Assembly (NCBI RefSeq): GCF_030814655.1
Contig: NZ_JAUSVK010000001.1
Span: 6,207,001-6,271,000 of the forward strand
From: Labrys monachus
GTDB lineage: Bacteria > Pseudomonadota > Alphaproteobacteria > Rhizobiales > Labraceae
Direction of reading: 5' to 3'
DNA length: 64,000 bases
A program made the translations under genes and the position numbers. A model generated the notes under the pieces. That model was not told the DNA's origin, did not search any database, and was given only the letters and a program-made list of their open reading frames with translations. Each line of letters starts with the position of its first letter. Position 1 is the stretch's first letter. Positions 1 to 64,000 of the stretch are shown one piece after another.

Positions 1-279
1 GCCAGAGCGCCGGTGGCGTCGGTCACCGCCCGCATCGAACCGAGATGGTCCTGCAGCAGCGTAAAGGTCTTGGCCGCGCCGCCCGTGCCTTCGATCTTGG
101 TCTGCGGCGTCGGATACTTCACCCACAGCGGGGTGGTGGGCACGCAGGGATCGGTCGAGGCGCTGTAGGTGACGCGCTCGTCGCCGAACACATAGGTGGT
201 GGTCTCCGTCGGCAGCGGGTTGGGCGGGCTGGTGCAGCCGCGCGGCGTCGTCTGCGTGACCTTCTTCACCCGGATAACG
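1..279 (-). pseudogene. Rhs/YD-repeat protein fragment, cut by the window edge
   Basis: The minus-strand frame is open from a stop at 471-473 to the left edge. The last 30 or so visible residues contain LLQDHLGSMRAVTDATG, the DHLGS..VTD.tG signature of YD-repeat/RHS-core proteins. Upstream lies a Thr/Pro-rich stretch including PPNPLPTETTTYVFGDERV. The rest of the gene lies to the left of the window. No convincing start exists in this frame: the sequence beyond about 280 is a hairpin element (280-344) followed by valine- and aspartate-rich nonsense translation. The frame has therefore probably been cut or interrupted at its 5' side, and I call it a fragment. Whether the part outside the window is intact cannot be judged. 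Confidence 0.5.
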
Positions 280-344
280 GTGACAGTGCATTTTATTTGG
301 TAGTCCCCGCGCGGGGAGCAGTAGTTAAAAAAATGCACTGTCAC
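280..344. repeat. nested inverted repeat (hairpin element) at the broken end of the Rhs frame
   Basis: GTGACAGTGCATTTT (280-294) is an exact inverted copy of 330-344. Almost concentric with it is a second perfect palindrome, CCCCGCGCGGGG at 305-316. The whole 65-bp unit resembles a miniature palindromic element or a strong bidirectional terminator. It sits exactly where recognisable Rhs coding sequence stops. Confidence 0.55.
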
Positions 345-774
345 TGCAACTCCGACGTCAGTGGCGACGTCTCCGTCGTCGTGGTCGATCACGCCTGGCC
401 GGACCACATGGGCTCCGCCGAGGATGGGCGATGCTGTTCGGGGCCTGGGGCATCGGATATTTCGGGCCGTCTACCCCTCCCGGAAGCCTCGAACGGGCGA
501 TCCGGCAAGCATGGCGCTGGCAAAAGGCGCCCGTCGCCGCAAGGCATGCGAGCTTCATCAGGGCGCCGCTCAGACGGCGGAATGTGGCGGCGGTGCGATT
601 TATTTCACAGTCACTTACGGAAGGAGCCGAACAAGTGCACTGGCAACTTAATGCCGTAATGCCGAGCCGGTTGACAGCTTGCGGCGGCCATGCACTTGTC
701 AGATCTCGCTTACGAATTCCCGGGGGAAGCCCGTTTCGCGCGTAAGTCTTGTTAAGCCGCTTGGGGGGGACGTG
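345..774. other. intergenic region without recognisable gene
   Basis: The short open frames in both directions here have no recognisable domains, no good ribosome-binding sites and arginine/proline-rich GC-shadow composition. The only clear signal is the purine run TTGGGGGGGA at 761-770, directly before the adhesin start. I see no promoter that I would defend. Confidence 0.4.
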
Positions 775-2577
775 ATGAAGGCAACAAAGGGAGCAGTCGG
801 TCGGGCCCGCCGGTTGTGGATAACGCTGATCGTGGCTGGCTGCTCGCTACCGTTCGCGGCAGCGCAGGCCTTTGAGCTGGGGAATGGCGATGACGGCGCT
901 TCGGGTTCCTCGAGCAGCATCGCCATTTCCAGCAGTAATGGCAACGCTGCCGCTACCAACAACACGAACTACTCGATCGCCATAGGCGGCGACACGGCCA
1001 TAGGCGCCGGATCGAACTTCTCGAACGCCATCGGCTACGGTAATACCGTCGGGACGAATTCGTCGGCCTCGACGGTTGTCGGCATTCAATCGTCGGTCGG
1101 GAATGGTTCCGAAAGTGCGAATGCCTTTGGCCGTTCTTCTGCCGTCGGCAACAACTCGACGGATTCCACCGCGATCGGCACGTCCGCCACGGTCGGAAAC
1201 GGCTCGGTTGGCGCCTTGGCTTCCGGGCGCAGCGCCACGGTCGGGGACAATTCTTCGGCTGCGACCGCCGTCGGCAACAACGCGGCCGTTGGCACTTTGT
1301 CCAACAGCGCCTCCGCGATCGGCGCCAGCGCCACGGTCGGAGACAATTCTTCGGCCGCGAGCGCAATAGGCGTCGGTGCCAATGTCGGCGACGGGTCGGA
1401 GTCTGCCAATGCCATCGGCCGCAGTGCCAGCGTTGGCGACGGCGCGACGGATTCCACCGCGATCGGTACGGCGGCTACGGTCGGAGACGGCTCCGTTGGC
1501 GCCTTGGCTTCCGGGCGTAGCGCCACGGTCGGGGACAATTCTTCGGCTGCGACCGCCGTCGGCAACAACGCGGCCGTTGGCACGTTATCCAGCAGCGCCT
1601 CCGCGATCGGCGCCAGCGCCACGGTCGGAGACAATTCTTCGGCCGCGAGCGCAATAGGCGTCGGTGCCACGGTCGGCGACGGGTCGGAGTCTGCCAATGC
1701 CATCGGCCGCAGTGCCAGCGTCGGCGACGGCGCGACGGATTCCACGGCGATCGGCACGTCCGCCACGGTCGGCGACAACTCCGTCAGCGCCTTGGCTTCC
1801 GGGCGCAGCGCCACGGTCGGAGCGAACTCCAGCAATGCCTCGGCCATCGGCTCGGCCGCGTCGGTCGGCGACGGCTCGAACTATTCGAATGCGTTCGGCG
1901 CTTCGGCGAGCATCGCCGACAATTCCCAATATTCAAACGCCTTCGGCTATCAGGCGACCGTCAACTCGGGCGCCAATTATTCCACGGCCTTCGGCTATCA
2001 GGCGACCGTTGGGGCCGGCGCGAGCAACGCGATGGCCTATGGCTCCGGTGCGACCGTCGGGGCGGGCGCCAGCGGCGCAGTCGCGATGGGCTATGGTTCG
2101 ACTGTCACCACCGCCGGTTCCGTTGCGGTCGGTGCCGGGGCCACCGTGACGGGCCAGAATTCGGTGGCGATCGGCCAGGGTTCCGTGGCCAGCCAGGACA
2201 ACACGGTCTCGGTCGGCAGTGTCGGCAATGAACGCCGCGTCACCAATGTGGCGGCCGGCATCGCGCCGACCGACGCCGTCAATGTCGGCCAGTTGAACCA
2301 GGCCTTTGGCAGCCTGTCGAACCGGATCGGTTCGGTTCAGACCGAGGCGCGGCGCGGTATCGCGGCCACCGTGGCGCTGAACAGTCCGATGATGCCTTCC
2401 GCACCCGGCAAGACGACCGTCAGTGGCGGCATCGGTACGTTCAAGGGCGAGGTTGGCCTCGGCATCAACATTGCCCACCGCCTCGATTTCCCGATCCCGG
2501 TCATGATCAATGCCGGCTACGCCAATGCCGGTGGCGCCGAATGGGTTGCGAGAGTTGGTGTTGGAGTCGAATTCTAG
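775..2577 (+). CDS. YadA-like trimeric autotransporter adhesin
   Basis: Type Vc secreted adhesin of 600 residues, expected to trimerise in the outer membrane and present a head that binds host or abiotic surfaces. Start ATG 775 is preferred over an upstream in-frame ATG at 679 because a G-rich ribosome site (763-770) precedes it and a signal peptide follows (basic N-terminus, hydrophobic [19 protein letters not shown], cleavage after AQA near residue 31). Residues about 60-450 are YadA head repeats of the S-A-I-G-x-x-A-T-V-G type. Then come the stalk/neck motif ([11 protein letters not shown]...TDAVNVGQL, about residues 480-510) and a C-terminal YadA anchor starting near [12 protein letters not shown], with PGKTTVSGG and the terminal phenylalanine (VGVGVEF) that assists BAM insertion. 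The head repeats run at 16 residues rather than the 14 common in YadA. A 96-residue block is tandemly duplicated (separate entry). A secreted small protein follows 51 bp downstream. Confidence 0.93.
1140..1860 (+). repeat. 288-bp tandem repeats inside the adhesin head
   Basis: The same words recur at an exact 288-bp interval: GCCTTGGCTTCCGGGC begins at 1213, 1501 and 1789. 288 bp is 96 codons, that is six 16-residue head repeats, so gain or loss of a unit keeps the frame. Copies 1 and 2 are nearly identical over long stretches, which implies a recent duplication; copy 3 is partial and more diverged. Confidence 0.85.
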
Positions 2578-2628
2578 GGACCCTGGGCTTAGGAAAATCC
2601 CGCTGGGATCCGTCATCGAAGGACCTGC

Positions 2629-3093
2629 ATGAAAACATGGATTCAACCCGGCTGTGCTTTGGCCGGGTTGCTGACCTTGCTCGCGGCCGGAACCGCCGCC
2701 GCACAGCAGGCTCAGCAACCGCCGGCTCAGCAACCGCCGATACCGCAGGTTCAGCAAACGCCGGCACAGCCGGTTCAGCAGGGGCCGCGCTGGGACAGCC
2801 TGCCGCTGATGAAGCTCGAAGCCTATTATCGTGGCCCCCTGATGGATACGGTGATCCAGCGCTGGCGTGATCCGGTCGATGGATCGATCTGCTATCTGTA
2901 CATGCCGATATCGGCCGAGCATACGCAGACGCCGAATTCGCCCTATGTCCAGTATGGTGCGCACCAGATCGGGTCGATCAGCTGCTTTGCGCAACCAATG
3001 GCTGCGCCGGCCGCGGCACCTGCTCCACCGCGGAGCCGGAGTTCGAAACCCAAGGCCCCTGCATCGAAGCCGCGAGAGGCGCCGGCGCAGTAG
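2629..3093 (+). CDS. secreted small protein with Gln/Pro-rich linker, companion of the adhesin
   Basis: 154 residues. It has a signal peptide (Lys at position 2, hydrophobic ALAGLLTLLAAGTAAAQ, cleavage after AAA/AQ), then about 25 residues rich in Gln and Pro. A compact domain of about 75 residues follows, with YYRGPLMDTVIQRWRDP, one cysteine before YLYMPISAEH and a second in SISCF. These could form a disulfide in the periplasm. The tail is Ala/Pro/Lys-rich and disordered. I recognise no family function. The 51-bp distance to the YadA-like gene and the shared orientation suggest co-transcription and a role at the envelope, for example as an adhesin accessory factor. That role is inference only. 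Confidence 0.7.
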   Translation: MKTWIQPGCALAGLLTLLAAGTAAAQQAQQPPAQQPPIPQVQQTPAQPVQQGPRWDSLPLMKLEAYYRGPLMDTVIQRWRDPVDGSICYLYMPISAEHTQTPNSPYVQYGAHQIGSISCFAQPMAAPAAAPAPPRSRSSKPKAPASKPREAPAQ

Positions 3094-3443
3094 GATCGCG
3101 CACATTGGTTCGCCAGGGTTCGATATAAGGCGGCATCGGCCGCTTTGGCGTATTGCAGCACGGCGCCGGCGCTCTCCTCCGTCGGCAGATCCTCAAGCCG
3201 CCTTGCGGAGCCGAGGAAGGGCGCGGTCGCTTGAGTCGGTAGGCAACGCCCCGTCTCCTTTCCCCGCTCGTCAAACCGGACGTGCGGATCCGCCTCCCCT
3301 GTTGCCGGCGAGGATCAGCGGGGCTATCTCTTGAACGAGAGCCGAAAACCATTTACCTCCGCGACCTATCCTTCCGTTTTCGATCGGACCGATGCGCGGA
3401 GCAGACGTAGCCGGCTCCTCCAGGAAGACCCGCGATTGCCGCC
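3094..3443. other. intergenic region with possible group II intron 3'-end relic
   Basis: No gene is supported here. On the minus strand 3289-3262 reads ATCCGCACGTCCGGTTTGAC followed by GAGCGGGG. This resembles the 3' strand of domain V and the sequence just beyond it in one class of bacterial group II introns. The matching 5' strand of domain V is not seen, so at most this is a decayed end. Confidence 0.25.
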
Positions 3444-4514
3444 ATGACGGAAAAGAAATCGCGACCGGATCGACAGCCGCATTCGGGAGACTTTCCGATC
3501 GGCCGACGGCCGACGGTCGCCGATGTTGCCCGAGCCGCCAATGTCTCGTCGATGACGGTGTCGAATGTCGTCAACAAGCGCTTTGGATCGATGGGAAAGG
3601 ACGTCCGTGCCGAAGTCGAGCGCGCCATCAGCGAGCTCGGTTACCGGCCGAACGCCAGCGGCCGAAGCCTTCGACTGGCAAAGCGGTTCTCGATCGGCAT
3701 GGTCGTCGTCGACGAATCCCCGACTTTCCTCGCGGACGCCTTCATAACCCGCGTCGTTGCGGGTCTCAGCAATTATCTGAGCCAGCGGGATTACGGACTG
3801 GTCGTCCAGGGGATGTCCGCGCGAACCCTGCCGCAATCCGCGCTCGTCCGGCGGCACGAGACCGACGCCCTCTGCGTGCTCATGTCCGGGCCTGCTTCCC
3901 GCCGCAGGCGCCTTCTCGAACGGCTCGCAAAGCCTGGGCATCCCGTCGTGGTCCTGCAGGACGTCGGATCGGACAGCGATGGCGTGATCTCCATCCGCCA
4001 GGATGATTTCGGCGGTGCGCGCGAACTGGCCCAGCACATGCTCTCAAGGGGAGGACGCGACTTCGTCTTCATGGCGCCGGATGTCGAATGGCCGGCCATC
4101 GAGCAGCGTATCGCCGGCGTGACGAGCGCCTTGCAGGGCGATGCCCGCTCGACATTCGCCGTCGTCAACTGCGCGGATGGCGGCTTCTCCGATTCTCAAG
4201 CCGCGATCGCCCGCTACGTCGCGCAATCGGGCTGGCCGAACGCCATCATGGGCGGCAACGACCAGATGGGCATCTCGGCGCTCAAATGGGTCATCGACCA
4301 GGGCCTGAGGGTGCCGGAAGACATATTGGTCAGCGGGTTCAATGCCTTCGACACCTGGCAATATACCCAGCCGATGCTGACCACCGTGATCTCTCCCGCC
4401 TATGAAATGGGGGCGAGCGCGGGGGCCGCCATCCTGGACATGCTGGAGGGAAACCTGCCTTCCGAGCGCCATCGGCTTTTCCCCGTCAAGCTGCAGCCCG
4501 GCGGATCGACCTAG
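3444..4514 (+). CDS. LacI-family transcriptional regulator
   Basis: 356 residues. Residues 23-50 form the LacI-type helix-turn-helix and hinge (PTVADVARAANVSSMTVSNV, then NKRFG and ELGYRPNASGRSLR). The rest is a periplasmic-binding-protein-like effector domain ending in the dimer region typical of the family. An N-terminal tail of about 20 charged residues precedes the DNA-binding domain. The gene lies 94 bp upstream of, and in the same direction as, a DapA-like aldolase and an amino-acid-type ABC transporter, so it probably senses the substrate or a breakdown product. A candidate operator lies directly after it (4578-4596). The effector is unknown. Confidence 0.88.
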   Translation: MTEKKSRPDRQPHSGDFPIGRRPTVADVARAANVSSMTVSNVVNKRFGSMGKDVRAEVERAISELGYRPNASGRSLRLAKRFSIGMVVVDESPTFLADAFITRVVAGLSNYLSQRDYGLVVQGMSARTLPQSALVRRHETDALCVLMSGPASRRRRLLERLAKPGHPVVVLQDVGSDSDGVISIRQDDFGGARELAQHMLSRGGRDFVFMAPDVEWPAIEQRIAGVTSALQGDARSTFAVVNCADGGFSDSQAAIARYVAQSGWPNAIMGGNDQMGISALKWVIDQGLRVPEDILVSGFNAFDTWQYTQPMLTTVISPAYEMGASAGAAILDMLEGNLPSERHRLFPVKLQPGGST

Positions 4515-4554
4515 CCCGTCGGGGCGGCGATCGCAAATTCCACCGCAGAGGGGC

Positions 4555-4596
4555 TTGCCAACACAAAAACTCCGGGATAGCGTTAGTTTAACGATA
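4555..4596 (+). promoter_or_regulatory. candidate promoter with LacI-type operator
   Basis: TAGCGTTA (4578-4585) and TAACGATA (4589-4596) form a 19-bp inverted repeat with one mismatch, 12 bp before the DapA-like start. A loose sigma-70 pair, TTGCCA (4555-4560) and TAGCGT (4578-4583) with a 17-bp spacer, overlaps it. Repressor binding would occlude the -10 region. The half-site resembles that of the palindrome at 14459-14480. Confidence 0.45.
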
Positions 4597-4608
4597 AACA
4601 AGGATCGG

Positions 4609-5508
4609 ATGGTGATGTCGCGTTCGGGTTTCCATGGTGTCTATCCCATGATCTATGCCTTTTTCGACGAGGACGGAGAGCTGCTGCGCGCCCCGATCGT
4701 CGCGAGCGTCGAAGCGATGATCCGTCATCATGTGAACGGGCTCGCCGTTCTCGGCCTCGCCTCGGAGGTCAACAAGCTCTCGCGGAACGATCGCCTCAAG
4801 ATGCTCGACTGGGTGATCGAAGCCAATGCCGGCCGGCTGCCCCTGAGCGTCACGGTCGCCGAGAACAATATTGCGAGCCAGATCGAATTCTGCAGGCTGG
4901 CCAGGGAGCGCGGCGCGAGCTGGCTCGTGCTCCAGCCGCCTCCGGTCTCTCATATCGGCGAGAAGCAGCTTCTCGAATTCTTCAGTGCAGTGATCGACAA
5001 GGTCGATCTGCCGATCGGCATCCAGAACGCTCCCCAATACCTCGGAATCGGCCTTTCCAACAGCGGGCTGCTCGAACTGGCGCGGCGCCACGCAAACTTC
5101 CTCGTCGCCAAGACCGAGGGCACGGCGATTGCGATCGAGCGACTGGTGCAGGAGACCGAAGGCCGTTTCGATGTGTTCAACGGCCGGGGCGGCTTTGAAC
5201 TGCCCGACGTCCTGCGTGCCGGCGCGGCAGGGGTCATCCCCGGCGGCGAAAGCTTCGACTTCTTCGTCAAGATCTATGACGCGATGAAGGACGGCGATGA
5301 AGCGCAGGCGGAGCGTCACTACAAGGATGTATTGCCGCTCATCGTGTTCCTCGAAGAGAGCATCGATCATCTCGTGATCTACGGCAAACGCGTTGCCGCT
5401 TTACGTTTGGGAGTGGATGCGGGCGGAATTCGCATCCCCTCAACCCTGTGCACCCCCTTCGGACTATCGGCGATACGCCGCTTCGCAGAAGGGATGCCAC
5501 GCCTCTGA
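4609..5508 (+). CDS. DapA-like (dihydrodipicolinate synthase/N-acetylneuraminate lyase family) aldolase
   Basis: 299-residue class I aldolase TIM barrel. The Schiff-base lysine is in FLVAKTEG (Lys168), the tyrosine region is IQNAPQYLG, and the phosphate/carboxylate loop of the family appears as GLASEVNKLS with the conserved Glu. The threonines usual in true DapA at that loop are absent, so this is more likely a catabolic pyruvate-forming lyase or dehydratase than the lysine-biosynthetic enzyme. ATG 4609 and ATG 4615 are both possible; AAGGA at 4600-4604 fits the second by spacing. The frame is open further upstream into the regulator, but that part is a shadow of it. It is followed after 68 bp by an ABC transporter substrate-binding protein, so it probably acts on the imported compound. 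Confidence 0.8.
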   Translation: MVMSRSGFHGVYPMIYAFFDEDGELLRAPIVASVEAMIRHHVNGLAVLGLASEVNKLSRNDRLKMLDWVIEANAGRLPLSVTVAENNIASQIEFCRLARERGASWLVLQPPPVSHIGEKQLLEFFSAVIDKVDLPIGIQNAPQYLGIGLSNSGLLELARRHANFLVAKTEGTAIAIERLVQETEGRFDVFNGRGGFELPDVLRAGAAGVIPGGESFDFFVKIYDAMKDGDEAQAERHYKDVLPLIVFLEESIDHLVIYGKRVAALRLGVDAGGIRIPSTLCTPFGLSAIRRFAEGMPRL

Positions 5509-5576
5509 GAGAGGCCGCGGGCTCGGTCGAGCGCGCATCAATCCATCCGGAAACCAGAACGAGGGGAGACAAGACT

Positions 5577-6434
5577 TTGATCCAGAAGCTGACGCGAAGA
5601 AACTTCACGACCATGCTGGTCGGCGGCGTGGCCACATCGCTCGTCGCAGGGGCCGGAGGCGCGCGCGCCGAGGAAGGAGACCTGCTGGCGGAAATCAAGA
5701 AACGAGGCTTCATGCGGGTTGGAACCTTCAGCATTCCGCCCGAGGCCTGGATCGATATCGACAGCGGCGAATGGAAGGGCATCGATGCCGACTTCACCAA
5801 GGCGATCGCCAAATCGATCGGCGTCGAGGTCGATCCCGTCGTCCTCGTCCATGCGGCCCTCGCCCCGGCGCTGGAGGCGAACCGGGTCGACGTCATCGCC
5901 GGTCTCTACCGCACGCCCGAGCGGGAGAAGGTCATGGCCTACAACAAGGAGCCGTTCTGGTACGGCATCGACGTGCTGCTGGCGAACAAGACGGGCAGTA
6001 TCGCCAAAGTCGAGGACCTGAAGGGAAAGGTGCTGGGCACCGTCCGCGGTTCGGCGCAGGAGCTCGAGGCGGAGGAGCTGAAGAAGCGCTTCGGCGTCAC
6101 CGAAATCCGCAAGTTCGATGCGGCCGATCCCATGCTGCTCGACCTCAAGGCCGGCCGCCTGGATGCCGCCATCTGGTGGGGCTTCACCTTCGACTACGCA
6201 GCCCAGAAGAATCCGGACTATGATTTCAAGGTCGTCGAATATCTTCCGCCCGAATATCTCGGCAGCCCGACCTTGCCGGCCACGCATTATGTTTTCGCGA
6301 AGACGGGATCGGGGGCGCTCATCGAGGCCTTCGACAAGGAAATCCGGGCGCTGAAGGCCTCGGGCGAAGACAAGAAGATCATGGCGACGTACGGACTGGA
6401 CAACCCGGCCTACGTTACCGGCTTGTTCAAGTAG
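5577..6434 (+). CDS. ABC transporter substrate-binding protein, polar amino acid type (family 3)
   Basis: 285 residues starting at TTG 5577, chosen because GAGGGGAG (5561-5568) lies 8 bp upstream and the signal peptide begins there. TRRNFTTML followed by a small hydrophobic stretch and ARAEE looks like a Tat-type leader. The mature protein shows the family 3 pattern: LRVGTFSIPPEAW-like start (here FMRVGTFSIPPEAWID), then WKGIDADFTKAIAKSIGV, NRVDVIAGLYRTPEREKVMAY, and a second lobe with GKVLGTVRGSAQ. It delivers a small amino or organic acid to the permease encoded next. The ligand cannot be read from sequence. A strong hairpin separates it from the permease, a common way to express the binding protein in excess. 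Confidence 0.88.
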   Translation: MIQKLTRRNFTTMLVGGVATSLVAGAGGARAEEGDLLAEIKKRGFMRVGTFSIPPEAWIDIDSGEWKGIDADFTKAIAKSIGVEVDPVVLVHAALAPALEANRVDVIAGLYRTPEREKVMAYNKEPFWYGIDVLLANKTGSIAKVEDLKGKVLGTVRGSAQELEAEELKKRFGVTEIRKFDAADPMLLDLKAGRLDAAIWWGFTFDYAAQKNPDYDFKVVEYLPPEYLGSPTLPATHYVFAKTGSGALIEAFDKEIRALKASGEDKKIMATYGLDNPAYVTGLFK

Positions 6435-6440
6435 CAGCTC

Positions 6441-6462
6441 TGACGGGGGCCCGCCCCCGTCA
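6441..6462 (+). terminator. hairpin between binding-protein and permease genes
   Basis: TGACGGGGGC and its exact inverted copy meet around CC at 6451-6452. There is no T-run after it (CAAAAC follows), so it is more likely an mRNA-stabilising or partial terminator structure that lowers expression of the permease relative to the binding protein. Confidence 0.55.
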
Positions 6463-6495
6463 AAACTCCTTCCCAATCCATGCGCAGTAGGATCG

Positions 6496-7149
6496 ATGAT
6501 CGCGTTTTTCGAGCTCGCCCAGCGATATTTTCCCTACATTCTGAAGGGCGCGGTCGTCACGGTCGAGCTCACCGCGATCGCGCTTGCCGGAAGCGTCGTC
6601 CTCGGCCTGCTGCTTGCGATGGCGCGGCTCGGGCAGATCGGATGGCTGAGGGTCGCTGCGGGCGTATACATCGAACTTATTCGCGCAACGCCCGCCTTGT
6701 TGCAGCTCTTCATCATCTATTTCGGCCTGACGACGATCAATATCCGGCTCGGTCCGTTCAGCGCAGCCGCGCTGACGCTGGGGTTGATCGGCGGCGCCTA
6801 TGCGGCCGAGGTCTTCCGCGCCGGCATAGAGGGTGTCGAGCGAGGGCAATTCGAAGCGGCCCGCAGCCTCGGCATGCCGTCCTGGCTGGCGATGCGCCGC
6901 ATCATCCTGCCGCAGGCCGCGATCCTGGTGCTTCCGCCCTTCACCAATTTCGTCATCGCCATGATCAAGGACACATCGCTCGCCCTGACGATCGCGGTCC
7001 CGGAGATCATGTATCGTTCTTACGATGCCGCCAGCCAATCCTTTCGAAGCCTGGAGATCTACGCGATGGCGGGTGTCATCTATGTCGCTATCTGCCTTCC
7101 GCTCGCGCAATTTGCGAAGGCCCTGGAACGCAGGAGGGCGCCGCGTTGA
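6496..7149 (+). CDS. ABC transporter permease, polar amino acid (HisMQ/GlnP) type
   Basis: 217 residues with about five membrane spans. The N-terminus carries the family segment [20 protein letters not shown]. The cytoplasmic EAA loop is [20 protein letters not shown], which docks on the ATPase. The pattern [20 protein letters not shown] is characteristic of this permease family. Its stop (7147-7149) overlaps the TTG start of the ATPase gene. A single permease gene suggests a homodimeric channel. Confidence 0.92.
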
Positions 7150-7889
7150 ACGAGATCATCCGGATCGAAGGCCTCACGATGGCATTCGGCAAGCATGAAG
7201 TGCTGCGCGGCATAGACCTGGCCGTGACAAAGGGAGAGAGCATCGCGATCATAGGTCCCAGCGGTTCGGGAAAAAGCACGCTGCTTCGATGCCTCAATCG
7301 CCTGGAGCAGCCTTCCGGAGGCAGGACCCTTTTCGAGGGAAAGGAGGTTCTGCCCGCCACCGACATGAATGCCCTGCGTGCACGCATGGGCATGGTGTTT
7401 CAGCACTTCAATCTCTTTCCCCACATGACGGCCTTGGGCAACGTGATCGAGGCCCCGATCCATGTGCTCAAGATACCGAGGGCGCAGGCGGTCGAGGAGG
7501 GGCGCGCGCTTCTCGGGCGCGTCGGTCTCGCCGATCGGGCCGATGCCTATCCGTCCCAGCTCTCCGGCGGCCAGAAGCAGCGTGTCGCCATTGCCCGCTG
7601 CCTCGCCATGAAGCCCCAGCTGATGTTGCTGGACGAAGTGACGTCGGCCCTCGATCCGGAACTCGTCGGAGAGGTTCTTGCCGTCATCCGCGATCTCGCC
7701 GAGCAAGGCATGACGATGGTGCTGGTGACGCATGAGATGGGTTTTGCGCGTGACGTGGCCGACAGGGTCATTTTCATGGATGCCGGCCTGATCGTGGAGG
7801 AAGGCACGCCGGCCGAGATTTTTTCCAATCCCAGGAGCGACAGGCTTCGTCTGTTCCTGCGCGCCGTGCTTGATCGGGTTCCCGGATAA
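7146..7889 (+). CDS. ABC transporter ATP-binding protein, polar amino acid type
   Basis: 247 residues from TTG 7146, with AGGAGGG at 7132-7138 seven bases upstream; the start overlaps the permease stop, so translation is coupled. Walker [10 protein letters not shown] (residues 37-45), Q-loop [12 protein letters not shown], signature LSGGQKQR, Walker [13 protein letters not shown] and H-loop VLVTHEM are all intact. It energises the transporter of the upstream binding protein and permease. No further gene of the set follows; the next gene is convergent. Confidence 0.93.
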
Positions 7890-7935
7890 AAGGGAGCCCA
7901 CGGAAGGACGGTGGCACTCACCATCATTCCCGAGA

Positions 7936-8316
7936 TCATCGGCAATGCACCGCCCTGGCTTGCTGCAGCTTCGAAAGCAGCGCCGCCGATTTGGTCACGT
8001 TCTCCTTGAGATGCGGCAGATTCGGGCAGACCTTCACGAAATCCCGCATCCGCGCGAAAAAGGCGATGCGGGCTTTGGTGACCTCGCACAAGGCGATCGG
8101 ATTTTTGGCGAGGTTCGGATCCGGGTTGCTCCTCAGCGCCGCCTCCTTGGCGAAGAGGTCGTCCTTCAGCGTTCTCATGTCGTTCCGGAAGCCTTCCACG
8201 CGCGGATCGCCGTCGCCGCACGATGCGTCGCGGGCCAAGGCACCGGCTGGAACGGACAGCGCCGGCAAGAGCAGCACAAGCAGGAGAGCCGACGCCGAAC
8301 GGGTGAGCGAAATCAT
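7936..8316 (-). CDS. secreted small protein of unknown function
   Basis: 126 residues with a clear signal peptide (MISLTRSASALLLVLLLPAL, cleavage near AGALA-RD). The mature part of about 97 residues is helical, with four cysteines (in ASCGDGDP, IALCEVTKAR, VKVCPNL and the C-terminal HCR) that could form two disulfides. I do not recognise the family. It is convergent with the ABC transporter and divergent from the hydrolase gene, so context gives no function. Confidence 0.6.
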   Translation of the reverse strand: MISLTRSASALLLVLLLPALSVPAGALARDASCGDGDPRVEGFRNDMRTLKDDLFAKEAALRSNPDPNLAKNPIALCEVTKARIAFFARMRDFVKVCPNLPHLKENVTKSAALLSKLQQARAVHCR

Positions 8317-8569
8317 CAGTCATTCCTCCAGGCGGCCACCACCGATCAGCGGCCGGCGATTCATGGCGCATGGCCCGCACGGTAGGCGGGCGCGGCCGCC
8401 GATGAAAGGGGAAGCGGCATCGATCGTCGTTCACGGCTGCCTCGCGCCGGGACTTGACGCCATGAGATCCCGAGCCTTTGAGGCGACAAGGCTTCTCCCT
8501 TGCTATTCATCATGCGATCGTAAGCAAAGGGGCGGCCCTCGGCCGCCCGCCGCAGCATCATGGTGCAGG

Positions 8570-9319
8570 ATGATCCGACGCCGGGCCTTGGAAGCCTGTG
8601 TCGCCGCAGGCCTTTCCGACAGGATCGACGCGGAGGGCGTGATGGTCGCCATGGCCCGCTCCTCCGACACCTTGCTCGTGTCCTGCGCGGGCATCGTCCC
8701 GAAGGACAGCATCCTCTATGCCATGGAAAACACGTCCAGGCAGATCGAAACGAACAAGATCTTCATCTGCGACAGCAACAGCCTCTGGTATTACCGGGGC
8801 ATACCGGGCCTGACGTCGTCCTTTTCCGATACGGTCGATCTCGTTTCGAGGCTCGTGCGCCGAATCGATGCCAGGCGGACCTTTGCGGTCGGCACCTCCG
8901 GCGGCGGCTACATGGCGCTGGCGCTCGCCGCGCTCCTCGGACTGGACAGGGCGCTTGCGATGTCGCCGCAGACATCCCTGGACGCCGGATGGCGAGCGGA
9001 CCATGGCGACGGCCGGTGGCAGGACAGCATGGACGTCATCCAGGCCGGGCCCGCGCCCCATGACATCCGCGCGCTGATCGCATCGGCGGGACAGACGCGC
9101 TTTCACGTCGTCTATCCCCGGGGTGACGCCCTGGATGCGGCCCATGCCGAGCGGCTGGGCGCGTCCCCCAAAGTCCGGCTCTATCCGCTGGAAACATCCG
9201 AGCACAATGTCTCGGAGGTGATGCAACAGCGCGGCGTCCTGCAGCCCTGCCTGGAGGCGTTCCTGCAAGGCGGCGACGAGGAGGTGGCGTCCGATCTTCG
9301 CAGCGTGCTGGGCCTGTGA
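8570..9319 (+). CDS. alpha/beta hydrolase-fold protein
   Basis: About 249 residues. The nucleophile elbow GTSGGGYMALALA (about residue 110) and the preceding TFAV strand indicate an alpha/beta hydrolase. SMDV/HDIR and a histidine in the C-terminal ETSEHNV are candidates for the acid and base. The frame is open far upstream, but that part reads like a shadow of the opposite-strand gene. ATG 8570 is the first plausible start, with ATG 8642 (GGAGGG 5 bases away) an alternative. The N-terminal motif TLLVSCAGI followed by FFICDSN-like sequence recalls polysaccharide-associated hydrolases, but the substrate is unknown. Confidence 0.62.
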   Translation: MIRRRALEACVAAGLSDRIDAEGVMVAMARSSDTLLVSCAGIVPKDSILYAMENTSRQIETNKIFICDSNSLWYYRGIPGLTSSFSDTVDLVSRLVRRIDARRTFAVGTSGGGYMALALAALLGLDRALAMSPQTSLDAGWRADHGDGRWQDSMDVIQAGPAPHDIRALIASAGQTRFHVVYPRGDALDAAHAERLGASPKVRLYPLETSEHNVSEVMQQRGVLQPCLEAFLQGGDEEVASDLRSVLGL

Positions 9320-9331
9320 CGGCCGGGACAA

Positions 9332-9387
9332 GGTGCCGGTCGGGGGACCGGCACACCGCGGCGGGCGGGTCCCCCGACCCGCCTCGC
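9332..9387. repeat. repeat family G, copy 1 (palindromic, flanks the biotin locus)
   Basis: CCGGTCGGGGGACCGG is followed by GGGTCCCCCGACCC; the unit recurs in the same orientation at 12134-12184. The two copies bracket bioB-bioY-bioR. Confidence 0.6.
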
Positions 9388-9450
9388 TCCGCCCGGGCTG
9401 GCATGGCTGCGGCGACCGCCGCTCCCCGGGTGCTCACCCTGCCGGGACGG

Positions 9451-9474
9451 AGGCGCAGGCGCAGGCGCAGGCGC
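9451..9474. repeat. hexanucleotide microsatellite (AGGCGC)4
   Basis: Four perfect AGGCGC units lie just beyond the 3' end of bioB, in non-coding sequence. They are a candidate variable-number locus. Confidence 0.7.
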
Positions 9475-9482
9475 ATTCCGGT

Positions 9483-10439
9483 TCACGGCTCACCTATCGC
9501 GGCGAACAGTTCGGCGTCCTCGCCAATGCCGGCATTGGGTGTGGTGAGCAGCGTATCGCCGTAAAAGACGGAATTCGCTCCGGCAACAAGACACAGAATC
9601 TGCGCTTCGCGATTGAGACCGGACCGTCCGGCCGAGAGGCGCACCGTCGAGGCCGGCATCGCCAGGCGGGTCGTCGCCACCATCCGCACCAGTTCCAGCG
9701 GGTCGATGCGCGGGCGCCTTGCCAGAGGCGTCCCCTCAACCGGAACGAGCGCGTTGATCGGCACGCTTTCGGGGTGCGGCTCCATTCCCGCAAGAACCTG
9801 CAGCATCGAGGCCCGATCATGGATCGTCTCGCCCATACCGATGATGCCGCCGCAGCAGAGGTCGATCCCGAAAGATCGCACCGTCGCCAGCGTATCCAAC
9901 CTGTCCGCATAGGTCCGCGTGGTGATGATCCGGCCGTAAAATTCGGGGCTGGTGTCGAGATTGTGGTTGTAGGCCGTGAGGCCGGCCGCCGCGAGCCGTT
10001 CAGCCTGATGCGGCTTCAGCATGCCGAGCGTGACGCAGGCTTCCATTCCGAGCGCGCGGACGCCCTCGACCATTTCGACGACGGCATCGAACTCCTTGCC
10101 GTCGCGCACCTGCCGCCACGCGGCGCCCATGCAGAAGCGTTCAGCCCCTGCCGCCTTGGCGGTCGCGGCCCTTGCGACCACGCTCCTGGGGTCCATCAGT
10201 TTGTCGCGGTTCATGCCGACATCGCGATGATGCGCCGATTGCGGGCAATAGGCGCAGTTCTCCGGACATCCGCCGGTCTTGATGGAAAGCAGGCTCGCTT
10301 TCTGCACCTTGTTCGGATCATGGTGCTGGCGATGCACCGCGTTGGCGCGACCGACCAGCTCAAGTAGCGGCAATTCATGCAGGGCGACGATCTGGTCGGT
10401 TGTCCAGTCGTGCCGGATCGCTCCGTCCACCGCCGTCAT
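9483..10439 (-). CDS. bioB: biotin synthase
   Basis: 318-residue radical SAM enzyme that inserts sulfur into dethiobiotin, the last step of biotin synthesis. The SAM cluster cysteines are Cys58, Cys62 and Cys65 in [12 protein letters not shown]. Further signatures are [22 protein letters not shown] (ligands of the [2Fe-2S] sulfur-donor cluster) and the closing arginine region [12 protein letters not shown] 10439 is the correct start; the longer open frame upstream is shadow of bioY. It overlaps the bioY stop as ATGA, so the two genes form a translationally coupled operon controlled by the BioR box at 11032-11041. No other bio synthesis genes are in the window. Confidence 0.97.
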
Positions 10440-11011
10440 TCGGCTTTGCCCCGAAGCCGGACGAAGGAAGCCGGCATCGCCATGCCGACGGCCGCCACGG
10501 CGCCAATCTTCACCAGATCGCCCAGCAGGAAGGGCAGGACGCCGGCGGCGAGAAGCCGGTCTACGGGGACATAGACCGCGAGCCATGCGGCACCAAACCC
10601 GTAGATCGGCAGCATGCCGGCCAACATCGCCACCGAACGGCCCATCGCGCCCTTGCCGGCGGCCAGCATGCCGACCAGCCAGGAAGCGACGAGATAGCCG
10701 AGCAGATAGCCGCCGGTCGGCCCGACCATGTAGGCAATGCCGATGCCGCGCTCGGGGGAGCCGGAGAACACCGGCAGGCCCGCCGCGCCGGCCGCGAGAT
10801 AGGCCAGGAAGATCGAAACCGCGATACGCGGGCCGAAGGCTACCGCGAATGCCATGACGGCCATCGTGTGCAGCGTCATCGGCACAGGCCAGAACGGGAT
10901 CTGCACCTTGGCGGCAAGCGTCATCAGCGCCGCTCCGGCAAGGACGGTCACGACCGTGCGCGTCGATAGTCGGGAACGGGATCGGGTGAGGAGCAGGGCG
11001 GCGTTCGCCAT
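10436..11011 (-). CDS. bioY: biotin transporter substrate-binding subunit BioY
   Basis: 191 residues with six membrane helices, the S component of an ECF-type biotin importer. Family signatures are [17 protein letters not shown] at the N-terminus, [21 protein letters not shown], and [15 protein letters not shown]. No ATPase or EcfT gene is adjacent; solitary BioY proteins are known to transport biotin or to share a common ECF module. It is co-transcribed with bioB and has a BioR box 20 bp before its ATG. Confidence 0.96.
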
Positions 11012-11031
11012 CTGAGGATCCTTGTGCGATA

Positions 11032-11041
11032 TTATCTATAA
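11032..11041 (-). promoter_or_regulatory. BioR operator upstream of bioYB
   Basis: TTATCTATAA is an exact match to the alphaproteobacterial BioR box TTATMKATAA. It lies 20 bp before the bioY ATG, in an AT-rich stretch (11028-11062) that also carries the likely -10 region. Binding should repress bioY-bioB when biotin is sufficient. Confidence 0.85.
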
Positions 11042-11322
11042 TTTACTATATCTATCGCTAATTGAATCCACAGATCTACGATTTCGGCAAGAGCTAATGA
11101 TAAAAGGCGGGAAATATCTCGGCTCACCAGCGAGATCGCGCACCCTCCCGCCGCGATTCCGAAAAAGCCTCTCGGCCTGAAAATCGGCTGAACACGACGG
11201 CTTCCAGGCGAGGGCGACCTGGATCAGCAAGTTCCGGGGTTATTGCCGGTGGTGTGGGCAGCTGCCGATAATCACCCGGAACCAACCCATCGTCGAACCG
11301 TCCTGATTGGCTGCTCCGGCGG
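11042..11322. other. intergenic region between bioY and bioR
   Basis: It holds the AT-rich promoter side of bioYB near 11042-11062 and the 3' trailer of bioR. Short minus-strand frames here have no recognisable domain. Nothing else is seen. Confidence 0.4.
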
Positions 11323-11949
11323 CTAACGAGGCGTTTTCTGCCCCATGGTCTGCACGTGGCGCGCAAGCACATTGGCTGCAGCCTCCGCCTGTCCTGCCCT
11401 CAAGGCATCCAGGATAGCGCGATGATCGCGGTCGGTGGGGGCTTCCCATTCGGCACGCCAGCCGGAGAAAAGGAAGCGAGCGCTCGCCGTCTGCAGGTCG
11501 TCAATGGCCTTCAACAGGCGCGGCATGCCACAGGGGGCAAGAAGGATGCGGTGAAAGAGTCGGTTGGCTGCTTCCCATTGTTGGACGTTCCGAGCGCGAT
11601 CGCCGACCCTATTGGCCTCCTCTGCCTGATCGAGAATGGCCTTGGTCAAGTGTGGAGCGGCATTGCGCAGCGCCAGCGCTTCGAGGGCAGCCCGCATCTC
11701 AGCCACCTCCCGCACCTCTTCAGGACTGAAGCTTGCAACACGCACCCCCCTGCGCGGCTCGCTTACAACAAGACCTTGCGCTTCCAGCCGCCGAAAGGCT
11801 TCCCGTACGGGCACATGGCTTGCGCCGAACTCGTCGGCGATGTGATCCTGCCCGAGGCGGGATCCGGGCTCAAGCGCCCCGGCGATGATGCGATCGGCCA
11901 GAATCCTGCTGATCCGAACGGCAATCGTGTCGTCTTTAGCTGTCACCAT
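11323..11949 (-). CDS. bioR: biotin-locus repressor, GntR family (BioR)
   Basis: 208 residues of the FadR subfamily of GntR regulators. The N-terminal winged helix is residues 8-75 (ADRIIAGALEPGSRLGQDHI, PVREAFRRLEAQGLV), followed by an all-helical FCD effector domain. BioR is the biotin regulator of many alphaproteobacteria, in place of BirA repression. The identification rests on the GntR family, the adjacent bioY-bioB, and a TTATMKATAA box before both this gene and bioY. Its own box starts 4 bp before the ATG, so the repressor should block its own expression. Confidence 0.92.
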   Translation of the reverse strand: MVTAKDDTIAVRISRILADRIIAGALEPGSRLGQDHIADEFGASHVPVREAFRRLEAQGLVVSEPRRGVRVASFSPEEVREVAEMRAALEALALRNAAPHLTKAILDQAEEANRVGDRARNVQQWEAANRLFHRILLAPCGMPRLLKAIDDLQTASARFLFSGWRAEWEAPTDRDHRAILDALRAGQAEAAANVLARHVQTMGQKTPR

Positions 11950-11952
11950 GTT

Positions 11953-11962
11953 TTATAGATAA
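11953..11962 (-). promoter_or_regulatory. BioR operator upstream of bioR
   Basis: TTATAGATAA matches the BioR consensus exactly. It lies 4 bp upstream of the bioR start codon, overlapping the ribosome-binding region, which fits tight autoregulation. Confidence 0.85.
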
Positions 11963-12133
11963 TTCGAATCCGCTCCGCCGTCGAGAAGCCCTGGTCTGTG
12001 CGGGAAGCTTCTCGCCGCTCCTGAAGCACATGCGACTTACGATGAAGCAGCGCTTCACAGGCGGGAACGCCGGTGAAACGCTGCAAGGCTCTTGAAGGGA
12101 CGCCGTGGCGCCCGAAGACGACTCGGGGGGTGT

Positions 12134-12184
12134 GGCACCGGTCGGGAGACCGGCACACCGGTGGGCTGGTCCCCCGACCCGCCT
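12134..12184. repeat. repeat family G, copy 2
   Basis: It carries the same paired palindromes as 9332-9387 (CCGGTCGGGAGACCGG, then GGTCCCCCGACCCGCC), in direct orientation, lying just past the 3' end of the transporter gene. Confidence 0.6.
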
Positions 12185-12212
12185 TGTCGCGATGGACGGC
12201 CGGGCAGCCTCC

Positions 12213-14099
12213 TCACCACCCCGCCCGGGCTTCGTCCGGATGGGCATCGATCAGGGTTGCCATGACGAAGGACAGCGCGGCCGCCAGCATCAGGTAGAAG
12301 GCGGGCGCCAGCCGGTCGCCGGTCGCCGCGATCAGGGCGACGGAGACCAGCGGCACCGTGCCGCCGAAGATCGACAGCGACAGGTTGTAGCCGACCGACA
12401 GGCCCGAGCAGCGGACATGCTTGGGGAACGCCTCGACCATGAAGGCGGGGCAGGCGCCCGCGAAGCAGGCGACGATCAGCCCGAAGCTCGCGAGCCCGGC
12501 CAGGATCAGCGGCAGGCTCGGCTGGCTGATCAGCCAGAACAAAGGCCAGGCCAGCAAAGCGAGCAGGCCCGAGCCCAGCAGCAGCAAAGGCTTGCGCCCG
12601 ATGCGGTCGGAGACGATGCCGGAGGCCGGCAGCGCGGCGAGCAGCACGACGAGGGCGAAACTGTCCAGCGCCAGCGCCTCGGATTCGGCGAAATGATGCG
12701 TCTGCAGCAGCCATGTCGTCATGTAGATGAAGCACATGTAGAAGCCGACGCCGTTGACGAGGTTGAAGCCGATCACCTTGAGGATCGTGGTCCATTGCGT
12801 GCGGAAGGCGTCGCGGATCGGCGACATTTCCGCCCCCGTGGCCTTCACCTCCGGCTCCTTGGGCAGCCGGCGGCGGGCGATGAACACCAGCGCGCCGATG
12901 GCGACGCCGGTGAGGAAGGCGGCCCGCCAGCCCCAGGATCCCGCGGTCTGCGGCGGCAGGATGGCGGTGATGGCGGCGCCGACCAGCGATCCCAGCAACA
13001 GGCCGCCGATGGAGCCGAGCGGCGCATAGCTGCCCAATCGTCCGCGGCGGGACGGCAGGGCCTCCTCGACCAGCAGCACCATCGATGTCGTGTATTCGCC
13101 GCCGACCGCCAGGCCCTGCAGCAGGCGCAGGGCGACGAGCAGGGCCGGCGCGGCGATGCCGATGGTCTCGTAGGTCGGCAGCAGGCCCATCAGCAGGGTC
13201 GGCACCACCATCATCAGCACGGAGGCGACGACGGCGGCGCGCCGTCCCCGGCGGTCGCCGATATGGCCGAAGACCAGCCCGCCCAGCGGCCGGGCGATGA
13301 AGCCCACCGCGAAGACGCCGAAGGAAGCGAGCAGCGAGACGGTGGGATCGTGGGCCGGAAAGAATTGCTGGCCGATCGCGGCGGCGAAGAAGCCGTAGAC
13401 CCCGAAATCATACCATTCCATCACATTGCCGGCGAGGCCGGCGATCACCGTGCGGCGCTCGGAGGTCTTGATCTGCAGGTTCAGCTCATGCGCGGTCCGC
13501 ACGATCGCCCCGCCGATGAGGTCGAGCCGGCCGAGCTGCTCGATGCGCGGCTTGACCGCCTTCAGCTCCGCCGGCTTGAAGAAGCGCTCGAAGACGAAGC
13601 AGGCGTCGGCCAGCGCGACCAGGGCGGCATCCTCCGGATGGGGAATGTCGTCGTTGAACAGCAAAGCGAGGAGGCGGCGCTTGGCCTCGGGACGCTCCTG
13701 CCCGGCGGCGACCGGATAGCGCCGATCGTGCAGGACCCAGAGGAAGCTCTGGTCCCGGCGATAGAGGATGCCCTTGGCGCAGAGGCTGGCCAGCGCCGCC
13801 TCGCGCATCGCCGGGGCCTTGGGGGCGAGCCTGACGATCCACGCCCTCGGATCGAGCCGCGCCGGCTCGGCGGCGATCTCGGCGAGGACCCTGTCGAGGA
13901 CCGGGTCGCCCGTCGGCGTGGGGTCGGCCACCCAGAGCTCGCGCAGGTCGGAATCGATCCGTCCCTGCAGCGACAGGTCGATCAGCGCGGCGCCGGCGAC
14001 GCCGCAGGTCAGATAGACCTCGGGCACCTCGTCGAACTCGCCGCCGGCATCCTCCAGCGTCAGAAGCAGCAATTCCTCGATCAGGCTGACATGTTGCAT
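12213..14099 (-). CDS. GPP34 (GOLPH3-like) domain fused to an MHS-type MFS transporter
   Basis: 628 residues in one uninterrupted frame. Residues 1 to about 210 match the GPP34/GOLPH3 fold: SLIEELLLLTLEDAGGEF, AGAALIDLSLQGRI, PTPTGDPVLDRVL, and KGILYRRDQSFLWVL with DRRYPV. Residues about 215-628 are a 12-helix major facilitator of the metabolite:H+ symporter group (ProP/ShiA-like): GNVMEWYDFGVYGFFAA, RPLGGLVFGHIGDRRGR and LLQGLAVGGEYTTS. In eukaryotes GPP34 binds phosphatidylinositol-4-phosphate; free bacterial GPP34 proteins have no settled role. Fusion to a symporter suggests a membrane-proximal sensing or regulatory domain. It is divergent from a dioxygenase gene across a shared region holding a strong operator. 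Substrates of related symporters include betaine, proline, citrate and shikimate; the real one is not deducible. Confidence 0.85.
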   Translation of the reverse strand: MQHVSLIEELLLLTLEDAGGEFDEVPEVYLTCGVAGAALIDLSLQGRIDSDLRELWVADPTPTGDPVLDRVLAEIAAEPARLDPRAWIVRLAPKAPAMREAALASLCAKGILYRRDQSFLWVLHDRRYPVAAGQERPEAKRRLLALLFNDDIPHPEDAALVALADACFVFERFFKPAELKAVKPRIEQLGRLDLIGGAIVRTAHELNLQIKTSERRTVIAGLAGNVMEWYDFGVYGFFAAAIGQQFFPAHDPTVSLLASFGVFAVGFIARPLGGLVFGHIGDRRGRRAAVVASVLMMVVPTLLMGLLPTYETIGIAAPALLVALRLLQGLAVGGEYTTSMVLLVEEALPSRRGRLGSYAPLGSIGGLLLGSLVGAAITAILPPQTAGSWGWRAAFLTGVAIGALVFIARRRLPKEPEVKATGAEMSPIRDAFRTQWTTILKVIGFNLVNGVGFYMCFIYMTTWLLQTHHFAESEALALDSFALVVLLAALPASGIVSDRIGRKPLLLLGSGLLALLAWPLFWLISQPSLPLILAGLASFGLIVACFAGACPAFMVEAFPKHVRCSGLSVGYNLSLSIFGGTVPLVSVALIAATGDRLAPAFYLMLAAALSFVMATLIDAHPDEARAGW

Positions 14100-14525
14100 A
14101 GGACCCCCATCCCCTCCCCCGACGCTTCTTGTGTTGTCGCGACGTGACGGCCGGGAATCACGAGGCGCCCGCCGATGCTACTCAAAACGCAGGCGCTTGC
14201 CGCGTCCCCAGATGGCGGAAACCGCCGGTTGCCGCATATATTTCGAAGGGAGTGCGCCTCAAGCCGTCATCCCGTGCGCGCCGCACCCCGCAGGGGGCGG
14301 TGCAGACACGGGACCGCATGCGGAGGGAGCCTCTTCCGGGGGACGGTCCCGGATCTGCGGCGCATCGCTCCCGCGCTGCGCCGCGTCCGGGATGACGCGG
14401 CGCGATACCCCCTCCCCCTCCTTGCCCATCTCGCCCAGATCAGCTAATTTCCTTCGCCTTAACGTTTAGCTAAACGCTAAGTACGGGACAGACCGGCACA
14501 GCCGGCAGCCACAAGGAGGAACGCG
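14100..14525. other. divergent intergenic region with palindromic repeat and operator
   Basis: About 14265-14403 contains an imperfect long inverted repeat whose ends read GTCATCCCG and CGGGATGAC, one of the dispersed intergenic palindromes of this genome. The promoter-proximal part holds the operator described separately and AAGGAGGA (14513-14520) as the ribosome site of the dioxygenase gene. Confidence 0.5.
14459..14480. promoter_or_regulatory. 22-bp operator-like palindrome
   Basis: The centre CGTTTAGCTAAACG (14463-14476) is a perfect 14-bp palindrome. With its flanks (TTAa...cTAA) 20 of 22 positions are symmetric. It is 45 bp before the dioxygenase ATG and in the only control region shared with the GPP34-MFS gene. 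A LacI-family regulator sits two genes downstream, making it the likely binding protein. Confidence 0.6.
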
Positions 14526-15413
14526 ATGTACACCAAGCAGGCCCTGCGCGAGCTCGGCGTCACCGGATCGGACTTCACCGACGACCAGCGCCGGTCGCTC
14601 GAGGAGAACGGCTTCTTCATCCAGACCGGCGTCTTCTCGCCGGAGGAGGCCCGGGAAATGGCGGAGGCCTTCGACGACCTCCACCGCAAGGAGGGCGAGC
14701 GCGGCGGCCACGAGGTGCATGTCGAGCCGGGGGCGCCGCGCGTCTCCAACCTCTTCAACAAGACCGACGCCTATGACCGCTGCCTCGCCATCGCGCCGGT
14801 GCTGGCGGCCTCGCACCATCTCCTCGGCGAGTTCAAGCTGCACGGCGCCAATCTGCGCGACCCGCTGCCCGGCAAGGGCCACCAGGACCTGCATGTCGAC
14901 GTGCCCAAGCTGTTCGAGGACGATTGGTGGGTGCTGAACGCCATCGTCACCTTCGACGACATGACGGCCGACAACGGCCCCACCCGCATCGTGCCGGGCT
15001 CGCACAAATGGCATCCGATCAACGTGCCGCATGTCAACCAGGGCGACTGGGAGCCCGCGCCCCTCACCCCCGAGGAGGAGGCGCGCACCCCGAAGGATCT
15101 CGCCGCGCCCTATCCGGGCGAGCTCCACGTCACCGCGCCCAAGGGCTCGGTCATCGTGATGAACTCCTCGATGTGGCATGGCGGCACGGTCAACCGCAGC
15201 GGCGAGCGGCGCCGGGTGCTGCACCTCACCTATACGCGGCGCGACCTCCCCCAGCAGCTGGTGCAGCGCGACTATCTGACGGAGGGCCTCTACGACCGCA
15301 TGAGCCCGGCGCAGCGCTTCCTGATGGACATCGAGGAACTGCCCGCCGACGCCCCGGCCCAGCGCTCGGCCCGCAAGGCCGGCACCGGCACCGACGGCCA
15401 TTGGTGGCGGTAG
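14526..15413 (+). CDS. phytanoyl-CoA dioxygenase (PhyH) family protein
   Basis: 295 residues, an Fe(II)/2-oxoglutarate-dependent oxygenase. The iron ligands are His and Asp in GHQDLHVD (about residues 118-121) and the distal His in SSMWHGG (about residue 221), with RVLHLTYTRRD supplying the 2-oxoglutarate arginine. TADNGPTRIVPGSHKWHP is the family signature around the core. The ribosome site AAGGAGGA is eight bases upstream. Family members hydroxylate fatty acyl-CoAs, ectoine, phosphonates or small amines; the substrate here is unknown. It is flanked by a divergent symporter and a downstream LacI regulator, so I infer that it acts on the imported compound. Confidence 0.85.
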   Translation: MYTKQALRELGVTGSDFTDDQRRSLEENGFFIQTGVFSPEEAREMAEAFDDLHRKEGERGGHEVHVEPGAPRVSNLFNKTDAYDRCLAIAPVLAASHHLLGEFKLHGANLRDPLPGKGHQDLHVDVPKLFEDDWWVLNAIVTFDDMTADNGPTRIVPGSHKWHPINVPHVNQGDWEPAPLTPEEEARTPKDLAAPYPGELHVTAPKGSVIVMNSSMWHGGTVNRSGERRRVLHLTYTRRDLPQQLVQRDYLTEGLYDRMSPAQRFLMDIEELPADAPAQRSARKAGTGTDGHWWR

Positions 15414-15420
15414 CCCTCCC

Positions 15421-15672
15421 GGGTGCGCGGACGTCCCGTCCGCCCTTGCCCGCCGCCTCGGAAACCCGTGCCCGGTCAGCCGCCTTCTCCCGGGTCGGGA
15501 GAAGGTCCGGCAGGGGATGAGGGTCTAAACCCTGGAGAACGAAACCCACGCTATTCTTTGCAGGGCTTGGCGCCTATTTTGCAAGATTTGGCGCCTATGA
15601 AGCGCCCAGACTGCATCCCGGCGTTTATGGTGTGCAGGAAGGAAGAGCGGACGGGACGTCCGCGCACCCGGG
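15421..15672. repeat. composite intergenic repeats (families C and A)
   Basis: GTGCGCGGACGTCCCGTCCG (15423-15442) has an inverted copy near 15651-15668, together bracketing the gap. Between them lie one arm of family A (stem CCTTCTCCCG/CGGGAGAAGG with GATGAGGGTCTAAAC, 15483-15530) and the 21-bp direct repeats at 15557-15598. No gene is present. Confidence 0.65.
15557..15598. promoter_or_regulatory. tandem 21-bp direct repeats upstream of the LacI gene
   Basis: TTGGCGCCTAT occurs at 15567-15577 and 15588-15598, and TTTGCA precedes each at the same distance, so the unit is 21 bp (two helical turns). Each TTGGCGCC core is itself nearly palindromic (GGCGCC). They look like paired binding sites. 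Confidence 0.4.
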
Positions 15673-15685
15673 AAGAAATCACCCG

Positions 15686-16702
15686 ATGCCGACCATCCGC
15701 GACGTCGCCCGCCTCGCCGGGGTTTCCACCGCCACCGTCTCGGCGACGCTGAGCGGGGCCTCCTTCGTCAGCGAGGCGCTGCAGGCCCGCGTGCGCGAGG
15801 CGGTGGAGACGCTCGGCTATTCGCCGCACGGCATCGCGCGCAGCCTGAAGAGCGGCTCCTCGCGCCTGCTCGGCCTGATCATCCCCGACGTCACCAACCC
15901 TTTCTTCACCGGGCTCGTGCATGCGGTGGGCCGGCTCGCCCGGGCCGACGGCTATGCCATGCTGCTGTGCGACACCGGCTTCGACCTCGCCCGCGAGCGC
16001 GAGATGCTGGCGCTCCTGCGCATGCAGCGGGTCGACGGCATCGTGCTCTGCCCGGTCGGCGGCGGCGAGGACTATGCCGGCGCCTTCGCCATCGGCCGGG
16101 GCACGCCGATCGTGCTCGCCGACAGCGCCCCGGCGGGCGCGCCGGTCGATGCCGTCGTCATCGACAATTGCGCCGCCTCCTTCGCCGCGACCGCGCATCT
16201 CATCGACCTCGGCCACACCGCGATCGCCACCGTCGCCGGCCCGGAACGCGGCCTGCCCGGCCAGGAGCGCGCCCGCGGCTTTGCGGCGGCGCTGGCGGCG
16301 CGCGGCCTCGCCGCCGACCCGCGCCTCATCGTGCACGGCGATTTCAGCGAGGCGGGCGGCGCCGAGGCCGCGGCCGGGCTGATCGGGCTCGACCCGCGGC
16401 CGACGGCGCTGTTCGTCGCCAACAACCAGATGCTGGTCGGTGTCATGCGCTGCCTGCACGAGGCCGGCCTGTCGGTGCCCGCGGACATCTCGGTCGCCGC
16501 CATCGACGACTTCCCCTGGGCCAGCGCCTTCCGCCCGGCTTTGACCACCGTACGCCAGCCGATCGACGACCTCGCGGCGAACGCGGTGCGCCTGCTGCGC
16601 GCGCGCATGGCGGGGGATCGCGGAGAGCCGCAGCGCATCGAGCTGGCGGCGACGCTGGTGGTGCGGGAATCGGTGGGGCGGGTGGGCGAGTGGGCCAGTT
16701 GA
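15686..16702 (+). CDS. LacI-family transcriptional regulator
   Basis: 338 residues from ATG 15686; upstream in-frame sequence is repeat DNA. The HTH plus hinge is residues 1-50 (PTIRDVARLAGVSTATVSAT, ETLGYSPHGIARSLKSG), with the effector domain following (LGLIIPDVTNPFFTGLVHAV; VANNQMLVGVMRCLHEAG; DDFPWASAFRPALTTVRQP). It lies downstream of the PhyH-family gene. The 22-bp palindrome at 14459-14480 is its most likely operator and would place both the dioxygenase and the GPP34-MFS gene under its control. The two TTGGCGCC repeats just upstream may mediate its own control. Confidence 0.9.
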   Translation: MPTIRDVARLAGVSTATVSATLSGASFVSEALQARVREAVETLGYSPHGIARSLKSGSSRLLGLIIPDVTNPFFTGLVHAVGRLARADGYAMLLCDTGFDLAREREMLALLRMQRVDGIVLCPVGGGEDYAGAFAIGRGTPIVLADSAPAGAPVDAVVIDNCAASFAATAHLIDLGHTAIATVAGPERGLPGQERARGFAAALAARGLAADPRLIVHGDFSEAGGAEAAAGLIGLDPRPTALFVANNQMLVGVMRCLHEAGLSVPADISVAAIDDFPWASAFRPALTTVRQPIDDLAANAVRLLRARMAGDRGEPQRIELAATLVVRESVGRVGEWAS

Positions 16703-17000
16703 AAGGATCTCCATAGAAGCCGGCAATTGAGATATTGCCGATCGGCGGTGTGGGAAGGGCTCCTTCCTAGGGATATCCGGCCGCTGGAGTCTGCCTGCAC
16801 GGAAGGAGTATCAAATTACCTTTAGAAAATTCGTTCTTTATTTGTTCCAATTTTCGTGTACCCTTATCGCCTGCAGCGACGAAGTGTCATTCCCAACCTT
16901 GGAGCATTTGGAGTTTTCGATGCGTTTGTGGCACTCATTGTCTAGGGATGGCTATGCCAGTGCACATGATTCGCGGGGTGCGCTGCAGGCCAATGGGGCA

Positions 17001-17106
17001 ATGATCGGTCAAGCAAAATCACAGCGGATCCGTGATCCGCTTCATAATTTGATTGAATTTAACACTGGGCAATTTGAACAGACGATGTGGCGCGTTCTAC
17101 AAACCC
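17001..17106 (+). pseudogene. HD-domain phosphohydrolase, 5' part cut off by an insertion sequence
   Basis: The frame reads QRIRDPLHNLIEF followed by FEQTMWRVLQT, the N-terminal signature of SAMHD1/YwfO-type HD phosphohydrolases, and is cut at 17106. An alternative start at ATG 16920 has GGAG six bases upstream. Deleting 17107-18391 plus one copy of the 3-bp duplication joins ...VLQT to RPFQRLRRIRQLG in frame, the expected continuation. Base composition is clearly more AT-rich than in the surrounding genes. Confidence 0.75.
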
Positions 17107-17191
17107 AGAGCTGGCTCGGGAAAAACGGACAGGACCGATAAGTGGAATTTGGCCCTGAACCTGGCATAGGATGCCAAGAACAGGAGCGACG

Positions 17192-17503
17192 ATGACGAGA
17201 CGAGCACGCCGGAACCATGGCCCGGCTTTCAAGGCGAAAGTAGCCTTGGCGGCGATCAAGGGCGAGAAGACGCTGAATGAGTTAGCTCAGCAGTTTGATG
17301 TCCACACCAACCAGATCAGTCAGTGGAAGACACAGCTTCTTGAAGGGGCAACCGGGGTATTCGGTGCGGGTGGCACGGCCGTGCCAGCTTCGTCCGGGGT
17401 TGATGTCAAAACCCTCCATGCCAAGATCGGGGAGTTGACGCTTGAGAATGATTTTTTAGAAGGAGCGCTCACCAAGGCCGGCCTTCTGAGCGCAAGAAAA
17501 TGA
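17192..17503 (+). CDS. IS3-family transposase OrfA
   Basis: About 103 residues from ATG 17192. It has an N-terminal helix-turn-helix (FKAKVALAAIKGEKTLNELA, HTNQISQWKTQL) that binds the IS ends, followed by a leucine-zipper-like segment (LHAKIGELTLENDFLEGAL). Its end overlaps orfB by ATGA at an A-rich stretch (AAGAAAATGA), and orfB lies in the -1 frame. This is the usual arrangement for programmed -1 frameshifting to make the OrfAB transposase. Confidence 0.9.
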   Translation: MTRRARRNHGPAFKAKVALAAIKGEKTLNELAQQFDVHTNQISQWKTQLLEGATGVFGAGGTAVPASSGVDVKTLHAKIGELTLENDFLEGALTKAGLLSARK

Positions 17504-18330
17504 TCGACCGCACGCACGAACTTCCGATCACTCGCCAAGCCAAGGCTTTGGGACTGGCGCGAAGCAGCGTCTACTATCTGCCCCGTCCTGTGCCGCCCGC
17601 CGACCTTACCCTGATGCGGCAGATCGACGAGCTGCACCTTGAGCATCCCTTCGCCGGTTCTCGCATGCTGCAAGGTCTTTTGGCTGCCGATGGGCACCAA
17701 GCCGGACGGTTGCACGTCGCCACGCTGATGAAGCGCATGGGGATAGAGGCAATCTACCGGCGACCGAACACCTCGAAACCAGCGCCGGGACACAAGATCT
17801 ATCCCTATCTCCTGCGCGAACTGCCGGTGACCAAGCCCAATCAGGTCTGGGCGATGGACATCACCTACATCCCGATGCGGCGTGGCTTTGTCTATCTGGC
17901 AGCCGTGGTGGATTGGTTCAGCCGCCGCGTGCTGTCCTGGCGGCTCTCGATCAGCATGGAGGCGGACTTCTGTATCGAGGCGGTCGAGGAGGCTCTGGTG
18001 CGTTATGGCAAGCCGGAAATCTTCAATACCGATCAAGGCAGCCAGTTCACCAGCGAGGCCTTCACCGGCTTGCTGATCAAGAACGACATCAAGATCAGCA
18101 TGGATGGCAGGGGCGCCTGGCGCGACAATGTCTTCGTCGAGAGAATTTGGAGGTCGGTGAAATACGAGGAAGTCTATCTCCACGCCTACGACACGGTGTC
18201 CCAGGCCCGCGCCTCGATCGGCCGATATTTGATTTTCTACAATACCCGCAGACCCCATTCGAGCCTTGACCGGAAGACACCCGATCAGGCCTACTTCAGC
18301 CAGCCAACCCCAATCCCGGCCGCGGCATAA
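17500..18330 (+). CDS. IS3-family transposase OrfB (DDE integrase core)
   Basis: 276 residues with a HTH_21 region (QIDELHLEHPFAGSRML) and an rve integrase core. DDE residues: Asp in VWAMDITYIPM, Asp in IFNTDQGSQFTS, and Glu in NVFVERIWRSVKYEE. The C-terminal YNTRRPHSSLDRKTPDQAY is the standard IS3 ending. The gene appears intact, so the element could still move. Confidence 0.93.
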   Translation: MIDRTHELPITRQAKALGLARSSVYYLPRPVPPADLTLMRQIDELHLEHPFAGSRMLQGLLAADGHQAGRLHVATLMKRMGIEAIYRRPNTSKPAPGHKIYPYLLRELPVTKPNQVWAMDITYIPMRRGFVYLAAVVDWFSRRVLSWRLSISMEADFCIEAVEEALVRYGKPEIFNTDQGSQFTSEAFTGLLIKNDIKISMDGRGAWRDNVFVERIWRSVKYEEVYLHAYDTVSQARASIGRYLIFYNTRRPHSSLDRKTPDQAYFSQPTPIPAAA

Positions 18331-18391
18331 TACGGGCTGAAATCCACTTATCCGGCAGGGCTAAGCTGTCCAAACAAACCGAGCCAACTCT

Positions 18392-19707
18392 CCCGCCCAT
18401 TCCAACGTCTCCGCAGAATTCGCCAGCTTGGTTTTTCAGAATTCGTATTCCCTGGTGCAACTCATACGCGGTTTTCACACTCCGTTGGCGTGTTCCACAT
18501 TGCACGCGCTCTGATGGCAGTAATAGAAAGCGATCCGGCCAACCGAACGCATCAGTCCCTTGTAGCTCTTGCGGCTGCGTTGGTCCACGATCTGGGCCAT
18601 GGGATGTTTAGCCATGCATTTGAAGATATCGGCAAGAGAATTAACCTTCCGATGGCTATACACGAAAATGTAAGCGATGCTCTTGTCCGAGAATCGGAGA
18701 TTTCAGAGGTTCTTAACCGTGAATTGGGTCGCGGCTTTTCGGAAGAAGTGGCCGACGTAATTCGGAACAAAAATCCTGGCAATTTGTTTGATTCTGTTGT
18801 TTCGAGTCAATTCGATGCAGACCGACTAGATTATATGCAACGTGACCGATTGATGACCGGTGTCCAGGGGAGTGGGGTGGATGCAACATGGATCCTCGCT
18901 AATTTGGAAGTAGGCACCGTACGCATTAATGCGGATGAGGAGGAAGCGGGTGAAGTCAAAACACTCGTTCTCGGCCCTAAGGCGTTTCATGCAGCGGAGC
19001 ATTATGTTTTATCACTTTTTCAACTATACCCGAATGTTTATCTACACAAAACAACACGGGGAGCAGAAAAAATATTTTCCTCTCTCATTTTGAAACTTTA
19101 CGGCCTTGTACAAGATGGCCGAAACGATTTGAGTGGCCTACCAGATAACCATCCCATAATTTTATTTCTCTCTAACCCGAATGCTATTGAGAATGCATTA
19201 CTTTTGGATGACGCATTATTTTGGGGAAGTTTGCACTTTCTGTCAAACTCGAAAGATAAGCTCGTCGCGGAATATGCAAGTCGACTTGAGGGCAGACGCT
19301 TACTCAAATGTATCGACGTTCGCAGACAAATTGAGGGTCAAATTCCCGTGAGACGTGGAATGACACCTGAAGATCGACAGGAGCGCGAGGCGAAAATTAC
19401 CATAAAAGTAAAGACGATTATGAAAGAAATCACAGCCAGATCGATAGAACGAGAAAGAAATAAGGAACGACAAATCTTAATTGATGAATATCGGCGATCT
19501 CCTTACAAGAAATTTCAGGATTCTCAAACACCACTGAATCAAATACTGATACGCCATGCAGGCGTGATAGAGGATATGGCTCACCTTTCATCTGTTGTAT
19601 CTGGCGCAGAGTCTTTTGAGGTTAACCGTGCTTACGTTAGCGAGGATGATACTGAAGGTCGCACTATGATCGCAAGCATCATACAGAATTCTGTTGGAGA
19701 AGTCTAA
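18392..19707 (+). pseudogene. HD-domain phosphohydrolase (SAMHD1/YwfO-like), 3' part
   Basis: Continuation of the split gene, about 435 residues. The metal-binding set is visible: His in FPGATHTRFSHSVGV, HD in VHDLGHGMFSHAFE and Asp in FDADRLDYMQRDR. The domain is therefore the dNTPase/phosphohydrolase type. A helical C-terminal half follows, ending with TMIASIIQNSVGEV. A GTG at 18490 could start a shorter product, but it would lack the first metal-ligand histidine and the RIRDP segment, so activity is doubtful unless the IS excises. The stop overlaps the next gene's ATG (TAATG at 19705-19709). Codon use is AT-rich. Confidence 0.8.
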
Positions 19708-20240
19708 TGTCAGCCTATGATCTTCATGAGAGAGCCGCGTCTATTGTTTCGGATGCGGGCGGTGAGCTGATCGGACGCACTCGTCTTCAAAAGGTTGCAT
19801 ATTTAAGCCGGTTAGCTGGTTTTTCTGATGAGTTCGAATTTGAATACCGGCATTATGGCCCATTTAGTGATGACCTCGCAGACGCAATGAAATTGGCAAC
19901 AGGCCTTAAGTTGGTAACGGAAGAGGAGCGTCGGACTGATTGGGGCGGATGGTATTCTGTTTTCACCACAGTTCAGCAAGACGGAGTGAGAAACCTCGAG
20001 CGAGCCAATTTTATTTCTGCCGCAGCCAGAATAGGAGCTATCGAGCTTGAATTGGCAGCTACTGCGGCATTCCTTTTCGAGGTTGAGGGGTTTGGGAAAG
20101 ATGGGAAGGATGACCCCTGGGAAGAGACAGCCCGTCGGAAGCCGGAAAAAGCCGGAAACGGACGCCTTCAAAAAGCTAGGATCGCTTTTCGTAAGCTTAG
20201 AGAGATCCCGACACCTATCCCACTTCCCGAAATTGTATAG
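19707..20240 (+). CDS. YwgA-like/Panacea-type protein, partner of the HD gene
   Basis: 177 residues, translationally coupled to the HD gene by TAATG. The N-terminal 75 residues (RTRLQKVAYLSRLAG, FEFEYRHYGPFSDDLADAM, LKLVTEE) match the winged-helix-like fold shared by Bacillus YwgA and Panacea-type antitoxin domains. The C-terminal 100 residues are unfamiliar. In Bacillus ywfO (HD) and ywgA are neighbours, so the pair appears to be a recurring unit. It may form a nucleotide-hydrolase/controller or defence module; this is inference. Low GC and the neighbouring IS point to horizontal acquisition. Confidence 0.65.
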   Translation: MSAYDLHERAASIVSDAGGELIGRTRLQKVAYLSRLAGFSDEFEFEYRHYGPFSDDLADAMKLATGLKLVTEEERRTDWGGWYSVFTTVQQDGVRNLERANFISAAARIGAIELELAATAAFLFEVEGFGKDGKDDPWEETARRKPEKAGNGRLQKARIAFRKLREIPTPIPLPEIV

Positions 20241-20483
20241 TGCGACATAAGCTCGATTACCGAGACGAGCCCTCGCGGCACCTGTACATCCTCGCGGGAT
20301 CCGCTGTTAGCACCAGCGATATCGATGAAGGTCGAGATAAGGCGCAAATCCTTCAGATGGTAGCGTGAGGCATATTCGTCGCAGGTGAGGAGGCGGCCAA
20401 CTCGGTGCAGGGTAACCAAAAGTTTCGCTGCGACGATGTCGATGCCTCCCTCGTCGCGGCACGCGACCTCTCGCTCCCCCCCC
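20241..20483. other. edge of the AT-rich island; possible gene remnant
   Basis: A minus-strand frame (20168-20419, 83 codons, with LTCDEYASRYHLKDLRLIST) overlaps the end of the YwgA-like gene. It may be the 5' stump of a gene truncated when the island inserted, but I recognise no domain and cannot separate it from chance. Confidence 0.25.
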
Positions 20484-21611
20484 TCACCCCCGCGTCGGAT
20501 CGATCAGGAACTTCTCCCCCGTCGCCTTGCGCTCATAGGCGCGCAGCACGTCCGGCTTCAGGGCCTCGGCGAGGCCGATCACCCGCGTGTAATGGCTCGC
20601 GAAGGTGGTGGTGAGTTCGTCCGCCACCCGCCGGCGCAGCCGGGCCTCGATGTCGGGGCCGGCCTTGCGCAGGAAGGGGAAGAGCAGCCATCCCGAGACG
20701 CTCCACTGGGAGCCGAAGCCGGCGCGGTCGAGCATCGTGGGGCCGGCGGCGAGGCTGCCATAGACGTAGAGCTGCTTGAAGACGTCCGAGCCGTAGCGGC
20801 TATACGCCGTCATCCCGCGCAACGCCACGCGTTCCATGGCCTGGAGGATGTCGCTGCCCAGCGTGCCGCCGCCGGTGGCGTCGAAGGCGATGGTGGCGCC
20901 GGTCGCCTCGATCGCGTCGGCGAGCCTGTCGGCGAAGCCGGGCTCGGTGCTGTCGAGGACATGGGTCGCGCCGATCGCGAGGAGGATGCCGGCCTGGGCC
21001 GGGGACCGCACGATATTGACGAGCGGGATGCCGTCCGCGAGGCAGATCTTCTGCAGCATCTGGCCGAGATTGGAGGCGGCCGCGGTGTGGACGATCGCCT
21101 TATGCCCCTCGCGCCGCGCGGTCTCGACGAAGCCGAGCGCCGTGAGCGGGTTGACGAACATCGAGGCGCCGTCCATGGCGCTGGCGCCGTCGGGCAGCGG
21201 CATGACGTCCTGCGCGCGGATGCGGCGATAATCGGCATACATCGCGCCGCCGAACATGCCGACGCGCCGGCCTTCCAGCGCGCGCGCCTCCCGGCCGGCG
21301 GCGACCATGGTGCCGGCGCCTTCGTTGCCGACCGGCAGCGACTGGCCGAGCCGCCCCCGGATGCCGGGCAGGCGCGCCTCGGGCACCGTCAGCGTGAGCG
21401 ACGGCGTGCCCGCCCCGCCGGTCTCGACGAGCGTCGACACATCCGCCGGCCCGAGCAGCAGGCCGATGTCGCTGGGATTGAGGGGGGCGGCCTCGACCCG
21501 GACGATCACCTCGTCATCGCCGGGATCGCCGACCGCGACCTCCTCCAGCGATAGCGTGAGCGTGCCGTCCTCGCGGATGGTCGAGCGCATCTGGCGTCCG
21601 GTGCGTGTCAT
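20484..21611 (-). CDS. zinc-type alcohol dehydrogenase-like (MDR superfamily) oxidoreductase
   Basis: 375 residues from ATG 21611, with GAGGAAACG as ribosome site. The N-terminal GroES-like domain includes EAAPLNPSDIGLLLG and LPVGNEGAGTMVAAG. The Rossmann domain includes IVHTAAASNLGQMLQKICL and FDATGGGTLGSDILQAM. The catalytic zinc ligands of classical ADHs are not evident, so it is more like the quinone oxidoreductase or enoyl reductase branch using NADPH. Its stop side borders the AT-rich island. The substrate is unknown. Confidence 0.85.
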   Translation of the reverse strand: MTRTGRQMRSTIREDGTLTLSLEEVAVGDPGDDEVIVRVEAAPLNPSDIGLLLGPADVSTLVETGGAGTPSLTLTVPEARLPGIRGRLGQSLPVGNEGAGTMVAAGREARALEGRRVGMFGGAMYADYRRIRAQDVMPLPDGASAMDGASMFVNPLTALGFVETARREGHKAIVHTAAASNLGQMLQKICLADGIPLVNIVRSPAQAGILLAIGATHVLDSTEPGFADRLADAIEATGATIAFDATGGGTLGSDILQAMERVALRGMTAYSRYGSDVFKQLYVYGSLAAGPTMLDRAGFGSQWSVSGWLLFPFLRKAGPDIEARLRRRVADELTTTFASHYTRVIGLAEALKPDVLRAYERKATGEKFLIDPTRG

Positions 21612-21626
21612 GGTCGTTTCCTCTCG

Positions 21627-21682
21627 GGCCAAACGGGATGGCGGAAGAGCGTAGACCCTGGGACCGCAGGCTTCCAGCCTGC
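21627..21682. repeat. repeat family E, copy 1
   Basis: It reads GGCCAAACGGGATGGCGGAA, GAGCGTAGACCCTGGGACC, then GCAGGCTTCCAGCCTGC, a palindrome. The same string occurs at the 3' end of mutS (58274-58332). Shorter copies lie at 33250-33275, 44777-44810 and 58346-58378. Confidence 0.75.
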
Positions 21683-21716
21683 CCTTTCCTGAACCGTCGC
21701 GTTTCCAAGAGCAGGC

Positions 21717-21990
21717 GGGACGCCCATATGCGCTAACATAACGGAAATACCCGCCTTCTCCCGGTTCGGGACACCGCATTTCCTTTGGAAATGCTTGAGG
21801 TCCCGGCAGGGGGATGAGGGTCTAAACTTCAACGCAGATAGCTCAATAGTCGCGCTGGAATTGCAGAAGTCCAGACCCTCATCCGGCGCTTCGCGCCACC
21901 CCCAGCATTTCCGCAGGAAATGCGAAGTCCCGCATGGGAGAAGGAAAATCGCGCTATTGTCGGCAAAGTTAGCGCATATGGGCGGGACGC
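21717..21990. repeat. large nested inverted repeat (family A, two-armed copy)
   Basis: CCCATATGCGCTAAC (from about 21722) is exactly inverted as GTTAGCGCATATGGG near 21968-21982. Inside are mirrored arms: CCTTCTCCCGG, GCATTTCC/GGAAATGC, and GATGAGGGTCTAAAC against AGACCCTCATC. The centre is a spacer of about 45 bp. No gene is present in this gap of about 400 bp. Confidence 0.75.
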
Positions 21991-22020
21991 CTGCGGTCCC
22001 GGGGCACGACGGGCCTCGTC

Positions 22021-22584
22021 TCACTCCAGGTTGGTGTGGCGGGCGCGCATCGTCTCGGCCGTCTCGCCGAGGCGGTCGCGCAGCTTGAGCACGACGATCT
22101 CGAAGACGAGCATCTGCGCCGTCTCGAACAGGGAGCCCATCGGCAGCACGGAGACGGCGCCGCCGCGGTCGTCGGCCATGGTCTGCGCGGGGATGGTGAA
22201 GACGATGTCGGCCGCCTGCGGCGTGCGGCCCTGCGGCTGGGCGGTCACCACCGCGGTGCGGGCGCCGGCCTCCCGCGCCACCTTCATCAGGGCATCGCCG
22301 ATATTCGAGGCGCCCGGCCCCGACGAGACGAACAGGAGGTCGCCCGGGCCGACCGGCGGCACCGTCATGTCGGCGACGACATGCACGTCGAGCCCGAGAT
22401 GGAAGAGCCGCATGGCGAGGCCGCGCATCTGCAGGCCTTCGCGGCCGGCGCCGTAGATGGCGATGCGCCGGGCGGTGGCGAGCGCCTCGATCAGGGCGTC
22501 CGCCGCATCGGCGGGCAAGGCGCGGACGACGGCGGCGAGGTCGTCGAGCGCGCGCAGGGACAAAGCGGGAATTGTATCGGTCAT
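22021..22584 (-). CDS. SIS-domain sugar-phosphate isomerase (HxlB-like)
   Basis: 187 residues, one SIS domain. The sugar-phosphate pocket motifs are RIAIYGAGREGLQMRGLAMR and LLFVSSGPGASNIGDALM. The overall length and the C-terminal GSLFETAQMLVFEIVVLKL fit 6-phospho-3-hexuloisomerase-like proteins. No hexulose-phosphate synthase is adjacent, so the substrate is uncertain. It is divergent from the XRE-cupin regulator. Confidence 0.8.
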   Translation of the reverse strand: MTDTIPALSLRALDDLAAVVRALPADAADALIEALATARRIAIYGAGREGLQMRGLAMRLFHLGLDVHVVADMTVPPVGPGDLLFVSSGPGASNIGDALMKVAREAGARTAVVTAQPQGRTPQAADIVFTIPAQTMADDRGGAVSVLPMGSLFETAQMLVFEIVVLKLRDRLGETAETMRARHTNLE

Positions 22585-22710
22585 GGCGTTTCCGGCAGGG
22601 TTTTGATTCCCGAGGCTATCGCATCCGGCCGGCCTCCGTCATCCCGCGCGGGGGCGAAGGCGGATATTTCCGGGAGGCGGGCCTCCGCTTCGGCCCGGAG
22701 GGGGACGCCG

Positions 22711-22870
22711 TTTTTGGCCCATGACCGTTCAGGATTTGCATTGCCGGGCTTGTCCCCGGCAATCCAGCCGGGCCGGCAGCCCTCATTCGGGACGAAGTCC
22801 GGATACCCGGGACGAGCCCGGGTAGGACAAATTGCGCCTCCCCCCTCTTAATCTCAGCGCCTATGGGCGG
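22711..22870. repeat. repeat family D, copy 1
   Basis: It contains GGCCCATGACCGTTCAGGAT, TTGCCGGGCTTGTCCCCGGCAA, and a hairpin around CCCGGGACGAGCCCGGG. It matches 53587-53710 and 61213-61330. A family C palindrome (GGACGTCCGCGCTCCC) directly follows. The preceding part of the gap (from 22633) starts with GTCATCCCGCGCGGG, a related palindrome. Confidence 0.7.
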
Positions 22871-22907
22871 GGACGTCCGCGCTCCCGCGCATGATCGCGG
22901 ACACCGC

Positions 22908-22934
22908 TTGACTCCAATATAATGGAAATATAAT
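22908..22934 (+). promoter_or_regulatory. sigma-70 promoter of the XRE-cupin gene, near-leaderless
   Basis: TTGACT (22908-22913) and TATAAT (22929-22934) are spaced 15 bp. AATATAAT occurs twice, 11 bp apart (22916-22923, 22927-22934). Transcription would start at about 22941, two bases before ATG 22943, so the mRNA is probably leaderless. The helical-phase repeat could be an operator. Confidence 0.6.
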
Positions 22935-22942
22935 CTCCTATC

Positions 22943-23527
22943 ATGGACAAGGTCACGGATATCGACGCCGATCTCGGCACGCGCATCAAGGCGCTGCGCG
23001 GCGCGCGGCAGCTCTCGATCGAGGCGCTGGCGGCGGCCAGCGGCGTCAGCCGGGCGATGATCTCGCGGATCGAGCGCGGCGAATCGAGCGCCACCGCCCA
23101 GCTCCTCGCCCGGCTCGCCGGCGCGCTCGGCGTCAGCCTCTCCACCCTGTTCGCCGAGCCGAAGGCCGAGGCCTCGCCGCTGGCGCGGCGGGCTGACCAG
23201 CCGCTCTGGCGCGATCCGGCCTCGGGCTATGTCCGCCGCGCCGTCTCCCCGGCGACCGCGACGGGCATCGTCGACCTCGTGGAAGTCGAGCTGCCGGCGG
23301 GGGCGCTGGTGCCCTTCGAGCGCCACGCCGGAGCGGGCTTCGACCAGCTCGTCTGGCTGCGGGAAGGCGAGCTCGTCCTGTCGGTCGACGGCAAGGCCTG
23401 GCCGCTCGCCCCGGGCGACTGCCTGCATATGCGGCTCGACCGGCCGCTGATGTTCCACAATCCCGGCCCTGTGCCGGCCCGCTACGTCGTCGTCCTCTCC
23501 CACGCCCGGCAGGTGCCTCCCCGATGA
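22943..23527 (+). CDS. XRE-family regulator with cupin effector domain
   Basis: 194 residues. Residues 10-68 form a Cro/CI-type HTH (RIKALRGARQLSIEALAAAS, GVSRAMISRIERGESS). Residues about 115-190 are a cupin barrel (FERHAGAGFDQLVWLREGEL, LAPGDCLHMRLDRPLMFHN) likely to bind a small effector. Its stop overlaps the first acetyltransferase gene (ATGA), so regulator and enzymes share a transcript. Confidence 0.9.
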   Translation: MDKVTDIDADLGTRIKALRGARQLSIEALAAASGVSRAMISRIERGESSATAQLLARLAGALGVSLSTLFAEPKAEASPLARRADQPLWRDPASGYVRRAVSPATATGIVDLVEVELPAGALVPFERHAGAGFDQLVWLREGELVLSVDGKAWPLAPGDCLHMRLDRPLMFHNPGPVPARYVVVLSHARQVPPR

Positions 23528-24051
23528 CCGCCATCACCGTCACCATCCCCGGGCCGGACGAGGCCGCGCCGCTGGTGCCCGTCCTCGCCGGCATCCTGAT
23601 CGACTGCGTCGAAGGCGGGGCGTCGGTGTCCTATCTGCCGCCGCTCGACCGGCCGACGGCCGAAGCCTTCTACCGCAAAACGGTGGCGCGGGTGGCGGAC
23701 GGCAGCACCATCCTGTTCGTCGCTCGCCTCGACGGCGAGCCGGTCGGCACGGTGCAGCTCAGCCCGGTGCCGATCCAGAACCAGCCGCACCGGGCCGAGG
23801 TCAACAAGCTGCTGGTGCATCGGCGCGGACGCGGGCGCGGCGTCGCCCATGCCCTGATGGCGGCGCTGGAGCGGGAGGCGCGGGCGCTCGGCCGTCCGCT
23901 GCTCAGCCTCGACACCACCGCCGGATCGCCCGCCGAACGGCTCTACGAGAAGCTCGGCTGGCAGCGCCTCGGCGTCATGCCGCGGCACGCCTTGCTGGCG
24001 CCGGGCGTCTTCTCCGACACCACGTTCTTCTGGAAGGATCTCACGGCATGA
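23524..24051 (+). CDS. GNAT-family N-acetyltransferase
   Basis: 175 residues with the GNAT fold. The acetyl-CoA pyrophosphate loop is HRRGRGRGVAHALM (about residues 98-111), following VNKLLVH on strand beta-4, and LSLDTTAGSPAERLYEKLGW is motif B. It overlaps the upstream regulator and the downstream acetyltransferase by ATGA. The acceptor amine is unknown. Confidence 0.88.
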   Translation: MTAITVTIPGPDEAAPLVPVLAGILIDCVEGGASVSYLPPLDRPTAEAFYRKTVARVADGSTILFVARLDGEPVGTVQLSPVPIQNQPHRAEVNKLLVHRRGRGRGVAHALMAALEREARALGRPLLSLDTTAGSPAERLYEKLGWQRLGVMPRHALLAPGVFSDTTFFWKDLTA

Positions 24052-24542
24052 CCATCCGCAGCGCGACCGAGGCCGACCTGCCGGCCATCCTCGCCATCTA
24101 CAACGACGCCGTGCTCCATTCGACGGCGATCTGGAACTGGACCGTCGCCGACCTCGCCAACCGGCAGGCCTGGTTCGAGGCGCGGCGGGCGCAGGCCTAT
24201 CCCGTCCTCGTCGCCGAGGAGGAGGGGGCGGTGCTCGGCTATGCCAGCTATGGCGACTGGCGCCCCTTCGACGGCTACCGCTACACGGTGGAGCATTCGG
24301 TCTATGTCGCCGAGCCCGCCCGCGGCCGGGGCATCGGCCGCGCCCTGCTCGCCGCGCTGATCGCGGCGGCGACAGCGGGCGGCAAGCATGTCATGCTCGG
24401 CGGCATCGACGCCGCCAACGAGGCCTCGCTCGCCCTGCACCGGCGCCTCGGCTTCGTCGAGACCGGGCGCATGCCGCAGGTCGGCCAGAAATTCGGGCGC
24501 TGGCTCGATCTCGTCTTCATGCAGAAGATGCTGGAGGGATAG
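24048..24542 (+). CDS. GNAT-family N-acetyltransferase, phosphinothricin/methionine-sulfoximine type
   Basis: 164 residues. TIRSATEADLPAILAIYNDA at the N-terminus, EHSVYVAEPARGRGIGRALL (acetyl-CoA loop) and GGIDAANEASLALHRRLGF are the pattern of the PAT/MddA subfamily, which N-acetylates phosphinothricin, methionine sulfoximine and related amino-acid analogues. It is translationally coupled to the preceding GNAT gene. Together with the XRE-cupin regulator it forms a three-gene operon, possibly for detoxifying amino compounds. Confidence 0.88.
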   Translation: MTIRSATEADLPAILAIYNDAVLHSTAIWNWTVADLANRQAWFEARRAQAYPVLVAEEEGAVLGYASYGDWRPFDGYRYTVEHSVYVAEPARGRGIGRALLAALIAAATAGGKHVMLGGIDAANEASLALHRRLGFVETGRMPQVGQKFGRWLDLVFMQKMLEG

Positions 24543-24599
24543 GGGCGGCGGGCCTTCCTGCCGGCAAGGCTCTGGCGCCGCGTCCGCCCGGGTGCCATC

Positions 24600-26099
24600 A
24601 TGGGGCCGTCTCCACCGGTCGGCGCCATGCCCCTGCCTCCCGTCAGCGAACTGATCCTCACCACCGTGCTCGCCTGCCTCACCGCCGGCAATTGGCGCAT
24701 CGCCTGGCGTCCCGCCTGGCTGCGCATGGCCACCGGCGCGTTCTTCTTCGTCCTCCTCACCCTGCTGACGGTGAAGACGAGCGGGCCGCCGGTCGCCCCC
24801 GTCTTCGACACTGCGAGCATGGCGATCGGCCTGTGGCAGCAGGGGCTCGTCGCCGCCTGGTGGATCCTCGGCGGGCGCCTGGTGGTCGGCCTGCTGCGCC
24901 TGCCGCTGTTCCGGGAGCGCGGCACCGGCGAAGCCAAGCTCGGCTCGGACCTCGTCGCCGGCATCGTCTACATCGCGGCGGTGCTCGCGGTGGTCAATTT
25001 CGTGTTCGACCTGCCGGTGCGCGCCTTGCTGGCGACCTCGGGCGTCATCGCCATCGTGCTGGCGCTCGCCCTGCAGAACACGCTGGCGGACGTGTTCGCC
25101 GGCATCGCCGTCGGCATCGAGCACCCCTATTCCATCGGCGACCGCATCTGGATCGACGGGGCGATCGAGGGCGTCATCGTCCAGGTCAACTGGCGCTCGA
25201 TCCGCATCCGCACCGACGGCAACGACATCGCCACCGTCCCCAACAGCCTGATCGCCAAGGCGCGGGTGATCAACCGCAGCAAGCCGACGACGCGGCGGGA
25301 CGATGCGGTGCAGGTCTCCTGCGACGCCAGCGCCAAGCCGGACCTGGTGATGGATCTCCTGCGCCAGGCGACCATGCTCTGCCCCAAGATCCTCGCCGAT
25401 CCCGCCCCTTCGGTGCTGCTGTCGCGCATCGGCCTGCGCTCCAACAGCTACGACATCGCCTTTTCCGTCGCCCATACCGACCATCTCGGCGCGATGAAGA
25501 GCCTGCTCCTCAAGGAAGTGCTGCGCCAGTTCCGCTACCACAACATCCGCACCTCGCTCCCGGCCGGCGCCGCCGTCGACGGCCTCGCCTCGCCGCTGGT
25601 GGAAACGCTGACCCCGGAACAGCTGCTGGCCGAAATCCCGCTCTTCGCCGCGCTCGCCGCCGAAAAGCGGGACGCGCTGGCGCGGACCATGGTCCGCCGC
25701 ATGTTCGAACCGACCAAGACCGTGCTGTCGCAGGGCGAAGCCGGCGCCGGGCTGTTCATCGTCGCCTCCGGCGTGGTGGAGGGCAGCCGGATGATGGCCG
25801 GCCACTCCCATGTCGTCGGCCGGTTCGGGCCCGGCGATTCCTTCGGTGAGATCAGCCTGCTCACCGACGGCCCCAATCCCGGCACGCTCGTCGCCGTGAC
25901 GCGCTGCATCCTGTTCGAGCTGCGCCGGAACGAGCTCCAGCCGCTCCTTGCGGCCGAGCCCCGCCTCGCCGCGGCCCTGGAGGCCTCCGCCCGGCGCGGC
26001 CAGGCCTTCCTCGCCCGCGACGCCGCGAAGGCGGCGAGCGCGCCGCCCGGGCCGCCCGCCCAGTTCCTCGCCCAGATCCGCGCCTTCTTCAAGCCGTGA
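24600..26099 (+). CDS. MscS-type mechanosensitive channel with C-terminal cyclic-nucleotide-binding domain
   Basis: 499 residues, or 490 if ATG 24627 is used. Four to five hydrophobic spans precede the MscS pore helix and beta domain (SGVIAIVLALALQNTLADVF, PYSIGDRIWIDG, IATVPNSLIAKARVINRS). From about residue 345 a CNBD follows, with LFAALAAEKRDALARTM and GPGDSFGEISLLTDGPN as the phosphate-binding cassette. Family members of this architecture are channels that may be gated or tuned by cyclic nucleotide as well as by membrane tension. It lies in the same direction as its neighbours with no operon overlap. Confidence 0.9.
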   Translation: MGPSPPVGAMPLPPVSELILTTVLACLTAGNWRIAWRPAWLRMATGAFFFVLLTLLTVKTSGPPVAPVFDTASMAIGLWQQGLVAAWWILGGRLVVGLLRLPLFRERGTGEAKLGSDLVAGIVYIAAVLAVVNFVFDLPVRALLATSGVIAIVLALALQNTLADVFAGIAVGIEHPYSIGDRIWIDGAIEGVIVQVNWRSIRIRTDGNDIATVPNSLIAKARVINRSKPTTRRDDAVQVSCDASAKPDLVMDLLRQATMLCPKILADPAPSVLLSRIGLRSNSYDIAFSVAHTDHLGAMKSLLLKEVLRQFRYHNIRTSLPAGAAVDGLASPLVETLTPEQLLAEIPLFAALAAEKRDALARTMVRRMFEPTKTVLSQGEAGAGLFIVASGVVEGSRMMAGHSHVVGRFGPGDSFGEISLLTDGPNPGTLVAVTRCILFELRRNELQPLLAAEPRLAAALEASARRGQAFLARDAAKAASAPPGPPAQFLAQIRAFFKP

Positions 26100-26212
26100 G
26101 GGCGGCCCGGCGGCGCCGGGCGCGAGACCGGCAGCCCCGCCGTCGTTTTTCGGTTTCCTCCGGCGGGCGAGCCGTCCTATCCTCGCCCATTGCCCCCGCC
26201 CCGGACCGATTC

Positions 26213-27223
26213 ATGCCATCCGCCCCTGCCCTTGCCGCCCGCCTCGCGCATCTCGCCGAGGCCCGCCCGCCGCTCGATCCGGGCATGGCGGCCTTCCGCG
26301 CCCGGCTCGCGGCCGAGACGCCGCACGAGGCCATCCATTGGCCGCTCGACCGCCAGCGCTCGGCGTGGGACGCGGTCTGCCGCTCCTACCACGCGCCGCA
26401 TCCGCCCGGCCTCGCCGTCACCGATCTCGCCATCGCCGGCCCCGGCGGCCCGCTGAAGCTGCGGCTCTACCGGCCCGAGGGCGGCGCCCCGAAGCCCGGC
26501 CTGCTCTATTTCCACGGCGGCGGCTGGGTGCTGGGCAGCCTGGAGACGCATGACGACATGTGCGCCGAGATCGCGGCCGGCGCCGACGTCGCGGTCGTCG
26601 CGCTCGACTACCGGCTGGCACCGGAGCACCCCTTCCCGGCGCAGCTGGAGGATTCGCACGCTTTGCTGGCCTGGGTGCTCGCCGAAGGCGCCGGCCACGG
26701 CATCGACACCGCCCGCCTCGTCGCCGGCGGCGACAGCGCGGGCGGCCAGATGACGGCGGCGCTGGCCGGCGATCTGCGCGACAGAGGCGAGGACGTCCTG
26801 CGCGGCCAGATCCTGATCTATCCCGTGCTCGGTGCCGAGACCGACACCGCGTCATACCGGCGCAACGCCACCGATTCGGCCCTGGCCCGCGAGGAGATGG
26901 TGCATTATCTCGACGCCTTCCTCGGACCGCCGACGTCGCCCGCCTGGCGGGACAAGCGTGCCGTGCCGCTGCTCGAAAACGACTTTGACGGCCTACCGCC
27001 GGCCTTCATCACCGCCGCCGCGCACGACGTGCTGCAGGACGAGGCCTTCTTCTATGCCGCCCGGCTGGAAGAGGCCGGCGTGCCGGTCTCCCTGCGCCAC
27101 GAGCCGGCGCTCGACCATTCCTATATGCGCGCCCGCCACCACAGCACGGCGGCGGCCGCCGGCTTCGCCGCCATCGTCGCGGCGGCGCGATCGCTCGGCC
27201 ATCACGGCCGCCTGCCCGCCTGA
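26213..27223 (+). CDS. alpha/beta hydrolase, hormone-sensitive-lipase family
   Basis: 336 residues from ATG 26213. The oxyanion motif is LYFHGGGWVLGS, the nucleophile is in AGGDSAGGQM, the acid lies in the ITAAAHDVLQDEA region, and the base is His in ALDHSYM. It probably hydrolyses short acyl or aryl esters in the cytoplasm. It is followed 16 bp downstream by an FAD-dependent oxidoreductase, so the two are likely co-transcribed. Confidence 0.9.
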   Translation: MPSAPALAARLAHLAEARPPLDPGMAAFRARLAAETPHEAIHWPLDRQRSAWDAVCRSYHAPHPPGLAVTDLAIAGPGGPLKLRLYRPEGGAPKPGLLYFHGGGWVLGSLETHDDMCAEIAAGADVAVVALDYRLAPEHPFPAQLEDSHALLAWVLAEGAGHGIDTARLVAGGDSAGGQMTAALAGDLRDRGEDVLRGQILIYPVLGAETDTASYRRNATDSALAREEMVHYLDAFLGPPTSPAWRDKRAVPLLENDFDGLPPAFITAAAHDVLQDEAFFYAARLEEAGVPVSLRHEPALDHSYMRARHHSTAAAAGFAAIVAAARSLGHHGRLPA

Positions 27224-27239
27224 CATCGAAAGACCTGCC

Positions 27240-28481
27240 ATGCATTACGATACCCTGGTTCTCGGCGGCGGCATCGTCGGCGTCTCCATCGCCGTCCACC
27301 TGCAGGAGCGCGGCCGCGCCGTGGCGCTCGTCGACCGGCGCGGCCCGGGCGAGGAGACCTCCTACGGCAATGCCGGCCTCGTCGAGCGCTGCTCGCTGCT
27401 GCCGGTGGCCTTCCCGCGCCAGCTCTCGGCGCTCGCCGCCATCGTCCTCAAGCGCTATCCCGGCGCGAATTTCCACTGGTCGGCGCTGCCGGCCCTGGCG
27501 CCGTGGCTGCTGGCCTATCGCCGCTTCTCCGCGCCGGACCAGCTGGTGGCGACGGCCCGCATCATGCAGCCGCTGCTGGACGTCACCGTGGCCGAGCACC
27601 GGCGCCTCGCCCGGGCGGCGCAGGCCGAGGGCTTCTTTCGCGACACGGGCTGGGTCAAGATCTACCGCACCGAGGCGGCGCATGCCGCCGAGCGCGAGGA
27701 GATCCCGCTCGCGGCCGAATTCGGCTACAAGGCGCGGGAAATGTCGCGCGAGGAGGTGCTGGCGCTCGAACCCTCGCTCAAGCCCAGCTTCCGCTCCGGC
27801 ATCCTGTGGTCCGACCCGGATTCGGTGTCGAGCCCCGGCGGCGTCACCAAGGCCTATGCCGCCTATTTCCAGGAGATCGGCGGCACGCTGCTGGCCGGCG
27901 ACGCCCAGACCCTGGCACAGGACGGCCAGGGCTGGTCGGTCGCCACGGCGGAAGGCGCCGCTGGCGCCCGGGAGGCGGTCGTCGCGCTCGGCCCGTGGTC
28001 GATGGACGTGCTCTCCCCGCTCGGCTATCGCCTGCCGCTGGCGGTGAAGCGCGGCTACCACATGCATTATCACGCCGAGGCGGGCGCCGGGCTCAGCCGG
28101 CCGGTGCTCGACGAGGAGGGCGGCTACGCGATCACGCCGATGCTCCAGGGCATCCGCCTCACCACCGGCGCCGAATTCGCCCGCCGGGACGCGCCGAAGA
28201 CGCCGGTGCAGGTCGACAAGGCCGAGAGGATCGCCCGCAGCCTGTTTCCGCTGGCGGGCCGCGCCGAAGCGGAGCCGTGGATGGGCGCGCGGCCGATCTT
28301 CCCGGATTCGCGGCCGGTCATCGGCCCGGCGCCGCGCCATCGCGGCCTGTGGCTCGCCTTCGGGCACCAGCATCTCGGCTTCACGCTCGGCCCCGCCACC
28401 GGCCGGCTGCTCGCGGAGATGATGACGGGCGAGAAGACCTTCGTCGACGCGGCACCCTTCGCCGCGACGCGCTTCGGGTGA
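27240..28481 (+). CDS. FAD-dependent oxidoreductase, D-amino-acid dehydrogenase (DadA)-like
   Basis: 413 residues from ATG 27240. The dinucleotide-binding motif VLGGGIVGVSIAVHLQERG is at residues 6-24 and is followed by the acidic turn VDRRGPGEETSYGNAG. LRL/RPIFPDSRPVIGPAPRHRG and AFGHQHLGFTLGPATGRLL close the FAD site, the DAO-family pattern. It probably oxidises a D-amino acid or secondary amine and passes electrons to a quinone. The frame is open upstream through the hydrolase gene, but that is shadow. Confidence 0.88.
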   Translation: MHYDTLVLGGGIVGVSIAVHLQERGRAVALVDRRGPGEETSYGNAGLVERCSLLPVAFPRQLSALAAIVLKRYPGANFHWSALPALAPWLLAYRRFSAPDQLVATARIMQPLLDVTVAEHRRLARAAQAEGFFRDTGWVKIYRTEAAHAAEREEIPLAAEFGYKAREMSREEVLALEPSLKPSFRSGILWSDPDSVSSPGGVTKAYAAYFQEIGGTLLAGDAQTLAQDGQGWSVATAEGAAGAREAVVALGPWSMDVLSPLGYRLPLAVKRGYHMHYHAEAGAGLSRPVLDEEGGYAITPMLQGIRLTTGAEFARRDAPKTPVQVDKAERIARSLFPLAGRAEAEPWMGARPIFPDSRPVIGPAPRHRGLWLAFGHQHLGFTLGPATGRLLAEMMTGEKTFVDAAPFAATRFG

Positions 28482-28679
28482 TCGGAGCGCGGACAACCGG
28501 GCCGTAGGCGTAACTCAGGCCCGCGATCGGTGGGTCGATCACCGATCGACCTCTTCCTTGCCGGCAGACTCTGCGTCTCCAAGAAGGGCGATCGGGTGAT
28601 CGCCCCTCCATCGTCACGCCTTGCCTGGCAAAGTCAGCGCATACGGGCATCCTGGCCGCCCGTCACGACGGCGGCGGTC

Positions 28680-29099
28680 TCATTTCAATTCGCGCACGAG
28701 GTCCGGATGGCGGTCGAGCACCCGGAGCAACTGCGTCGTCGGCCCGCTGGGTTCGACCAGTCCCCGTTCGTACTTGTCGAACGCATTCTCGCCGACCTTG
28801 AACAAGGCGCCCGCCTCGCGCTGCGAGAGCTTCAGCTTGGTCCGCACGCGCCTGATCGTGGCCGGCGAGGGAATGCCATCGAGCTTTTCCTTGAGCGCGC
28901 GCATGGCTTCGTCGACGACGGCCATGTCCTTGCCGACGACCACACCATCGCCGTCGCCGGCGGGGTAGTAGCCCGGCAAGTCGACAGTGATCGTCTCTCC
29001 CTTGTACGTCACGTCGAACGGACGCACGCCGCGCGTCAGCAATTCACCGGTCTCCGGTGCGAACATGGTGTCGGGAAGATGGATTGCCTTTGCCGTCAT
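28680..29099 (-). CDS. mqsA: MqsA-family antitoxin of a type II toxin-antitoxin pair
   Basis: 139 residues. The N-terminal part resembles the MqsA toxin-binding region but lacks the zinc-binding CxxC pairs of E. coli MqsA. The C-terminal HTH (PATIRRVRTKLKLSQREAGA, FKVGENAFDKYERGLVEPSG) is the MqsA type. It should neutralise MqsR and repress the operon. The start overlaps the toxin stop (ATGA), toxin first, as in mqsRA. Confidence 0.85.
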   Translation of the reverse strand: MTAKAIHLPDTMFAPETGELLTRGVRPFDVTYKGETITVDLPGYYPAGDGDGVVVGKDMAVVDEAMRALKEKLDGIPSPATIRRVRTKLKLSQREAGALFKVGENAFDKYERGLVEPSGPTTQLLRVLDRHPDLVRELK

Positions 29100-29407
29100 G
29101 ACCCTTTCTCCTTGAAGGACATCCGTCCGAACTCGGTCACCACGTCAGCCTGAAATTTCACATAGAGGATCAAGCCGTCCAGCGGCACGTGGTAGACGTC
29201 CTGCCAGACACGATGATCGACAAAGGTCGTCATCGACTTGAAGAACATTCGGGGACGAATACCGGCGATCGTGTCGGCGATACGCGGGCGATCGAAGCCG
29301 AGCGCGGTGGCGTCCCGCAGCGCGGACACGGTTATCGCCAGGGTTTCGCTCGATCCGATGGCGTCCTTGATCGCTTCGAGGTCATACGTCGGCCGACGCT
29401 TTTCCAT
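29096..29407 (-). CDS. mqsR: MqsR-family toxin (mRNA interferase)
   Basis: 103 residues from ATG 29407, close to the 98 of E. coli MqsR. It begins MEKRRPTYDLEAIK and has the core FFKSMTTFVDHRVWQDVYHV and a C-terminal MSFKEKG. These match the RelE-like MqsR ribonuclease, which cleaves mRNA at GCU/GCA. An in-frame ATG at 29488 would add 27 residues; no good ribosome site favours either. The catalytic-region residues (K, Y/H, Q around KSMTT...WQDVY) are present. Confidence 0.88.
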   Translation of the reverse strand: MEKRRPTYDLEAIKDAIGSSETLAITVSALRDATALGFDRPRIADTIAGIRPRMFFKSMTTFVDHRVWQDVYHVPLDGLILYVKFQADVVTEFGRMSFKEKGS

Positions 29408-29636
29408 GAGGGTCTTTTGCCACCATAAAGAGGGCGGTTCAAGAACCTGTTCTGCCGGCGTCCGTCGGCGTCCGGCCCTTTTCGTCATCGCGGTATCATG
29501 CGTCGGAACCCGGCATGATGTCCGCGCCGCCGGCACGTTCGGCTGCTTGTTCTTGGCAGCGGCGTGTTTTGGTGGTTAGACGGTGAGACCCCGTCGTCCA
29601 GCGGGCGTGTGGGGCGTCAATCTCGCGGAGTATCCG

Positions 29637-30962
29637 ATGAATCCGTCTTTCGCAGCCGACCTGACCGAACGAGCACGCCAAAAAGGGCCGATCACGGTGG
29701 GCCTGGTCGGCGCCGGCCAGATGGGGACGGACCTCATCGTGCAGATCGCGCTGATGCAGGGCCTGCGCATCGGCGCCATCTGCGTGCGCTCCCGGCCGCA
29801 GAACGCCATCGCCGCCGCCCTCAGCGCCGGCCACCGCCCCGACGAGCTGGTGGAGGTCTCCAACACCTCGGCCATCGACCGCGCCATCGAGGCGGGGCGC
29901 ATCGCCATCACCACGGACCTCGCCGCCTTCGCCGCGGCGGGGCGCATCGAGGTCGTCATCGACGCCACCGGCCATCCCGAGACCGGCGCCCATGTCGCCC
30001 TCGCCGCCATCCGCAACGGCAAGCACATGGTGATGCTCAATGTCGAGGCCGACATCACCATCGGGCGCTACCTCAAGGCCGAGGCGGAAAAGGCCGGCGT
30101 GATCTATACCGGGGCGGCCGGCGACGAGCCGGCGGCGGCGGTGGAGCTCGTCGCCTTCGCCCGCGCCCTCGGCATGACGGTCGTCGCCGCCGGCAAGGGC
30201 AAGAACAACGCGGTCGATTTCGACGCCGTGCCCGACGATTACGTGGCCGAGGCCGAGGCGCGCGACATGAACCCGCGCATGCTGGTCGAATTCGTCGACG
30301 GCTCCAAGACCATGGTCGAGATGGTGGCGCTCGCCAATGCGACCGGCCTCGTCCCGGACAAGCCCGGCATGCACGGCCCGCGCGCCAGCCGGGACGAGCT
30401 CGCCGAGGTGCTCTGCCCCGCCAGCCATGGCGGCGTGCTCAGCCGGCGCGGCGTCGTCGACTACACCATCGGCAAGGGCGTGGCGCCCGGCGTCTTCTGC
30501 ATCGTCGAGCCCAACCATCCGCGCGTGCTCGAACGCATGACCGACCTGCATGTCGGCAAGGGGCCGTTCTTCACGCTGCACCGGCCCTACCACCTCACCA
30601 GCCTGGAGACGCCGCTCACCGCCGCCCGCGCCGTCCTCTACGGCACCGCCGACATGCAGCCGCTCGACCACCCGGTGGCCGAGGCGGCGGCGCGCGCCAA
30701 GCGCGACCTCGAGCCCGGCACCGTGCTCGGGCGCATCGGCGAATACGACTATCGCGGCTGGTCGATGCGCTGGGCGGAAGCCAGCAAGGCGCGCCTGCTG
30801 CCGATCGGGCTCGCCGAGCGCGCCCGCGTCACCCGGCCGATCCGCAAGGGCGACCTGCTCAGCCACGACAATTGCGCCGTCGACGACAGCCTCACCATCG
30901 TCAAGCTCAGGCGCGACCTCGACGAGGCCGACCAGCGCTTCCTCGACGCCGACGCGGCCTGA
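29637..30962 (+). CDS. NAD(P)-dependent oxidoreductase with SAF domain
   Basis: 441 residues from ATG 29637, with GGAG six bases upstream. An N-terminal Rossmann fold (VGLVGAGQMGTDLIVQIALM) and a homoserine-dehydrogenase-like middle (VIDATGHPETGAHVALAAI) are followed by a C-terminal SAF domain (RPIRKGDLLSHDNCAVDD). Proteins of this architecture act on small sugar acids or polyols and are often misnamed flagellar FlgA-like. The exact substrate is not evident. It starts 23 bp upstream of a YdcF gene with which it may be co-transcribed. Confidence 0.8.
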   Translation: MNPSFAADLTERARQKGPITVGLVGAGQMGTDLIVQIALMQGLRIGAICVRSRPQNAIAAALSAGHRPDELVEVSNTSAIDRAIEAGRIAITTDLAAFAAAGRIEVVIDATGHPETGAHVALAAIRNGKHMVMLNVEADITIGRYLKAEAEKAGVIYTGAAGDEPAAAVELVAFARALGMTVVAAGKGKNNAVDFDAVPDDYVAEAEARDMNPRMLVEFVDGSKTMVEMVALANATGLVPDKPGMHGPRASRDELAEVLCPASHGGVLSRRGVVDYTIGKGVAPGVFCIVEPNHPRVLERMTDLHVGKGPFFTLHRPYHLTSLETPLTAARAVLYGTADMQPLDHPVAEAAARAKRDLEPGTVLGRIGEYDYRGWSMRWAEASKARLLPIGLAERARVTRPIRKGDLLSHDNCAVDDSLTIVKLRRDLDEADQRFLDADAA

Positions 30963-30985
30963 GCGGAAGCAGCGGGACGCCATTC

Positions 30986-31792
30986 ATGTTCTATTACGTC
31001 GCCAAGGCGGTGGGCTTCGTCGCGACCGCGTCGAACGCCGTGTTCCTGATCGGGCTCCTCGGCCTCCTGCTGTGCCTGCGGCGCCGCTCCCGCGCCTTCG
31101 GCTGCGTCCTGATGGGCGCCTCGATCGTGCTCCTCGCCGTGTTCGGGCTTTCGCCGGCCGGCAATCTCATGCTCGCGCCGCTGGAGGATCGTTTTCCGCC
31201 CGCCGCGATCGCGCCCGGGACCGACATCGCCGGCATCATCGTGCTCGGCGGCGCGGTCGACACCCATCTCGCCAGCATGCGCCACCAATCGGGCCTCAAC
31301 GATTCGGCTGAACGGATGACGGTGGTGCCCGCCCTCGCCCGGCTCTATCCGCAGGCCCGGATCATCTTCACCGGCGGCATCGGCCTGCCCAGCCTCACGC
31401 AGAACGACGTGCCCGAGGCGACGGTGGCCAAGCAGCTCTTCGAGAGCTTCGGCATTCCCGACGAGCGCATGGTCTTCGAGTCGAAATCGCGCGATACCTA
31501 TGAGAATGCGCAGTTCACCCGCGACCTCCTCCAGCCGGCGCCGGGCCAGCGCTACCTCCTCGTCACCTCGGCCTTCCACATGCCGCGCGCCATGGGCCTG
31601 TTCCGCAAGGCCGGCTTCGACGTGCTGCCCTATCCCGTCAACTACCGGACGGCCGGGCCCGCAGACGATTGGCTGCCCTTCTTCAATGTCGGGGACGGCC
31701 TGCGCCAGAGCAATGTCGCCTCGCATGAATGGCTCGGCCTGCTCGGCTACCGGCTGGCGGGGCGCATCGACGACCTCTTCCCCAAACCCTGA
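30986..31792 (+). CDS. YdcF/SanA-type (DUF218) membrane protein
   Basis: 268 residues. Two N-terminal membrane spans (about residues 5-30 and 35-58) are followed by a DUF218 domain: IIVLGGAVDTHLASM, IIFTGGIGL, ESKSRDTYENAQFTRDLL, YLLVTSAFHMPRAMGLFRKAG. Family members are linked to envelope integrity and vancomycin sensitivity (SanA) or bind SAM (YdcF). Confidence 0.88.
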   Translation: MFYYVAKAVGFVATASNAVFLIGLLGLLLCLRRRSRAFGCVLMGASIVLLAVFGLSPAGNLMLAPLEDRFPPAAIAPGTDIAGIIVLGGAVDTHLASMRHQSGLNDSAERMTVVPALARLYPQARIIFTGGIGLPSLTQNDVPEATVAKQLFESFGIPDERMVFESKSRDTYENAQFTRDLLQPAPGQRYLLVTSAFHMPRAMGLFRKAGFDVLPYPVNYRTAGPADDWLPFFNVGDGLRQSNVASHEWLGLLGYRLAGRIDDLFPKP

Positions 31793-31809
31793 CCTTGCGA
31801 GAGATTGCC

Positions 31810-33186
31810 ATGCACGACCTCCTCGTCGCATCCGCCGCCGATGCCGTCCCGATCTGGTTCGTCACCCGTGACGATGCGGCGGACATCCTCGCTGGCCTGC
31901 CCGCGCCGCAGCGCGACTGGATCGCCGCCAACGCCTTCGAAGCGGCCGCCGGGCGCCATCTCCTGCTGCCGTCCGCGGGCGGCGCCCTCGCCGGCATCGT
32001 CTTCGGCCTGGAGGAAGGCGGGCGCCACCGCGACGCCTTCCTGCCGGGCAAGCTCGCGACGCTGCTGCCGGCGGGCACCTACCGCTTCGCCAATGCCAGC
32101 CATGACGACCGGCTGGCCGCGCTGAGCTGGCTCCTCGGCGCCTACCGCTTCACCCGCTACCGCAGCGCCGAGGCGCCCACCGCCCGCCTGGTGGTGCCGG
32201 ACGGCGTCGACGCCGACGACATCACCCGCATCGCCGAGGGCGTGGCGCTCGGGCGGGACCTCATCGCGACGCCCTCCAACGACCTCGGTCCGGCCGAACT
32301 GGCCGAGGCCGCCCGCAGCCTCGCCGCCCGGCATGGCGCGGACTTCGCCGTCACCGTCGGCGACGAGTTGCTGGACCGCAACTTCCCGATGATCCACGAC
32401 GTCGGCCGGGCGTCGTCGCGCCCGCCGCGGCTGATCGATTTCAGCTGGGGCGATCCGGCCCATCCCAAAGTGACGCTGGTCGGCAAGGGCGTGGTGTTCG
32501 ACACCGGCGGCCTCGACATCAAGCCGAGCGCCGGCATGCTGCTGATGAAGAAGGACATGGGCGGCGCCGCCTCGGTGCTCGCCTGCGCCAGCATGGTCAT
32601 GGCGGCCGGGCTCCGCATCCGCCTGCGCGTGCTGATCCCCGCCGTCGAGAACGCCATCTCGGGCTCCGCCTTCCGGCCCGGCGACATCCTGGCGACGCGC
32701 AAGGGCATCACCGTCGAGATCGGCAACACCGACGCCGAGGGCCGGCTCGTGCTCGGCGACGCGCTGGCGCTCGCCGACGAGGAGGCGCCCGACCTCATCG
32801 TCGATATGGCGACGCTCACAGGCGCAGCCCGCGTCGCCCTCGGGCCGGACCTGCCGCCGCTGTTCACCCGCGACGACGTCGTCGCCAACGCCCTGCAGAA
32901 CAACGGCCTGGTCGAGCACGACCCGCTGTGGCGCCTGCCCTTGTGGCCGCCCTATGACGGCATGCTCGAGTCCAAGATCGCCGATGTGAACAACGTCTCG
33001 AGCGGCGGCTTCGCCGGCGCGATCACCGCGGCGCTCTTCCTTGACCGCTTCGTGGAGAAGGCCAAGTCCTTCGTCCATCTCGACATGTTCTGCTGGAATC
33101 CGACCACCCGGCCCGGCCGGCCGGAGGGCGCCGAGGTGATGGGCGCACGGGCGCTCTACGCCTATCTCAAGACGCGCTATGCGTGA
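31810..33186 (+). CDS. leucyl aminopeptidase family protein (M17)
   Basis: 458 residues from ATG 31810. The two-zinc active site is shown by LVGKGVVFDTGGLDIKPSAG, MKKDMGGAASVL and the signature NTDAEGRLVLGDAL (NTDAEGRL). The N-terminal domain is shorter and diverged compared with PepA. It probably trims peptides, possibly muropeptide-derived, given an NlpC/P60 gene 3.8 kb downstream with which M17 genes are often paired. Confidence 0.93.
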   Translation: MHDLLVASAADAVPIWFVTRDDAADILAGLPAPQRDWIAANAFEAAAGRHLLLPSAGGALAGIVFGLEEGGRHRDAFLPGKLATLLPAGTYRFANASHDDRLAALSWLLGAYRFTRYRSAEAPTARLVVPDGVDADDITRIAEGVALGRDLIATPSNDLGPAELAEAARSLAARHGADFAVTVGDELLDRNFPMIHDVGRASSRPPRLIDFSWGDPAHPKVTLVGKGVVFDTGGLDIKPSAGMLLMKKDMGGAASVLACASMVMAAGLRIRLRVLIPAVENAISGSAFRPGDILATRKGITVEIGNTDAEGRLVLGDALALADEEAPDLIVDMATLTGAARVALGPDLPPLFTRDDVVANALQNNGLVEHDPLWRLPLWPPYDGMLESKIADVNNVSSGGFAGAITAALFLDRFVEKAKSFVHLDMFCWNPTTRPGRPEGAEVMGARALYAYLKTRYA

Positions 33187-33249
33187 GGGTGAGGCCATTC
33201 AGCGCCTTCTCCCGGCCGGGAGAAGGAAGTCGAGCCATTTTCTGAAAAG

Positions 33250-33275
33250 ACGGCTGGAAGCCGGCGGTCCCAGGG
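33250..33275. repeat. repeat family E, short copy 2
   Basis: GGCTGGAAGCCGGCGGTCCCAGGG, the inverse of the central part of the copy at 21627-21682. It is preceded by a family A stem (CCTTCTCCCGGCCGGGAGAAGG, about 33206-33228). Confidence 0.6.
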
Positions 33276-33282
33276 AGATATC

Positions 33283-34707
33283 ATGAACGACGGCGACGAT
33301 CTCATCCGGCTGAGCGCCGGCGCGGTGGTGGACCTCCTGCGTCGGCGCGAGGTCAGCCCGCTCGACCTCGTCGAGGCCTCGCTCGCGCGCATCGCCGAGG
33401 TCGACGGCGCCGTCAACGCCATGGTGACGCTGTGCGCCGAGCGGGCGCGCGACCAGGCGCGCCGGCTGATGGCGCAGCCGCCCGCGCCGGCACAGGATTT
33501 CCGCTGGCTCGGCGGCCTGCCTTTCGCCGTCAAGGATCTCAGCGACCTTGCCGGCGTGCGCACGACCTATGGCTCGCCCATCTTCGCCGACAACGTGCCC
33601 GAGCGCTCCGACATCATGGTCGAGCGGCTGGAAGACCATGGCGGCATTCCGATCGGCAAGAGCAACACGCCGGAATTCGGCGCCGGCGCCAACACCTTCA
33701 ACGACGTCTTCGGCGAGACGCTCAACCCCTGGAACCGCAGCCTGAACGCGGGGGGCTCGTCCGGCGGCTCGGCGGTGGCGCTGGCGACCGGCCAGGTCTG
33801 GCTCGCCACCGGCTCCGACCTCGGCGGCTCGCTGCGCACGCCGGCGAGCTTCTGCTCCGTCGTCGGCCTGCGCCCGACGCCCGGCCGCGTCGCGGCGGGG
33901 CCGGCCGAGGTGCAGTTCGAGACGCTGGCGGTCAACGGCCCGATGGCGCGCAATGTCGAGGATATCGGCCTGATGCTCGATGCCATGGTCGGCTGGCATA
34001 TCGAGGATCCCCTGTCGCTGGAGGCGCCGGCCGCGAGCTTCCGGCAGGCCGCCCGGGAGCGCGGGGCGCCCAGGCGCATCGCCTTCTCGCCGGATCTCGG
34101 CGTGACCCCGGTCGATCGCGAGACGTGCGCGGTCTGCGAGGCGGCGGCGCGGCGCTTCGCCGAGGCCGGCTGCATCGTCGAGGAGGCGTGCCCGGACTTC
34201 TCCGGCGTGCCCGAAGCTTTCCAAACGCTGCGCGCCCTCGGCTATGTCGCGGGCATGCAGACGCTCTACGAAACCAAGCGCAGCCTCCTCAAGCCCGACG
34301 TCGTCTGGAACATCGAGCGGGGCCGCGCCCTCGACGCCGAGGCGGTCGGCGTCGCGCTCCGGCGGCGCAGCCGGCTCTATGCCGAAATCGCCGCCTTCTT
34401 CGGCACCTACGACCTGCTGCTCACCCCCGCCGCCTGCACGCCACCCCTCGACGTGAAGCAGCGCTGGGTGCGCGAGGTCGACGGCCACGTCTTCGAGAAC
34501 TATGTCGAGTGGCTGCGTCTGGCCAGCGTGGTGACCATGACCTCCTGCCCGTCGCTGGCGATGCCGGCCGGCTTCAGCGCCGACGGGCGCCCGATCGGCC
34601 TGCAGCTGATCGGCAAGCCGCGCGGCGAAGCGGCCCTGCTCGGTGCGGGCGCCGTGCTGGAGGACATTCTCGGCCTCGCCGGCCTGGTGCCGATCGATCC
34701 GCGCTGA
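33283..34707 (+). CDS. amidase (amidase signature family)
   Basis: 474 residues with the Ser-cisSer-Lys triad: Lys in LPFAVKDLSDLAG (about residue 84), cis-Ser in NAGGSSGGSAVALATG, and nucleophile Ser in TGSDLGGSLRTPA. It hydrolyses amides to acids and ammonia in the cytoplasm. It is not part of GatCAB: no gatB or gatC is nearby, and the sequence is of the catabolic amidase type. Confidence 0.92.
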   Translation: MNDGDDLIRLSAGAVVDLLRRREVSPLDLVEASLARIAEVDGAVNAMVTLCAERARDQARRLMAQPPAPAQDFRWLGGLPFAVKDLSDLAGVRTTYGSPIFADNVPERSDIMVERLEDHGGIPIGKSNTPEFGAGANTFNDVFGETLNPWNRSLNAGGSSGGSAVALATGQVWLATGSDLGGSLRTPASFCSVVGLRPTPGRVAAGPAEVQFETLAVNGPMARNVEDIGLMLDAMVGWHIEDPLSLEAPAASFRQAARERGAPRRIAFSPDLGVTPVDRETCAVCEAAARRFAEAGCIVEEACPDFSGVPEAFQTLRALGYVAGMQTLYETKRSLLKPDVVWNIERGRALDAEAVGVALRRRSRLYAEIAAFFGTYDLLLTPAACTPPLDVKQRWVREVDGHVFENYVEWLRLASVVTMTSCPSLAMPAGFSADGRPIGLQLIGKPRGEAALLGAGAVLEDILGLAGLVPIDPR

Positions 34708-34768
34708 CGGGCGGAGGCGCGTGGCGCCGCAAGCGAGCGGCCGGGCCGGGTGTCGCGACGTTGACGTC

Positions 34769-35110
34769 CCTTCTCCCCGCAAACGGGGCGAAGGGCCAGC
34801 GGCGTCGCGTTTCGGAAGGGCGGGGCGAGATGGCGGCGTCGATAGATGCCTCGATGCCGATGTCCTCTCGCCCTGCGAAGCGGGGAGAGGATAGAGGTGA
34901 GGGGCGCCGCCCCGGCCTGCCGATCCGGCGCCGGCTATCGCTTTACACGGAAGCGTTGGTGCAGCCCCTCATCCTTACCTTCTCCCCGCAAGCGGGGCGA
35001 AGGGACGGCGGCGTCGCGTTTCGGAAGGGCGGGGCGAGATGGCGGCGTCGATAGATGCCTCGACGCCGATGTCCCCTCGCCCTGCTTTGCGGGGAGAGGA
35101 TAGAGGTGAG
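34769..35110. repeat. 209-bp tandem repeat family B, copies 1 and 2 (left part)
   Basis: Copy 1 spans 34769-34977 and copy 2 begins at 34978; the period is 209 bp. Each unit starts CCTTCTCCCCGCAA with a stem to GGGGCGAAGG and contains GGCGGCGTCGATAGATGCCT and TATCGCTTTACACGGAAGCG. Copy 2 is broken at 35110 by the IS110 element and resumes at 36268. These repeats give rise to apparent open frames that I reject as genes. Confidence 0.9.
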
Positions 35111-35125
35111 CGACTATCTGGCTTG

Positions 35126-36073
35126 TCAAGTTGCGTTGGCGAAAGCGATGCGCGCATCGCGTGCTTTTGCGTTGAGCTTGACGAGAAGTTTGCGGGCCAG
35201 GGCGATACGGATGACCATTTTGGGCTTCTTGGCATCCAGCAACCTCTGGTGGAATTGTTTCAGGCCGGGGTCGTAGCGACGGGCGATGTCGGCGACCAGG
35301 AAGAGGATCGAGCGCACCGGAGCCCGGCCGGCGCGGATATGGCGCTTGCCTTCGAGTGCGCCGCTTTCCCTGGCGATCGGGGCAAGGCCGACCAGTTTGG
35401 CGATGGCTCGGTTGGAATAGGTGCCGATTTCCGGCAGGTCCGCCATCAGGCGGGCGATCGAGCGATTGGCCACGCCCTTGACCGACCGAAAAGTCTCCCC
35501 CAGATGGCTCCAGAGGGGATCCTCGTCGATCAGACCGGCGATCTCGCCCTCCAGCGAACGCGACTGGCGTTTGAGGAAGGCGATCAATTCGTCCAGGCTG
35601 GCGAGAGCCTTGGCGTCGGTCGTTATCTGGCGCCGCTGCTTCTGGACCACAAGGTCGCTCGTGACCTGGCCGAGCCGGCGTACAAGCGCCGTCAGGCTTT
35701 GCTGGGCCAAGCTCGGCGGCGGATCGGGCCGCATCTGCTTCACTTCGGCGAAGCGCCGGATCATGCCCGCATCGATCCGGTCGGTCTTCTCCAGCACCCC
35801 CATGGCTTCGGCGAAGCGGCGCACCGACCGGGCATTGGCCAGGGCACAGGGGATGCCAGCCTCCCACAGAAGCAGGAAGGCCAGCCGCTCATAGCCGCCG
35901 GTCGCCTCCATCACCACCAATTCAACGCCATGCTCCCGGCACAAGGCCGCAAAGTCGGCGATCTGCGCCGCGTCGTTGATGAAAGAAGCTCTCACCACCT
36001 CGCCACGCGGGTCCAGCATCTCCACGTCGAGACGCGCCTTCGAAACATCTGCTCCACAAAACTGATGCGCCAC
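35126..36073 (-). CDS. IS110-family DEDD transposase/recombinase
   Basis: 315 residues from GTG 36073. The N-terminal DEDD RuvC-like domain begins FCGADVSKARLDVEML and continues VVMEATGGYE and VLEKTDRIDAGMIRRFAEV. The C-terminal transposase domain has VKGVANRSIARLMADLPEIG and the conserved-serine region LVGLAPIARESGALEGKRHI. IS110 enzymes recombine donor and target guided by a structured RNA from the element's own non-coding end. The gene looks intact. Confidence 0.95.
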   Translation of the reverse strand: MAHQFCGADVSKARLDVEMLDPRGEVVRASFINDAAQIADFAALCREHGVELVVMEATGGYERLAFLLLWEAGIPCALANARSVRRFAEAMGVLEKTDRIDAGMIRRFAEVKQMRPDPPPSLAQQSLTALVRRLGQVTSDLVVQKQRRQITTDAKALASLDELIAFLKRQSRSLEGEIAGLIDEDPLWSHLGETFRSVKGVANRSIARLMADLPEIGTYSNRAIAKLVGLAPIARESGALEGKRHIRAGRAPVRSILFLVADIARRYDPGLKQFHQRLLDAKKPKMVIRIALARKLLVKLNAKARDARIAFANAT

Positions 36074-36079
36074 GGTAAC

Positions 36080-36226
36080 CTGCCTTGTTCGTGCGATTGC
36101 GATCCAGCGACTATTCGGTCGTACGTGACAACGGCGAAGATCCCAGGCTCACCTGCGGTTGTAACCTGAGGGGCAACGGGCGACTTCACCGCACCCGAGG
36201 ACCGGTGGCCACCGGTCCTCGGGCTC
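36080..36226 (-). ncRNA. predicted IS110 bridge RNA
   Basis: Read on the minus strand 5' to 3', the segment has three parts. First is a 5' hairpin: 36223-36194, CCCGAGGACCGGTGG and its perfect inverse. Second is a target loop with GCCCCTCA (36174-36167) and AGGTGAG (36154-36148). Third is a donor loop with ATAGTCGCT (36114-36106) and ACAAG (36088-36084). The target guides match both strands of the insertion site GGTGAGGGGC in the family B repeat. The donor guides match the element's two ends (CGACTAT at 35111-35117 plus core, and ACAAG at 36264-36268). Both loops share the same layout around core CT. The arrangement follows that established for IS621; the outer RNA limits are estimated. Confidence 0.8.
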
Positions 36227-36268
36227 TGTCGCTTCAATCCAACATCAATCGTGATGTCCAGATACAAG

Positions 36269-36479
36269 GGGCGCCGCCCCGGCCTGCCGATCCGGCGCCG
36301 GCTATCGCTTTACACGGAAGCGTTGGTGCAGCCCCTCATCCTTACCTTCTCCCCGCAAGCGGGGCGAAGGGACGGCGGCGTCGCGTTTCGGAAGGGCGGG
36401 GCGAGATGGCGGCGTCGATAGATTGCCTCGACGCCGATGTCCCCTCGCCCTGCGAAGCGGGGAGAGGATAGAGGTGAGG
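36269..36479. repeat. 209-bp tandem repeat family B, rest of copy 2 and partial copy 3
   Basis: 36268-36344 completes copy 2 (133 + 77 bp, one base more than 209 because of the core duplication). Copy 3 runs 36345-36479 and ends at the same GATAGAGGTGAGG point where copy 2 was hit. A family C palindrome (GGCGGGACGCCCGCGCTCCC, about 36556-36577) lies beyond. Confidence 0.88.
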
Positions 36480-36651
36480 AGCGCCGCCGCCGCGCAAGGC
36501 GTTTCCACTGGGGACAGGCGACACGGCGAGCCAGCCCGAGGGAGAGGAAGAGCCGGCGGGACGCCCGCGCTCCCGGGGTTAACAAAATTTGCGTTATTTC
36601 GCGGCACCATAGCGGGCCGAGACATCGTCGCGGCCTGAGCGGGAGCACATC

Positions 36652-37002
36652 ATGGGGGTCGAGATCCGGCCGGCGCAGGCCCTGCGCCTCTGGCACGACG
36701 TGACGCTGGACCTCGTGCGCGACGCGCAGCCGGACCTGTCCGCCCGCCAGCTCGCCATCCTGCTCACCGTCTATCTCGAAGTGCCGCCGCATACGGTGCG
36801 GGGCCTGGCCGCCAAGCTGTCGGTGACCAAGCCGGTGATCACCCGCGCCCTCGACAGCCTCGCCAAGCTCAAGCTCACGGCGCGGCGGCGCGACGAATTC
36901 GACCGGCGCAACGTCATCATCCAGCGCACCGTCGACGGCGCCTTGTTCGTCGAGCGGCTCGGCGATATCCTGGTCGCGCATGCCAAGGACCTGCCGCGAT
37001 GA
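36652..37002 (+). CDS. small MarR-like winged-helix regulator
   Basis: 116 residues, essentially just the DNA-binding domain: DLSARQLAILLTVYLEV, HTVRGLAAKLSVTKPVITRA and LDSLAKLKL, with a wing DEFDRRNVIIQRT. Its stop overlaps the ATG of the NlpC/P60 gene, so the two are coupled. Its role is probably local control of cell-wall hydrolase expression; this is inferred. Confidence 0.8.
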   Translation: MGVEIRPAQALRLWHDVTLDLVRDAQPDLSARQLAILLTVYLEVPPHTVRGLAAKLSVTKPVITRALDSLAKLKLTARRRDEFDRRNVIIQRTVDGALFVERLGDILVAHAKDLPR

Positions 37003-37871
37003 CCGCGCATCCGACCCATGACCGCCGCACCACGCTCGCCCGGCCCGATTTCGCGGCCGAGCATCTGCGCGGCCTCGTCGAGGCGCCGCGCTACGGCCGG
37101 GGCGAAAGGCGCCGCGTGGTCGAGACCGCCGCCGCGCTGCGGCGCGAGCCCGATTTCGCCACCTCGATCGACACCGAGGCGGTGTTCGGCGAGATCTTCA
37201 CCGTCTATGACGAGATGGAGGGCTGGGCCTGGGGCCAGCTGGAGCGCGACCTCTATGTCGGCTGGCTCTCGGCCAACGCGCTCTCCGCCGGGGCGGCCGA
37301 CGACGCGCATGCGCCGACCCACCGGATCCGGGCCCAGCGGACCTTCGTCTATCCGGTGCCCTCGATCAAGGCGCCGCCGATGATGCCGCTCACCCTCGGC
37401 AGCGCCATCGCCGTCTCCGGCCCCAGCGGGCCGTTCCTGGCGCTCAAGGACTGGGGCTTCGTATTCGCCGAGCATGCGGCGCCCATCGACGCGCCGGAGG
37501 ACGACCCCGTCGCCGTGGCCGAACGCTTCCTCGGCGTGCCCTATCTGTGGGGCGGCCGCACCAGCCTCGGGCTCGACTGCTCGGCCCTGGTGCAGACGGC
37601 GCTCCAGGCCTGCGGCCTCGACTGCCCGCGCGACAGCGACATGCAGGAAGGCACCCTCGGCGAAGCGCTCGATCCCGCCACGCCGCTTTCGGCGTTGCGG
37701 CGCGGCGACCTCCTGTTCTGGAAGGGCCATGTCGCCCTGGTGCGCGACGCCGACACCCTGATCCACGCCACCGGCCACAGCATGACGGTGATGGTGGAGG
37801 GGCTCGCCGAGGGCGTGGCGCGCATCGCCGCGGCGGGAAGCACGCTGAGGACGATCCGGCGGATCGGGTAG
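36999..37871 (+). CDS. NlpC/P60 (C40) cell-wall peptidase with N-terminal SH3-like region
   Basis: 290 residues. The C-terminal NlpC/P60 domain has Cys in YLWGGRTSLGLDCSALV (about residue 191), His in FWKGHVALV (about 243) and the third polar residue His in TLIHATGHSM. The N-terminal half has the bacterial SH3 pattern (VFGEIFTVYDEMEGWAWGQL, DLYVGWLSANAL). No signal peptide is seen, as in the gamma-D-Glu-diaminopimelate peptidases used for recycling muropeptides in the cytoplasm. Confidence 0.9.
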   Translation: MTAHPTHDRRTTLARPDFAAEHLRGLVEAPRYGRGERRRVVETAAALRREPDFATSIDTEAVFGEIFTVYDEMEGWAWGQLERDLYVGWLSANALSAGAADDAHAPTHRIRAQRTFVYPVPSIKAPPMMPLTLGSAIAVSGPSGPFLALKDWGFVFAEHAAPIDAPEDDPVAVAERFLGVPYLWGGRTSLGLDCSALVQTALQACGLDCPRDSDMQEGTLGEALDPATPLSALRRGDLLFWKGHVALVRDADTLIHATGHSMTVMVEGLAEGVARIAAAGSTLRTIRRIG

Positions 37872-37929
37872 CGCCGGAGCGCGGACATCCTGTCCATCAG
37901 AGCTAAGTTTGCAGAAAACGGCACAGTCT

Positions 37930-38094
37930 CCTTCTCCCAAGCGGGACTTCGCATTTCATGCGGAAATGCTGGGGTGGCGCAAACCGCCGGACGAGGATCT
38001 GACCGTCGACAATTGAAGCGCGATTTTGAGCGATCTGCCTCGAAGTATAGACCCTCATCCCCCTGCCGGGACCTTCTCCCCGCCGGGGAGAAGG
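37930..38094. repeat. repeat family A, two-armed copy
   Basis: The left arm (CCTTCTCCCAAGCGGGA... GACGAGGATCTGACC) and right arm (AGACCCTCATCC... CCTTCTCCCCGCCGGGGAGAAGG) are mirrored around a spacer of about 55 bp. A family C fragment (GAGCGCGGACATCC) lies at 37876-37889, before it. Confidence 0.65.
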
Positions 38095-38155
38095 CGGCTG
38101 ATTAAGAACGCGCCGGCGGCGTGGCAAGCCCATGCGCCGAGACATCGCGCTCCCG

Positions 38156-38983
38156 TCACGCCTCCTCCCGCCGCGCCCGCATCCAGGACAGGATCGAGGC
38201 GCCCTTCACCACCAGGGCGAGGATCAGCGTCACCACGATGATCAGGAAGGCGGCGGCGGCGATCGCCGGGCTGATGTTTTCGCGCAGCGAGGAGAACATC
38301 TGCCGGGCCAGCGTCGTCTGGTTGGGGCCGGCGACGAAGAGGGTGATCACCACCTCGTCGAGCGAGGTGGCGAAGGCGAAGGCGGCGCCGGCGAGGATGC
38401 CGGGCAGGGCCAGCGGCAGCGTCACCGTGCGGAACACCGCCGCGGGCGGCGCGCCCAGGCTTGCGGCGGCCCGCTCCAGCGCCGGATCGATGCTGGCGAG
38501 CGATCCGGAGACGTTCACCAGCACGAAGGGCACGCACAGCACGGCATGGGCGATGATGACGCCGGCATAGGAGCTGGCGAGGCCCATGCGGGCATAGAGG
38601 ATCTGCATGCCGACGCCGAGCACCACGGCCGGCACCACCATCGGCAGCAGGAAGAAGGAGCGCAGCACGCCCGAGAAGGGCACGAGGTTGCGGCGCAGGC
38701 CGAGCGCCGCCAGGGTGCCGACCACGGTGGAGAGCAAAGTGGCGCCGCTGCCGACGATCAGGCTGTTGACGATCGAGCGCTGCCAGGCGTCGCTGGTGGC
38801 GAGCTGCTCGAACCAGCGCGTCGAGACGCTCTCCATCGGATAGGTCAGGAAGACGCTGCCGGTGAAGGCGAGCGGCAGGATGGCGCAGAGCGGCACGATC
38901 AGATAGGCGACGACCAGCGCCGCGAAGGCGAGCCGCAGCGCGTTGAAGCCCGCCGCCGCCGGCCCCCGGCCCGCGCCGCTCAC
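38156..38983 (-). CDS. ABC transporter permease, spermidine/putrescine (PotC) type
   Basis: 275 residues from GTG 38983, which overlaps the stop of the preceding permease (GTGA). There are six spans and the EAA loop ERAAASLGAPPAAVFRTVTL. LDEVVITLFVAGPNQTTLARQM is characteristic of PotC-type subunits. A much longer frame is open upstream through the first permease, but that is shadow. It forms the channel with the PotB-type subunit. Confidence 0.92.
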   Translation of the reverse strand: MSGAGRGPAAAGFNALRLAFAALVVAYLIVPLCAILPLAFTGSVFLTYPMESVSTRWFEQLATSDAWQRSIVNSLIVGSGATLLSTVVGTLAALGLRRNLVPFSGVLRSFFLLPMVVPAVVLGVGMQILYARMGLASSYAGVIIAHAVLCVPFVLVNVSGSLASIDPALERAAASLGAPPAAVFRTVTLPLALPGILAGAAFAFATSLDEVVITLFVAGPNQTTLARQMFSSLRENISPAIAAAAFLIIVVTLILALVVKGASILSWMRARREEA

Positions 38984-40155
38984 GGCTGCACCATCGGCGT
39001 GCGCGACAGCCTGCCATAGACGAGATAGAGCACCGTCGTCGGCACCAGCAGGAAGATGCCGAGCGCGCCGGCCATGCCCCAATTGGCGGTGCCGGTGGCA
39101 TAGAAGGCGATGACGGAGCTGATCATCTGGTCGTTGGGGCCGCCGACCAGGGCCGGCGTGATGTAATAGCCGAGCGCCACCATGAAGACGAGGAGCGAGC
39201 CGGACAGCAGCCCCGGCATGGCGAGCGGCAGCAGCACGTGGCGGAAGGCGCTGAGCGGCGGCGCGCCGAGCGCCGCGGCCGCCGGCATCAGGTTCTTCGG
39301 GATGGCGACGAGGCTCGAATAGATCGGCAGCACCATGAAGGGCAGCAGCACATGCGTCATGGCGATCAGGATGCCGGTGCGGTTGTAGATCAGCGGCAGC
39401 GAGCTGTCGATCAGCCCGAGGAGCTTGAGCACCTGGTTGATCAGCCCGTTCTCCTGCAGCAGGATCATCCAGGCCGCGGTGCGCACCAGCAGCGAGGTCC
39501 ACAGCGGCAGCAGCACGGCGAGCAGCAGGAGGTTGCGCTTCCAGCCCGACAGGCTCGCCGCCAGCATGGCGAAGGGCAGGCCGATGGCGGCGCACAGCAG
39601 CGTCACCTCCAGCGCGATGACGAAGGTGCGCAGCATGATCATGCGGTTCACCGCCATGTCGGGCGGCACGGCGGCGACGGCACCGTCGTCGCCGCGCCTG
39701 AGGTCGACGGCGGCGAGCAGGTTGGCGTCGGTATAGGCGGGCATGCCGCGCTTCAGCGCCAGCCAGAACGGGGTCTGGCTCCAGCGCGGATCGACGGCGG
39801 CGAGCGCGGGCGGCGGCGCATCCGGCGCCTTGCGCACCGCCGCCGCCGTGCGCGGCAGCAGGGTGCGGAAGCCCGACTGCATGCTGTTGAGCGTGCGCAC
39901 GGCATCGCCGAACTGCTCCTGCGGGATGGTGGCGCGCAGGTCCCCGACCAGCGCCGCCTCGACCGCCGGCCCCGGCAGTCCCTCGCCGTTCCAGCCGGCG
40001 ATCGCCTCGGCGGTGAGCGGGAAGGCGAGGCGCACGGTGCCGCCCTGCACCGAGGTCGCGATCATCATGCCGAGCGGCCAGAGGAAGAAGACGCCGAGGA
40101 AGGCGAGGAGCGGCAGGACGAGGAGGACGGCCTTCAGCCGCGGCGGCAGGTTCAC
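38980..40155 (-). CDS. ABC transporter permease, spermidine/putrescine (PotB) type, with large periplasmic insertion
   Basis: 391 residues from GTG 40155, overlapping the ATPase stop by GTGA. After the first span (VLLVLPLLAFLGVFFLWPLG) there is an insertion of roughly 110 residues, including ATIPQEQFGDAVRTLNSMQS and RWSQTPFWLALKRGM, before the usual five spans and the EAA loop (AAALGAPPLSAFRHVLLPLA). PotB itself has about 285 residues, so the extra external domain is a feature of a subfamily and may contact the binding protein. Confidence 0.9.
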   Translation of the reverse strand: MNLPPRLKAVLLVLPLLAFLGVFFLWPLGMMIATSVQGGTVRLAFPLTAEAIAGWNGEGLPGPAVEAALVGDLRATIPQEQFGDAVRTLNSMQSGFRTLLPRTAAAVRKAPDAPPPALAAVDPRWSQTPFWLALKRGMPAYTDANLLAAVDLRRGDDGAVAAVPPDMAVNRMIMLRTFVIALEVTLLCAAIGLPFAMLAASLSGWKRNLLLLAVLLPLWTSLLVRTAAWMILLQENGLINQVLKLLGLIDSSLPLIYNRTGILIAMTHVLLPFMVLPIYSSLVAIPKNLMPAAAALGAPPLSAFRHVLLPLAMPGLLSGSLLVFMVALGYYITPALVGGPNDQMISSVIAFYATGTANWGMAGALGIFLLVPTTVLYLVYGRLSRTPMVQP

Positions 40156-41219
40156 GGCAGGACCAGCGTGCAGTCTTCCGGCGCGAAGCCGGCGATGGCG
40201 TCGGAGCCGACGGGGCGCGCCTCGTCGCGCCGGTCGGTGCGCGCCACCAGGCGCTGGCCGCCGCAGTCGAGATGCAGGCGGACATGGTCGCCGTGATAGA
40301 CGTCGTCCTCGATGCGCACCGGCAGCGCATTGGCGGCGCCGGGATCGCTGCCGAGGCGCAGGCGCTCGGGCCGCACGGAGACCATGACCCGTTCGCCGGC
40401 CGCCGCCGGCGGGGCGCCGGTGCGGCAGGCGACGACGCGGCCTTGCGCCAGCTCGACCTGGGCGAGCCCGTCGGCATGGGCCCGGAGCGTGCCTTCGAGC
40501 AGATTGGTCTCGCCGATGAACTCGGCCACGAAGCGCGTGCGCGGATGGTCGTAGAGGCCCGAGGGGGTGTCGAGCTGCTCGATCTTGCCGCGATTGAGCA
40601 CGGCCACCCGGTCCGACATGGTCAGGGCCTCGCCTTGGTCATGGGTGACGAAGATCACGGTGAGGCCGAGCGTGCGGTGGAGCTCGCGGATCTCGAGCTG
40701 CATATGCTCGCGCAATTGCTTGTCGAGCGCGCTCAGCGGCTCGTCCATCAGCACGACCTTGGGCTCGTAGACGAGCGAGCGGGCCAGGGCGATGCGCTGC
40801 TGCTGGCCGCCGGACAGCTGGGCGGGGCGGCGGGCCTTGAGCTCGCCGAGGCGGACGAGGTCGAGCGCGCGGGTGACGCGGCTCTCGCGTTCGGCGCGCC
40901 CCATGCCGCGCATCTTCAGGGGAAAGGCGATGTTCTCGGCGATGGTCATATGCGGGAACAGCGCGTAGCTCTGGAAGACGACGCCCATGTTGCGCTTGTA
41001 GGGCGGCAGGCGCTCGACGCGCACGCCATCGACATGGATGGCGCCGCTGGTCGGCGTCTCGAAGCCGGCCAGCATCATCAGGAGCGTGGTCTTGCCGGAA
41101 CCGGAAGGACCGAGAAGGCTGACGAACTCGCCGCGCCCGACATGGAAGTCGAGACCGTCGACAACTTTCATCGTGCCGAAAGATTTGCTGACGGCATCAA
41201 AATGAATGAACGAGTCCAT
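40152..41219 (-). CDS. ABC transporter ATP-binding protein, spermidine/putrescine (PotA) type
   Basis: 355 residues. Walker A GPSGSGKTT (about 37-45), Q-loop VFQSYALFPHMT, signature LSGGQQQR, Walker B VVLMDEPLSALD and H-loop FVTHDQGEA are all present. The C-terminal TOBE domain (from about residue 275) includes VSVRPERLRL. It is the first gene of the transporter after the binding protein, with 72 bp between them. Confidence 0.94.
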   Translation of the reverse strand: MDSFIHFDAVSKSFGTMKVVDGLDFHVGRGEFVSLLGPSGSGKTTLLMMLAGFETPTSGAIHVDGVRVERLPPYKRNMGVVFQSYALFPHMTIAENIAFPLKMRGMGRAERESRVTRALDLVRLGELKARRPAQLSGGQQQRIALARSLVYEPKVVLMDEPLSALDKQLREHMQLEIRELHRTLGLTVIFVTHDQGEALTMSDRVAVLNRGKIEQLDTPSGLYDHPRTRFVAEFIGETNLLEGTLRAHADGLAQVELAQGRVVACRTGAPPAAAGERVMVSVRPERLRLGSDPGAANALPVRIEDDVYHGDHVRLHLDCGGQRLVARTDRRDEARPVGSDAIAGFAPEDCTLVLP

Positions 41220-41291
41220 CTGGCGCGAACGTCTCCTTCTCCGCAGGATCGACCGGCGCGGAGGGCGCGCCGGTCGCCAGGACTTCCCGCG

Positions 41292-42341
41292 CTACTGGCC
41301 GAGCCAGGCGTTGAAGCGCTTGGTGAGATCTTCGATATTGTCGTTCCAGAAATCAATATCGATCGAGATGGAGTCGGTCATATTGGCCGGATTGGTCGGC
41401 AGGTCGGCGGCGAGGTCGGCGGGAACCGCCGCCGCGGCCGCCTTGTTCGGCAGGCCATAGGCGATGTCCAGCGGCAGCTTGGACTGGTTCTCCGGCTGGC
41501 TGGCGAAGGCGATGAAGTCCATCGCCTCGTCCTTGTTCGGGCTGCCCTTCAGGATGACCCAGCTGTCGACGGCATAGATGCTGCCCGGCCACACGCCCTT
41601 GAAATGCGTGCCTTCGGTCTTGTTGATGCCGGTGATGCGGCCGTTATAGGCCGAGGTCATCACCACCTGGCCGGATTTGAGCAGCTGCAGCGGCTGGGCG
41701 CCCGATTCCCACCAGATCATGTCGCCCTTGATCGCATCGAGCTTCTTGAAGGCGCGGTCGACGCCGCCGGGCGCGCGCAGCACGGTGTAGACGTCCTTGG
41801 GCGCGACGCCGTCCGCCATCAGAGCGAATTCGAGCGCATATTTCGGGCCGCGGCGCAGGGCGCGCTTGCCGGGGAACTTCTTGGTATCCCAGAAATCGGC
41901 CCAGGATTTCGGCGCTTCCTTCAGCTTGTCGCCGTCATAGGTGATCATGGTCGACCACACGATGGCGCCGACGCCGCACTCGCTCACCGCGCTGTCGAGG
42001 AACTTGTCCTTGCCGCCGAGCTTGCTCCAGTCGATCGGCTCATAGATGCCGTCGGCGCAGCCGATCGCCAGCTCGTCGGCCTCGACCTGCACGGCGTCCC
42101 AGTTCGGCGTGCCGGCCTTGACCTTGGCCTCCAGCACGCCGATGCCGCCGTCCCATGATTCGTCGAGCACCGGCTTGCCGATCTTGGCGGAGAAGGGCTT
42201 GAAATAGATCTTGCGCTGCGCGTCCTGGTAGTTGCCGCCCCAGGAGACGACCGTGAGGTCGCGGGCCGAGGCCAGGCTCAGGCCGGCGAGCACCAGGCCC
42301 GCCGCCATGCCGGACGCGGATAGAGCATGCTTGAAGATCAT
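41292..42341 (-). CDS. ABC transporter substrate-binding protein, spermidine/putrescine (PotD) type
   Basis: 349 residues from ATG 42341, with AGAGGGAAG as ribosome site. Signal peptide cleavage is near SLASA-RD. The mature start is LTVVSWGGNYQDAQRKIYF, a pattern shared with opine and polyamine binding proteins of this family. WDAVQVEADELAIGC and IWWESGAQPLQLLKSGQVVM line the pocket. It captures the ligand in the periplasm for the downstream permease pair. The ligand is not deducible; the neighbours suggest a compound oxidised by the HisD-family enzyme. Confidence 0.9.
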   Translation of the reverse strand: MIFKHALSASGMAAGLVLAGLSLASARDLTVVSWGGNYQDAQRKIYFKPFSAKIGKPVLDESWDGGIGVLEAKVKAGTPNWDAVQVEADELAIGCADGIYEPIDWSKLGGKDKFLDSAVSECGVGAIVWSTMITYDGDKLKEAPKSWADFWDTKKFPGKRALRRGPKYALEFALMADGVAPKDVYTVLRAPGGVDRAFKKLDAIKGDMIWWESGAQPLQLLKSGQVVMTSAYNGRITGINKTEGTHFKGVWPGSIYAVDSWVILKGSPNKDEAMDFIAFASQPENQSKLPLDIAYGLPNKAAAAAVPADLAADLPTNPANMTDSISIDIDFWNDNIEDLTKRFNAWLGQ

Positions 42342-42513
42342 CGTCGACTTCCCTCTGGTTGATTGTTTCCGCATCGGCCGGGGCGGCTGCCGTCACCTTC
42401 CCGGCGATCGGTCCGTCCCGCCCGGCGTTGCGCGACCGTCGCCGTATGGACGGATCCATCCGACCCTCAAGCCCGCCGCGTAGCAATGGCTCGCCCCTGC
42501 GCCGTTGAATAAA

Positions 42514-43821
42514 CTAGACGCCGATCTCCGCCAGCAGCTGCTGCGGCGCGAGCCGCAGGGCCGCTGCGCGGCGATGGCCCTCCAGGCCCTCGCTGGCGCT
42601 CTGGCGGATCGCCGGCGGCGCCACCGCGGCGACGCCCCGCTCGTCGAGCCATTGATGCGTGCATGTCTTGAGATAGGAGCCCACCCACAAGCCGCCGGTG
42701 TAGCGGCCGGCGCCCATCGTAGGCAGCGTATGGTTGGTACCGCAACATTTATCCGAATAGACCACGCTGGCCGACACGCCGATGAAGAGCGAACCGTAAT
42801 TGCGCAGCCTGGCCGCCGTCGCCTGCGGATCCCTGGTGTGGACCTCGAGATGCTCGGCGGCGATGAAGTCGGAATAAGCGAGCATCGCCGCCTCGTCGGC
42901 GCAGACGACGATCTCGCCGTAATCGCGCCAGGCCGGGCCGGCGACGGCCGCGGTCGACAGGCCCGGCAGCAGGCGCTCCACTTCCGCCCGCACCGCTTCG
43001 GCGAGCGCGCGGTCGGTGGTGATCAGGCCGACGCGGGTGCGCACGTCGTGCTCGGCCTGGGCGAGGAGATCGATGGCGATGGTCACGGCATTGCCGGTCT
43101 CGTCGGCGACGACGAAGATCTCGCTCGGCCCGGCGAGCTGGTCGATGCCGACGAGGCCGAACACCTGCCGCTTGGCCTCGTTGACGAAGGCGTTGCCCGG
43201 GCCGAAGATCTTGTCGACGGCGGGGATGCTCTGCGTGCCATGGGCCATGGCGGCGATCGCCTGGGCGCCGCCGACGCGGAAGATGCGGTCGGCTCCCGAC
43301 AGGTGGCAGCCGGCGACCATCGCCTGGTGGGCGCCGGGCGGCAGGCAGGCGACGACCTCGTCGCAGCCGGCGACCTTGGCCGGCACGATGGTCATCACCG
43401 GCGCCGACAGCAGCGGATAGCGCCCGCCCGGCACATAGGCGCCGACCTTGGCGATCGGGATGACGCGATGGCCGAGATGGAGGCCGGGCAGCAGCTCGAC
43501 TTCCAGCGGCAGGAGGGTGGCGCGCTGCGCCTCGGCGAAGGCCCTGACCTGGGCGATGGCGAATTCGGTATCGGCCCGCGTCTGCGGATCGAGGGCGTCG
43601 ACCGCCGCCTGCCGCTCGGCCGGCGACACCTCGAAGCGCTCGACCTCGACACGGTCGAACTCGCGCGAATAATGCCGCAGCGCCTCGTCGCCGCGGCTGC
43701 GGACGTCGTCGATCACCGCCTTGACCGTCGCCTCCACCGGGGCGTTGTCGGTCCAGGCGCTGCGCTCCGGCGCCTTGACGCGCATGATCCTGGCTTCGAC
43801 GGCGGGGTCGAGAATGGGCAT
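42514..43821 (-). CDS. histidinol dehydrogenase-family enzyme, HpsN (sulfopropanediol dehydrogenase)-like
   Basis: 435 residues from ATG 43821, with GGAG upstream. HisD fold: [58 protein letters not shown] (zinc ligands Gln/His) and AAEHLEVHT. It is not in a his operon. The C-terminal [20 protein letters not shown] and [14 protein letters not shown] follow the catabolic HisD paralogues such as HpsN, which oxidises 2,3-dihydroxypropane-1-sulfonate, rather than histidinol dehydrogenase proper. It lies 172 bp upstream of the PotDABC-type transporter, so the transported compound is probably its substrate or precursor. Confidence 0.75.
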
Positions 43822-43965
43822 CGGCGGATATCTCCGGGGGAAGAACGGTCGGCCGACACTCGGTTCTGCGGGTGAGTTGCGCAATCGGGGGGACGGGGTT
43901 CGTTTAATATATTCACCACTTCGCCCGTCATGCTATCAAGCCGGCGCCACGGCGGGGAGGACAGC

Positions 43966-44511
43966 ATGAAGATCGGGCACAGGCTTCGCGAGCTTCGCAA
44001 CCGCCGCAAGCTCAGCGTGCGGGAGGTGGCGGCGCGCTCGGGCGTCAGCCATTCCTCGATCTCGCTGATCGAGCGCGACATGATCAGCCCCTCGCTCGAC
44101 ACGCTGCACGCCGTCCTCGACGCGCTCGGCACCACGCTGCCGGGATTCTTCCTCGACCTGCAATCGGCCCTGCCCCAGAGCCCGTTCTACCGCGCGGCGG
44201 ACCTCACCGAGATCGGCCGGCCGGATACGGTCTCCTACCGGGTGATCGGGCTCGGCTATCCCAACAAATCGATGCTGATGCTGCACGAGACCTATGCCCC
44301 CGGCGCCGATACGGGCGAGGCCTATGCCCATTCGGCGCAGGAGGGCGGCATGGTGCTGAGCGGCGCGGTGGAGATCACCGTCGACGGGCAGACCGAGATC
44401 CTGCGCCCCGGCGACGGCTATTATTTCGACAGCCGCCTGCCGCACCGCTTCCGCAACGTCTCGGACGGACGCAGCGAGATCGTCAGCGCCATCACGCCGC
44501 CGACTTATTGA
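43966..44511 (+). CDS. XRE-cupin regulator, PuuR-like
   Basis: 181 residues from ATG 43966, with GGAGGACAG upstream. The HTH is residues 4-60 (RLRELRNRRKLSVREVAARS, GVSHSSISLIERDMISPS). The cupin is about residues 105-180 (EAYAHSAQEGGMVLSGAVEI, RPGDGYYFDSRLPHRFRN). Family members such as PuuR repress polyamine or amine catabolism. It is divergent from the HisD-family gene; an AT-rich TTTAATATATTC at 43903-43914 in the 144-bp gap is the likely control site. It is therefore the presumed regulator of both directions. Confidence 0.88.
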   Translation: MKIGHRLRELRNRRKLSVREVAARSGVSHSSISLIERDMISPSLDTLHAVLDALGTTLPGFFLDLQSALPQSPFYRAADLTEIGRPDTVSYRVIGLGYPNKSMLMLHETYAPGADTGEAYAHSAQEGGMVLSGAVEITVDGQTEILRPGDGYYFDSRLPHRFRNVSDGRSEIVSAITPPTY

Positions 44512-44559
44512 CGGGGAAGGGCATCCTGTCCGCACGCTCTACAATATGAGAATCGATTG

Positions 44560-44703
44560 CCTTCTCCCGTTGCGGGGAGAAGGTCCCGTCAGGGGGATGA
44601 GGGCCTAAACTTTGACAAAGGTAATTCGACAATCACGCTTGAATTGTCGAAATTTAGACCCTCATCCGGCGCTGCGCGCCACCTTCTCCCAGCCGGGAGA
44701 AGG
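44560..44703. repeat. repeat family A, two-armed copy without a gene
   Basis: CCTTCTCCCGTTGCGGGGAGAAGG plus GATGAGGGCCTAAAC is mirrored by TTTAGACCCTCATC plus CCTTCTCCCAGCCGGGAGAAGG. The spacer of about 45 bp contains the inverted pair AATTCGACAA/TTGTCGAA. This is the cleanest gene-free version of the element carrying the DUF559 gene at 54942-55456. Confidence 0.8.
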
Positions 44704-44776
44704 AAAATCGCGCCGTTTCCGTAGAGCTGGAGCGGATGGTCGAGACGTCCGCCTCTTGGAAGCGTTGCGCCTGCGG

Positions 44777-44810
44777 GAAGAGGCAGGCTGGAAGCCTGCG
44801 GTCCCAGGGG
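44777..44810. repeat. repeat family E, copy 3, abutting typA
   Basis: GAAGAGGCAGGCTGGAAGCC, then TGCGGTCCCAGGGG, ends one base before the typA stop codon (44812-44814). Confidence 0.7.
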
Positions 44811-44811
44811 C

Positions 44812-46638
44812 TTACGCGGCCGCCTCGCGGGCGCGGTCGGCCTTCTTGCGCTCGTTGGGGTCGAGGATCGCCTTGCGCAGGCGGATCGACTTCGGCGTGA
44901 CCTCGAGCAGCTCGTCGTCCTGGATCCAGGCGATCGACTTCTCCAGCGTCATCTTGATCGGCGGGGTCAGGCGCACCGCTTCGTCCTTGCCGGAGGCGCG
45001 GACATTGGTGAGCTTCTTGCCCTTGAGCACGTTCACTTCGAGGTCGTTCTCGCGGGTATGCTCGCCGACGATCATGCCCTGATAGACCTTCCAGCCGGGC
45101 TCGATCATCATCGGGCCGCGATCTTCCAGGTTCCACAGCGCATAGGCGACGGCTTCGCCGGCATCGGTCGATATCAGCACGCCATTGCGGCGGCCGGCGA
45201 CTTCGCCCTTGAACGGCGCGTAGGCGTGGAACAGCCGGTTCATCACCGCGGTGCCGCGCGTGTCGGTCAGCAATTCGCCCTGATAGCCGATGAGGCCGCG
45301 GGTCGGGGCGTAGAAGACGAGGCGCTGGCGGTTGCCGCCGGAGGGACGCATCTCGATCATGTCCGCCTTGCGCTCGGACATCTTCTGCACGACGACGCCG
45401 GAGAACTCCTCGTCGACGTCGATCACCACTTCCTCGATCGGCTCCAGCAGCTCGCCGCTCGCCGGATCCTTCTGGAAGACGACGCGCGGGCGCGACACGC
45501 CGAGCTCGAAGCCTTCGCGGCGCATCACCTCGATGAGGATGGCGAGCTGCAATTCGCCGCGGCCGGAGACGATGAACGAGTCCTTGTCGGCGGATTCCTC
45601 GATCTTGAGGGCGACGTTGCCTTCGGCCTCCTTGAGCAGCCGGTCGCGGATGACGCGGCTGGTCACCTTGTCGCCCTCGGTGCCGGCGAGCGGGGAATCA
45701 TTGACCATGAAGGTCATCGACACCGTCGGCGGGTCGATGGGCTGGGCGACGATGCCCTGCGTCACCTCGAGCGCGCAGAAGGTGTCGGCGACGGTGCCGA
45801 GCGTCAGGCCCGCGATGGCGACGATGTCGCCGGCTTCGGCTTCCTCCACCGGCTGGCGCTCGATGCCGCGGAAGGCGAGGACCTTGGAGACGCGACCCTG
45901 CTCGACGACCTTGCCGTCGACGCCGATCGCCTTGATCGGCATGTTGGCCTTGAGCACGCCGGAGGAGATGCGGCCGGTGATGATGCGGCCGAGATAGGGA
46001 TTGGCCTCCAGGATGGTGCCGAGCATGCGGAACGGACCGGGCTCGACCGTCGGCTGCTTGACGTGCTGGAGCACGAGATCGAACAGCGGCGCCATGCCGT
46101 CATCCTGCGAGCCGTCGGCCGAGAGGGCCATCCAGCCCTGCTTGGACGAACCGTAGAGGATGGGGAAGTCGAGCTGGTCGTCGGTGGCGTCGAGCGCGGC
46201 GAAGAGGTCGAACACTTCGTTGACCACCTCGGTCGGGCGCGCGTCCTGCTTGTCGACCTTGTTGATGGCGACGATCGGCTTGAGGCCGATCTTCAGGGCC
46301 TTCGACACCACGAACTTGGTCTGCGGCATCGGGCCTTCGGCGGCGTCGACCAGCACGATCGCACCGTCGACCATGTTGAGGATGCGCTCCACCTCGCCGC
46401 CGAAATCGGCGTGGCCGGGGGTGTCGACGATGTTGATGCGGACATCCTTCCAGACGATCGAGGTCGCCTTGGCCAGGATGGTGATGCCGCGTTCCTTTTC
46501 GAGGTCGTTGGAGTCCATCACGCGCTCGGCCACGCGCTGGTTGTCCCGGAAGGCGCCGGACTGCCGCAGCAGCTGGTCGACCAATGTCGTCTTGCCATGG
46601 TCGACGTGCGCGATGATGGCGATGTTGCGAAGTTGCAT
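44812..46638 (-). CDS. typA: translational GTPase TypA/BipA
   Basis: 608 residues from ATG 46638, the normal family length. G1 is AHVDHGKTT (residues 10-18), switch II is DTPGHADFGGEVERIL, and G4 is AINKVDKQDARP. The C-terminal domain includes PTRGLIGYQGELLTDTRG and YKVYQG/IVGEHTREND-type sequence (here GMIVGEHTRENDLEVNVL). It binds the ribosome under stress and helps 50S assembly. It is a single gene. The larger frames on either strand here are shadows. Confidence 0.97.
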   Translation of the reverse strand: MQLRNIAIIAHVDHGKTTLVDQLLRQSGAFRDNQRVAERVMDSNDLEKERGITILAKATSIVWKDVRINIVDTPGHADFGGEVERILNMVDGAIVLVDAAEGPMPQTKFVVSKALKIGLKPIVAINKVDKQDARPTEVVNEVFDLFAALDATDDQLDFPILYGSSKQGWMALSADGSQDDGMAPLFDLVLQHVKQPTVEPGPFRMLGTILEANPYLGRIITGRISSGVLKANMPIKAIGVDGKVVEQGRVSKVLAFRGIERQPVEEAEAGDIVAIAGLTLGTVADTFCALEVTQGIVAQPIDPPTVSMTFMVNDSPLAGTEGDKVTSRVIRDRLLKEAEGNVALKIEESADKDSFIVSGRGELQLAILIEVMRREGFELGVSRPRVVFQKDPASGELLEPIEEVVIDVDEEFSGVVVQKMSERKADMIEMRPSGGNRQRLVFYAPTRGLIGYQGELLTDTRGTAVMNRLFHAYAPFKGEVAGRRNGVLISTDAGEAVAYALWNLEDRGPMMIEPGWKVYQGMIVGEHTRENDLEVNVLKGKKLTNVRASGKDEAVRLTPPIKMTLEKSIAWIQDDELLEVTPKSIRLRKAILDPNERKKADRAREAAA

Positions 46639-46769
46639 GATAAACCGGGTTTCCGCGCCTGCTGACCCCTGCCGGCCGGCGCTCTGCGAGTGATGGTCTG
46701 TCGGATTTTGCGCCGCAATATCACAAAGCAGGGGCCGGCGGCAATGCCGCGCGGACGGAATGATTCCCG

Positions 46770-46847
46770 GAGCGCGGACATCCCTGCCCGCTCTTCCCGA
46801 GGGACCGGTGCCTCCAGGAGCGGACGGGGATGTCCGCGCTCCGGAAA
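46770..46847. repeat. repeat family C, hairpin copy
   Basis: GGAGCGCGGACATCCCTGCC (46771-46790) is mirrored by GGGGATGTCCGCGCTCC at about 46829-46845. It fills the gap between typA and the methyltransferase gene. Related copies occur at 15423, 22868, 36556, 37876, 52732, 61186 and 61352. Confidence 0.7.
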
Positions 46848-46850
46848 AGC

Positions 46851-47618
46851 CTACCGTTTCGCCACGAACACCGCGGTGTCGAGGGTGAAGGTGCCGTCCT
46901 CCTCGACGGCGAAATGCTCGCGCACCTCCGCCGAGGTCACCGCCTGCAGGGCGCGGATCGCCTCGACGAAGACGGGCGGCGTGCGCATGCGGGCGATCCA
47001 CGAGGTGAAGTCGAGCCGCAGGCGCATGGCGCGCGTCGCGGTCACCGTGAAGCCGGCCGCCGCCAGCATCGCCTCCCATTCGGCCACCGTATAGTCGCGC
47101 ACATGCGAGGGGTCGCGCAGCATCTCGATCGTCTGCAGGAAGGTGTCGCTCACCGGCCGCGGCGGCGCCGTCACGTCGGCGAACACCAGCGTGCCGCCTT
47201 CGGCGGCGACGCGGAAGGCCTCGCGCAGGGCGGCGGGGACGTCGCCCCAGTGATGGGCGCTGAAGCGGCTCATCACCATGTCGAAGCTGCCGTCGGCGAA
47301 GGGCAGATGCTCGGCCGAGCCCTGCTGCGTCCGGATATTGGCGAGGCCGCGCCGGGCCGCCTCGCCGGCCACCGCGGCCAGCATGTCCGCGGACAGGTCA
47401 TAGGCGGTGACCGTGCCGGCGAAGGGCGACGCGGCGAAGCTGACATGGCCGCCGCCGCAGCCCAGATCGAGCACGCGCGCCGGGCGCGCCGCGGCGACCT
47501 CGGCGGCCATGGCCTCGAGATCCTCGCCCCGGGCGTGGACGACGCTCGCGACATAGGCGGCGGCCTGCGAGCCGAATTGATGGGTGACCAGTGTTTCCAG
47601 AGCGGCCGAGCGGGCCAT
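46851..47618 (-). CDS. class I SAM-dependent methyltransferase (UbiE/COQ5-like)
   Basis: 255 residues. SAM motif I is VLDLGCGGGHVSFAAS (about residues 48-63); then come VTAYDLSADMLAAVAGEA, the NIRTQQGSAEHLPFADGSFD region and MSRFSAHHWGDVPAALRE. It is a small-molecule methyltransferase of unknown substrate. It is divergent from an MmyB-type regulator with an inverted repeat between them, so it is probably that regulator's target. Confidence 0.88.
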   Translation of the reverse strand: MARSAALETLVTHQFGSQAAAYVASVVHARGEDLEAMAAEVAAARPARVLDLGCGGGHVSFAASPFAGTVTAYDLSADMLAAVAGEAARRGLANIRTQQGSAEHLPFADGSFDMVMSRFSAHHWGDVPAALREAFRVAAEGGTLVFADVTAPPRPVSDTFLQTIEMLRDPSHVRDYTVAEWEAMLAAAGFTVTATRAMRLRLDFTSWIARMRTPPVFVEAIRALQAVTSAEVREHFAVEEDGTFTLDTAVFVAKR

Positions 47619-47708
47619 GGCTTTCTCCCTTTGCAGTCTTGTCGCTCCCAGGGGGCCTCCCTGCGGGAGCGACAGGCTGGAAATGTTCTACATCCGTCGT
47701 TACACCGG

Positions 47709-47733
47709 TACCAGATCCAAACTTATCCTGGTA
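47709..47733. promoter_or_regulatory. inverted repeat in the methyltransferase/regulator gap
   Basis: TACCAG (47709-47714) and CTGGTA (47728-47733) are exact inverses across 13 bp, just before the regulator start. They form a plausible autoregulatory operator also covering the divergent methyltransferase promoter. Confidence 0.4.
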
Positions 47734-47744
47734 TGAATGGTGCC

Positions 47745-48536
47745 ATGACACTCGAATCCGACCAGGCGCGGCGCCAGCAGCTCGGGGCGTTCCTGCGCTC
47801 CCAGCGGGCGCGGCTGTCGCCGGCCCTGTTCGGCCTGCCCGGCGGCGCGAGGCGGCGCACGCCCGGCCTGCGGCGCGAGGAGGTCGCCCAGCTCGGCGGC
47901 CTGTCGACGACATGGTACACCTGGCTCGAGCAGGGACGCGACATCTCGCTGTCCGCCCATGCGCTCGGCCGCCTCGCCGGCGTCCTGAAATTCTCGCCCG
48001 CCGAACGCAGCTATCTGTTCGATCTCGCCGGCAAGCGCGATCCGCAGGGCGCCGGCGACGCGGAGCCGGCGGCGCCCGCCGCCCTGCTCGCGGCGCTGGA
48101 GACGGTGGCGGCCCCCGCTTATGTGATCGACCCTCTGTGGAACGCGCTGGGCTGGAACAAGGCCGCCGCCGACCTCTTCACCGGCTGGCTCGACGGCGAC
48201 AACGACCGCAACCTCCTGCATTTCATCTTCCTGAAGCCGGAAGCCCGGCTCCTGATCGAGGATTGGGACGCGCGGGCGCGGCGGGTGATCGCCGAATTCC
48301 GCATCGACTACGGCCACCATCTCGACGAGCCGGCCATGCAGGCGCTGGTCGCCCGGCTGGTGCGCGAAAGCCCCTTCTTCGCCGAGGCCTGGCATGGGCA
48401 CAGCGTCACCGGCCGGGAGGGCGGGCTGCGGCGCTTCAACCATCCCCGGCGCGGCAGGCTGGACTATCAGCAGGTCACCCTCAATCCGACCACCCGCCCG
48501 GACCTCAAATTCGTCATCCTCGTCGGCGGACGCTGA
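47745..48536 (+). CDS. XRE-family regulator with MmyB-like ligand-binding domain
   Basis: 263 residues from ATG 47745 (ATG 47733 possible). The HTH segment (QQLGAFLRSQRARL, RRTPGLRREEVAQLGGLSTT, WYTWLEQGRDIS) is followed by the MmyB-type PAS-like domain (AYVIDPLWNALGWNKAAADL, RNLLHFIFLKPEARL, FRRFNHPRRGRLDYQQVTL-like end). Related proteins bind fatty acids and control small divergent operons. Here the divergent gene encodes a methyltransferase. Confidence 0.88.
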   Translation: MTLESDQARRQQLGAFLRSQRARLSPALFGLPGGARRRTPGLRREEVAQLGGLSTTWYTWLEQGRDISLSAHALGRLAGVLKFSPAERSYLFDLAGKRDPQGAGDAEPAAPAALLAALETVAAPAYVIDPLWNALGWNKAAADLFTGWLDGDNDRNLLHFIFLKPEARLLIEDWDARARRVIAEFRIDYGHHLDEPAMQALVARLVRESPFFAEAWHGHSVTGREGGLRRFNHPRRGRLDYQQVTLNPTTRPDLKFVILVGGR

Positions 48537-48696
48537 GGCGGAAGGCCGATGCCGGGCGAGCCGGCGGCCGGAGCCGCCCGGCCCGCGGCGTCCCTGGCCG
48601 CGGCGTCCTCGGCCTTGCCCCTGAGGGACGCCTCGGATAGGGTCCGCGCCACTTTGCTCGCAAGGGCGCCCCGAGCGACTCTCCGAAGGCTTTTCC

Positions 48697-49650
48697 ATGT
48701 CCCTTGAGACCGATCTTCTGGTCGACCGCCGCCTCCTGCGCCGGAAGCTCACACTATGGCGCGTGCTCGCCTTCCTGTTTCTGGCTGCCGCGCTGCTGGT
48801 CGCCTATGTGACGCTCGGCGGCAACGCTTCCTTCCAGCATCGCGGCGACCATATCGCCCGCGTCAAGGTCAGCGGCTTCATCGGCGACCAGACCGCCAAT
48901 CTGAAGCTGTTCGACGCCATCGCCCGGTCGAGCGCCAAGGCGGTGATCGTCGACATCAATTCGCCGGGGGGCACCACCACCGGCGGCGAGGCGCTCTATG
49001 ACGGCCTGCGCAAATTGTCGGCGGCCAAGCCGACGGTGGCGGTGATCGACGGCCTCGGCGCCTCCGCCGCCTATATGGCGGCGCTCGGCACCGACCATAT
49101 CGTGGCGCGGCGGACCTCGCTCGTCGGCTCGATCGGGGTGCTGGTGCAATATCCCAACTTCACCAGGCTGCTGAACACCATCGGCGTGTCGGTCGAGGCG
49201 GTGAAGTCCTCGCCGCTCAAGGCCGCGCCGGACGGCGTGTCGCCGACCAGCCCGGAGGCCACCGCGGCGCTCGCCTCCATCGTCAACGACACCTATGCCT
49301 GGTTCAAGGGACTGGTTAGGGAACGCCGCGGCTATGACGATGCCGGCCTCGCCGCCGTCTCGGACGGGCGCATCTTCACCGGCAAGCAGGCGCTCGACCT
49401 CAAGCTGATCGACGGCATCGGCGACGAGAGCAATGCGGTCGCCTGGCTGAGCCAGGCCCGGTCGATCGGCAGGGACCTGCCGGTCGAGGACTGGGACAAG
49501 CCCTCGACGAGCTCGTCCTTCCCGTTCGCGCGGGCCGCCGCCTGGCTCGCCGACAGCGCCGGCCTGACGGTGCTGGGCGACGTCCTGCGGGCCGCCCCCG
49601 AGGCGCAACCGGCGGCGCTTGACGGCCTCGTATCGGTTTGGCACCCTTGA
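48697..49650 (+). CDS. sppA: signal peptide peptidase SppA-type S49 protease
   Basis: 317 residues with one N-terminal span (about 22-42), facing the periplasm. The nucleophile Ser is in IDGLGASAAYMAALGTD (about residue 127) and the general base Lys in VKSSPLKAAPDGVS (about residue 179). AVIVDINSPGGTTTGGEALY is the S49 signature. It degrades leftover signal peptides in the membrane. It is followed by ihfB and a LapA-domain gene, a common order in Hyphomicrobiales. Confidence 0.92.
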   Translation: MSLETDLLVDRRLLRRKLTLWRVLAFLFLAAALLVAYVTLGGNASFQHRGDHIARVKVSGFIGDQTANLKLFDAIARSSAKAVIVDINSPGGTTTGGEALYDGLRKLSAAKPTVAVIDGLGASAAYMAALGTDHIVARRTSLVGSIGVLVQYPNFTRLLNTIGVSVEAVKSSPLKAAPDGVSPTSPEATAALASIVNDTYAWFKGLVRERRGYDDAGLAAVSDGRIFTGKQALDLKLIDGIGDESNAVAWLSQARSIGRDLPVEDWDKPSTSSSFPFARAAAWLADSAGLTVLGDVLRAAPEAQPAALDGLVSVWHP

Positions 49651-49815
49651 AACAAAAGCAACGGCCTTCAAAGGCTCCAGCCAAGGTTTCGAGACCGGGT
49701 ATTCCGAAGACAGGCTCCAGCCTTGCCGGGGCCTTGCGCCGCGCGAGAGTTGCGTCGGCCCTGTTCGGGCAGATAGACACGATCGACAACGAAACGAACG
49801 ATTGGCGGGCGTAAG

Positions 49816-50109
49816 ATGATCAAATCCGAACTGGTCCTGAAAATCGCGGAAGCCAATCCGCATCTCTACCAGCGCGACATCGAGAATATCGTCAACGCGA
49901 TCCTCGACGAGATCGCCAACGCCATGGCCAATGGCGACCGCGTCGAGCTGCGCGGCTTCGGGGCCTTCTCGGTCAAGGCACGGCCGGCGCGCATCGGCCG
50001 CAATCCGCGCACCGGCGCCCATGTGCCGGTGGAGGAGAAGTTCGTGCCCTTCTTCAAGACCGGCAAGGACATGCGGCTGCGCCTCAACAAGCCGACGGCC
50101 AAGGCATGA
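49816..50109 (+). CDS. ihfB: integration host factor subunit beta
   Basis: 97 residues, HU/IHF fold. It begins [20 protein letters not shown], with [20 protein letters not shown] and [20 protein letters not shown], the DNA-bending arm with its conserved proline. With IhfA it bends DNA at specific sites. The start has AAG-rich upstream sequence and a 165-bp gap from sppA. Confidence 0.96.
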
Positions 50110-50170
50110 CGGGCGGCAGGGCGCCGGCGAGGCTGAAATCGCCGAGGCGAGGCGGGAACGAGGGCGGGCG

Positions 50171-50527
50171 ATGAAGCGCTTCTTCTATTATCTGGTCCTC
50201 ATTCCCGTCGCGGCGGTGGTGCTGGCCTTCGCCTTCGCCAATCGCGAATGGGTGACGCTGTCGTTCGACCCGCTGAACCCCCAGGCGCCGGCGGCGGCCC
50301 TCGACGCGCCGCTGTTCCTCATCCTGTTCGCCGTGCTGATCCTCGGCGTGCTGCTCGGCGGCTTCTCGGTGTGGCTGAAGCAGGGGCGCCATCGCCGCGC
50401 CGCCCGCCTCGCCCGCGCCGAGGCCGAGCGCTACCGGGCCGAGGCGGAGCACCTCCGGGCGCAGCTCGCGGCGGCCTCGCAGCCGCGCGACAGCCACGCC
50501 ATCCTGCCCTCGCCCGTGCCTTTCTGA
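50171..50527 (+). CDS. LapA-domain (DUF1049) membrane protein
   Basis: 118 residues. Two membrane spans (about 6-24 and 46-68) bracket the motif FANREWVTLSFDPL, then a cytoplasmic coiled coil rich in Arg/Ala/Glu (ARAEAERYRAEAEHLRAQL). This is the LapA pattern, linked to lipopolysaccharide assembly. It follows ihfB by 61 bp in the same direction. Confidence 0.88.
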   Translation: MKRFFYYLVLIPVAAVVLAFAFANREWVTLSFDPLNPQAPAAALDAPLFLILFAVLILGVLLGGFSVWLKQGRHRRAARLARAEAERYRAEAEHLRAQLAAASQPRDSHAILPSPVPF

Positions 50528-50576
50528 GCAGGCTTCCCTTCCCCCGAGCATCGGCCGGTCAAGGCCAGGAGTGCCC

Positions 50577-51527
50577 ATGCGCGTCGTTACCGCCGACGAG
50601 ATCGACGAACTCTTGAGCTTTCCCGACCTCGTCAACGCCCTGCGCGATGCCTTCGCCGCCGATTTCGTCACCCCGCCGCGCCAGCACCTCGAGATCGGCC
50701 ATGGCGCCCATGCGGCGACGGCGCTGATGATGCCGTCCTGGACGGCGGATGCGCCCGGCCCCGGCGCCTTCCTCGGCACCAAGCTCGTCAACGTCTTCCC
50801 GGGCAACGGCGCGCGGGGCATGCCGGCCGTGCTCGGCACCTATGTGCTGATGTCCGGCGACACCGGCGCGCCGCTGGCGGCGATCGACGGCACCCGCCTC
50901 ACCCATTGGCGCACGGCGGCGGCCTCGGCCCTCGCCGCCTCCTATCTCGCCCGGCCCGACGCGCGGCGGCTCACCATGGTCGGGACCGGCGCGCTCGCGC
51001 CCTTCCTGATCCGCGCCCATATGAGCCAGCGCCCGGTCACCGAGATCACCATCTGGAACCATCGGCCCGAAAGCGCGGCGACGCTGATCGAAAAGCTCGC
51101 CCAGGCCGGCTTTGCGGCGCGGTTCGAGCCGGACCTCGAAAGCGCCGTCCGCTCGGCCGACATCGTGTCCTGCGCCACGCTGACCCGGGAACCGCTCGTC
51201 AGGGGCGCCTGGCTCAGGCCCGGCACCCATCTCGACCTCGTCGGCGCCTTCAACCTGCAGATGCGCGAAGCGGACGACGAAGCAGCCCGGCGTTCCGAGC
51301 TGTTCATCGACACCGAAGCGGCGCTCACCGAGGGCGGCGACGTCGCGCTGGCGATCGGCAGCGGCGCGGTGGCGCGCGGCGACGTCCGCGCCACCCTGTC
51401 GGACCTCGCCCGCGGCCGGCACCAGGGCCGCTGCGGCGACGAGGCCATCACTTTGTTCAAATCGATCGGATCCGCCCTGGAGGACCTCGCGGCGGCGATG
51501 CTGGTGTGGCGCAAGATCGAAGCATAG
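50577..51527 (+). CDS. ornithine cyclodeaminase/mu-crystallin family protein
   Basis: 316 residues from ATG 50577, with AGGAG six bases upstream (a GTG at 50571 is less likely). The Rossmann motif MVGTGALAPFLIRAHMSQRP lies at about residues 135-155. The substrate region includes RLTHWRTAAASALAASYLA. Members act as ornithine cyclodeaminase, ketimine reductase or alanine dehydrogenase; the conserved acid of true cyclodeaminases appears in HLDLVGAFNLQMREADDE. The exact activity is open. Confidence 0.88.
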   Translation: MRVVTADEIDELLSFPDLVNALRDAFAADFVTPPRQHLEIGHGAHAATALMMPSWTADAPGPGAFLGTKLVNVFPGNGARGMPAVLGTYVLMSGDTGAPLAAIDGTRLTHWRTAAASALAASYLARPDARRLTMVGTGALAPFLIRAHMSQRPVTEITIWNHRPESAATLIEKLAQAGFAARFEPDLESAVRSADIVSCATLTREPLVRGAWLRPGTHLDLVGAFNLQMREADDEAARRSELFIDTEAALTEGGDVALAIGSGAVARGDVRATLSDLARGRHQGRCGDEAITLFKSIGSALEDLAAAMLVWRKIEA

Positions 51528-51581
51528 GGTGGTTGCCCTGATCGATTCACACGCCTTTCCATCCCCTCCCGGAGCCTCGCC

Positions 51582-52700
51582 ATGCCTCCCTCCCCGTCCG
51601 ATGCCCGTGCCCGCCGGCTCGACGCCGTCATCGACGCCGCCATCGGCGAGGAGCGCATCGTCGGCGCGGTCGTGCTGGTGGCCGAGGACGGGCAGATCGT
51701 CTATCGCCGCGCCGCCGGCCATGCCGACCGCGAGGCGGGCCGGCCCACGGCCGAGGACAGCATCTTCCGCCTGGCCTCGGTGACCAAGCCGCTCGTCGCC
51801 GCGGCGGCCCTGTCGCTCGCCGAAGCGGGCGTGCTGGGGCTCGACGATCCCGTGACGCGCTTCCTGCCCGGCTTCCGGCCGAAGCTCGCCGACGGCAGCG
51901 AACCGGCGATCACCGTGCGCCAGCTGCTCACCCATACCAGCGGGCTGATCTACGGCTATCCCGAATCGGCCGGGATCTCCGAGGGGATAGACCGCCCGGG
52001 CCGCGGCATGGTGGAGAACCTCGAACGGATCGCGGCCCAGCCCCTCGCCTTCGCCCCCGGCACGGCCTGGCGCTATTCGGTGGCGATCGACGTCCTCGGC
52101 GGGCTCCTGGAGCAGGCGGCCGGCGCCGGCCTTCCCGCCATCGTCGCCCGCCACGTGACCGGGCCGCTCGGCCTCGCCGATACCGAATTCACGCCGACGA
52201 AGCCCGAACGCCTCGCCGCCGCCTATGCCGACGGGAAGCCACGGCCGATCCGCATGGCCGCCCTGCAGCCGGTCCAGGGCAAGGACACCATCTTCCTTTT
52301 CGCGCCGGACCGCTGCTTCGACCCTGCCTCCTTCCCCTCCGGCGGCGCCGGCATGGTCGGGACGGCCGGCGATTTCCTCGCCTTCCTCGAGGCCGTACGT
52401 ACCGGCGGCGGCCCGATCCTCTCGCCGGCGAGCGCGGCCCTGCTCGGCGAGAACGCCATCGGCACCCTCGACACCGGCGTCCCCGGCCGCGGCTTCAGCC
52501 TCGGCTGGTCGATCGCGCGCGATCCCGCCGCCGCGGGCGTGCCCTATTCGCCGGGCAGCTGGCAGTGGGGCGGCGTCTACGGCCATTCCTGGTTCGTCGA
52601 TCCGGCGCGCCGGCTTTCGGTCGTCGCCTTCTCCAACACCGCGGTCGCCGGCGTGGACGGCGCCTACCCCGAAGCGATCCGCAACGCCGTCTATGGCTGA
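51582..52700 (+). CDS. serine hydrolase of the beta-lactamase (class C/esterase) family
   Basis: 372 residues without a signal peptide. The SxxK motif is FRLASVTKPLVAAA (about residues 66-69), with RYSVAID at the YxN position (Asn replaced, Y-S-V) and HSW-type third motif in GGVYGHSWFVDP. The altered second motif and cytoplasmic location argue for an esterase or peptidase rather than a beta-lactamase. Its end overlaps the next gene. Confidence 0.88.
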   Translation: MPPSPSDARARRLDAVIDAAIGEERIVGAVVLVAEDGQIVYRRAAGHADREAGRPTAEDSIFRLASVTKPLVAAAALSLAEAGVLGLDDPVTRFLPGFRPKLADGSEPAITVRQLLTHTSGLIYGYPESAGISEGIDRPGRGMVENLERIAAQPLAFAPGTAWRYSVAIDVLGGLLEQAAGAGLPAIVARHVTGPLGLADTEFTPTKPERLAAAYADGKPRPIRMAALQPVQGKDTIFLFAPDRCFDPASFPSGGAGMVGTAGDFLAFLEAVRTGGGPILSPASAALLGENAIGTLDTGVPGRGFSLGWSIARDPAAAGVPYSPGSWQWGGVYGHSWFVDPARRLSVVAFSNTAVAGVDGAYPEAIRNAVYG

Positions 52701-53520
52701 GCGGCAGGGCGCGGAGACCTCCCGGCTGCGCGGGCTCCCGGTCCGCCCCTTGCTGCAAGCGCAGCGTTCGCACGGGCGGACGGGACGTCCGCGCACCCGG
52801 GGGAAAATCCTCCTCGCAGCCCTGCTCGCCTGCCTCGCGCTGGCCTCCCCGGGCCGGGCGGGGACCGCCGATCCGCCCGCCGGCCTGCCGATCGCGATCT
52901 ATCCGGCCTCGGGCCGCCCGCTGGGGCTGGTGGTGCTGCTCTCCGGCGACGGCGGCTGGCAGGCCATCGACCGCGCGCTCGCCCGCCGCTTCGCCGCCGC
53001 CGGCTTCGGCGTGGTCGGCCTCGATTCGCTCGATTATTTCTTCGCCCGCAAGACGCCGGAGCGCCTCGCCGCCGACCTCGACCGCATCGCCGACGCCTAT
53101 CGGCAGGCATGGGGCGTGCGCCGCATCGCCTTCGTCGGCTATTCCTTCGGCGCCGACGCCTTCCCCTTCGCCTGGCCGCATCTGGCGGCCCGGACCCGCC
53201 GGGCGACGCGCCTCGTCGCCCTGCTCGGGCTGGTGCCCGCCGCCGATTTCCGCATTTCCATCCTCGAAATGCTCGACATCCCCTCGGCCGACGACGTACC
53301 CGTCGGCCCGGCCCTGCGCAGCCTGCCGATGGACAAGGTCATCTGCCTCTATGGCGTCGAGGAACGCGCCGCCGGCAACACCGCCTGCACCCTGCCCGAA
53401 CTCGGCCGCGCCACCCGCATCGAACGGCGGGGCGGCCATCATTTCGACGGCGACTATGCGGGGATCGCGCGGATCATCCTGCGCAGGCTGGGGGCCGCTT
53501 CTCGCTCCGGCATGCGGTAA
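52693..53520 (+). CDS. VirJ/AcvB-like virulence-factor domain protein (alpha/beta hydrolase fold)
   Basis: 275 residues from ATG 52693. The VirJ domain begins LGLVVLLSGDGGWQAIDRAL and has the nucleophile elbow IAFVGYSFGADAFPFAW and a C-terminal base in RRGGHHFDGDY. AcvB/VirJ proteins are periplasmic and in Agrobacterium hydrolyse lysyl-phosphatidylglycerol or aid T-DNA transfer. A hydrophobic leader ILLAALLACLALASPGRAG is present but is preceded by about 40 residues encoded by a family C repeat (52731-52803). The real start may therefore be downstream, for example TTG 52750 or later. It overlaps the beta-lactamase-like gene by 8 bp. Confidence 0.8.
   Translation: MAERQGAETSRLRGLPVRPLLQAQRSHGRTGRPRTRGKILLAALLACLALASPGRAGTADPPAGLPIAIYPASGRPLGLVVLLSGDGGWQAIDRALARRFAAAGFGVVGLDSLDYFFARKTPERLAADLDRIADAYRQAWGVRRIAFVGYSFGADAFPFAWPHLAARTRRATRLVALLGLVPAADFRISILEMLDIPSADDVPVGPALRSLPMDKVICLYGVEERAAGNTACTLPELGRATRIERRGGHHFDGDYAGIARIILRRLGAASRSGMR
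52731..52803. repeat. repeat family C copy within the 5' end of the VirJ-like gene
   Basis: GGCGGACGGGACGTCCGCGC with its partner GGGCTCCCGGTCCGCCCC forms a palindrome around GCAAGCGCAGCG. The right half is identical to 15651-15672. It is translated in frame as the Arg/Gly-rich N-terminus of the VirJ-like frame. Confidence 0.7.
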
Positions 53521-53586
53521 TCCGCGAAGCCGAGGGTTCATGCGGGAAGCGTCGGCGAGACGCCGATGAGCGCCGAGTTAAAGCGA

Positions 53587-53710
53587 TGTTTGGCCCGTAA
53601 CGGTTCAGGATTTGTCATTGCCGGGCCGCTTGCTCGTCCCGGACGAAGTCTGGACACCCGGGACAAGCCCGGGTGTGACAAAAATGCGCCTCTTCCTGTT
53701 ATCTCGACGC
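53587..53710. repeat. repeat family D, copy 2
   Basis: TTTGGCCCGTAACGGTTCAG, TTGTCATTGCCGGGC and the hairpin CACCCGGGACAAGCCCGGGTG match copies at 22711-22870 and 61213-61330. Confidence 0.7.
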
Positions 53711-53728
53711 CTCTGCGCTCCCAGGGTT

Positions 53729-54889
53729 CTACGTCGCCAGTTCCGCCACCACGGCGTCCAGCAGCGGGAAACCGGCGCGGGTGACGCGGATGCGCGCGCC
53801 CGTGCGCTCGATCATGCCGCCTTCGGCGAGGCCGGCGAGGCGGCGCGCGTCGACCGGGCGGCCGCGCAGGGCGGCGAGGCGGTCGAGGTCGATGCCTTCG
53901 GCGAGGCGCAGGCCCATCAGGAGGAGCTCGTCGCCCTGCTCGTCCGGGGCGAGGGGCTGGTCGTCGACGAGGCCGTGGCCCTGCCGGTCGACGGCGGCGA
54001 ACCATTTTTCCGGATTGCGCTCGGTCGACAGCGCGCGACGGACGCCGCCGCCGTCGACGAGGCGCCCATGCGCGCCGGGACCGATGCCGGCATAGTCGCC
54101 ATAGCGCCAATAGACGAGGTTGTGCCGGCATTCGGCGCCGGGCCGGGCATGGTTCGAGATCTCGTAGGCCGGCAGGCCGCGCCGCTCGCAGGTCTCGCGG
54201 GTGATGTCGAACAGCACGCGGGCATCGTCGTCGGGCATCGGCACGAGCTTGCCGGCGGCGACGAGCCGCTCATACATGGTGTCGGGCTCGATGGTGAGCT
54301 GGTAGAGCGAAAGATGCTCGGCCGCGCGGTCGATGGCGCCGTCGAGCTCGGCCTGCCAGTCACCGGGCTGCTGGCCGGGCCGGGCATAGATGAGGTCGAA
54401 GGAGAAGCGCTCGAAGCTCCTGGCCGCGATCTCCACCGCCGCCATCGCCTCGGCGACACTGTGCATGCGCCCGAGGCGCTTGAGGTCGGCATCGTTCATC
54501 GCCTGCACGCCGAGCGAGACGCGGTTGATGCCGGCGGCGCGATAGCCGGCGAACCGCCCGGCGTCGACGCTGGTGGGGTTGGCTTCCAGCGAGATCTCGG
54601 CATCGGGCGCCACCGTCCAGGCGCCGGCGACGGCATCGAGCAGGGCGCCGACGGTCTCCGGCGCCATCAGGGAGGGCGTGCCGCCGCCGAAGAAGATCGA
54701 GGACACGGTCCGCCCCGGCGCGATGGCGGCCATATGGGCGATCTCGCGGCGATAGGCCTCGACATAGCGCGCCTGGTCGACGCCGCCCTGGCGGACATGG
54801 CTGTTGAAGTCGCAATAGGGGCATTTGGCCAGGCAGAACGGCCAATGCAGATAGACGCCGAAGCCGGGGCCGGAGGGGGAAGAGGTCAT
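53729..54889 (-). CDS. hemW: heme chaperone HemW (radical SAM, HemN-like)
   Basis: 386 residues from ATG 54889; the TTG nine bases upstream is less likely. The cluster motif is PFCLAKCPYCDF (Cys21/25/28 approximately). SSIFFGGGTPSLM, SLEANPTSVD and RVSLGVQAMNDADLKRLGR are the HemN/HemW signatures, and HNLVYWRYGDYAGIGPGAHG is typical of HemW. The shorter N-terminus without the extra cysteine of HemN favours the heme-binding chaperone over coproporphyrinogen oxidase. Confidence 0.93.
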   Translation of the reverse strand: MTSSPSGPGFGVYLHWPFCLAKCPYCDFNSHVRQGGVDQARYVEAYRREIAHMAAIAPGRTVSSIFFGGGTPSLMAPETVGALLDAVAGAWTVAPDAEISLEANPTSVDAGRFAGYRAAGINRVSLGVQAMNDADLKRLGRMHSVAEAMAAVEIAARSFERFSFDLIYARPGQQPGDWQAELDGAIDRAAEHLSLYQLTIEPDTMYERLVAAGKLVPMPDDDARVLFDITRETCERRGLPAYEISNHARPGAECRHNLVYWRYGDYAGIGPGAHGRLVDGGGVRRALSTERNPEKWFAAVDRQGHGLVDDQPLAPDEQGDELLLMGLRLAEGIDLDRLAALRGRPVDARRLAGLAEGGMIERTGARIRVTRAGFPLLDAVVAELAT

Positions 54890-54941
54890 CGGGCTCAAGT
54901 GGCAGTTGATGATGGCGGCGTCAATGGCGGGGGCTGGACAA

Positions 54942-54994
54942 CCTTCTCCCGATTCGGGAGAAGGTGGCGCGAAGCGCCGGATGAGGGTCTAAAC
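54942..54994. repeat. repeat family A, left arm of the DUF559 element
   Basis: CCTTCTCCCGATTCGGGAGA onward to GATGAGGGTCTAAAC is a 53-bp arm with two internal hairpins (CTCCC/GGGAG and GGCGCGAAGCGCC). It is mirrored at 55404-55456 with about 90 percent identity by eye. Confidence 0.85.
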
Positions 54995-55025
54995 CTGGAT
55001 ATGGAAAGCACGAAATCCCCGCCTT

Positions 55026-55370
55026 TCAATCATGAAGAAAGGCAGCTCGCAGGATCTCCTGCAATACCGGGTCGAGATCACCTTTCAACTGTTCGTTTGT
55101 AAAACGCAGCACCGCAAATCCCGACGCCTCGATTGCCGCGGTGCGCTCCTCATCATATTCGCGATGCCAATCGTGTTGCTTGCCATCGAGCTCGATCACC
55201 AGTCGTTTCTCAAGACATACGAAGTCGACGGTGTAGGCCAGCAACGGGACCTGCCGCCTGAATTTGAGACCTTGCAGCCTTCTTCCACGCAGAGCTTGCC
55301 AGAGACGGCCTTCGACATCGGTCTGATTGGCTCGAAGCTGCCTTGCGAATAAACGCTGTTCGCTCGTCAT
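55026..55370 (-). CDS. DUF559 (Vsr-like) endonuclease between inverted repeats
   Basis: 114 residues from ATG 55370. PD-(D/E)XK pattern of the very-short-patch-repair-like DUF559 family: TDVEGRLWQALRGRRLQGLK, FRRQVPLLAYTVDFVCLEKR (catalytic Asp), LVIELDGKQHDWHREYDEER (catalytic Glu and conserved GxQH), and FAVLRFTNEQL. The frame is open upstream through the right-hand repeat arm, adding 37 unlikely residues. It is framed by 53-bp inverted arms that elsewhere in the window (44560-44703, 21717-21990) enclose only a short spacer. This implies it is either cargo or the mobilising enzyme of the palindromic element. Confidence 0.87.
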   Translation of the reverse strand: MTSEQRLFARQLRANQTDVEGRLWQALRGRRLQGLKFRRQVPLLAYTVDFVCLEKRLVIELDGKQHDWHREYDEERTAAIEASGFAVLRFTNEQLKGDLDPVLQEILRAAFLHD

Positions 55371-55403
55371 GATGGGGATCCCGGCTGCGCCTTTCCTGTC
55401 GAA

Positions 55404-55456
55404 GTCTAGGCCCTCATCCGGCGCTTCGCGCCACCTTCTCCCGCACCGGGAGAAGG
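55404..55456. repeat. repeat family A, right arm of the DUF559 element
   Basis: It is the inverse of 54942-54994: TCTAGGCCCTCATCCGGCGC, TTCGCGCCACCTTCTCCC, then GCACCGGGAGAAGG. The inner flank CTGTCGAAGTCTAG also matches the spacer edge of the gene-free copy near 44652-44660. Confidence 0.85.
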
Positions 55457-55536
55457 TTGATTCCCATCCGCCGCTATCCACAACCCATATCCGGCTTCCC
55501 CGTGCCTGATTCGGCTGCTTCTGCTAGGGTCCGGCC

Positions 55537-58302
55537 ATGAACATCGCTCCCCAGAAACCCGACCCGGACGGCCTGCAGCCGGTCACGCCGATGATGGCGC
55601 AATATCTCGAGATCAAGGCGGCGCATCAGGGGGCGCTGCTGTTCTACCGCATGGGCGATTTCTACGAATTGTTCTTCGAGGATGCCGAGATCGCCTCCAA
55701 GACGCTCGGCATCGTGCTGACCAAGCGCGGCAAGCACCAGGGCGCCGACATCGCCATGTGCGGCGTGCCGGTGGTGCGTGCCGACGAATATCTGCAGCGC
55801 CTGATCGCGCATGGCCATCGCGTCGCGGTGTGCGAGCAGATGGAGGACCCGGCGGAGGCCAAGAAGCGCGGCGGCAAGTCGGTGGTCCGGCGCGGCGTCG
55901 TCCGCCTCGTCACGCCCGGCACCATCACCGAGGAGACGCTGCTGGAGCCCACCCGCTCCAACCTGCTGCTCGCGGTGGCGCGCCTGCGCGTCTCCGACGA
56001 CGAGGCGCGCTACGGCCTCGCCTTCGCCGACATCTCCACCGGCCAGTTCGGCCTGTCGGAATGCTCACCCGCCGGCCTCGCGGCCGAGATCGCCCGGCTC
56101 GATCCGAGCGAGGTCGTCATCGCCGAGGCGGTGCACGAGGACGAGGCGCTCGCGCCGCTGTGGCGCGAAATCCGCGCCGCGGTGACCCCGGTCGGCCGCG
56201 ACGTCTTCGACGGCGGCCAGGCCGAGCGGCGCCTGGCGGACTTCTTCGACGTCGCCACCATCGACGGCTTCGGCAGCTTCTCGCGGGCGGAGACCGTCGC
56301 GGCCGCCGGGCTGGTGACCTACATCCTGCGCACCCAGGTCGGCCGGAAGCCGGCGCTCGATCCGCCGCGCCGGGACGGGGCCAGCAGCCATATGGCGATC
56401 GACGCGGCGACGCGCGCCAATCTCGAATTGCTGCGCACGCTCGGCGGGGAGCGCGCGGGCTCGCTGTTCGACGCCATCGACCGCACGGTGACGGCCGGCG
56501 GCGGGCGCCTGCTGGCGCAATGGCTGGCGAGCCCGCTGATCCGTCCCGACGCCATCGCCGAGCGGCAGGATGCGGTCGCCTTCTTCACCGAAAGGGCGCT
56601 GCTGCGCGGGCAGATGCGGGCGCGGCTGCGGTCCGCGCCGGATATCGCGCGCTCGATGGGGCGGCTGGCGCTCGACCGCGCCGGCCCGCGCGACCTCGCC
56701 GCGCTGCGCGAGGGGCTCGGCGGCATCGCCGACCTCGAAGCCCTCCTGCAGGCCCAGGCCGACCTGCCGCCGATCCTCGCCGCGATCGCCGCGGCGCTGG
56801 CCCGGCCGGACCGCGGCCTCGCTCCCCGCCTCGCGGCGGCGCTGGAGGACGACCTGCCGCTGCTCAAGCGCGACGGCGGCTTCATCCGCGCCGGCTATGA
56901 CGCGGCGCTCGACGAGACGCGGGCGCTGCGCGACGAGAGCCGGCGCGTCATCGCCGCCCTGCAGGCGCGCTATGCCGAGACGAGCGAGGTGCGCCAGCTC
57001 AAGATCAAGCACAACAACATGCTCGGCTATTTCGTCGAGGTGCCGCAGCAGGCGGGCGAGGCCTTCCTGCAGCCCGGCCTGCGCGAGACCTATGTCCATC
57101 GCCAGACCATGGCCGGCGCCATGCGCTTCTCGACCTCGGAGCTCTCGACGCTGGAATCGCGCATCGCTTCGGCGGCCGAACAGGCGCTCGCCGGCGAGCT
57201 GGCGATCTTCGGCGAACTGGCCGGCGCCCTGCTCGCCGACGGCGCGGCCATCCGCACAGCCACCGAGGCGCTCGCCCTGCTCGACGTCATCGTGGCGCTG
57301 GCCGTGCTGGCGGAAGAGGAGAACTATGCCCGGCCGGCGGTCGACGGCTCGCTCGCCTTCGCCATCGAGGGCGGCCGCCATCCGGTCGTCGAACAGGCGC
57401 TGAAGCGCGACGGCAAGCCCTTCGTCGCCAATGACTGCGACCTGTCGGGCCAGGAAGCCGGCAAGGCTGGGGCCGGCAAGGCTGCGGGCAGGAGCGCGCC
57501 GGACAAGAGCGCGGCGGGGAAGATCTGGCTGCTGACCGGCCCCAACATGGCCGGCAAGTCGACCTTCCTGCGCCAGAACGCCCTCATCGCCGTGCTGGCG
57601 CAGATCGGCTCCTTCGTGCCGGCCCGGCAGGCCCATATCGGCGCCGTCGACGCCCTGTTTTCCCGCGTCGGCGCGGCCGACGATCTCGCCCGCGGCCGCT
57701 CCACCTTCATGGTCGAGATGGTGGAGACGGCGGCCATCCTCAACCAGGCCGGGCCCCGCGCCCTCGTCATCCTCGACGAGATCGGGCGCGGCACCGCCAC
57801 CTTCGACGGCCTGTCCATCGCCTGGGCGGCGATCGAGAACCTCTCGGCCGTCAATCGCTGCCGCGCTCTGTTCGCCACGCATTACCATGAACTGACCCAG
57901 CTTTCGAAGAAGCTGCCGCGCCTGGCCAACGCCACCATGCGGGTGACCGAATGGCAGGGCGACGTCGTCTTCCTGCACGAGGTGGTGCCGGGCGCGGCGG
58001 ACCGCTCCTACGGTATCCAGGTCGCCAAGCTGGCCGGCATGCCCGCCGCGGTGGTGGAGCGGGCGCGCGCCGTGCTGGCGCAGCTCGAAGCGACCGACCG
58101 CCAGGCCCCCTCGGCGCGGCTGATCGACGACCTGCCGCTCTTCGCCGCGGCCCCCCGCGCGGCCGCCCCGGCGCCCGCGACCCGGCCGGACGTCGTCGCC
58201 GAGGCGCTCGACGCCCTCGATCCCAACGACATGACGCCTCGCCAGGCGCTGGAGGCCTTGTTTTCCTTGAAAGCCAAACGGGATGGCGCCAGAAGAGCGT
58301 AG
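55537..58302 (+). CDS. mutS: DNA mismatch repair protein MutS
   Basis: 921 residues. The mismatch-reading motif is [11 protein letters not shown] (Phe42-Glu44). Walker A is GPNMAGKST (about residue 668), Walker B is [15 protein letters not shown], and [11 protein letters not shown] follows. Two oddities are visible. A low-complexity Lys/Ala/Gly insertion of about 25 residues ([20 protein letters not shown]) precedes the ATPase. The last nine or so residues (AKRDGARRA) plus the stop are encoded by an intergenic family E repeat, replacing the usual short tail after ALEALFSLK. The ATPase and helix-turn-helix regions are otherwise complete. Confidence 0.97.
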
Positions 58303-58378
58303 TTCCTGGGACCGCAGGCTTCCAGCCTGCTCTGTTGCGTGTCGCGAAGAGGCAGGCTGGAAGCCTGCGGTCCCAGGG
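58274..58378. repeat. repeat family E, inverted pair between mutS and glnD
   Basis: 58274-58332 (GCCAAACGGGATGGCGCC ... GCAGGCTTCCAGCCTGC) is followed by an inverse copy at 58346-58378 (GAAGAGGCAGGCTGGAAGCC ... GGTCCCAGGG). The first overlaps the last codons of mutS and supplies its stop. The pair can fold into a long hairpin that may end mutS transcription. Confidence 0.8.
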
Positions 58379-58404
58379 TTGTCACCTTCCCCCAAAGGCC
58401 CCCC

Positions 58405-61179
58405 ATGCTCGACAAGCCCGATCGTGAGCTGCATCTCGTCATCGACCGCATGGCGCTCGAGGCGGAGATCGACGCGCTCGCCCTGGAGCACGAGGGCGAG
58501 CGCGACGCGCTGCGCCTCGCCGTGGTGGCGCTGCTCAAGACGACGCTGCGCGAGGGGCGCGAGCGCATCAAGGCGTGGTTCCACGAGGACAGGCTCGGCA
58601 CGGTCTGCGCCCAGCGCCTGTCCTGGCTGGAGGACGAGCTGATCCGCGCGACCTATGCCTATGTCACGCGCTATGTCTACACGACGCATAATCCCACCTC
58701 CGGCGAGCGCATGGCGATCATCGCGGTGGGCGGCTACGGCCGGGGCACGCTGGCGCCGGGCTCGGACATCGACCTCCTCTTCCTGCTGCCGGCCAAGCAG
58801 ACCGCCTGGGGCGAGAGCGTCACCGAGGCGATCCTCTACGTGCTGTGGGACCTCGGCCAGAAGGTCGGCCACGCCACGCGCTCGATCGACGACTGCCTGC
58901 GCCTCGCCCGCACCGACATGACCATCCGCACCACGCTGCTGGAGGCGCGCCCGATCCTCGGCGACATGTCGCTGGCCGGGGATCTCGCCGCCCGCTTCGA
59001 CAAGGAGATCGTGCAGTCGACGGCGGCCGAGTTCGTCGCCGCCAAGCTCGCCGAACGCGACGAGCGCATCGTCAAGACCGGCAATTCGCGCTACCGCGTC
59101 GAGCCCAACGTCAAGGAGGGCAAGGGCGGCCTGCGCGACCTCAACACGCTCTACTGGATCGCCAAATATGTCTACCGGGTGCGCGACGCCGCGGCGCTGG
59201 TCGATGCCGGCCTGTTCACGCGGCGCGAATACCGGCAATTCGTGCTGGCGGAGGATTTCCTGTGGGCGACGCGCTGCGCCATCCATTTCCTCGCCGGACG
59301 GCCCGATGACCGCCTGACCTTCGACCTCCAGCAGGATATCGCCACCTTGCTCGGCTATGCCGACCGCGGCGGCCTGCGCGGCGTCGAGCGCTTCATGAAG
59401 CATTATTTCCTCGTCGCCAAGGATGTCGGCGACCTCACGGCGATCGTCTGCGCCGCCCTGGAGGAACGCCAGCAGAAGCCCCGCGCGCGGCTCGACCGCT
59501 TCATCGCGCCGTTCCGCCGGGCCCAGCGCCAGGCCTTGACCGGCACCAAGGACTTCGTGATCGACACGGGGCGCCTCAACGTCGCCGACGACAAGGCGTT
59601 CGCGCGCGATCCGGTCAACCTGATCCGCCTGTTCCACCTCGCCGATCTCCACAGCCTGGCGCTGCACCCGGTGGCGATGCGCCTCGTCACCCAGTCGCTG
59701 AAGCTGATCACCGCGGCGCTGCGCGACAACACCGAGGCCAACCGCCTCTTCCTCGAGATCCTGACCTCGCGCAACGCACCGGAAACCGTGCTCAGGCGCA
59801 TGAACGAGGCCGGCGTGCTCGGCCGCTTCATCCCCGACTTCGGCAAGGTCGTCGCGATGATGCAGTTCAACATGTATCATCGCTACACGGTCGACGAGCA
59901 CCTGCTGCGCTCGGTGGGGGAGCTTGCGGACATCGACCGCAATGTCGGCTCCAACGAGCATCCGCTCGTCAACGAGATCATGCCGACGATCCAGAACCGG
60001 ACGGCGCTCTACGTCGCCACCTTCCTGCACGACATCGCCAAGGGCCGCCCGGAGGACCACTCCATCGCCGGCGCCCGTATCGCCCGCCGCCTCGGGCCGC
60101 GCCTCGGCCTGACCCCGGCCGAGACCGACACGGTGTCCTGGCTCGTCGAGCAGCATCTGGTGATGTCGATGACGGCCCAGTCGCGCGACCTGTCGGACCG
60201 CAAGACGATCGAGACCTTCGCCGGCACGGTGCAGACGCTGGAGCGGCTGAAGCTCCTCCTCATCCTCACCGTCGCCGACATCCGCGCCGTCGGCCCCGGC
60301 GTGTGGAACGGGTGGAAGGGGCAGCTCCTGCGCTCCCTGTTCTGGGAAACCGAACTGGTGCTGGCGGGCGGCCACTCCAACGCCGACCGGCGCGCCAGCG
60401 TGCGCCATTCGCAGGAAGAGCTGCGGGCCGCGCTGACCGACTGGAGCCCTGAGGAGATCGAGGCCTATGTCGGCCGCCATTATCCGCCCTATTGGCTGAA
60501 GGTCGACCTGCCGACGCGGCTGCGCCATGCCCGCTTCATCCGCTCGGTGACGGCGCGCGGGGAGAGCCTGGGCACGGAGGTCGACACCGATGCCTTCCGC
60601 GGCGTGACCGAGCTCACCGTGCTCGCGCCCGACCATCCGCGCCTGTTGTCGGTGATTGCCGGCGCCTGCGCGGCGGCGGGTGCCAACATCGTCGACGCGC
60701 AGATCAACACCACCACCGACGGCCTCGCCCTCGACACCATCTTCGTCAGCCGGGAATTCCCTGAAGATGCCGATGAATTGCGGCGGGCCGGCCGCATCGC
60801 CCAGGGCATGGAGCAGGCGCTGAGCGGCGCCATCCGCCTGCCGGAGGCGGTCGCCAAGCGCGGCGCCGGCAAGACGCGCCACCGCGCCTTCCAGGTCGCG
60901 CCGGACGTGGTGGTCGACAATGAATGGTCGCACCGCCACACCGTCGTCGAGGTCTCCGGCCTCGACCGGCCGGGCCTGCTCTACGACCTCACCACGGCGA
61001 TCTCGCAGCTCAACCTCAACATCGCCTCCGCCCACATCGCCACCTTCGGCGAGAAGGCGGTCGACGTGTTCTACGTCACCGACCTCACGGGCGCGAAAAT
61101 CACCTCGCCGGTACGCCAGCACAGCATCCGCGACAATCTCCTGGCGGTGTTCGGCAAGAAGGAAGGCAAGGGGAAATAG
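58405..61179 (+). CDS. glnD: bifunctional uridylyltransferase/uridylyl-removing enzyme GlnD
   Basis: 924 residues from ATG 58405. It senses glutamine and modifies PII proteins. The nucleotidyltransferase domain has AVGGYGRGTLAPGSDIDLLF (about residue 109) and VEPNVKEGKGGLRDLNTLYW. The HD domain has YVATFLHDIAKGRPEDHS (about residue 543). Two C-terminal ACT domains start near 736 (TELTVLAPDHPRLLSVIAGA) and 846 (TVVEVSGLDRPGLLYDLTTA). All catalytic motifs are present. It lies downstream of mutS as in many Hyphomicrobiales, separated by repeat DNA. The 1713-codon antisense frame is a shadow. Confidence 0.97.
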   Translation: MLDKPDRELHLVIDRMALEAEIDALALEHEGERDALRLAVVALLKTTLREGRERIKAWFHEDRLGTVCAQRLSWLEDELIRATYAYVTRYVYTTHNPTSGERMAIIAVGGYGRGTLAPGSDIDLLFLLPAKQTAWGESVTEAILYVLWDLGQKVGHATRSIDDCLRLARTDMTIRTTLLEARPILGDMSLAGDLAARFDKEIVQSTAAEFVAAKLAERDERIVKTGNSRYRVEPNVKEGKGGLRDLNTLYWIAKYVYRVRDAAALVDAGLFTRREYRQFVLAEDFLWATRCAIHFLAGRPDDRLTFDLQQDIATLLGYADRGGLRGVERFMKHYFLVAKDVGDLTAIVCAALEERQQKPRARLDRFIAPFRRAQRQALTGTKDFVIDTGRLNVADDKAFARDPVNLIRLFHLADLHSLALHPVAMRLVTQSLKLITAALRDNTEANRLFLEILTSRNAPETVLRRMNEAGVLGRFIPDFGKVVAMMQFNMYHRYTVDEHLLRSVGELADIDRNVGSNEHPLVNEIMPTIQNRTALYVATFLHDIAKGRPEDHSIAGARIARRLGPRLGLTPAETDTVSWLVEQHLVMSMTAQSRDLSDRKTIETFAGTVQTLERLKLLLILTVADIRAVGPGVWNGWKGQLLRSLFWETELVLAGGHSNADRRASVRHSQEELRAALTDWSPEEIEAYVGRHYPPYWLKVDLPTRLRHARFIRSVTARGESLGTEVDTDAFRGVTELTVLAPDHPRLLSVIAGACAAAGANIVDAQINTTTDGLALDTIFVSREFPEDADELRRAGRIAQGMEQALSGAIRLPEAVAKRGAGKTRHRAFQVAPDVVVDNEWSHRHTVVEVSGLDRPGLLYDLTTAISQLNLNIASAHIATFGEKAVDVFYVTDLTGAKITSPVRQHSIRDNLLAVFGKKEGKGK

Positions 61180-61212
61180 CCCCGGGAGCGCGGACAAGAT
61201 GTCCAAAGGTGA

Positions 61213-61330
61213 TTTTTGGCCGATGACCGTTCAGGATTTGTCATTGCCGGGCCGCAAGCGTCATGCCGCGCGAAGTCTGGATACCCGGGACAAGCCCGGG
61301 TATGACAAAAACTGCGCCTTCTCCTCTTAA
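61213..61330. repeat. repeat family D, copy 3, flanked by family C halves
   Basis: TTTTTGGCCGATGACCGTTC, TTGTCATTGCCGGGC and the hairpin TACCCGGGACAAGCCCGGGTA. Family C pieces (GGGAGCGCGGACA at 61185-61197; GGATGCCCGCGCTCCCGGGG at 61357-61376) lie on both sides in opposite orientation. Confidence 0.7.
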
Positions 61331-61378
61331 ATCTTGGGGCAAATTGGGTTCGGGCAGGATGCCCGCGCTCCCGGGGCC

Positions 61379-62242
61379 TCACGCCGCGAAGGAGACCCAC
61401 AGCACCGCCACGCCGAGCAGGATGCGGTAGATGATGAAGGGCCAGGTGGAGTAGCGCTCGAGGATGCGCATCAGGCCCCACAGGGCAGCGAAGGAGGACA
61501 GGCTGCCGACGACGACGCCGACGAGCAGGATGAGCCAGCCTTCGAGGGCGAGATGGGCGTGGACGAGCGTCACCACCTCGTGCAGCCCCGCCAGGGCGAT
61601 GGCGGGAAGGCCGAGCAGGAAGGAGAAGCGGGCCGCCTCCTCGCGGGCGAAATCCCGGAACAGGGCGGCCGTCAGCGTCGAGCCGGAGCGGGAGACGCCC
61701 GGGATCAGCGCGCCGACCTGCGCCACGCCGACGATCAGCGCATCGGAGAGCCGCATGTCCTCGGTGCGGCGGCGGTGGCGGCAGGCGATTTCGGCGATGG
61801 CGAGCAGCACGCCCATGACGAGGCAGGCGATGCCGATCACCGGCAGTGTGCGCAGCGGGCTGTCGCAGGTGTTGAGCAGCGGGGCGAGGAACAGGCCGGC
61901 GATGACGATCGGGACGGTGCCGAGCACGATGCCGACCGCGAGGCGGAATTCGGTCGAGCCCCAGTCGCGCGAGGCGACGGCTGCGAGCGAACCGCCGGCG
62001 ATGGCGCGGATGTCGCGCCAGAAATAGCACACGACCGCGCTGAGCGCCGCGAGCTGCATGGTGGCGGAGAAGGCCGATCCCGGATCCTGCCAGCCGAGCA
62101 GCGCCGGCACCAGGCGCATATGCGCCGTGGAGGAGATCGGCATCAGCTCGGTGATGCCCTGCACCACGCCGAGAATGGCGACCTTGGCCGCTCCGAGGGT
62201 CACGAATCCCGTATCGACCCCTTGCGTACACGCTCCGCTCAT
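61379..62242 (-). CDS. uppP: undecaprenyl-diphosphatase UppP/BacA
   Basis: 287 residues, about eight membrane helices. Active-site motifs: GVVQGITELMPISSTAHMRL (Glu and the ISSTAH segment) and LIPGVSRSGSTLTAALF. It recycles the lipid carrier for peptidoglycan synthesis and can confer bacitracin resistance. It lies convergent with glnD. Confidence 0.95.
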   Translation of the reverse strand: MSGACTQGVDTGFVTLGAAKVAILGVVQGITELMPISSTAHMRLVPALLGWQDPGSAFSATMQLAALSAVVCYFWRDIRAIAGGSLAAVASRDWGSTEFRLAVGIVLGTVPIVIAGLFLAPLLNTCDSPLRTLPVIGIACLVMGVLLAIAEIACRHRRRTEDMRLSDALIVGVAQVGALIPGVSRSGSTLTAALFRDFAREEAARFSFLLGLPAIALAGLHEVVTLVHAHLALEGWLILLVGVVVGSLSSFAALWGLMRILERYSTWPFIIYRILLGVAVLWVSFAA

Positions 62243-62647
62243 CCGCCGTCCCCGCTCGTCGAGCCCTATCAGGATGAGGGGCTCGGGTCCCCGCCGCCGG
62301 CTTCATGCAGGCGGCCGGGCGGGAGACAGACCGTGGAATCAAGGCGGCTTTGAGGCACGGGGCCGTCATAATGCTGCGGTGCACAGTCCGGCCGCCGGCC
62401 GCGCCGGGACATTCCCTACGGGCAGTCCGGGTCCGCCGAGGCCCTGGCAGGGGCGATCCCGGCCGGTATCCCGAAGGCACGTCCGGCCGAACAGGCCGAG
62501 CGAGACTTCGGCTCGCACAACGGAACACGGTCGCCGCGAAGCGGGGCTGCGGCTCAGCTCGGCCTCATGGCGGGCAGGCCGAAGTGCGATATCGGATCGC
62601 CCGCTGCGGGTGTGTAGACCAGACGCATGAAGGGTCTCTCCCGGGCG
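62243..62647. other. intergenic region without recognisable gene
   Basis: Short plus-strand frames are Arg/Gly/Pro-rich with no domain. I see no convincing promoter, RNA gene or large repeat here. It holds the control region of uppP and the 3' trailer of the LysR gene. Confidence 0.4.
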
Positions 62648-63544
62648 TCAGTCGCGCGATATTGACAGCCCCGCGAGGAGTGGAGCGTGCGCGGCGAGGC
62701 TGCGGGACACGAACGCCGTGAAGAGCCGGACGCGCTCCGTCTTGCGTGTCTCCCCCTGTGTGAGAAGCCAGAGCGTTCCGTACATGTGCAGATCGGTGCC
62801 CGGCACCCTCACCAGCAGCGGGTCGGCATCTCCGACGAAGCACGGCAGCGTCGTGATCCCGAGCCCCTGCCGTACAGCGGCGATCTGCGCCCCGGCGTCC
62901 GTGATCCTGAAGGGAACCCCCGTGGTGCCCACCTCGCCCTCGCTCGCCCAATCCGGAATTCCATGCATGCTTATGACGATCCACCGGAGGGGATCCGTCG
63001 CGCCGGCCCGCCACGCATCCAGCCGATCGCGGGATATGTAGACGCCGCCGAACAGCGCCGGTCCCTTCAGGCCGTGAAGATTGAGCGGCAGGGTTTTGCG
63101 GTCATAGACGACGCGGATCGCCACGTCGGCCTCTCGGTTGGTCAGGTTTGCCAGCTCGCCGGACGACAGGATCTCCATCTCGATGTCCGGATGCAGGCGC
63201 GCGAAATCGGCGAAGTCCGGGATGAGCAGGTGTGTCGCGAGGATCGGCGTCAACGTCACCCGCAAAAGCCCGCGCACGCTCTGGTCGCGGCCGAAGATGC
63301 GCGTCTCCAGCTGGTTCGACGACGCTTCCATCTGCTCCGCGAGCTCGAGGACCTCCTCGCCCGCAGCCGTCAGGCGGTAGCCCGAAGGCAGCTTTTCGAA
63401 CAGCTGCGCCCCGAGGCGGCCCTCGAGCTGGGCGATGCGGCGCAGCACGGTCGCGTGATTCACGCCGAGACGTTTGGCGGCGGCCCGCACTGAGCCTCCG
63501 CGCGCCGCGGCAAGAAAGTAGCGAACGTCATCCCAATCGATCAT
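62648..63544 (-). CDS. LysR-family transcriptional regulator
   Basis: 298 residues from ATG 63544. The N-terminal winged HTH is WDDVRYFLAAARGGSVRAAA, KRLGVNHATVLRRIAQLEGR and LGAQLFEKLPSGYRLTAAGE. The effector domain starts near residue 90 (LRVTLTPILATHLLIPDFAD). The HTH belongs to the subgroup with NHATVLRRI. It is divergent from an SDR oxidoreductase gene across 229 bp, the standard arrangement for LysR control of the neighbour. Confidence 0.92.
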   Translation of the reverse strand: MIDWDDVRYFLAAARGGSVRAAAKRLGVNHATVLRRIAQLEGRLGAQLFEKLPSGYRLTAAGEEVLELAEQMEASSNQLETRIFGRDQSVRGLLRVTLTPILATHLLIPDFADFARLHPDIEMEILSSGELANLTNREADVAIRVVYDRKTLPLNLHGLKGPALFGGVYISRDRLDAWRAGATDPLRWIVISMHGIPDWASEGEVGTTGVPFRITDAGAQIAAVRQGLGITTLPCFVGDADPLLVRVPGTDLHMYGTLWLLTQGETRKTERVRLFTAFVSRSLAAHAPLLAGLSISRD

Positions 63545-63613
63545 GGTGCATTCCCGCGCCGCAAGCGGCGCCTTTGCGAAGCTCACTATAACACGTTGTG
63601 CCGCAGTGCATGC

Positions 63614-63629
63614 GAACGCGGCGACGTTC
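63614..63629. promoter_or_regulatory. candidate LysR-type binding palindrome
   Basis: GAACG (63614-63618) and CGTTC (63625-63629) are exact inverses across six bases in the divergent LysR/SDR control region. This is weak evidence alone. Confidence 0.25.
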
Positions 63630-63773
63630 AATCGTCCAACTGGATCGTTTTTGCACCACCGATGTGCGCGATTCCGCCCTCACCACCTGCCTCCGGCGGA
63701 CCCATGTTGAGGCTCTTGGGGGGACCTCCCCCTACAGCCAAGACCCGAGACGGCGAAACAAGGACCGCACGAC

Positions 63774-64000
63774 ATGACCAGATTGAATGGAAAGACCGCC
63801 GTCATCACCGGCGGCGCCACCGGCATCGGCCTCGCCTCGGCAAAGCGATTCATCGAGGAAGGCGCCTTCGTCTTCATCTACGGCCGCCGGCAGGAAGCGC
63901 TCGACGCCGCCATGGCCGAGCTTGGCCCCCATGCCCGCGCGGTGAAGGGCTCGGTCTCGGATGAGGCCGACCTCAACCGCCTCTACGCGGCGGTGAAGGC
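63774..64000 (+). CDS. short-chain dehydrogenase/reductase, cut by the window edge
   Basis: The first 75 residues are visible. It begins MTRLNGKTAVITGGATGIGL, with the NAD(P)-binding GGxxGIG motif, then the AKRFIEEGAFVFIYGRRQEA region (Arg after the second strand suggests NADPH) and GSVSDEADLNRLYAAVK. The catalytic Ser-Tyr-Lys lies outside the window. It is divergent from, and probably regulated by, the LysR gene. Confidence 0.88.
   Translation, partial: MTRLNGKTAVITGGATGIGLASAKRFIEEGAFVFIYGRRQEALDAAMAELGPHARAVKGSVSDEADLNRLYAAVK

Follow-up and report, generated by a model that had tools for sequence, protein, structure and literature searches.

The window (the whole stretch of DNA analysed, 64,000 nt) contains an IS110-group insertion sequence on the minus strand, from 36268 to 35109, with a length of 1158 bp when one CT core is counted (Table 1). 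The recombinase ORF is intact and carries the domains PF01548 (E 1.2e-20) and PF02371 (E 3e-12), both above the curated Pfam cut-offs. Only two solved structures were matched at E 0.001, the IS621 and ISCro4 transposases. The catalytic residues listed in Table 1 are present; they were read from an alignment to IS621, using what we take to be its DEDD positions, with positions and residue offset counted by hand. As aligned, the DEDD residues and the catalytic serine indicate a recombinase of the IS110 group. The corresponding serine of IS621 is S241, according to an excerpt of PMC11208158.

The left non-coding end is longer than the right one (193 vs 15 nt), as is typical for the IS110 group. 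The arrangement of the IS1111 group, with the bridge RNA in the right end, was not found in this element, its right end having only 15 nt. The preliminary description had located the left end properly, with a length of 194 bp; without the core, it measures 193 nt.

Joined together, the flanks of the element are identical to the uninterrupted neighbour unit GAGGTGAGGGGCGCC (34894-34908), the 2-bp overlap being the CT core. On the minus strand, the restored insertion site reads ...GGCGCCC-CT-CACCTCTATCC... The 2-bp CT overlap was found at both genome copies of the element, in agreement with the recombination at a short core known for the IS110 group.

In the surroundings (34769-36490), a dispersed repeat is present as three units in tandem, beginning with a partial one. 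This partial unit has an intact, unoccupied target at its end, the next unit houses the element, and the last one closes with a target word altered at one base, GCTCCTCACC. Directly 5' of the left end, at 36280-36268 of the minus strand, the repeat flank contributes a terminator-like palindrome (GGGGCGGCGCCCC, then TTGTAT). Five terminator-like palindrome sites were present within 35000-36500, compared with 1.0 in shuffles. The one at 36280-36268 could shield the element from outside transcription.

Table 1 Features of the insertion sequence and of the neighbouring unoccupied target, in window positions.
Feature	Position	Strand	Details
CT core, left end	36267..36268	-	preceded by flank GGCGCCC; junction set against the uninterrupted unit 34894-34908
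Left non-coding end	36074..36266	-	193 nt, with predicted bridge RNA; opens with TGTATCTGG after the core
5' stem-loop	36194..36223	-	30-nt palindrome; with one extra G-U pair ~14 bp, 4-nt loop; 12/14 pairs changed on both sides, strongest covariation
Target-binding loop (predicted)	36131..36192	-	9-bp outer stem; CCCG/UGGG inner stem; internal loop; GGU-UACA-ACC hairpin at the apex; from fold and covariation
Left target guide	36169..36174	-	GCCC+CT, same sense as the left half and core of the target
Right target guide	36148..36154	-	AGGTG+AG, antisense to core and CACCT
Donor-binding loop (predicted)	36068..36130	-	stem conserved, includes the transposase GTG start codon; no two-sided changes in stem
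Left donor guide	36106..36114	-	ATAGTCG+CT, equal to the right end of the element
Right donor guide	36084..36088	-	ACAAG, antisense to the left end CTTGT of the element
IS110 DEDD/Ser recombinase	35126..36073	-	315 aa, GTG start; D9, E56, D98, D101 and S237 align with IS621 residues
TTGACA, candidate -35 of circle-junction promoter	35122..35127	-	TGA stop codon inside
Right non-coding end	35111..35125	-	15 nt, terminates in ATAGTCG
CT core, right end	35109..35110	-	followed by flank CACCTCTATCC
Uninterrupted twin target in adjoining repeat unit	34894..34908	+	GAGGTGAGGGGCGCC

Predicted bridge RNA and its guides

The 193-nt left end folded 3.2 SD better than shuffles, none of 200 being as good. 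With the guides held open, the predicted fold comprises, from 5' to 3', a stem-loop, a target loop (9-bp and 4-bp stems) and a donor loop (7 and 4 bp). Within the target loop, the left guide is followed by a small hairpin and by the right guide, and the donor loop is built alike. In this form, the modelled RNA has the two internal loops expected of a bridge RNA, whose guides address both strands of the target as well as of the donor, core included. The preliminary description had counted on both guide pairs lying in internal loops, which holds for the fold with open guides; in the free minimum-energy fold, the two target guides are partly paired to one another. The 15-bp hairpin it reported at 36223-36194 is indeed a perfect 30-nt palindrome at the DNA level, while the RNA forms a 14-bp hairpin with a 4-nt loop and an outermost G-U pair.

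The structure was evaluated on an RNA alignment (A2) with 16 of the 19 sequences of alignment A1, the three acidobacterial ones being held out. Of all cells, 90.5% were paired, and two-sided changes were found in 19 of the 44 pairs. The covariation score was 0.380, compared with 0.145 in shuffles (0 of 500 as good) and with 0.108 or less when the structure was slid, the collapse occurring already with a shift of one column; having been derived from one of the 16 aligned sequences, the structure is favoured against the slid controls. Covariation was located in the 5' stem-loop, the outer stem of the target loop and the apical hairpin of the donor loop. The target-loop outer stem also covaried in a test of its own with 19 sequences (0 of 2,000 permutations). 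In the donor-loop stem, no two-sided changes were found among the 16 sequences, and the donor-loop region on its own gave no advantage over shuffles, 161 of 200 of which folded as well (z 0.81), so that this stem rests on conservation and analogy.

No Rfam family matched in the window at gathering thresholds. An RNA model built from the 16 sequences was searched against 50 chosen sources and matched 24 of them at E up to 1, including the window and the second copy in its own genome. The model recovered the held-out acidobacterial relatives directly 5' of their recombinases (L042, L043, L057 and L053 with 89-113 bits, L041 with 79). Elsewhere it scored 99 bits for the rhizobial L035 and 43-53 bits for more distant ones, among them L059, L070, L060 and L065. 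In the own genome, the two strong matches corresponded to the two copies; two further matches were weak and lay antisense at the palindrome.

All guide words of the preliminary description were recovered at its positions: GCCCCTCA (36174-36167), AGGTGAG (36154-36148), ATAGTCGCT (36114-36106) and ACAAG (36088-36084). To count chance fits, we required CT with 4 left bases in sense, then CT with 5 right bases in antisense, within 45 nt of each other. By this 4+5 rule, the left end fitted a single one of the 6,399 CT dinucleotides on both strands of the window, the unoccupied twin target at 34901. Relaxing the rule to 3+5 or 4+4 gave two places each, the twin target and one other, and when 5 left bases were required the own site itself failed. 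At the occupied sites of both copies, 4 of the 6 non-core left-guide bases match, the distal ones being mismatched.

Target word, relatives and alternative readings

With a probability of about 0.94, we read the locus as an insertion sequence of the IS110 group that relies on bridge-RNA-guided recombination for its movement. The earlier decoding of the left end as an IS110 bridge RNA was borne out by the guide loops (held open), the structural covariation, the covariation of guides with flanks, and a second copy in the same motif.

The 11-bp target word GCCCCTCACCT (GCCC-CT-CACCT) occurs at 31 exact sites in the genome, compared with 4 for the word reversed. Of these sites, 25 are found at one edge of the dispersed repeat, i.e., within 3 bases of it among the 46 listed matches reaching the end of the unit. 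Beyond the tandem array of the window, matches of at least 100 bits start at base 51 or later of the 209-bp unit, indicating that the 209-bp period stems from a local tandem arrangement. The fit of the guides to the own site was retained from the preliminary description, whereas its 209-bp repeat was rejected as the target in favour of the 11-bp word.

A search of the genome for further copies listed one other full copy, in the same motif and orientation (GCCC-CT-CACCTCTATCC), in another member of the repeat. It equals the window copy at 1156 of 1158 bases and encodes the same protein, the two differences (window 35312 and 35204) being silent changes in the recombinase gene. No copies were listed at sites unrelated to CCCTCACC; besides the two full copies, the genome search gave two matches, both of them self-matches of the palindrome.

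An unlikely but still serious alternative is that the bridge-RNA element has by now died, or that its second copy was produced by ordinary recombination between repeats. Only two copies were found, and with differences at 2 of 1158 bases they are not freshly copied; several relatives are decayed, and a promoter scan of the integrated region found none. However, the ORF is intact with its catalytic residues present, and the two copies encode the same protein, while the repeat pieces adjoining the second copy have only 81% and 92% similarity to those of the window. The near-equality of the copies inside such diverged repeat pieces speaks against their carriage on a larger duplicated segment. Judged from the intact ORF and the closeness of the two copies, the element may be active or recently have been so.

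Near relatives were found in Rhizobium, Bradyrhizobium, Methylobacterium, Caulobacter and Vineibacter. On genome contigs there were 185 relatives, and the best 80 of these were retained. Protein searches gave hits in 14 of 60 whole genomes (E 0.001), in 11 of 397 genomes of the order (1e-50) and in 4 of 385 genomes of the class (1e-65), the own genome being counted in the last two. Among plasmids, one record from Rhizobium sophoriradicis was found by protein at 1e-60, and 12 records by DNA, one of which covered 80% or more of the query. The viral contigs contained one relative, 39% identical.

For the comparison of guides with flanks, 33 loci were taken (by end motifs, plus L035, L040 and L043), of which L035 and L043 were not parsed; the resulting 31 rows gave 19 element types. 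Loci duplicating either of the two sites in the own genome were excluded. Left flanks were usable in 18 of the 19 types and right flanks in 17. The left flank was too short in L074 and had only 8 bases in L044-L050, which lie at contig edges. L056 was counted unchanged (2/6 left matches), and L034, whose right guide was misparsed, has no right flank and is outside the right-side counts. L040, L056, L074, L150 and L151 looked decayed, with early stops or changed start codons, and their guides were still readable.

Across the 19 types (31 loci, own included), the target guides varied and the donor ends were nearly constant. Over the inner 4 bases, the left guide had 3.46 matches to its own left flank vs 2.20 when permuted (18 types), and over 5 bases the right guide had 4.63 matches to its own right flank vs 2.80 (17 types). 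For each side this was reached by 0 of 20,000 permutations, also without the three acidobacterial elements (15 left and 14 right types). By position, -6 was at chance, -5 was weak (1,053/20,000), and -4, -3 and -2 were strong, while -1 matched at 0.94 and hardly varied (2,201/20,000). Positions +1 to +5 were matched at 0.76-1.0 (at most 403/20,000), and +7 and +8 were at chance. These matches point to a footprint of about 4 left bases, the core and 5 right bases. From the "CA" by which the preliminary left guide extended beyond the core, the C tracked the target weakly (0.94 vs 0.74, 145 of 20,000 permutations as good), and the A was rejected as a guide base (0.43 vs 0.42 permuted across relatives).

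Position +6, just past the right guide, matched the target in 0 of 17 types (permuted mean 0.17); the mismatch may be structural, as the start of a hairpin arm, or a selected end of pairing. In the 16 aligned sequences, the right target guide was followed by C (15 times) or T (L036), and this C can pair with the G preceding the donor core. The right donor guide was followed by G in all 16; this G can pair with the base preceding the target core (C in 17 of 18 types, T in one). In 16 of the 17 types, the left donor guide followed the single variable base of the right end (T or C); it did not in L074, which has an early stop. The left donor guide terminated in CA instead of CT in 4 of 17 types (L041, L042, L057 and L146), and in GT in L074. 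Five copies from one genome (L145, L154, L156, L157 and L158) had the right-flank motif CTCACCC in common, with variable left flanks matching at 3-5 of 6 bases, which suggests that their left half is read more loosely.

That the left end serves only as a translational control leader of the transposase, the protein alone reading the target, is very improbable. The start codon lies in a predicted stem, and the leader fold of ISPpu9 likely hides the ribosome site (excerpt of PMC8450116); but a leader leaves unexplained why loop bases track their own flanks on both strands, and the leader and bridge-RNA roles can hold together. Chance matches from short words common to a GC-rich repeat and a GC-rich left end deserve almost no credence, the motif being short and C-rich and the targets of the relatives alike, but with only the twin target passing the 4+5 rule in the window and no permutation reaching the guide-flank covariation on either side.

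Proposed mechanism and comparison with known systems

In the bridge-RNA-guided reading, excision would join the ends of the element as a circle, with the junction ATAGTCGCTTGTATC. The circle would set the right-end TTGACA 17 nt before TATCTG in the left end, a candidate -10 recognized by eye, giving TTGACA-N17-TATCTG as a possible junction promoter. TATCTG fits 3 of 6 bases of the E. coli consensus (by eye) and is weak by E. coli rules. Of the 17 elements whose right end could be parsed (own included), 16 carry TTGAC 13-14 nt ahead of the core, the exception being L056; in all 10 of those 16 with an open frame of 311-315 codons ending there, TTGAC encloses the TGA stop. The junction transcript, if expressed, would hold the bridge RNA (5' stem-loop, target loop and donor loop) and continue into the recombinase gene. 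Bound to the recombinase, the target loop would pair with both strands of GCCC-CT-CACCT, mostly at the dispersed-repeat edge, and the donor loop likewise with the two strands of the ATAGTCG-CT-TGT circle junction. Strand exchange by the recombinase at the CT core would then lead to one insertion orientation.

Three features of the clade are mild: recognition weighted to the right (5 bases past the core), the TGA inside the TTGACA of the possible junction promoter, and the GTG in the donor-loop stem. The last was dropped as a clade-specific trait; in IS621, too, the fold extends over the AUG, and ISPpu9 probably conceals its ribosome site (PMC8450116, in excerpt). It is conceivable, though we rather doubt it, that the clade is a distinct bridge-RNA variant with its 11-bp footprint slid to the right and with one transcript choosing between bridge RNA and translation. 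Such a choice would be imposed by the donor-loop stem, which holds the start codon, and by the right donor guide, which runs into the presumed ribosome site. If true, one RNA fold would set the supply of both recombinase and guide.

The element appears to be a new and very legible example of the mechanism described in 2024, its non-coding end spelling its own ends and the repeat-edge word. Its bridge RNA was decodable from a single raw genome window and confirmable from relatives. The 19 naturally reprogrammed types (own included), with donor ends nearly constant, offer a panel for finding which guide bases matter, and could supply recombinases with longer right guides. Some orthologues carry longer right guides, according to an excerpt of PMC11208160.

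The published systems below are cited from excerpts of the respective papers. The insertion of IS110-family elements into REP sequences was reported in 2006 (PMC1525189), and the IS110 RNA mechanism in 2024 (PMC11208160, PMC11187229). IS621 from E. coli, of the IS110 group, shares with our element the DEDD/Ser recombinase, the bridge RNA in the left end, the CT core, the order of 5' stem-loop, target loop and donor loop, the sense-then-antisense order of the guides and the REP targets (PMC11208160, PMC11208158). Both left ends start with CTTGTAT. The recombinases match with 95 bits, and the RNA model of the present clade does not match IS621 (L163) at E up to 1. The guides of IS621 have 9 left and 4 right bases by cryo-EM, core included, i.e., 7 and 2 non-core bases, compared with about 4 and 5 here, and its left donor guide is counted as including just the C of the core (PMC11208158). 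The bases following the two right guides here fit the handshake pattern of IS621 (PMC11208158), at the first of its two positions only.

ISPpu9, ISPpu10, ISPa11 and ISRm19 (PMC1525189) resemble our element in having an IS110-family transposase and in inserting into dispersed extragenic repeats; they come from other hosts, and are likened by description, not by repeat or guide sequence. The seekRNA of ISEc21, of IS110 type, similarly derives from the upstream non-coding region and matches both target strands, but its main form is a shorter seekRNA (PMC11187229), this likeness also being one of description, not sequence.

Closer at hand, a second IS110 is present in the own genome in four copies (L027, L029, L032 and L033). 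Its left end also starts with CTTGTAT, and the RNA model matched upstream of its gene with 46.6 bits (e.g., L027), whereas its recombinase is 34% identical and its flanks differ, with GATCCC before the left end in three copies and ATTCCT in one. The own genome is host to two IS110 elements aimed differently.
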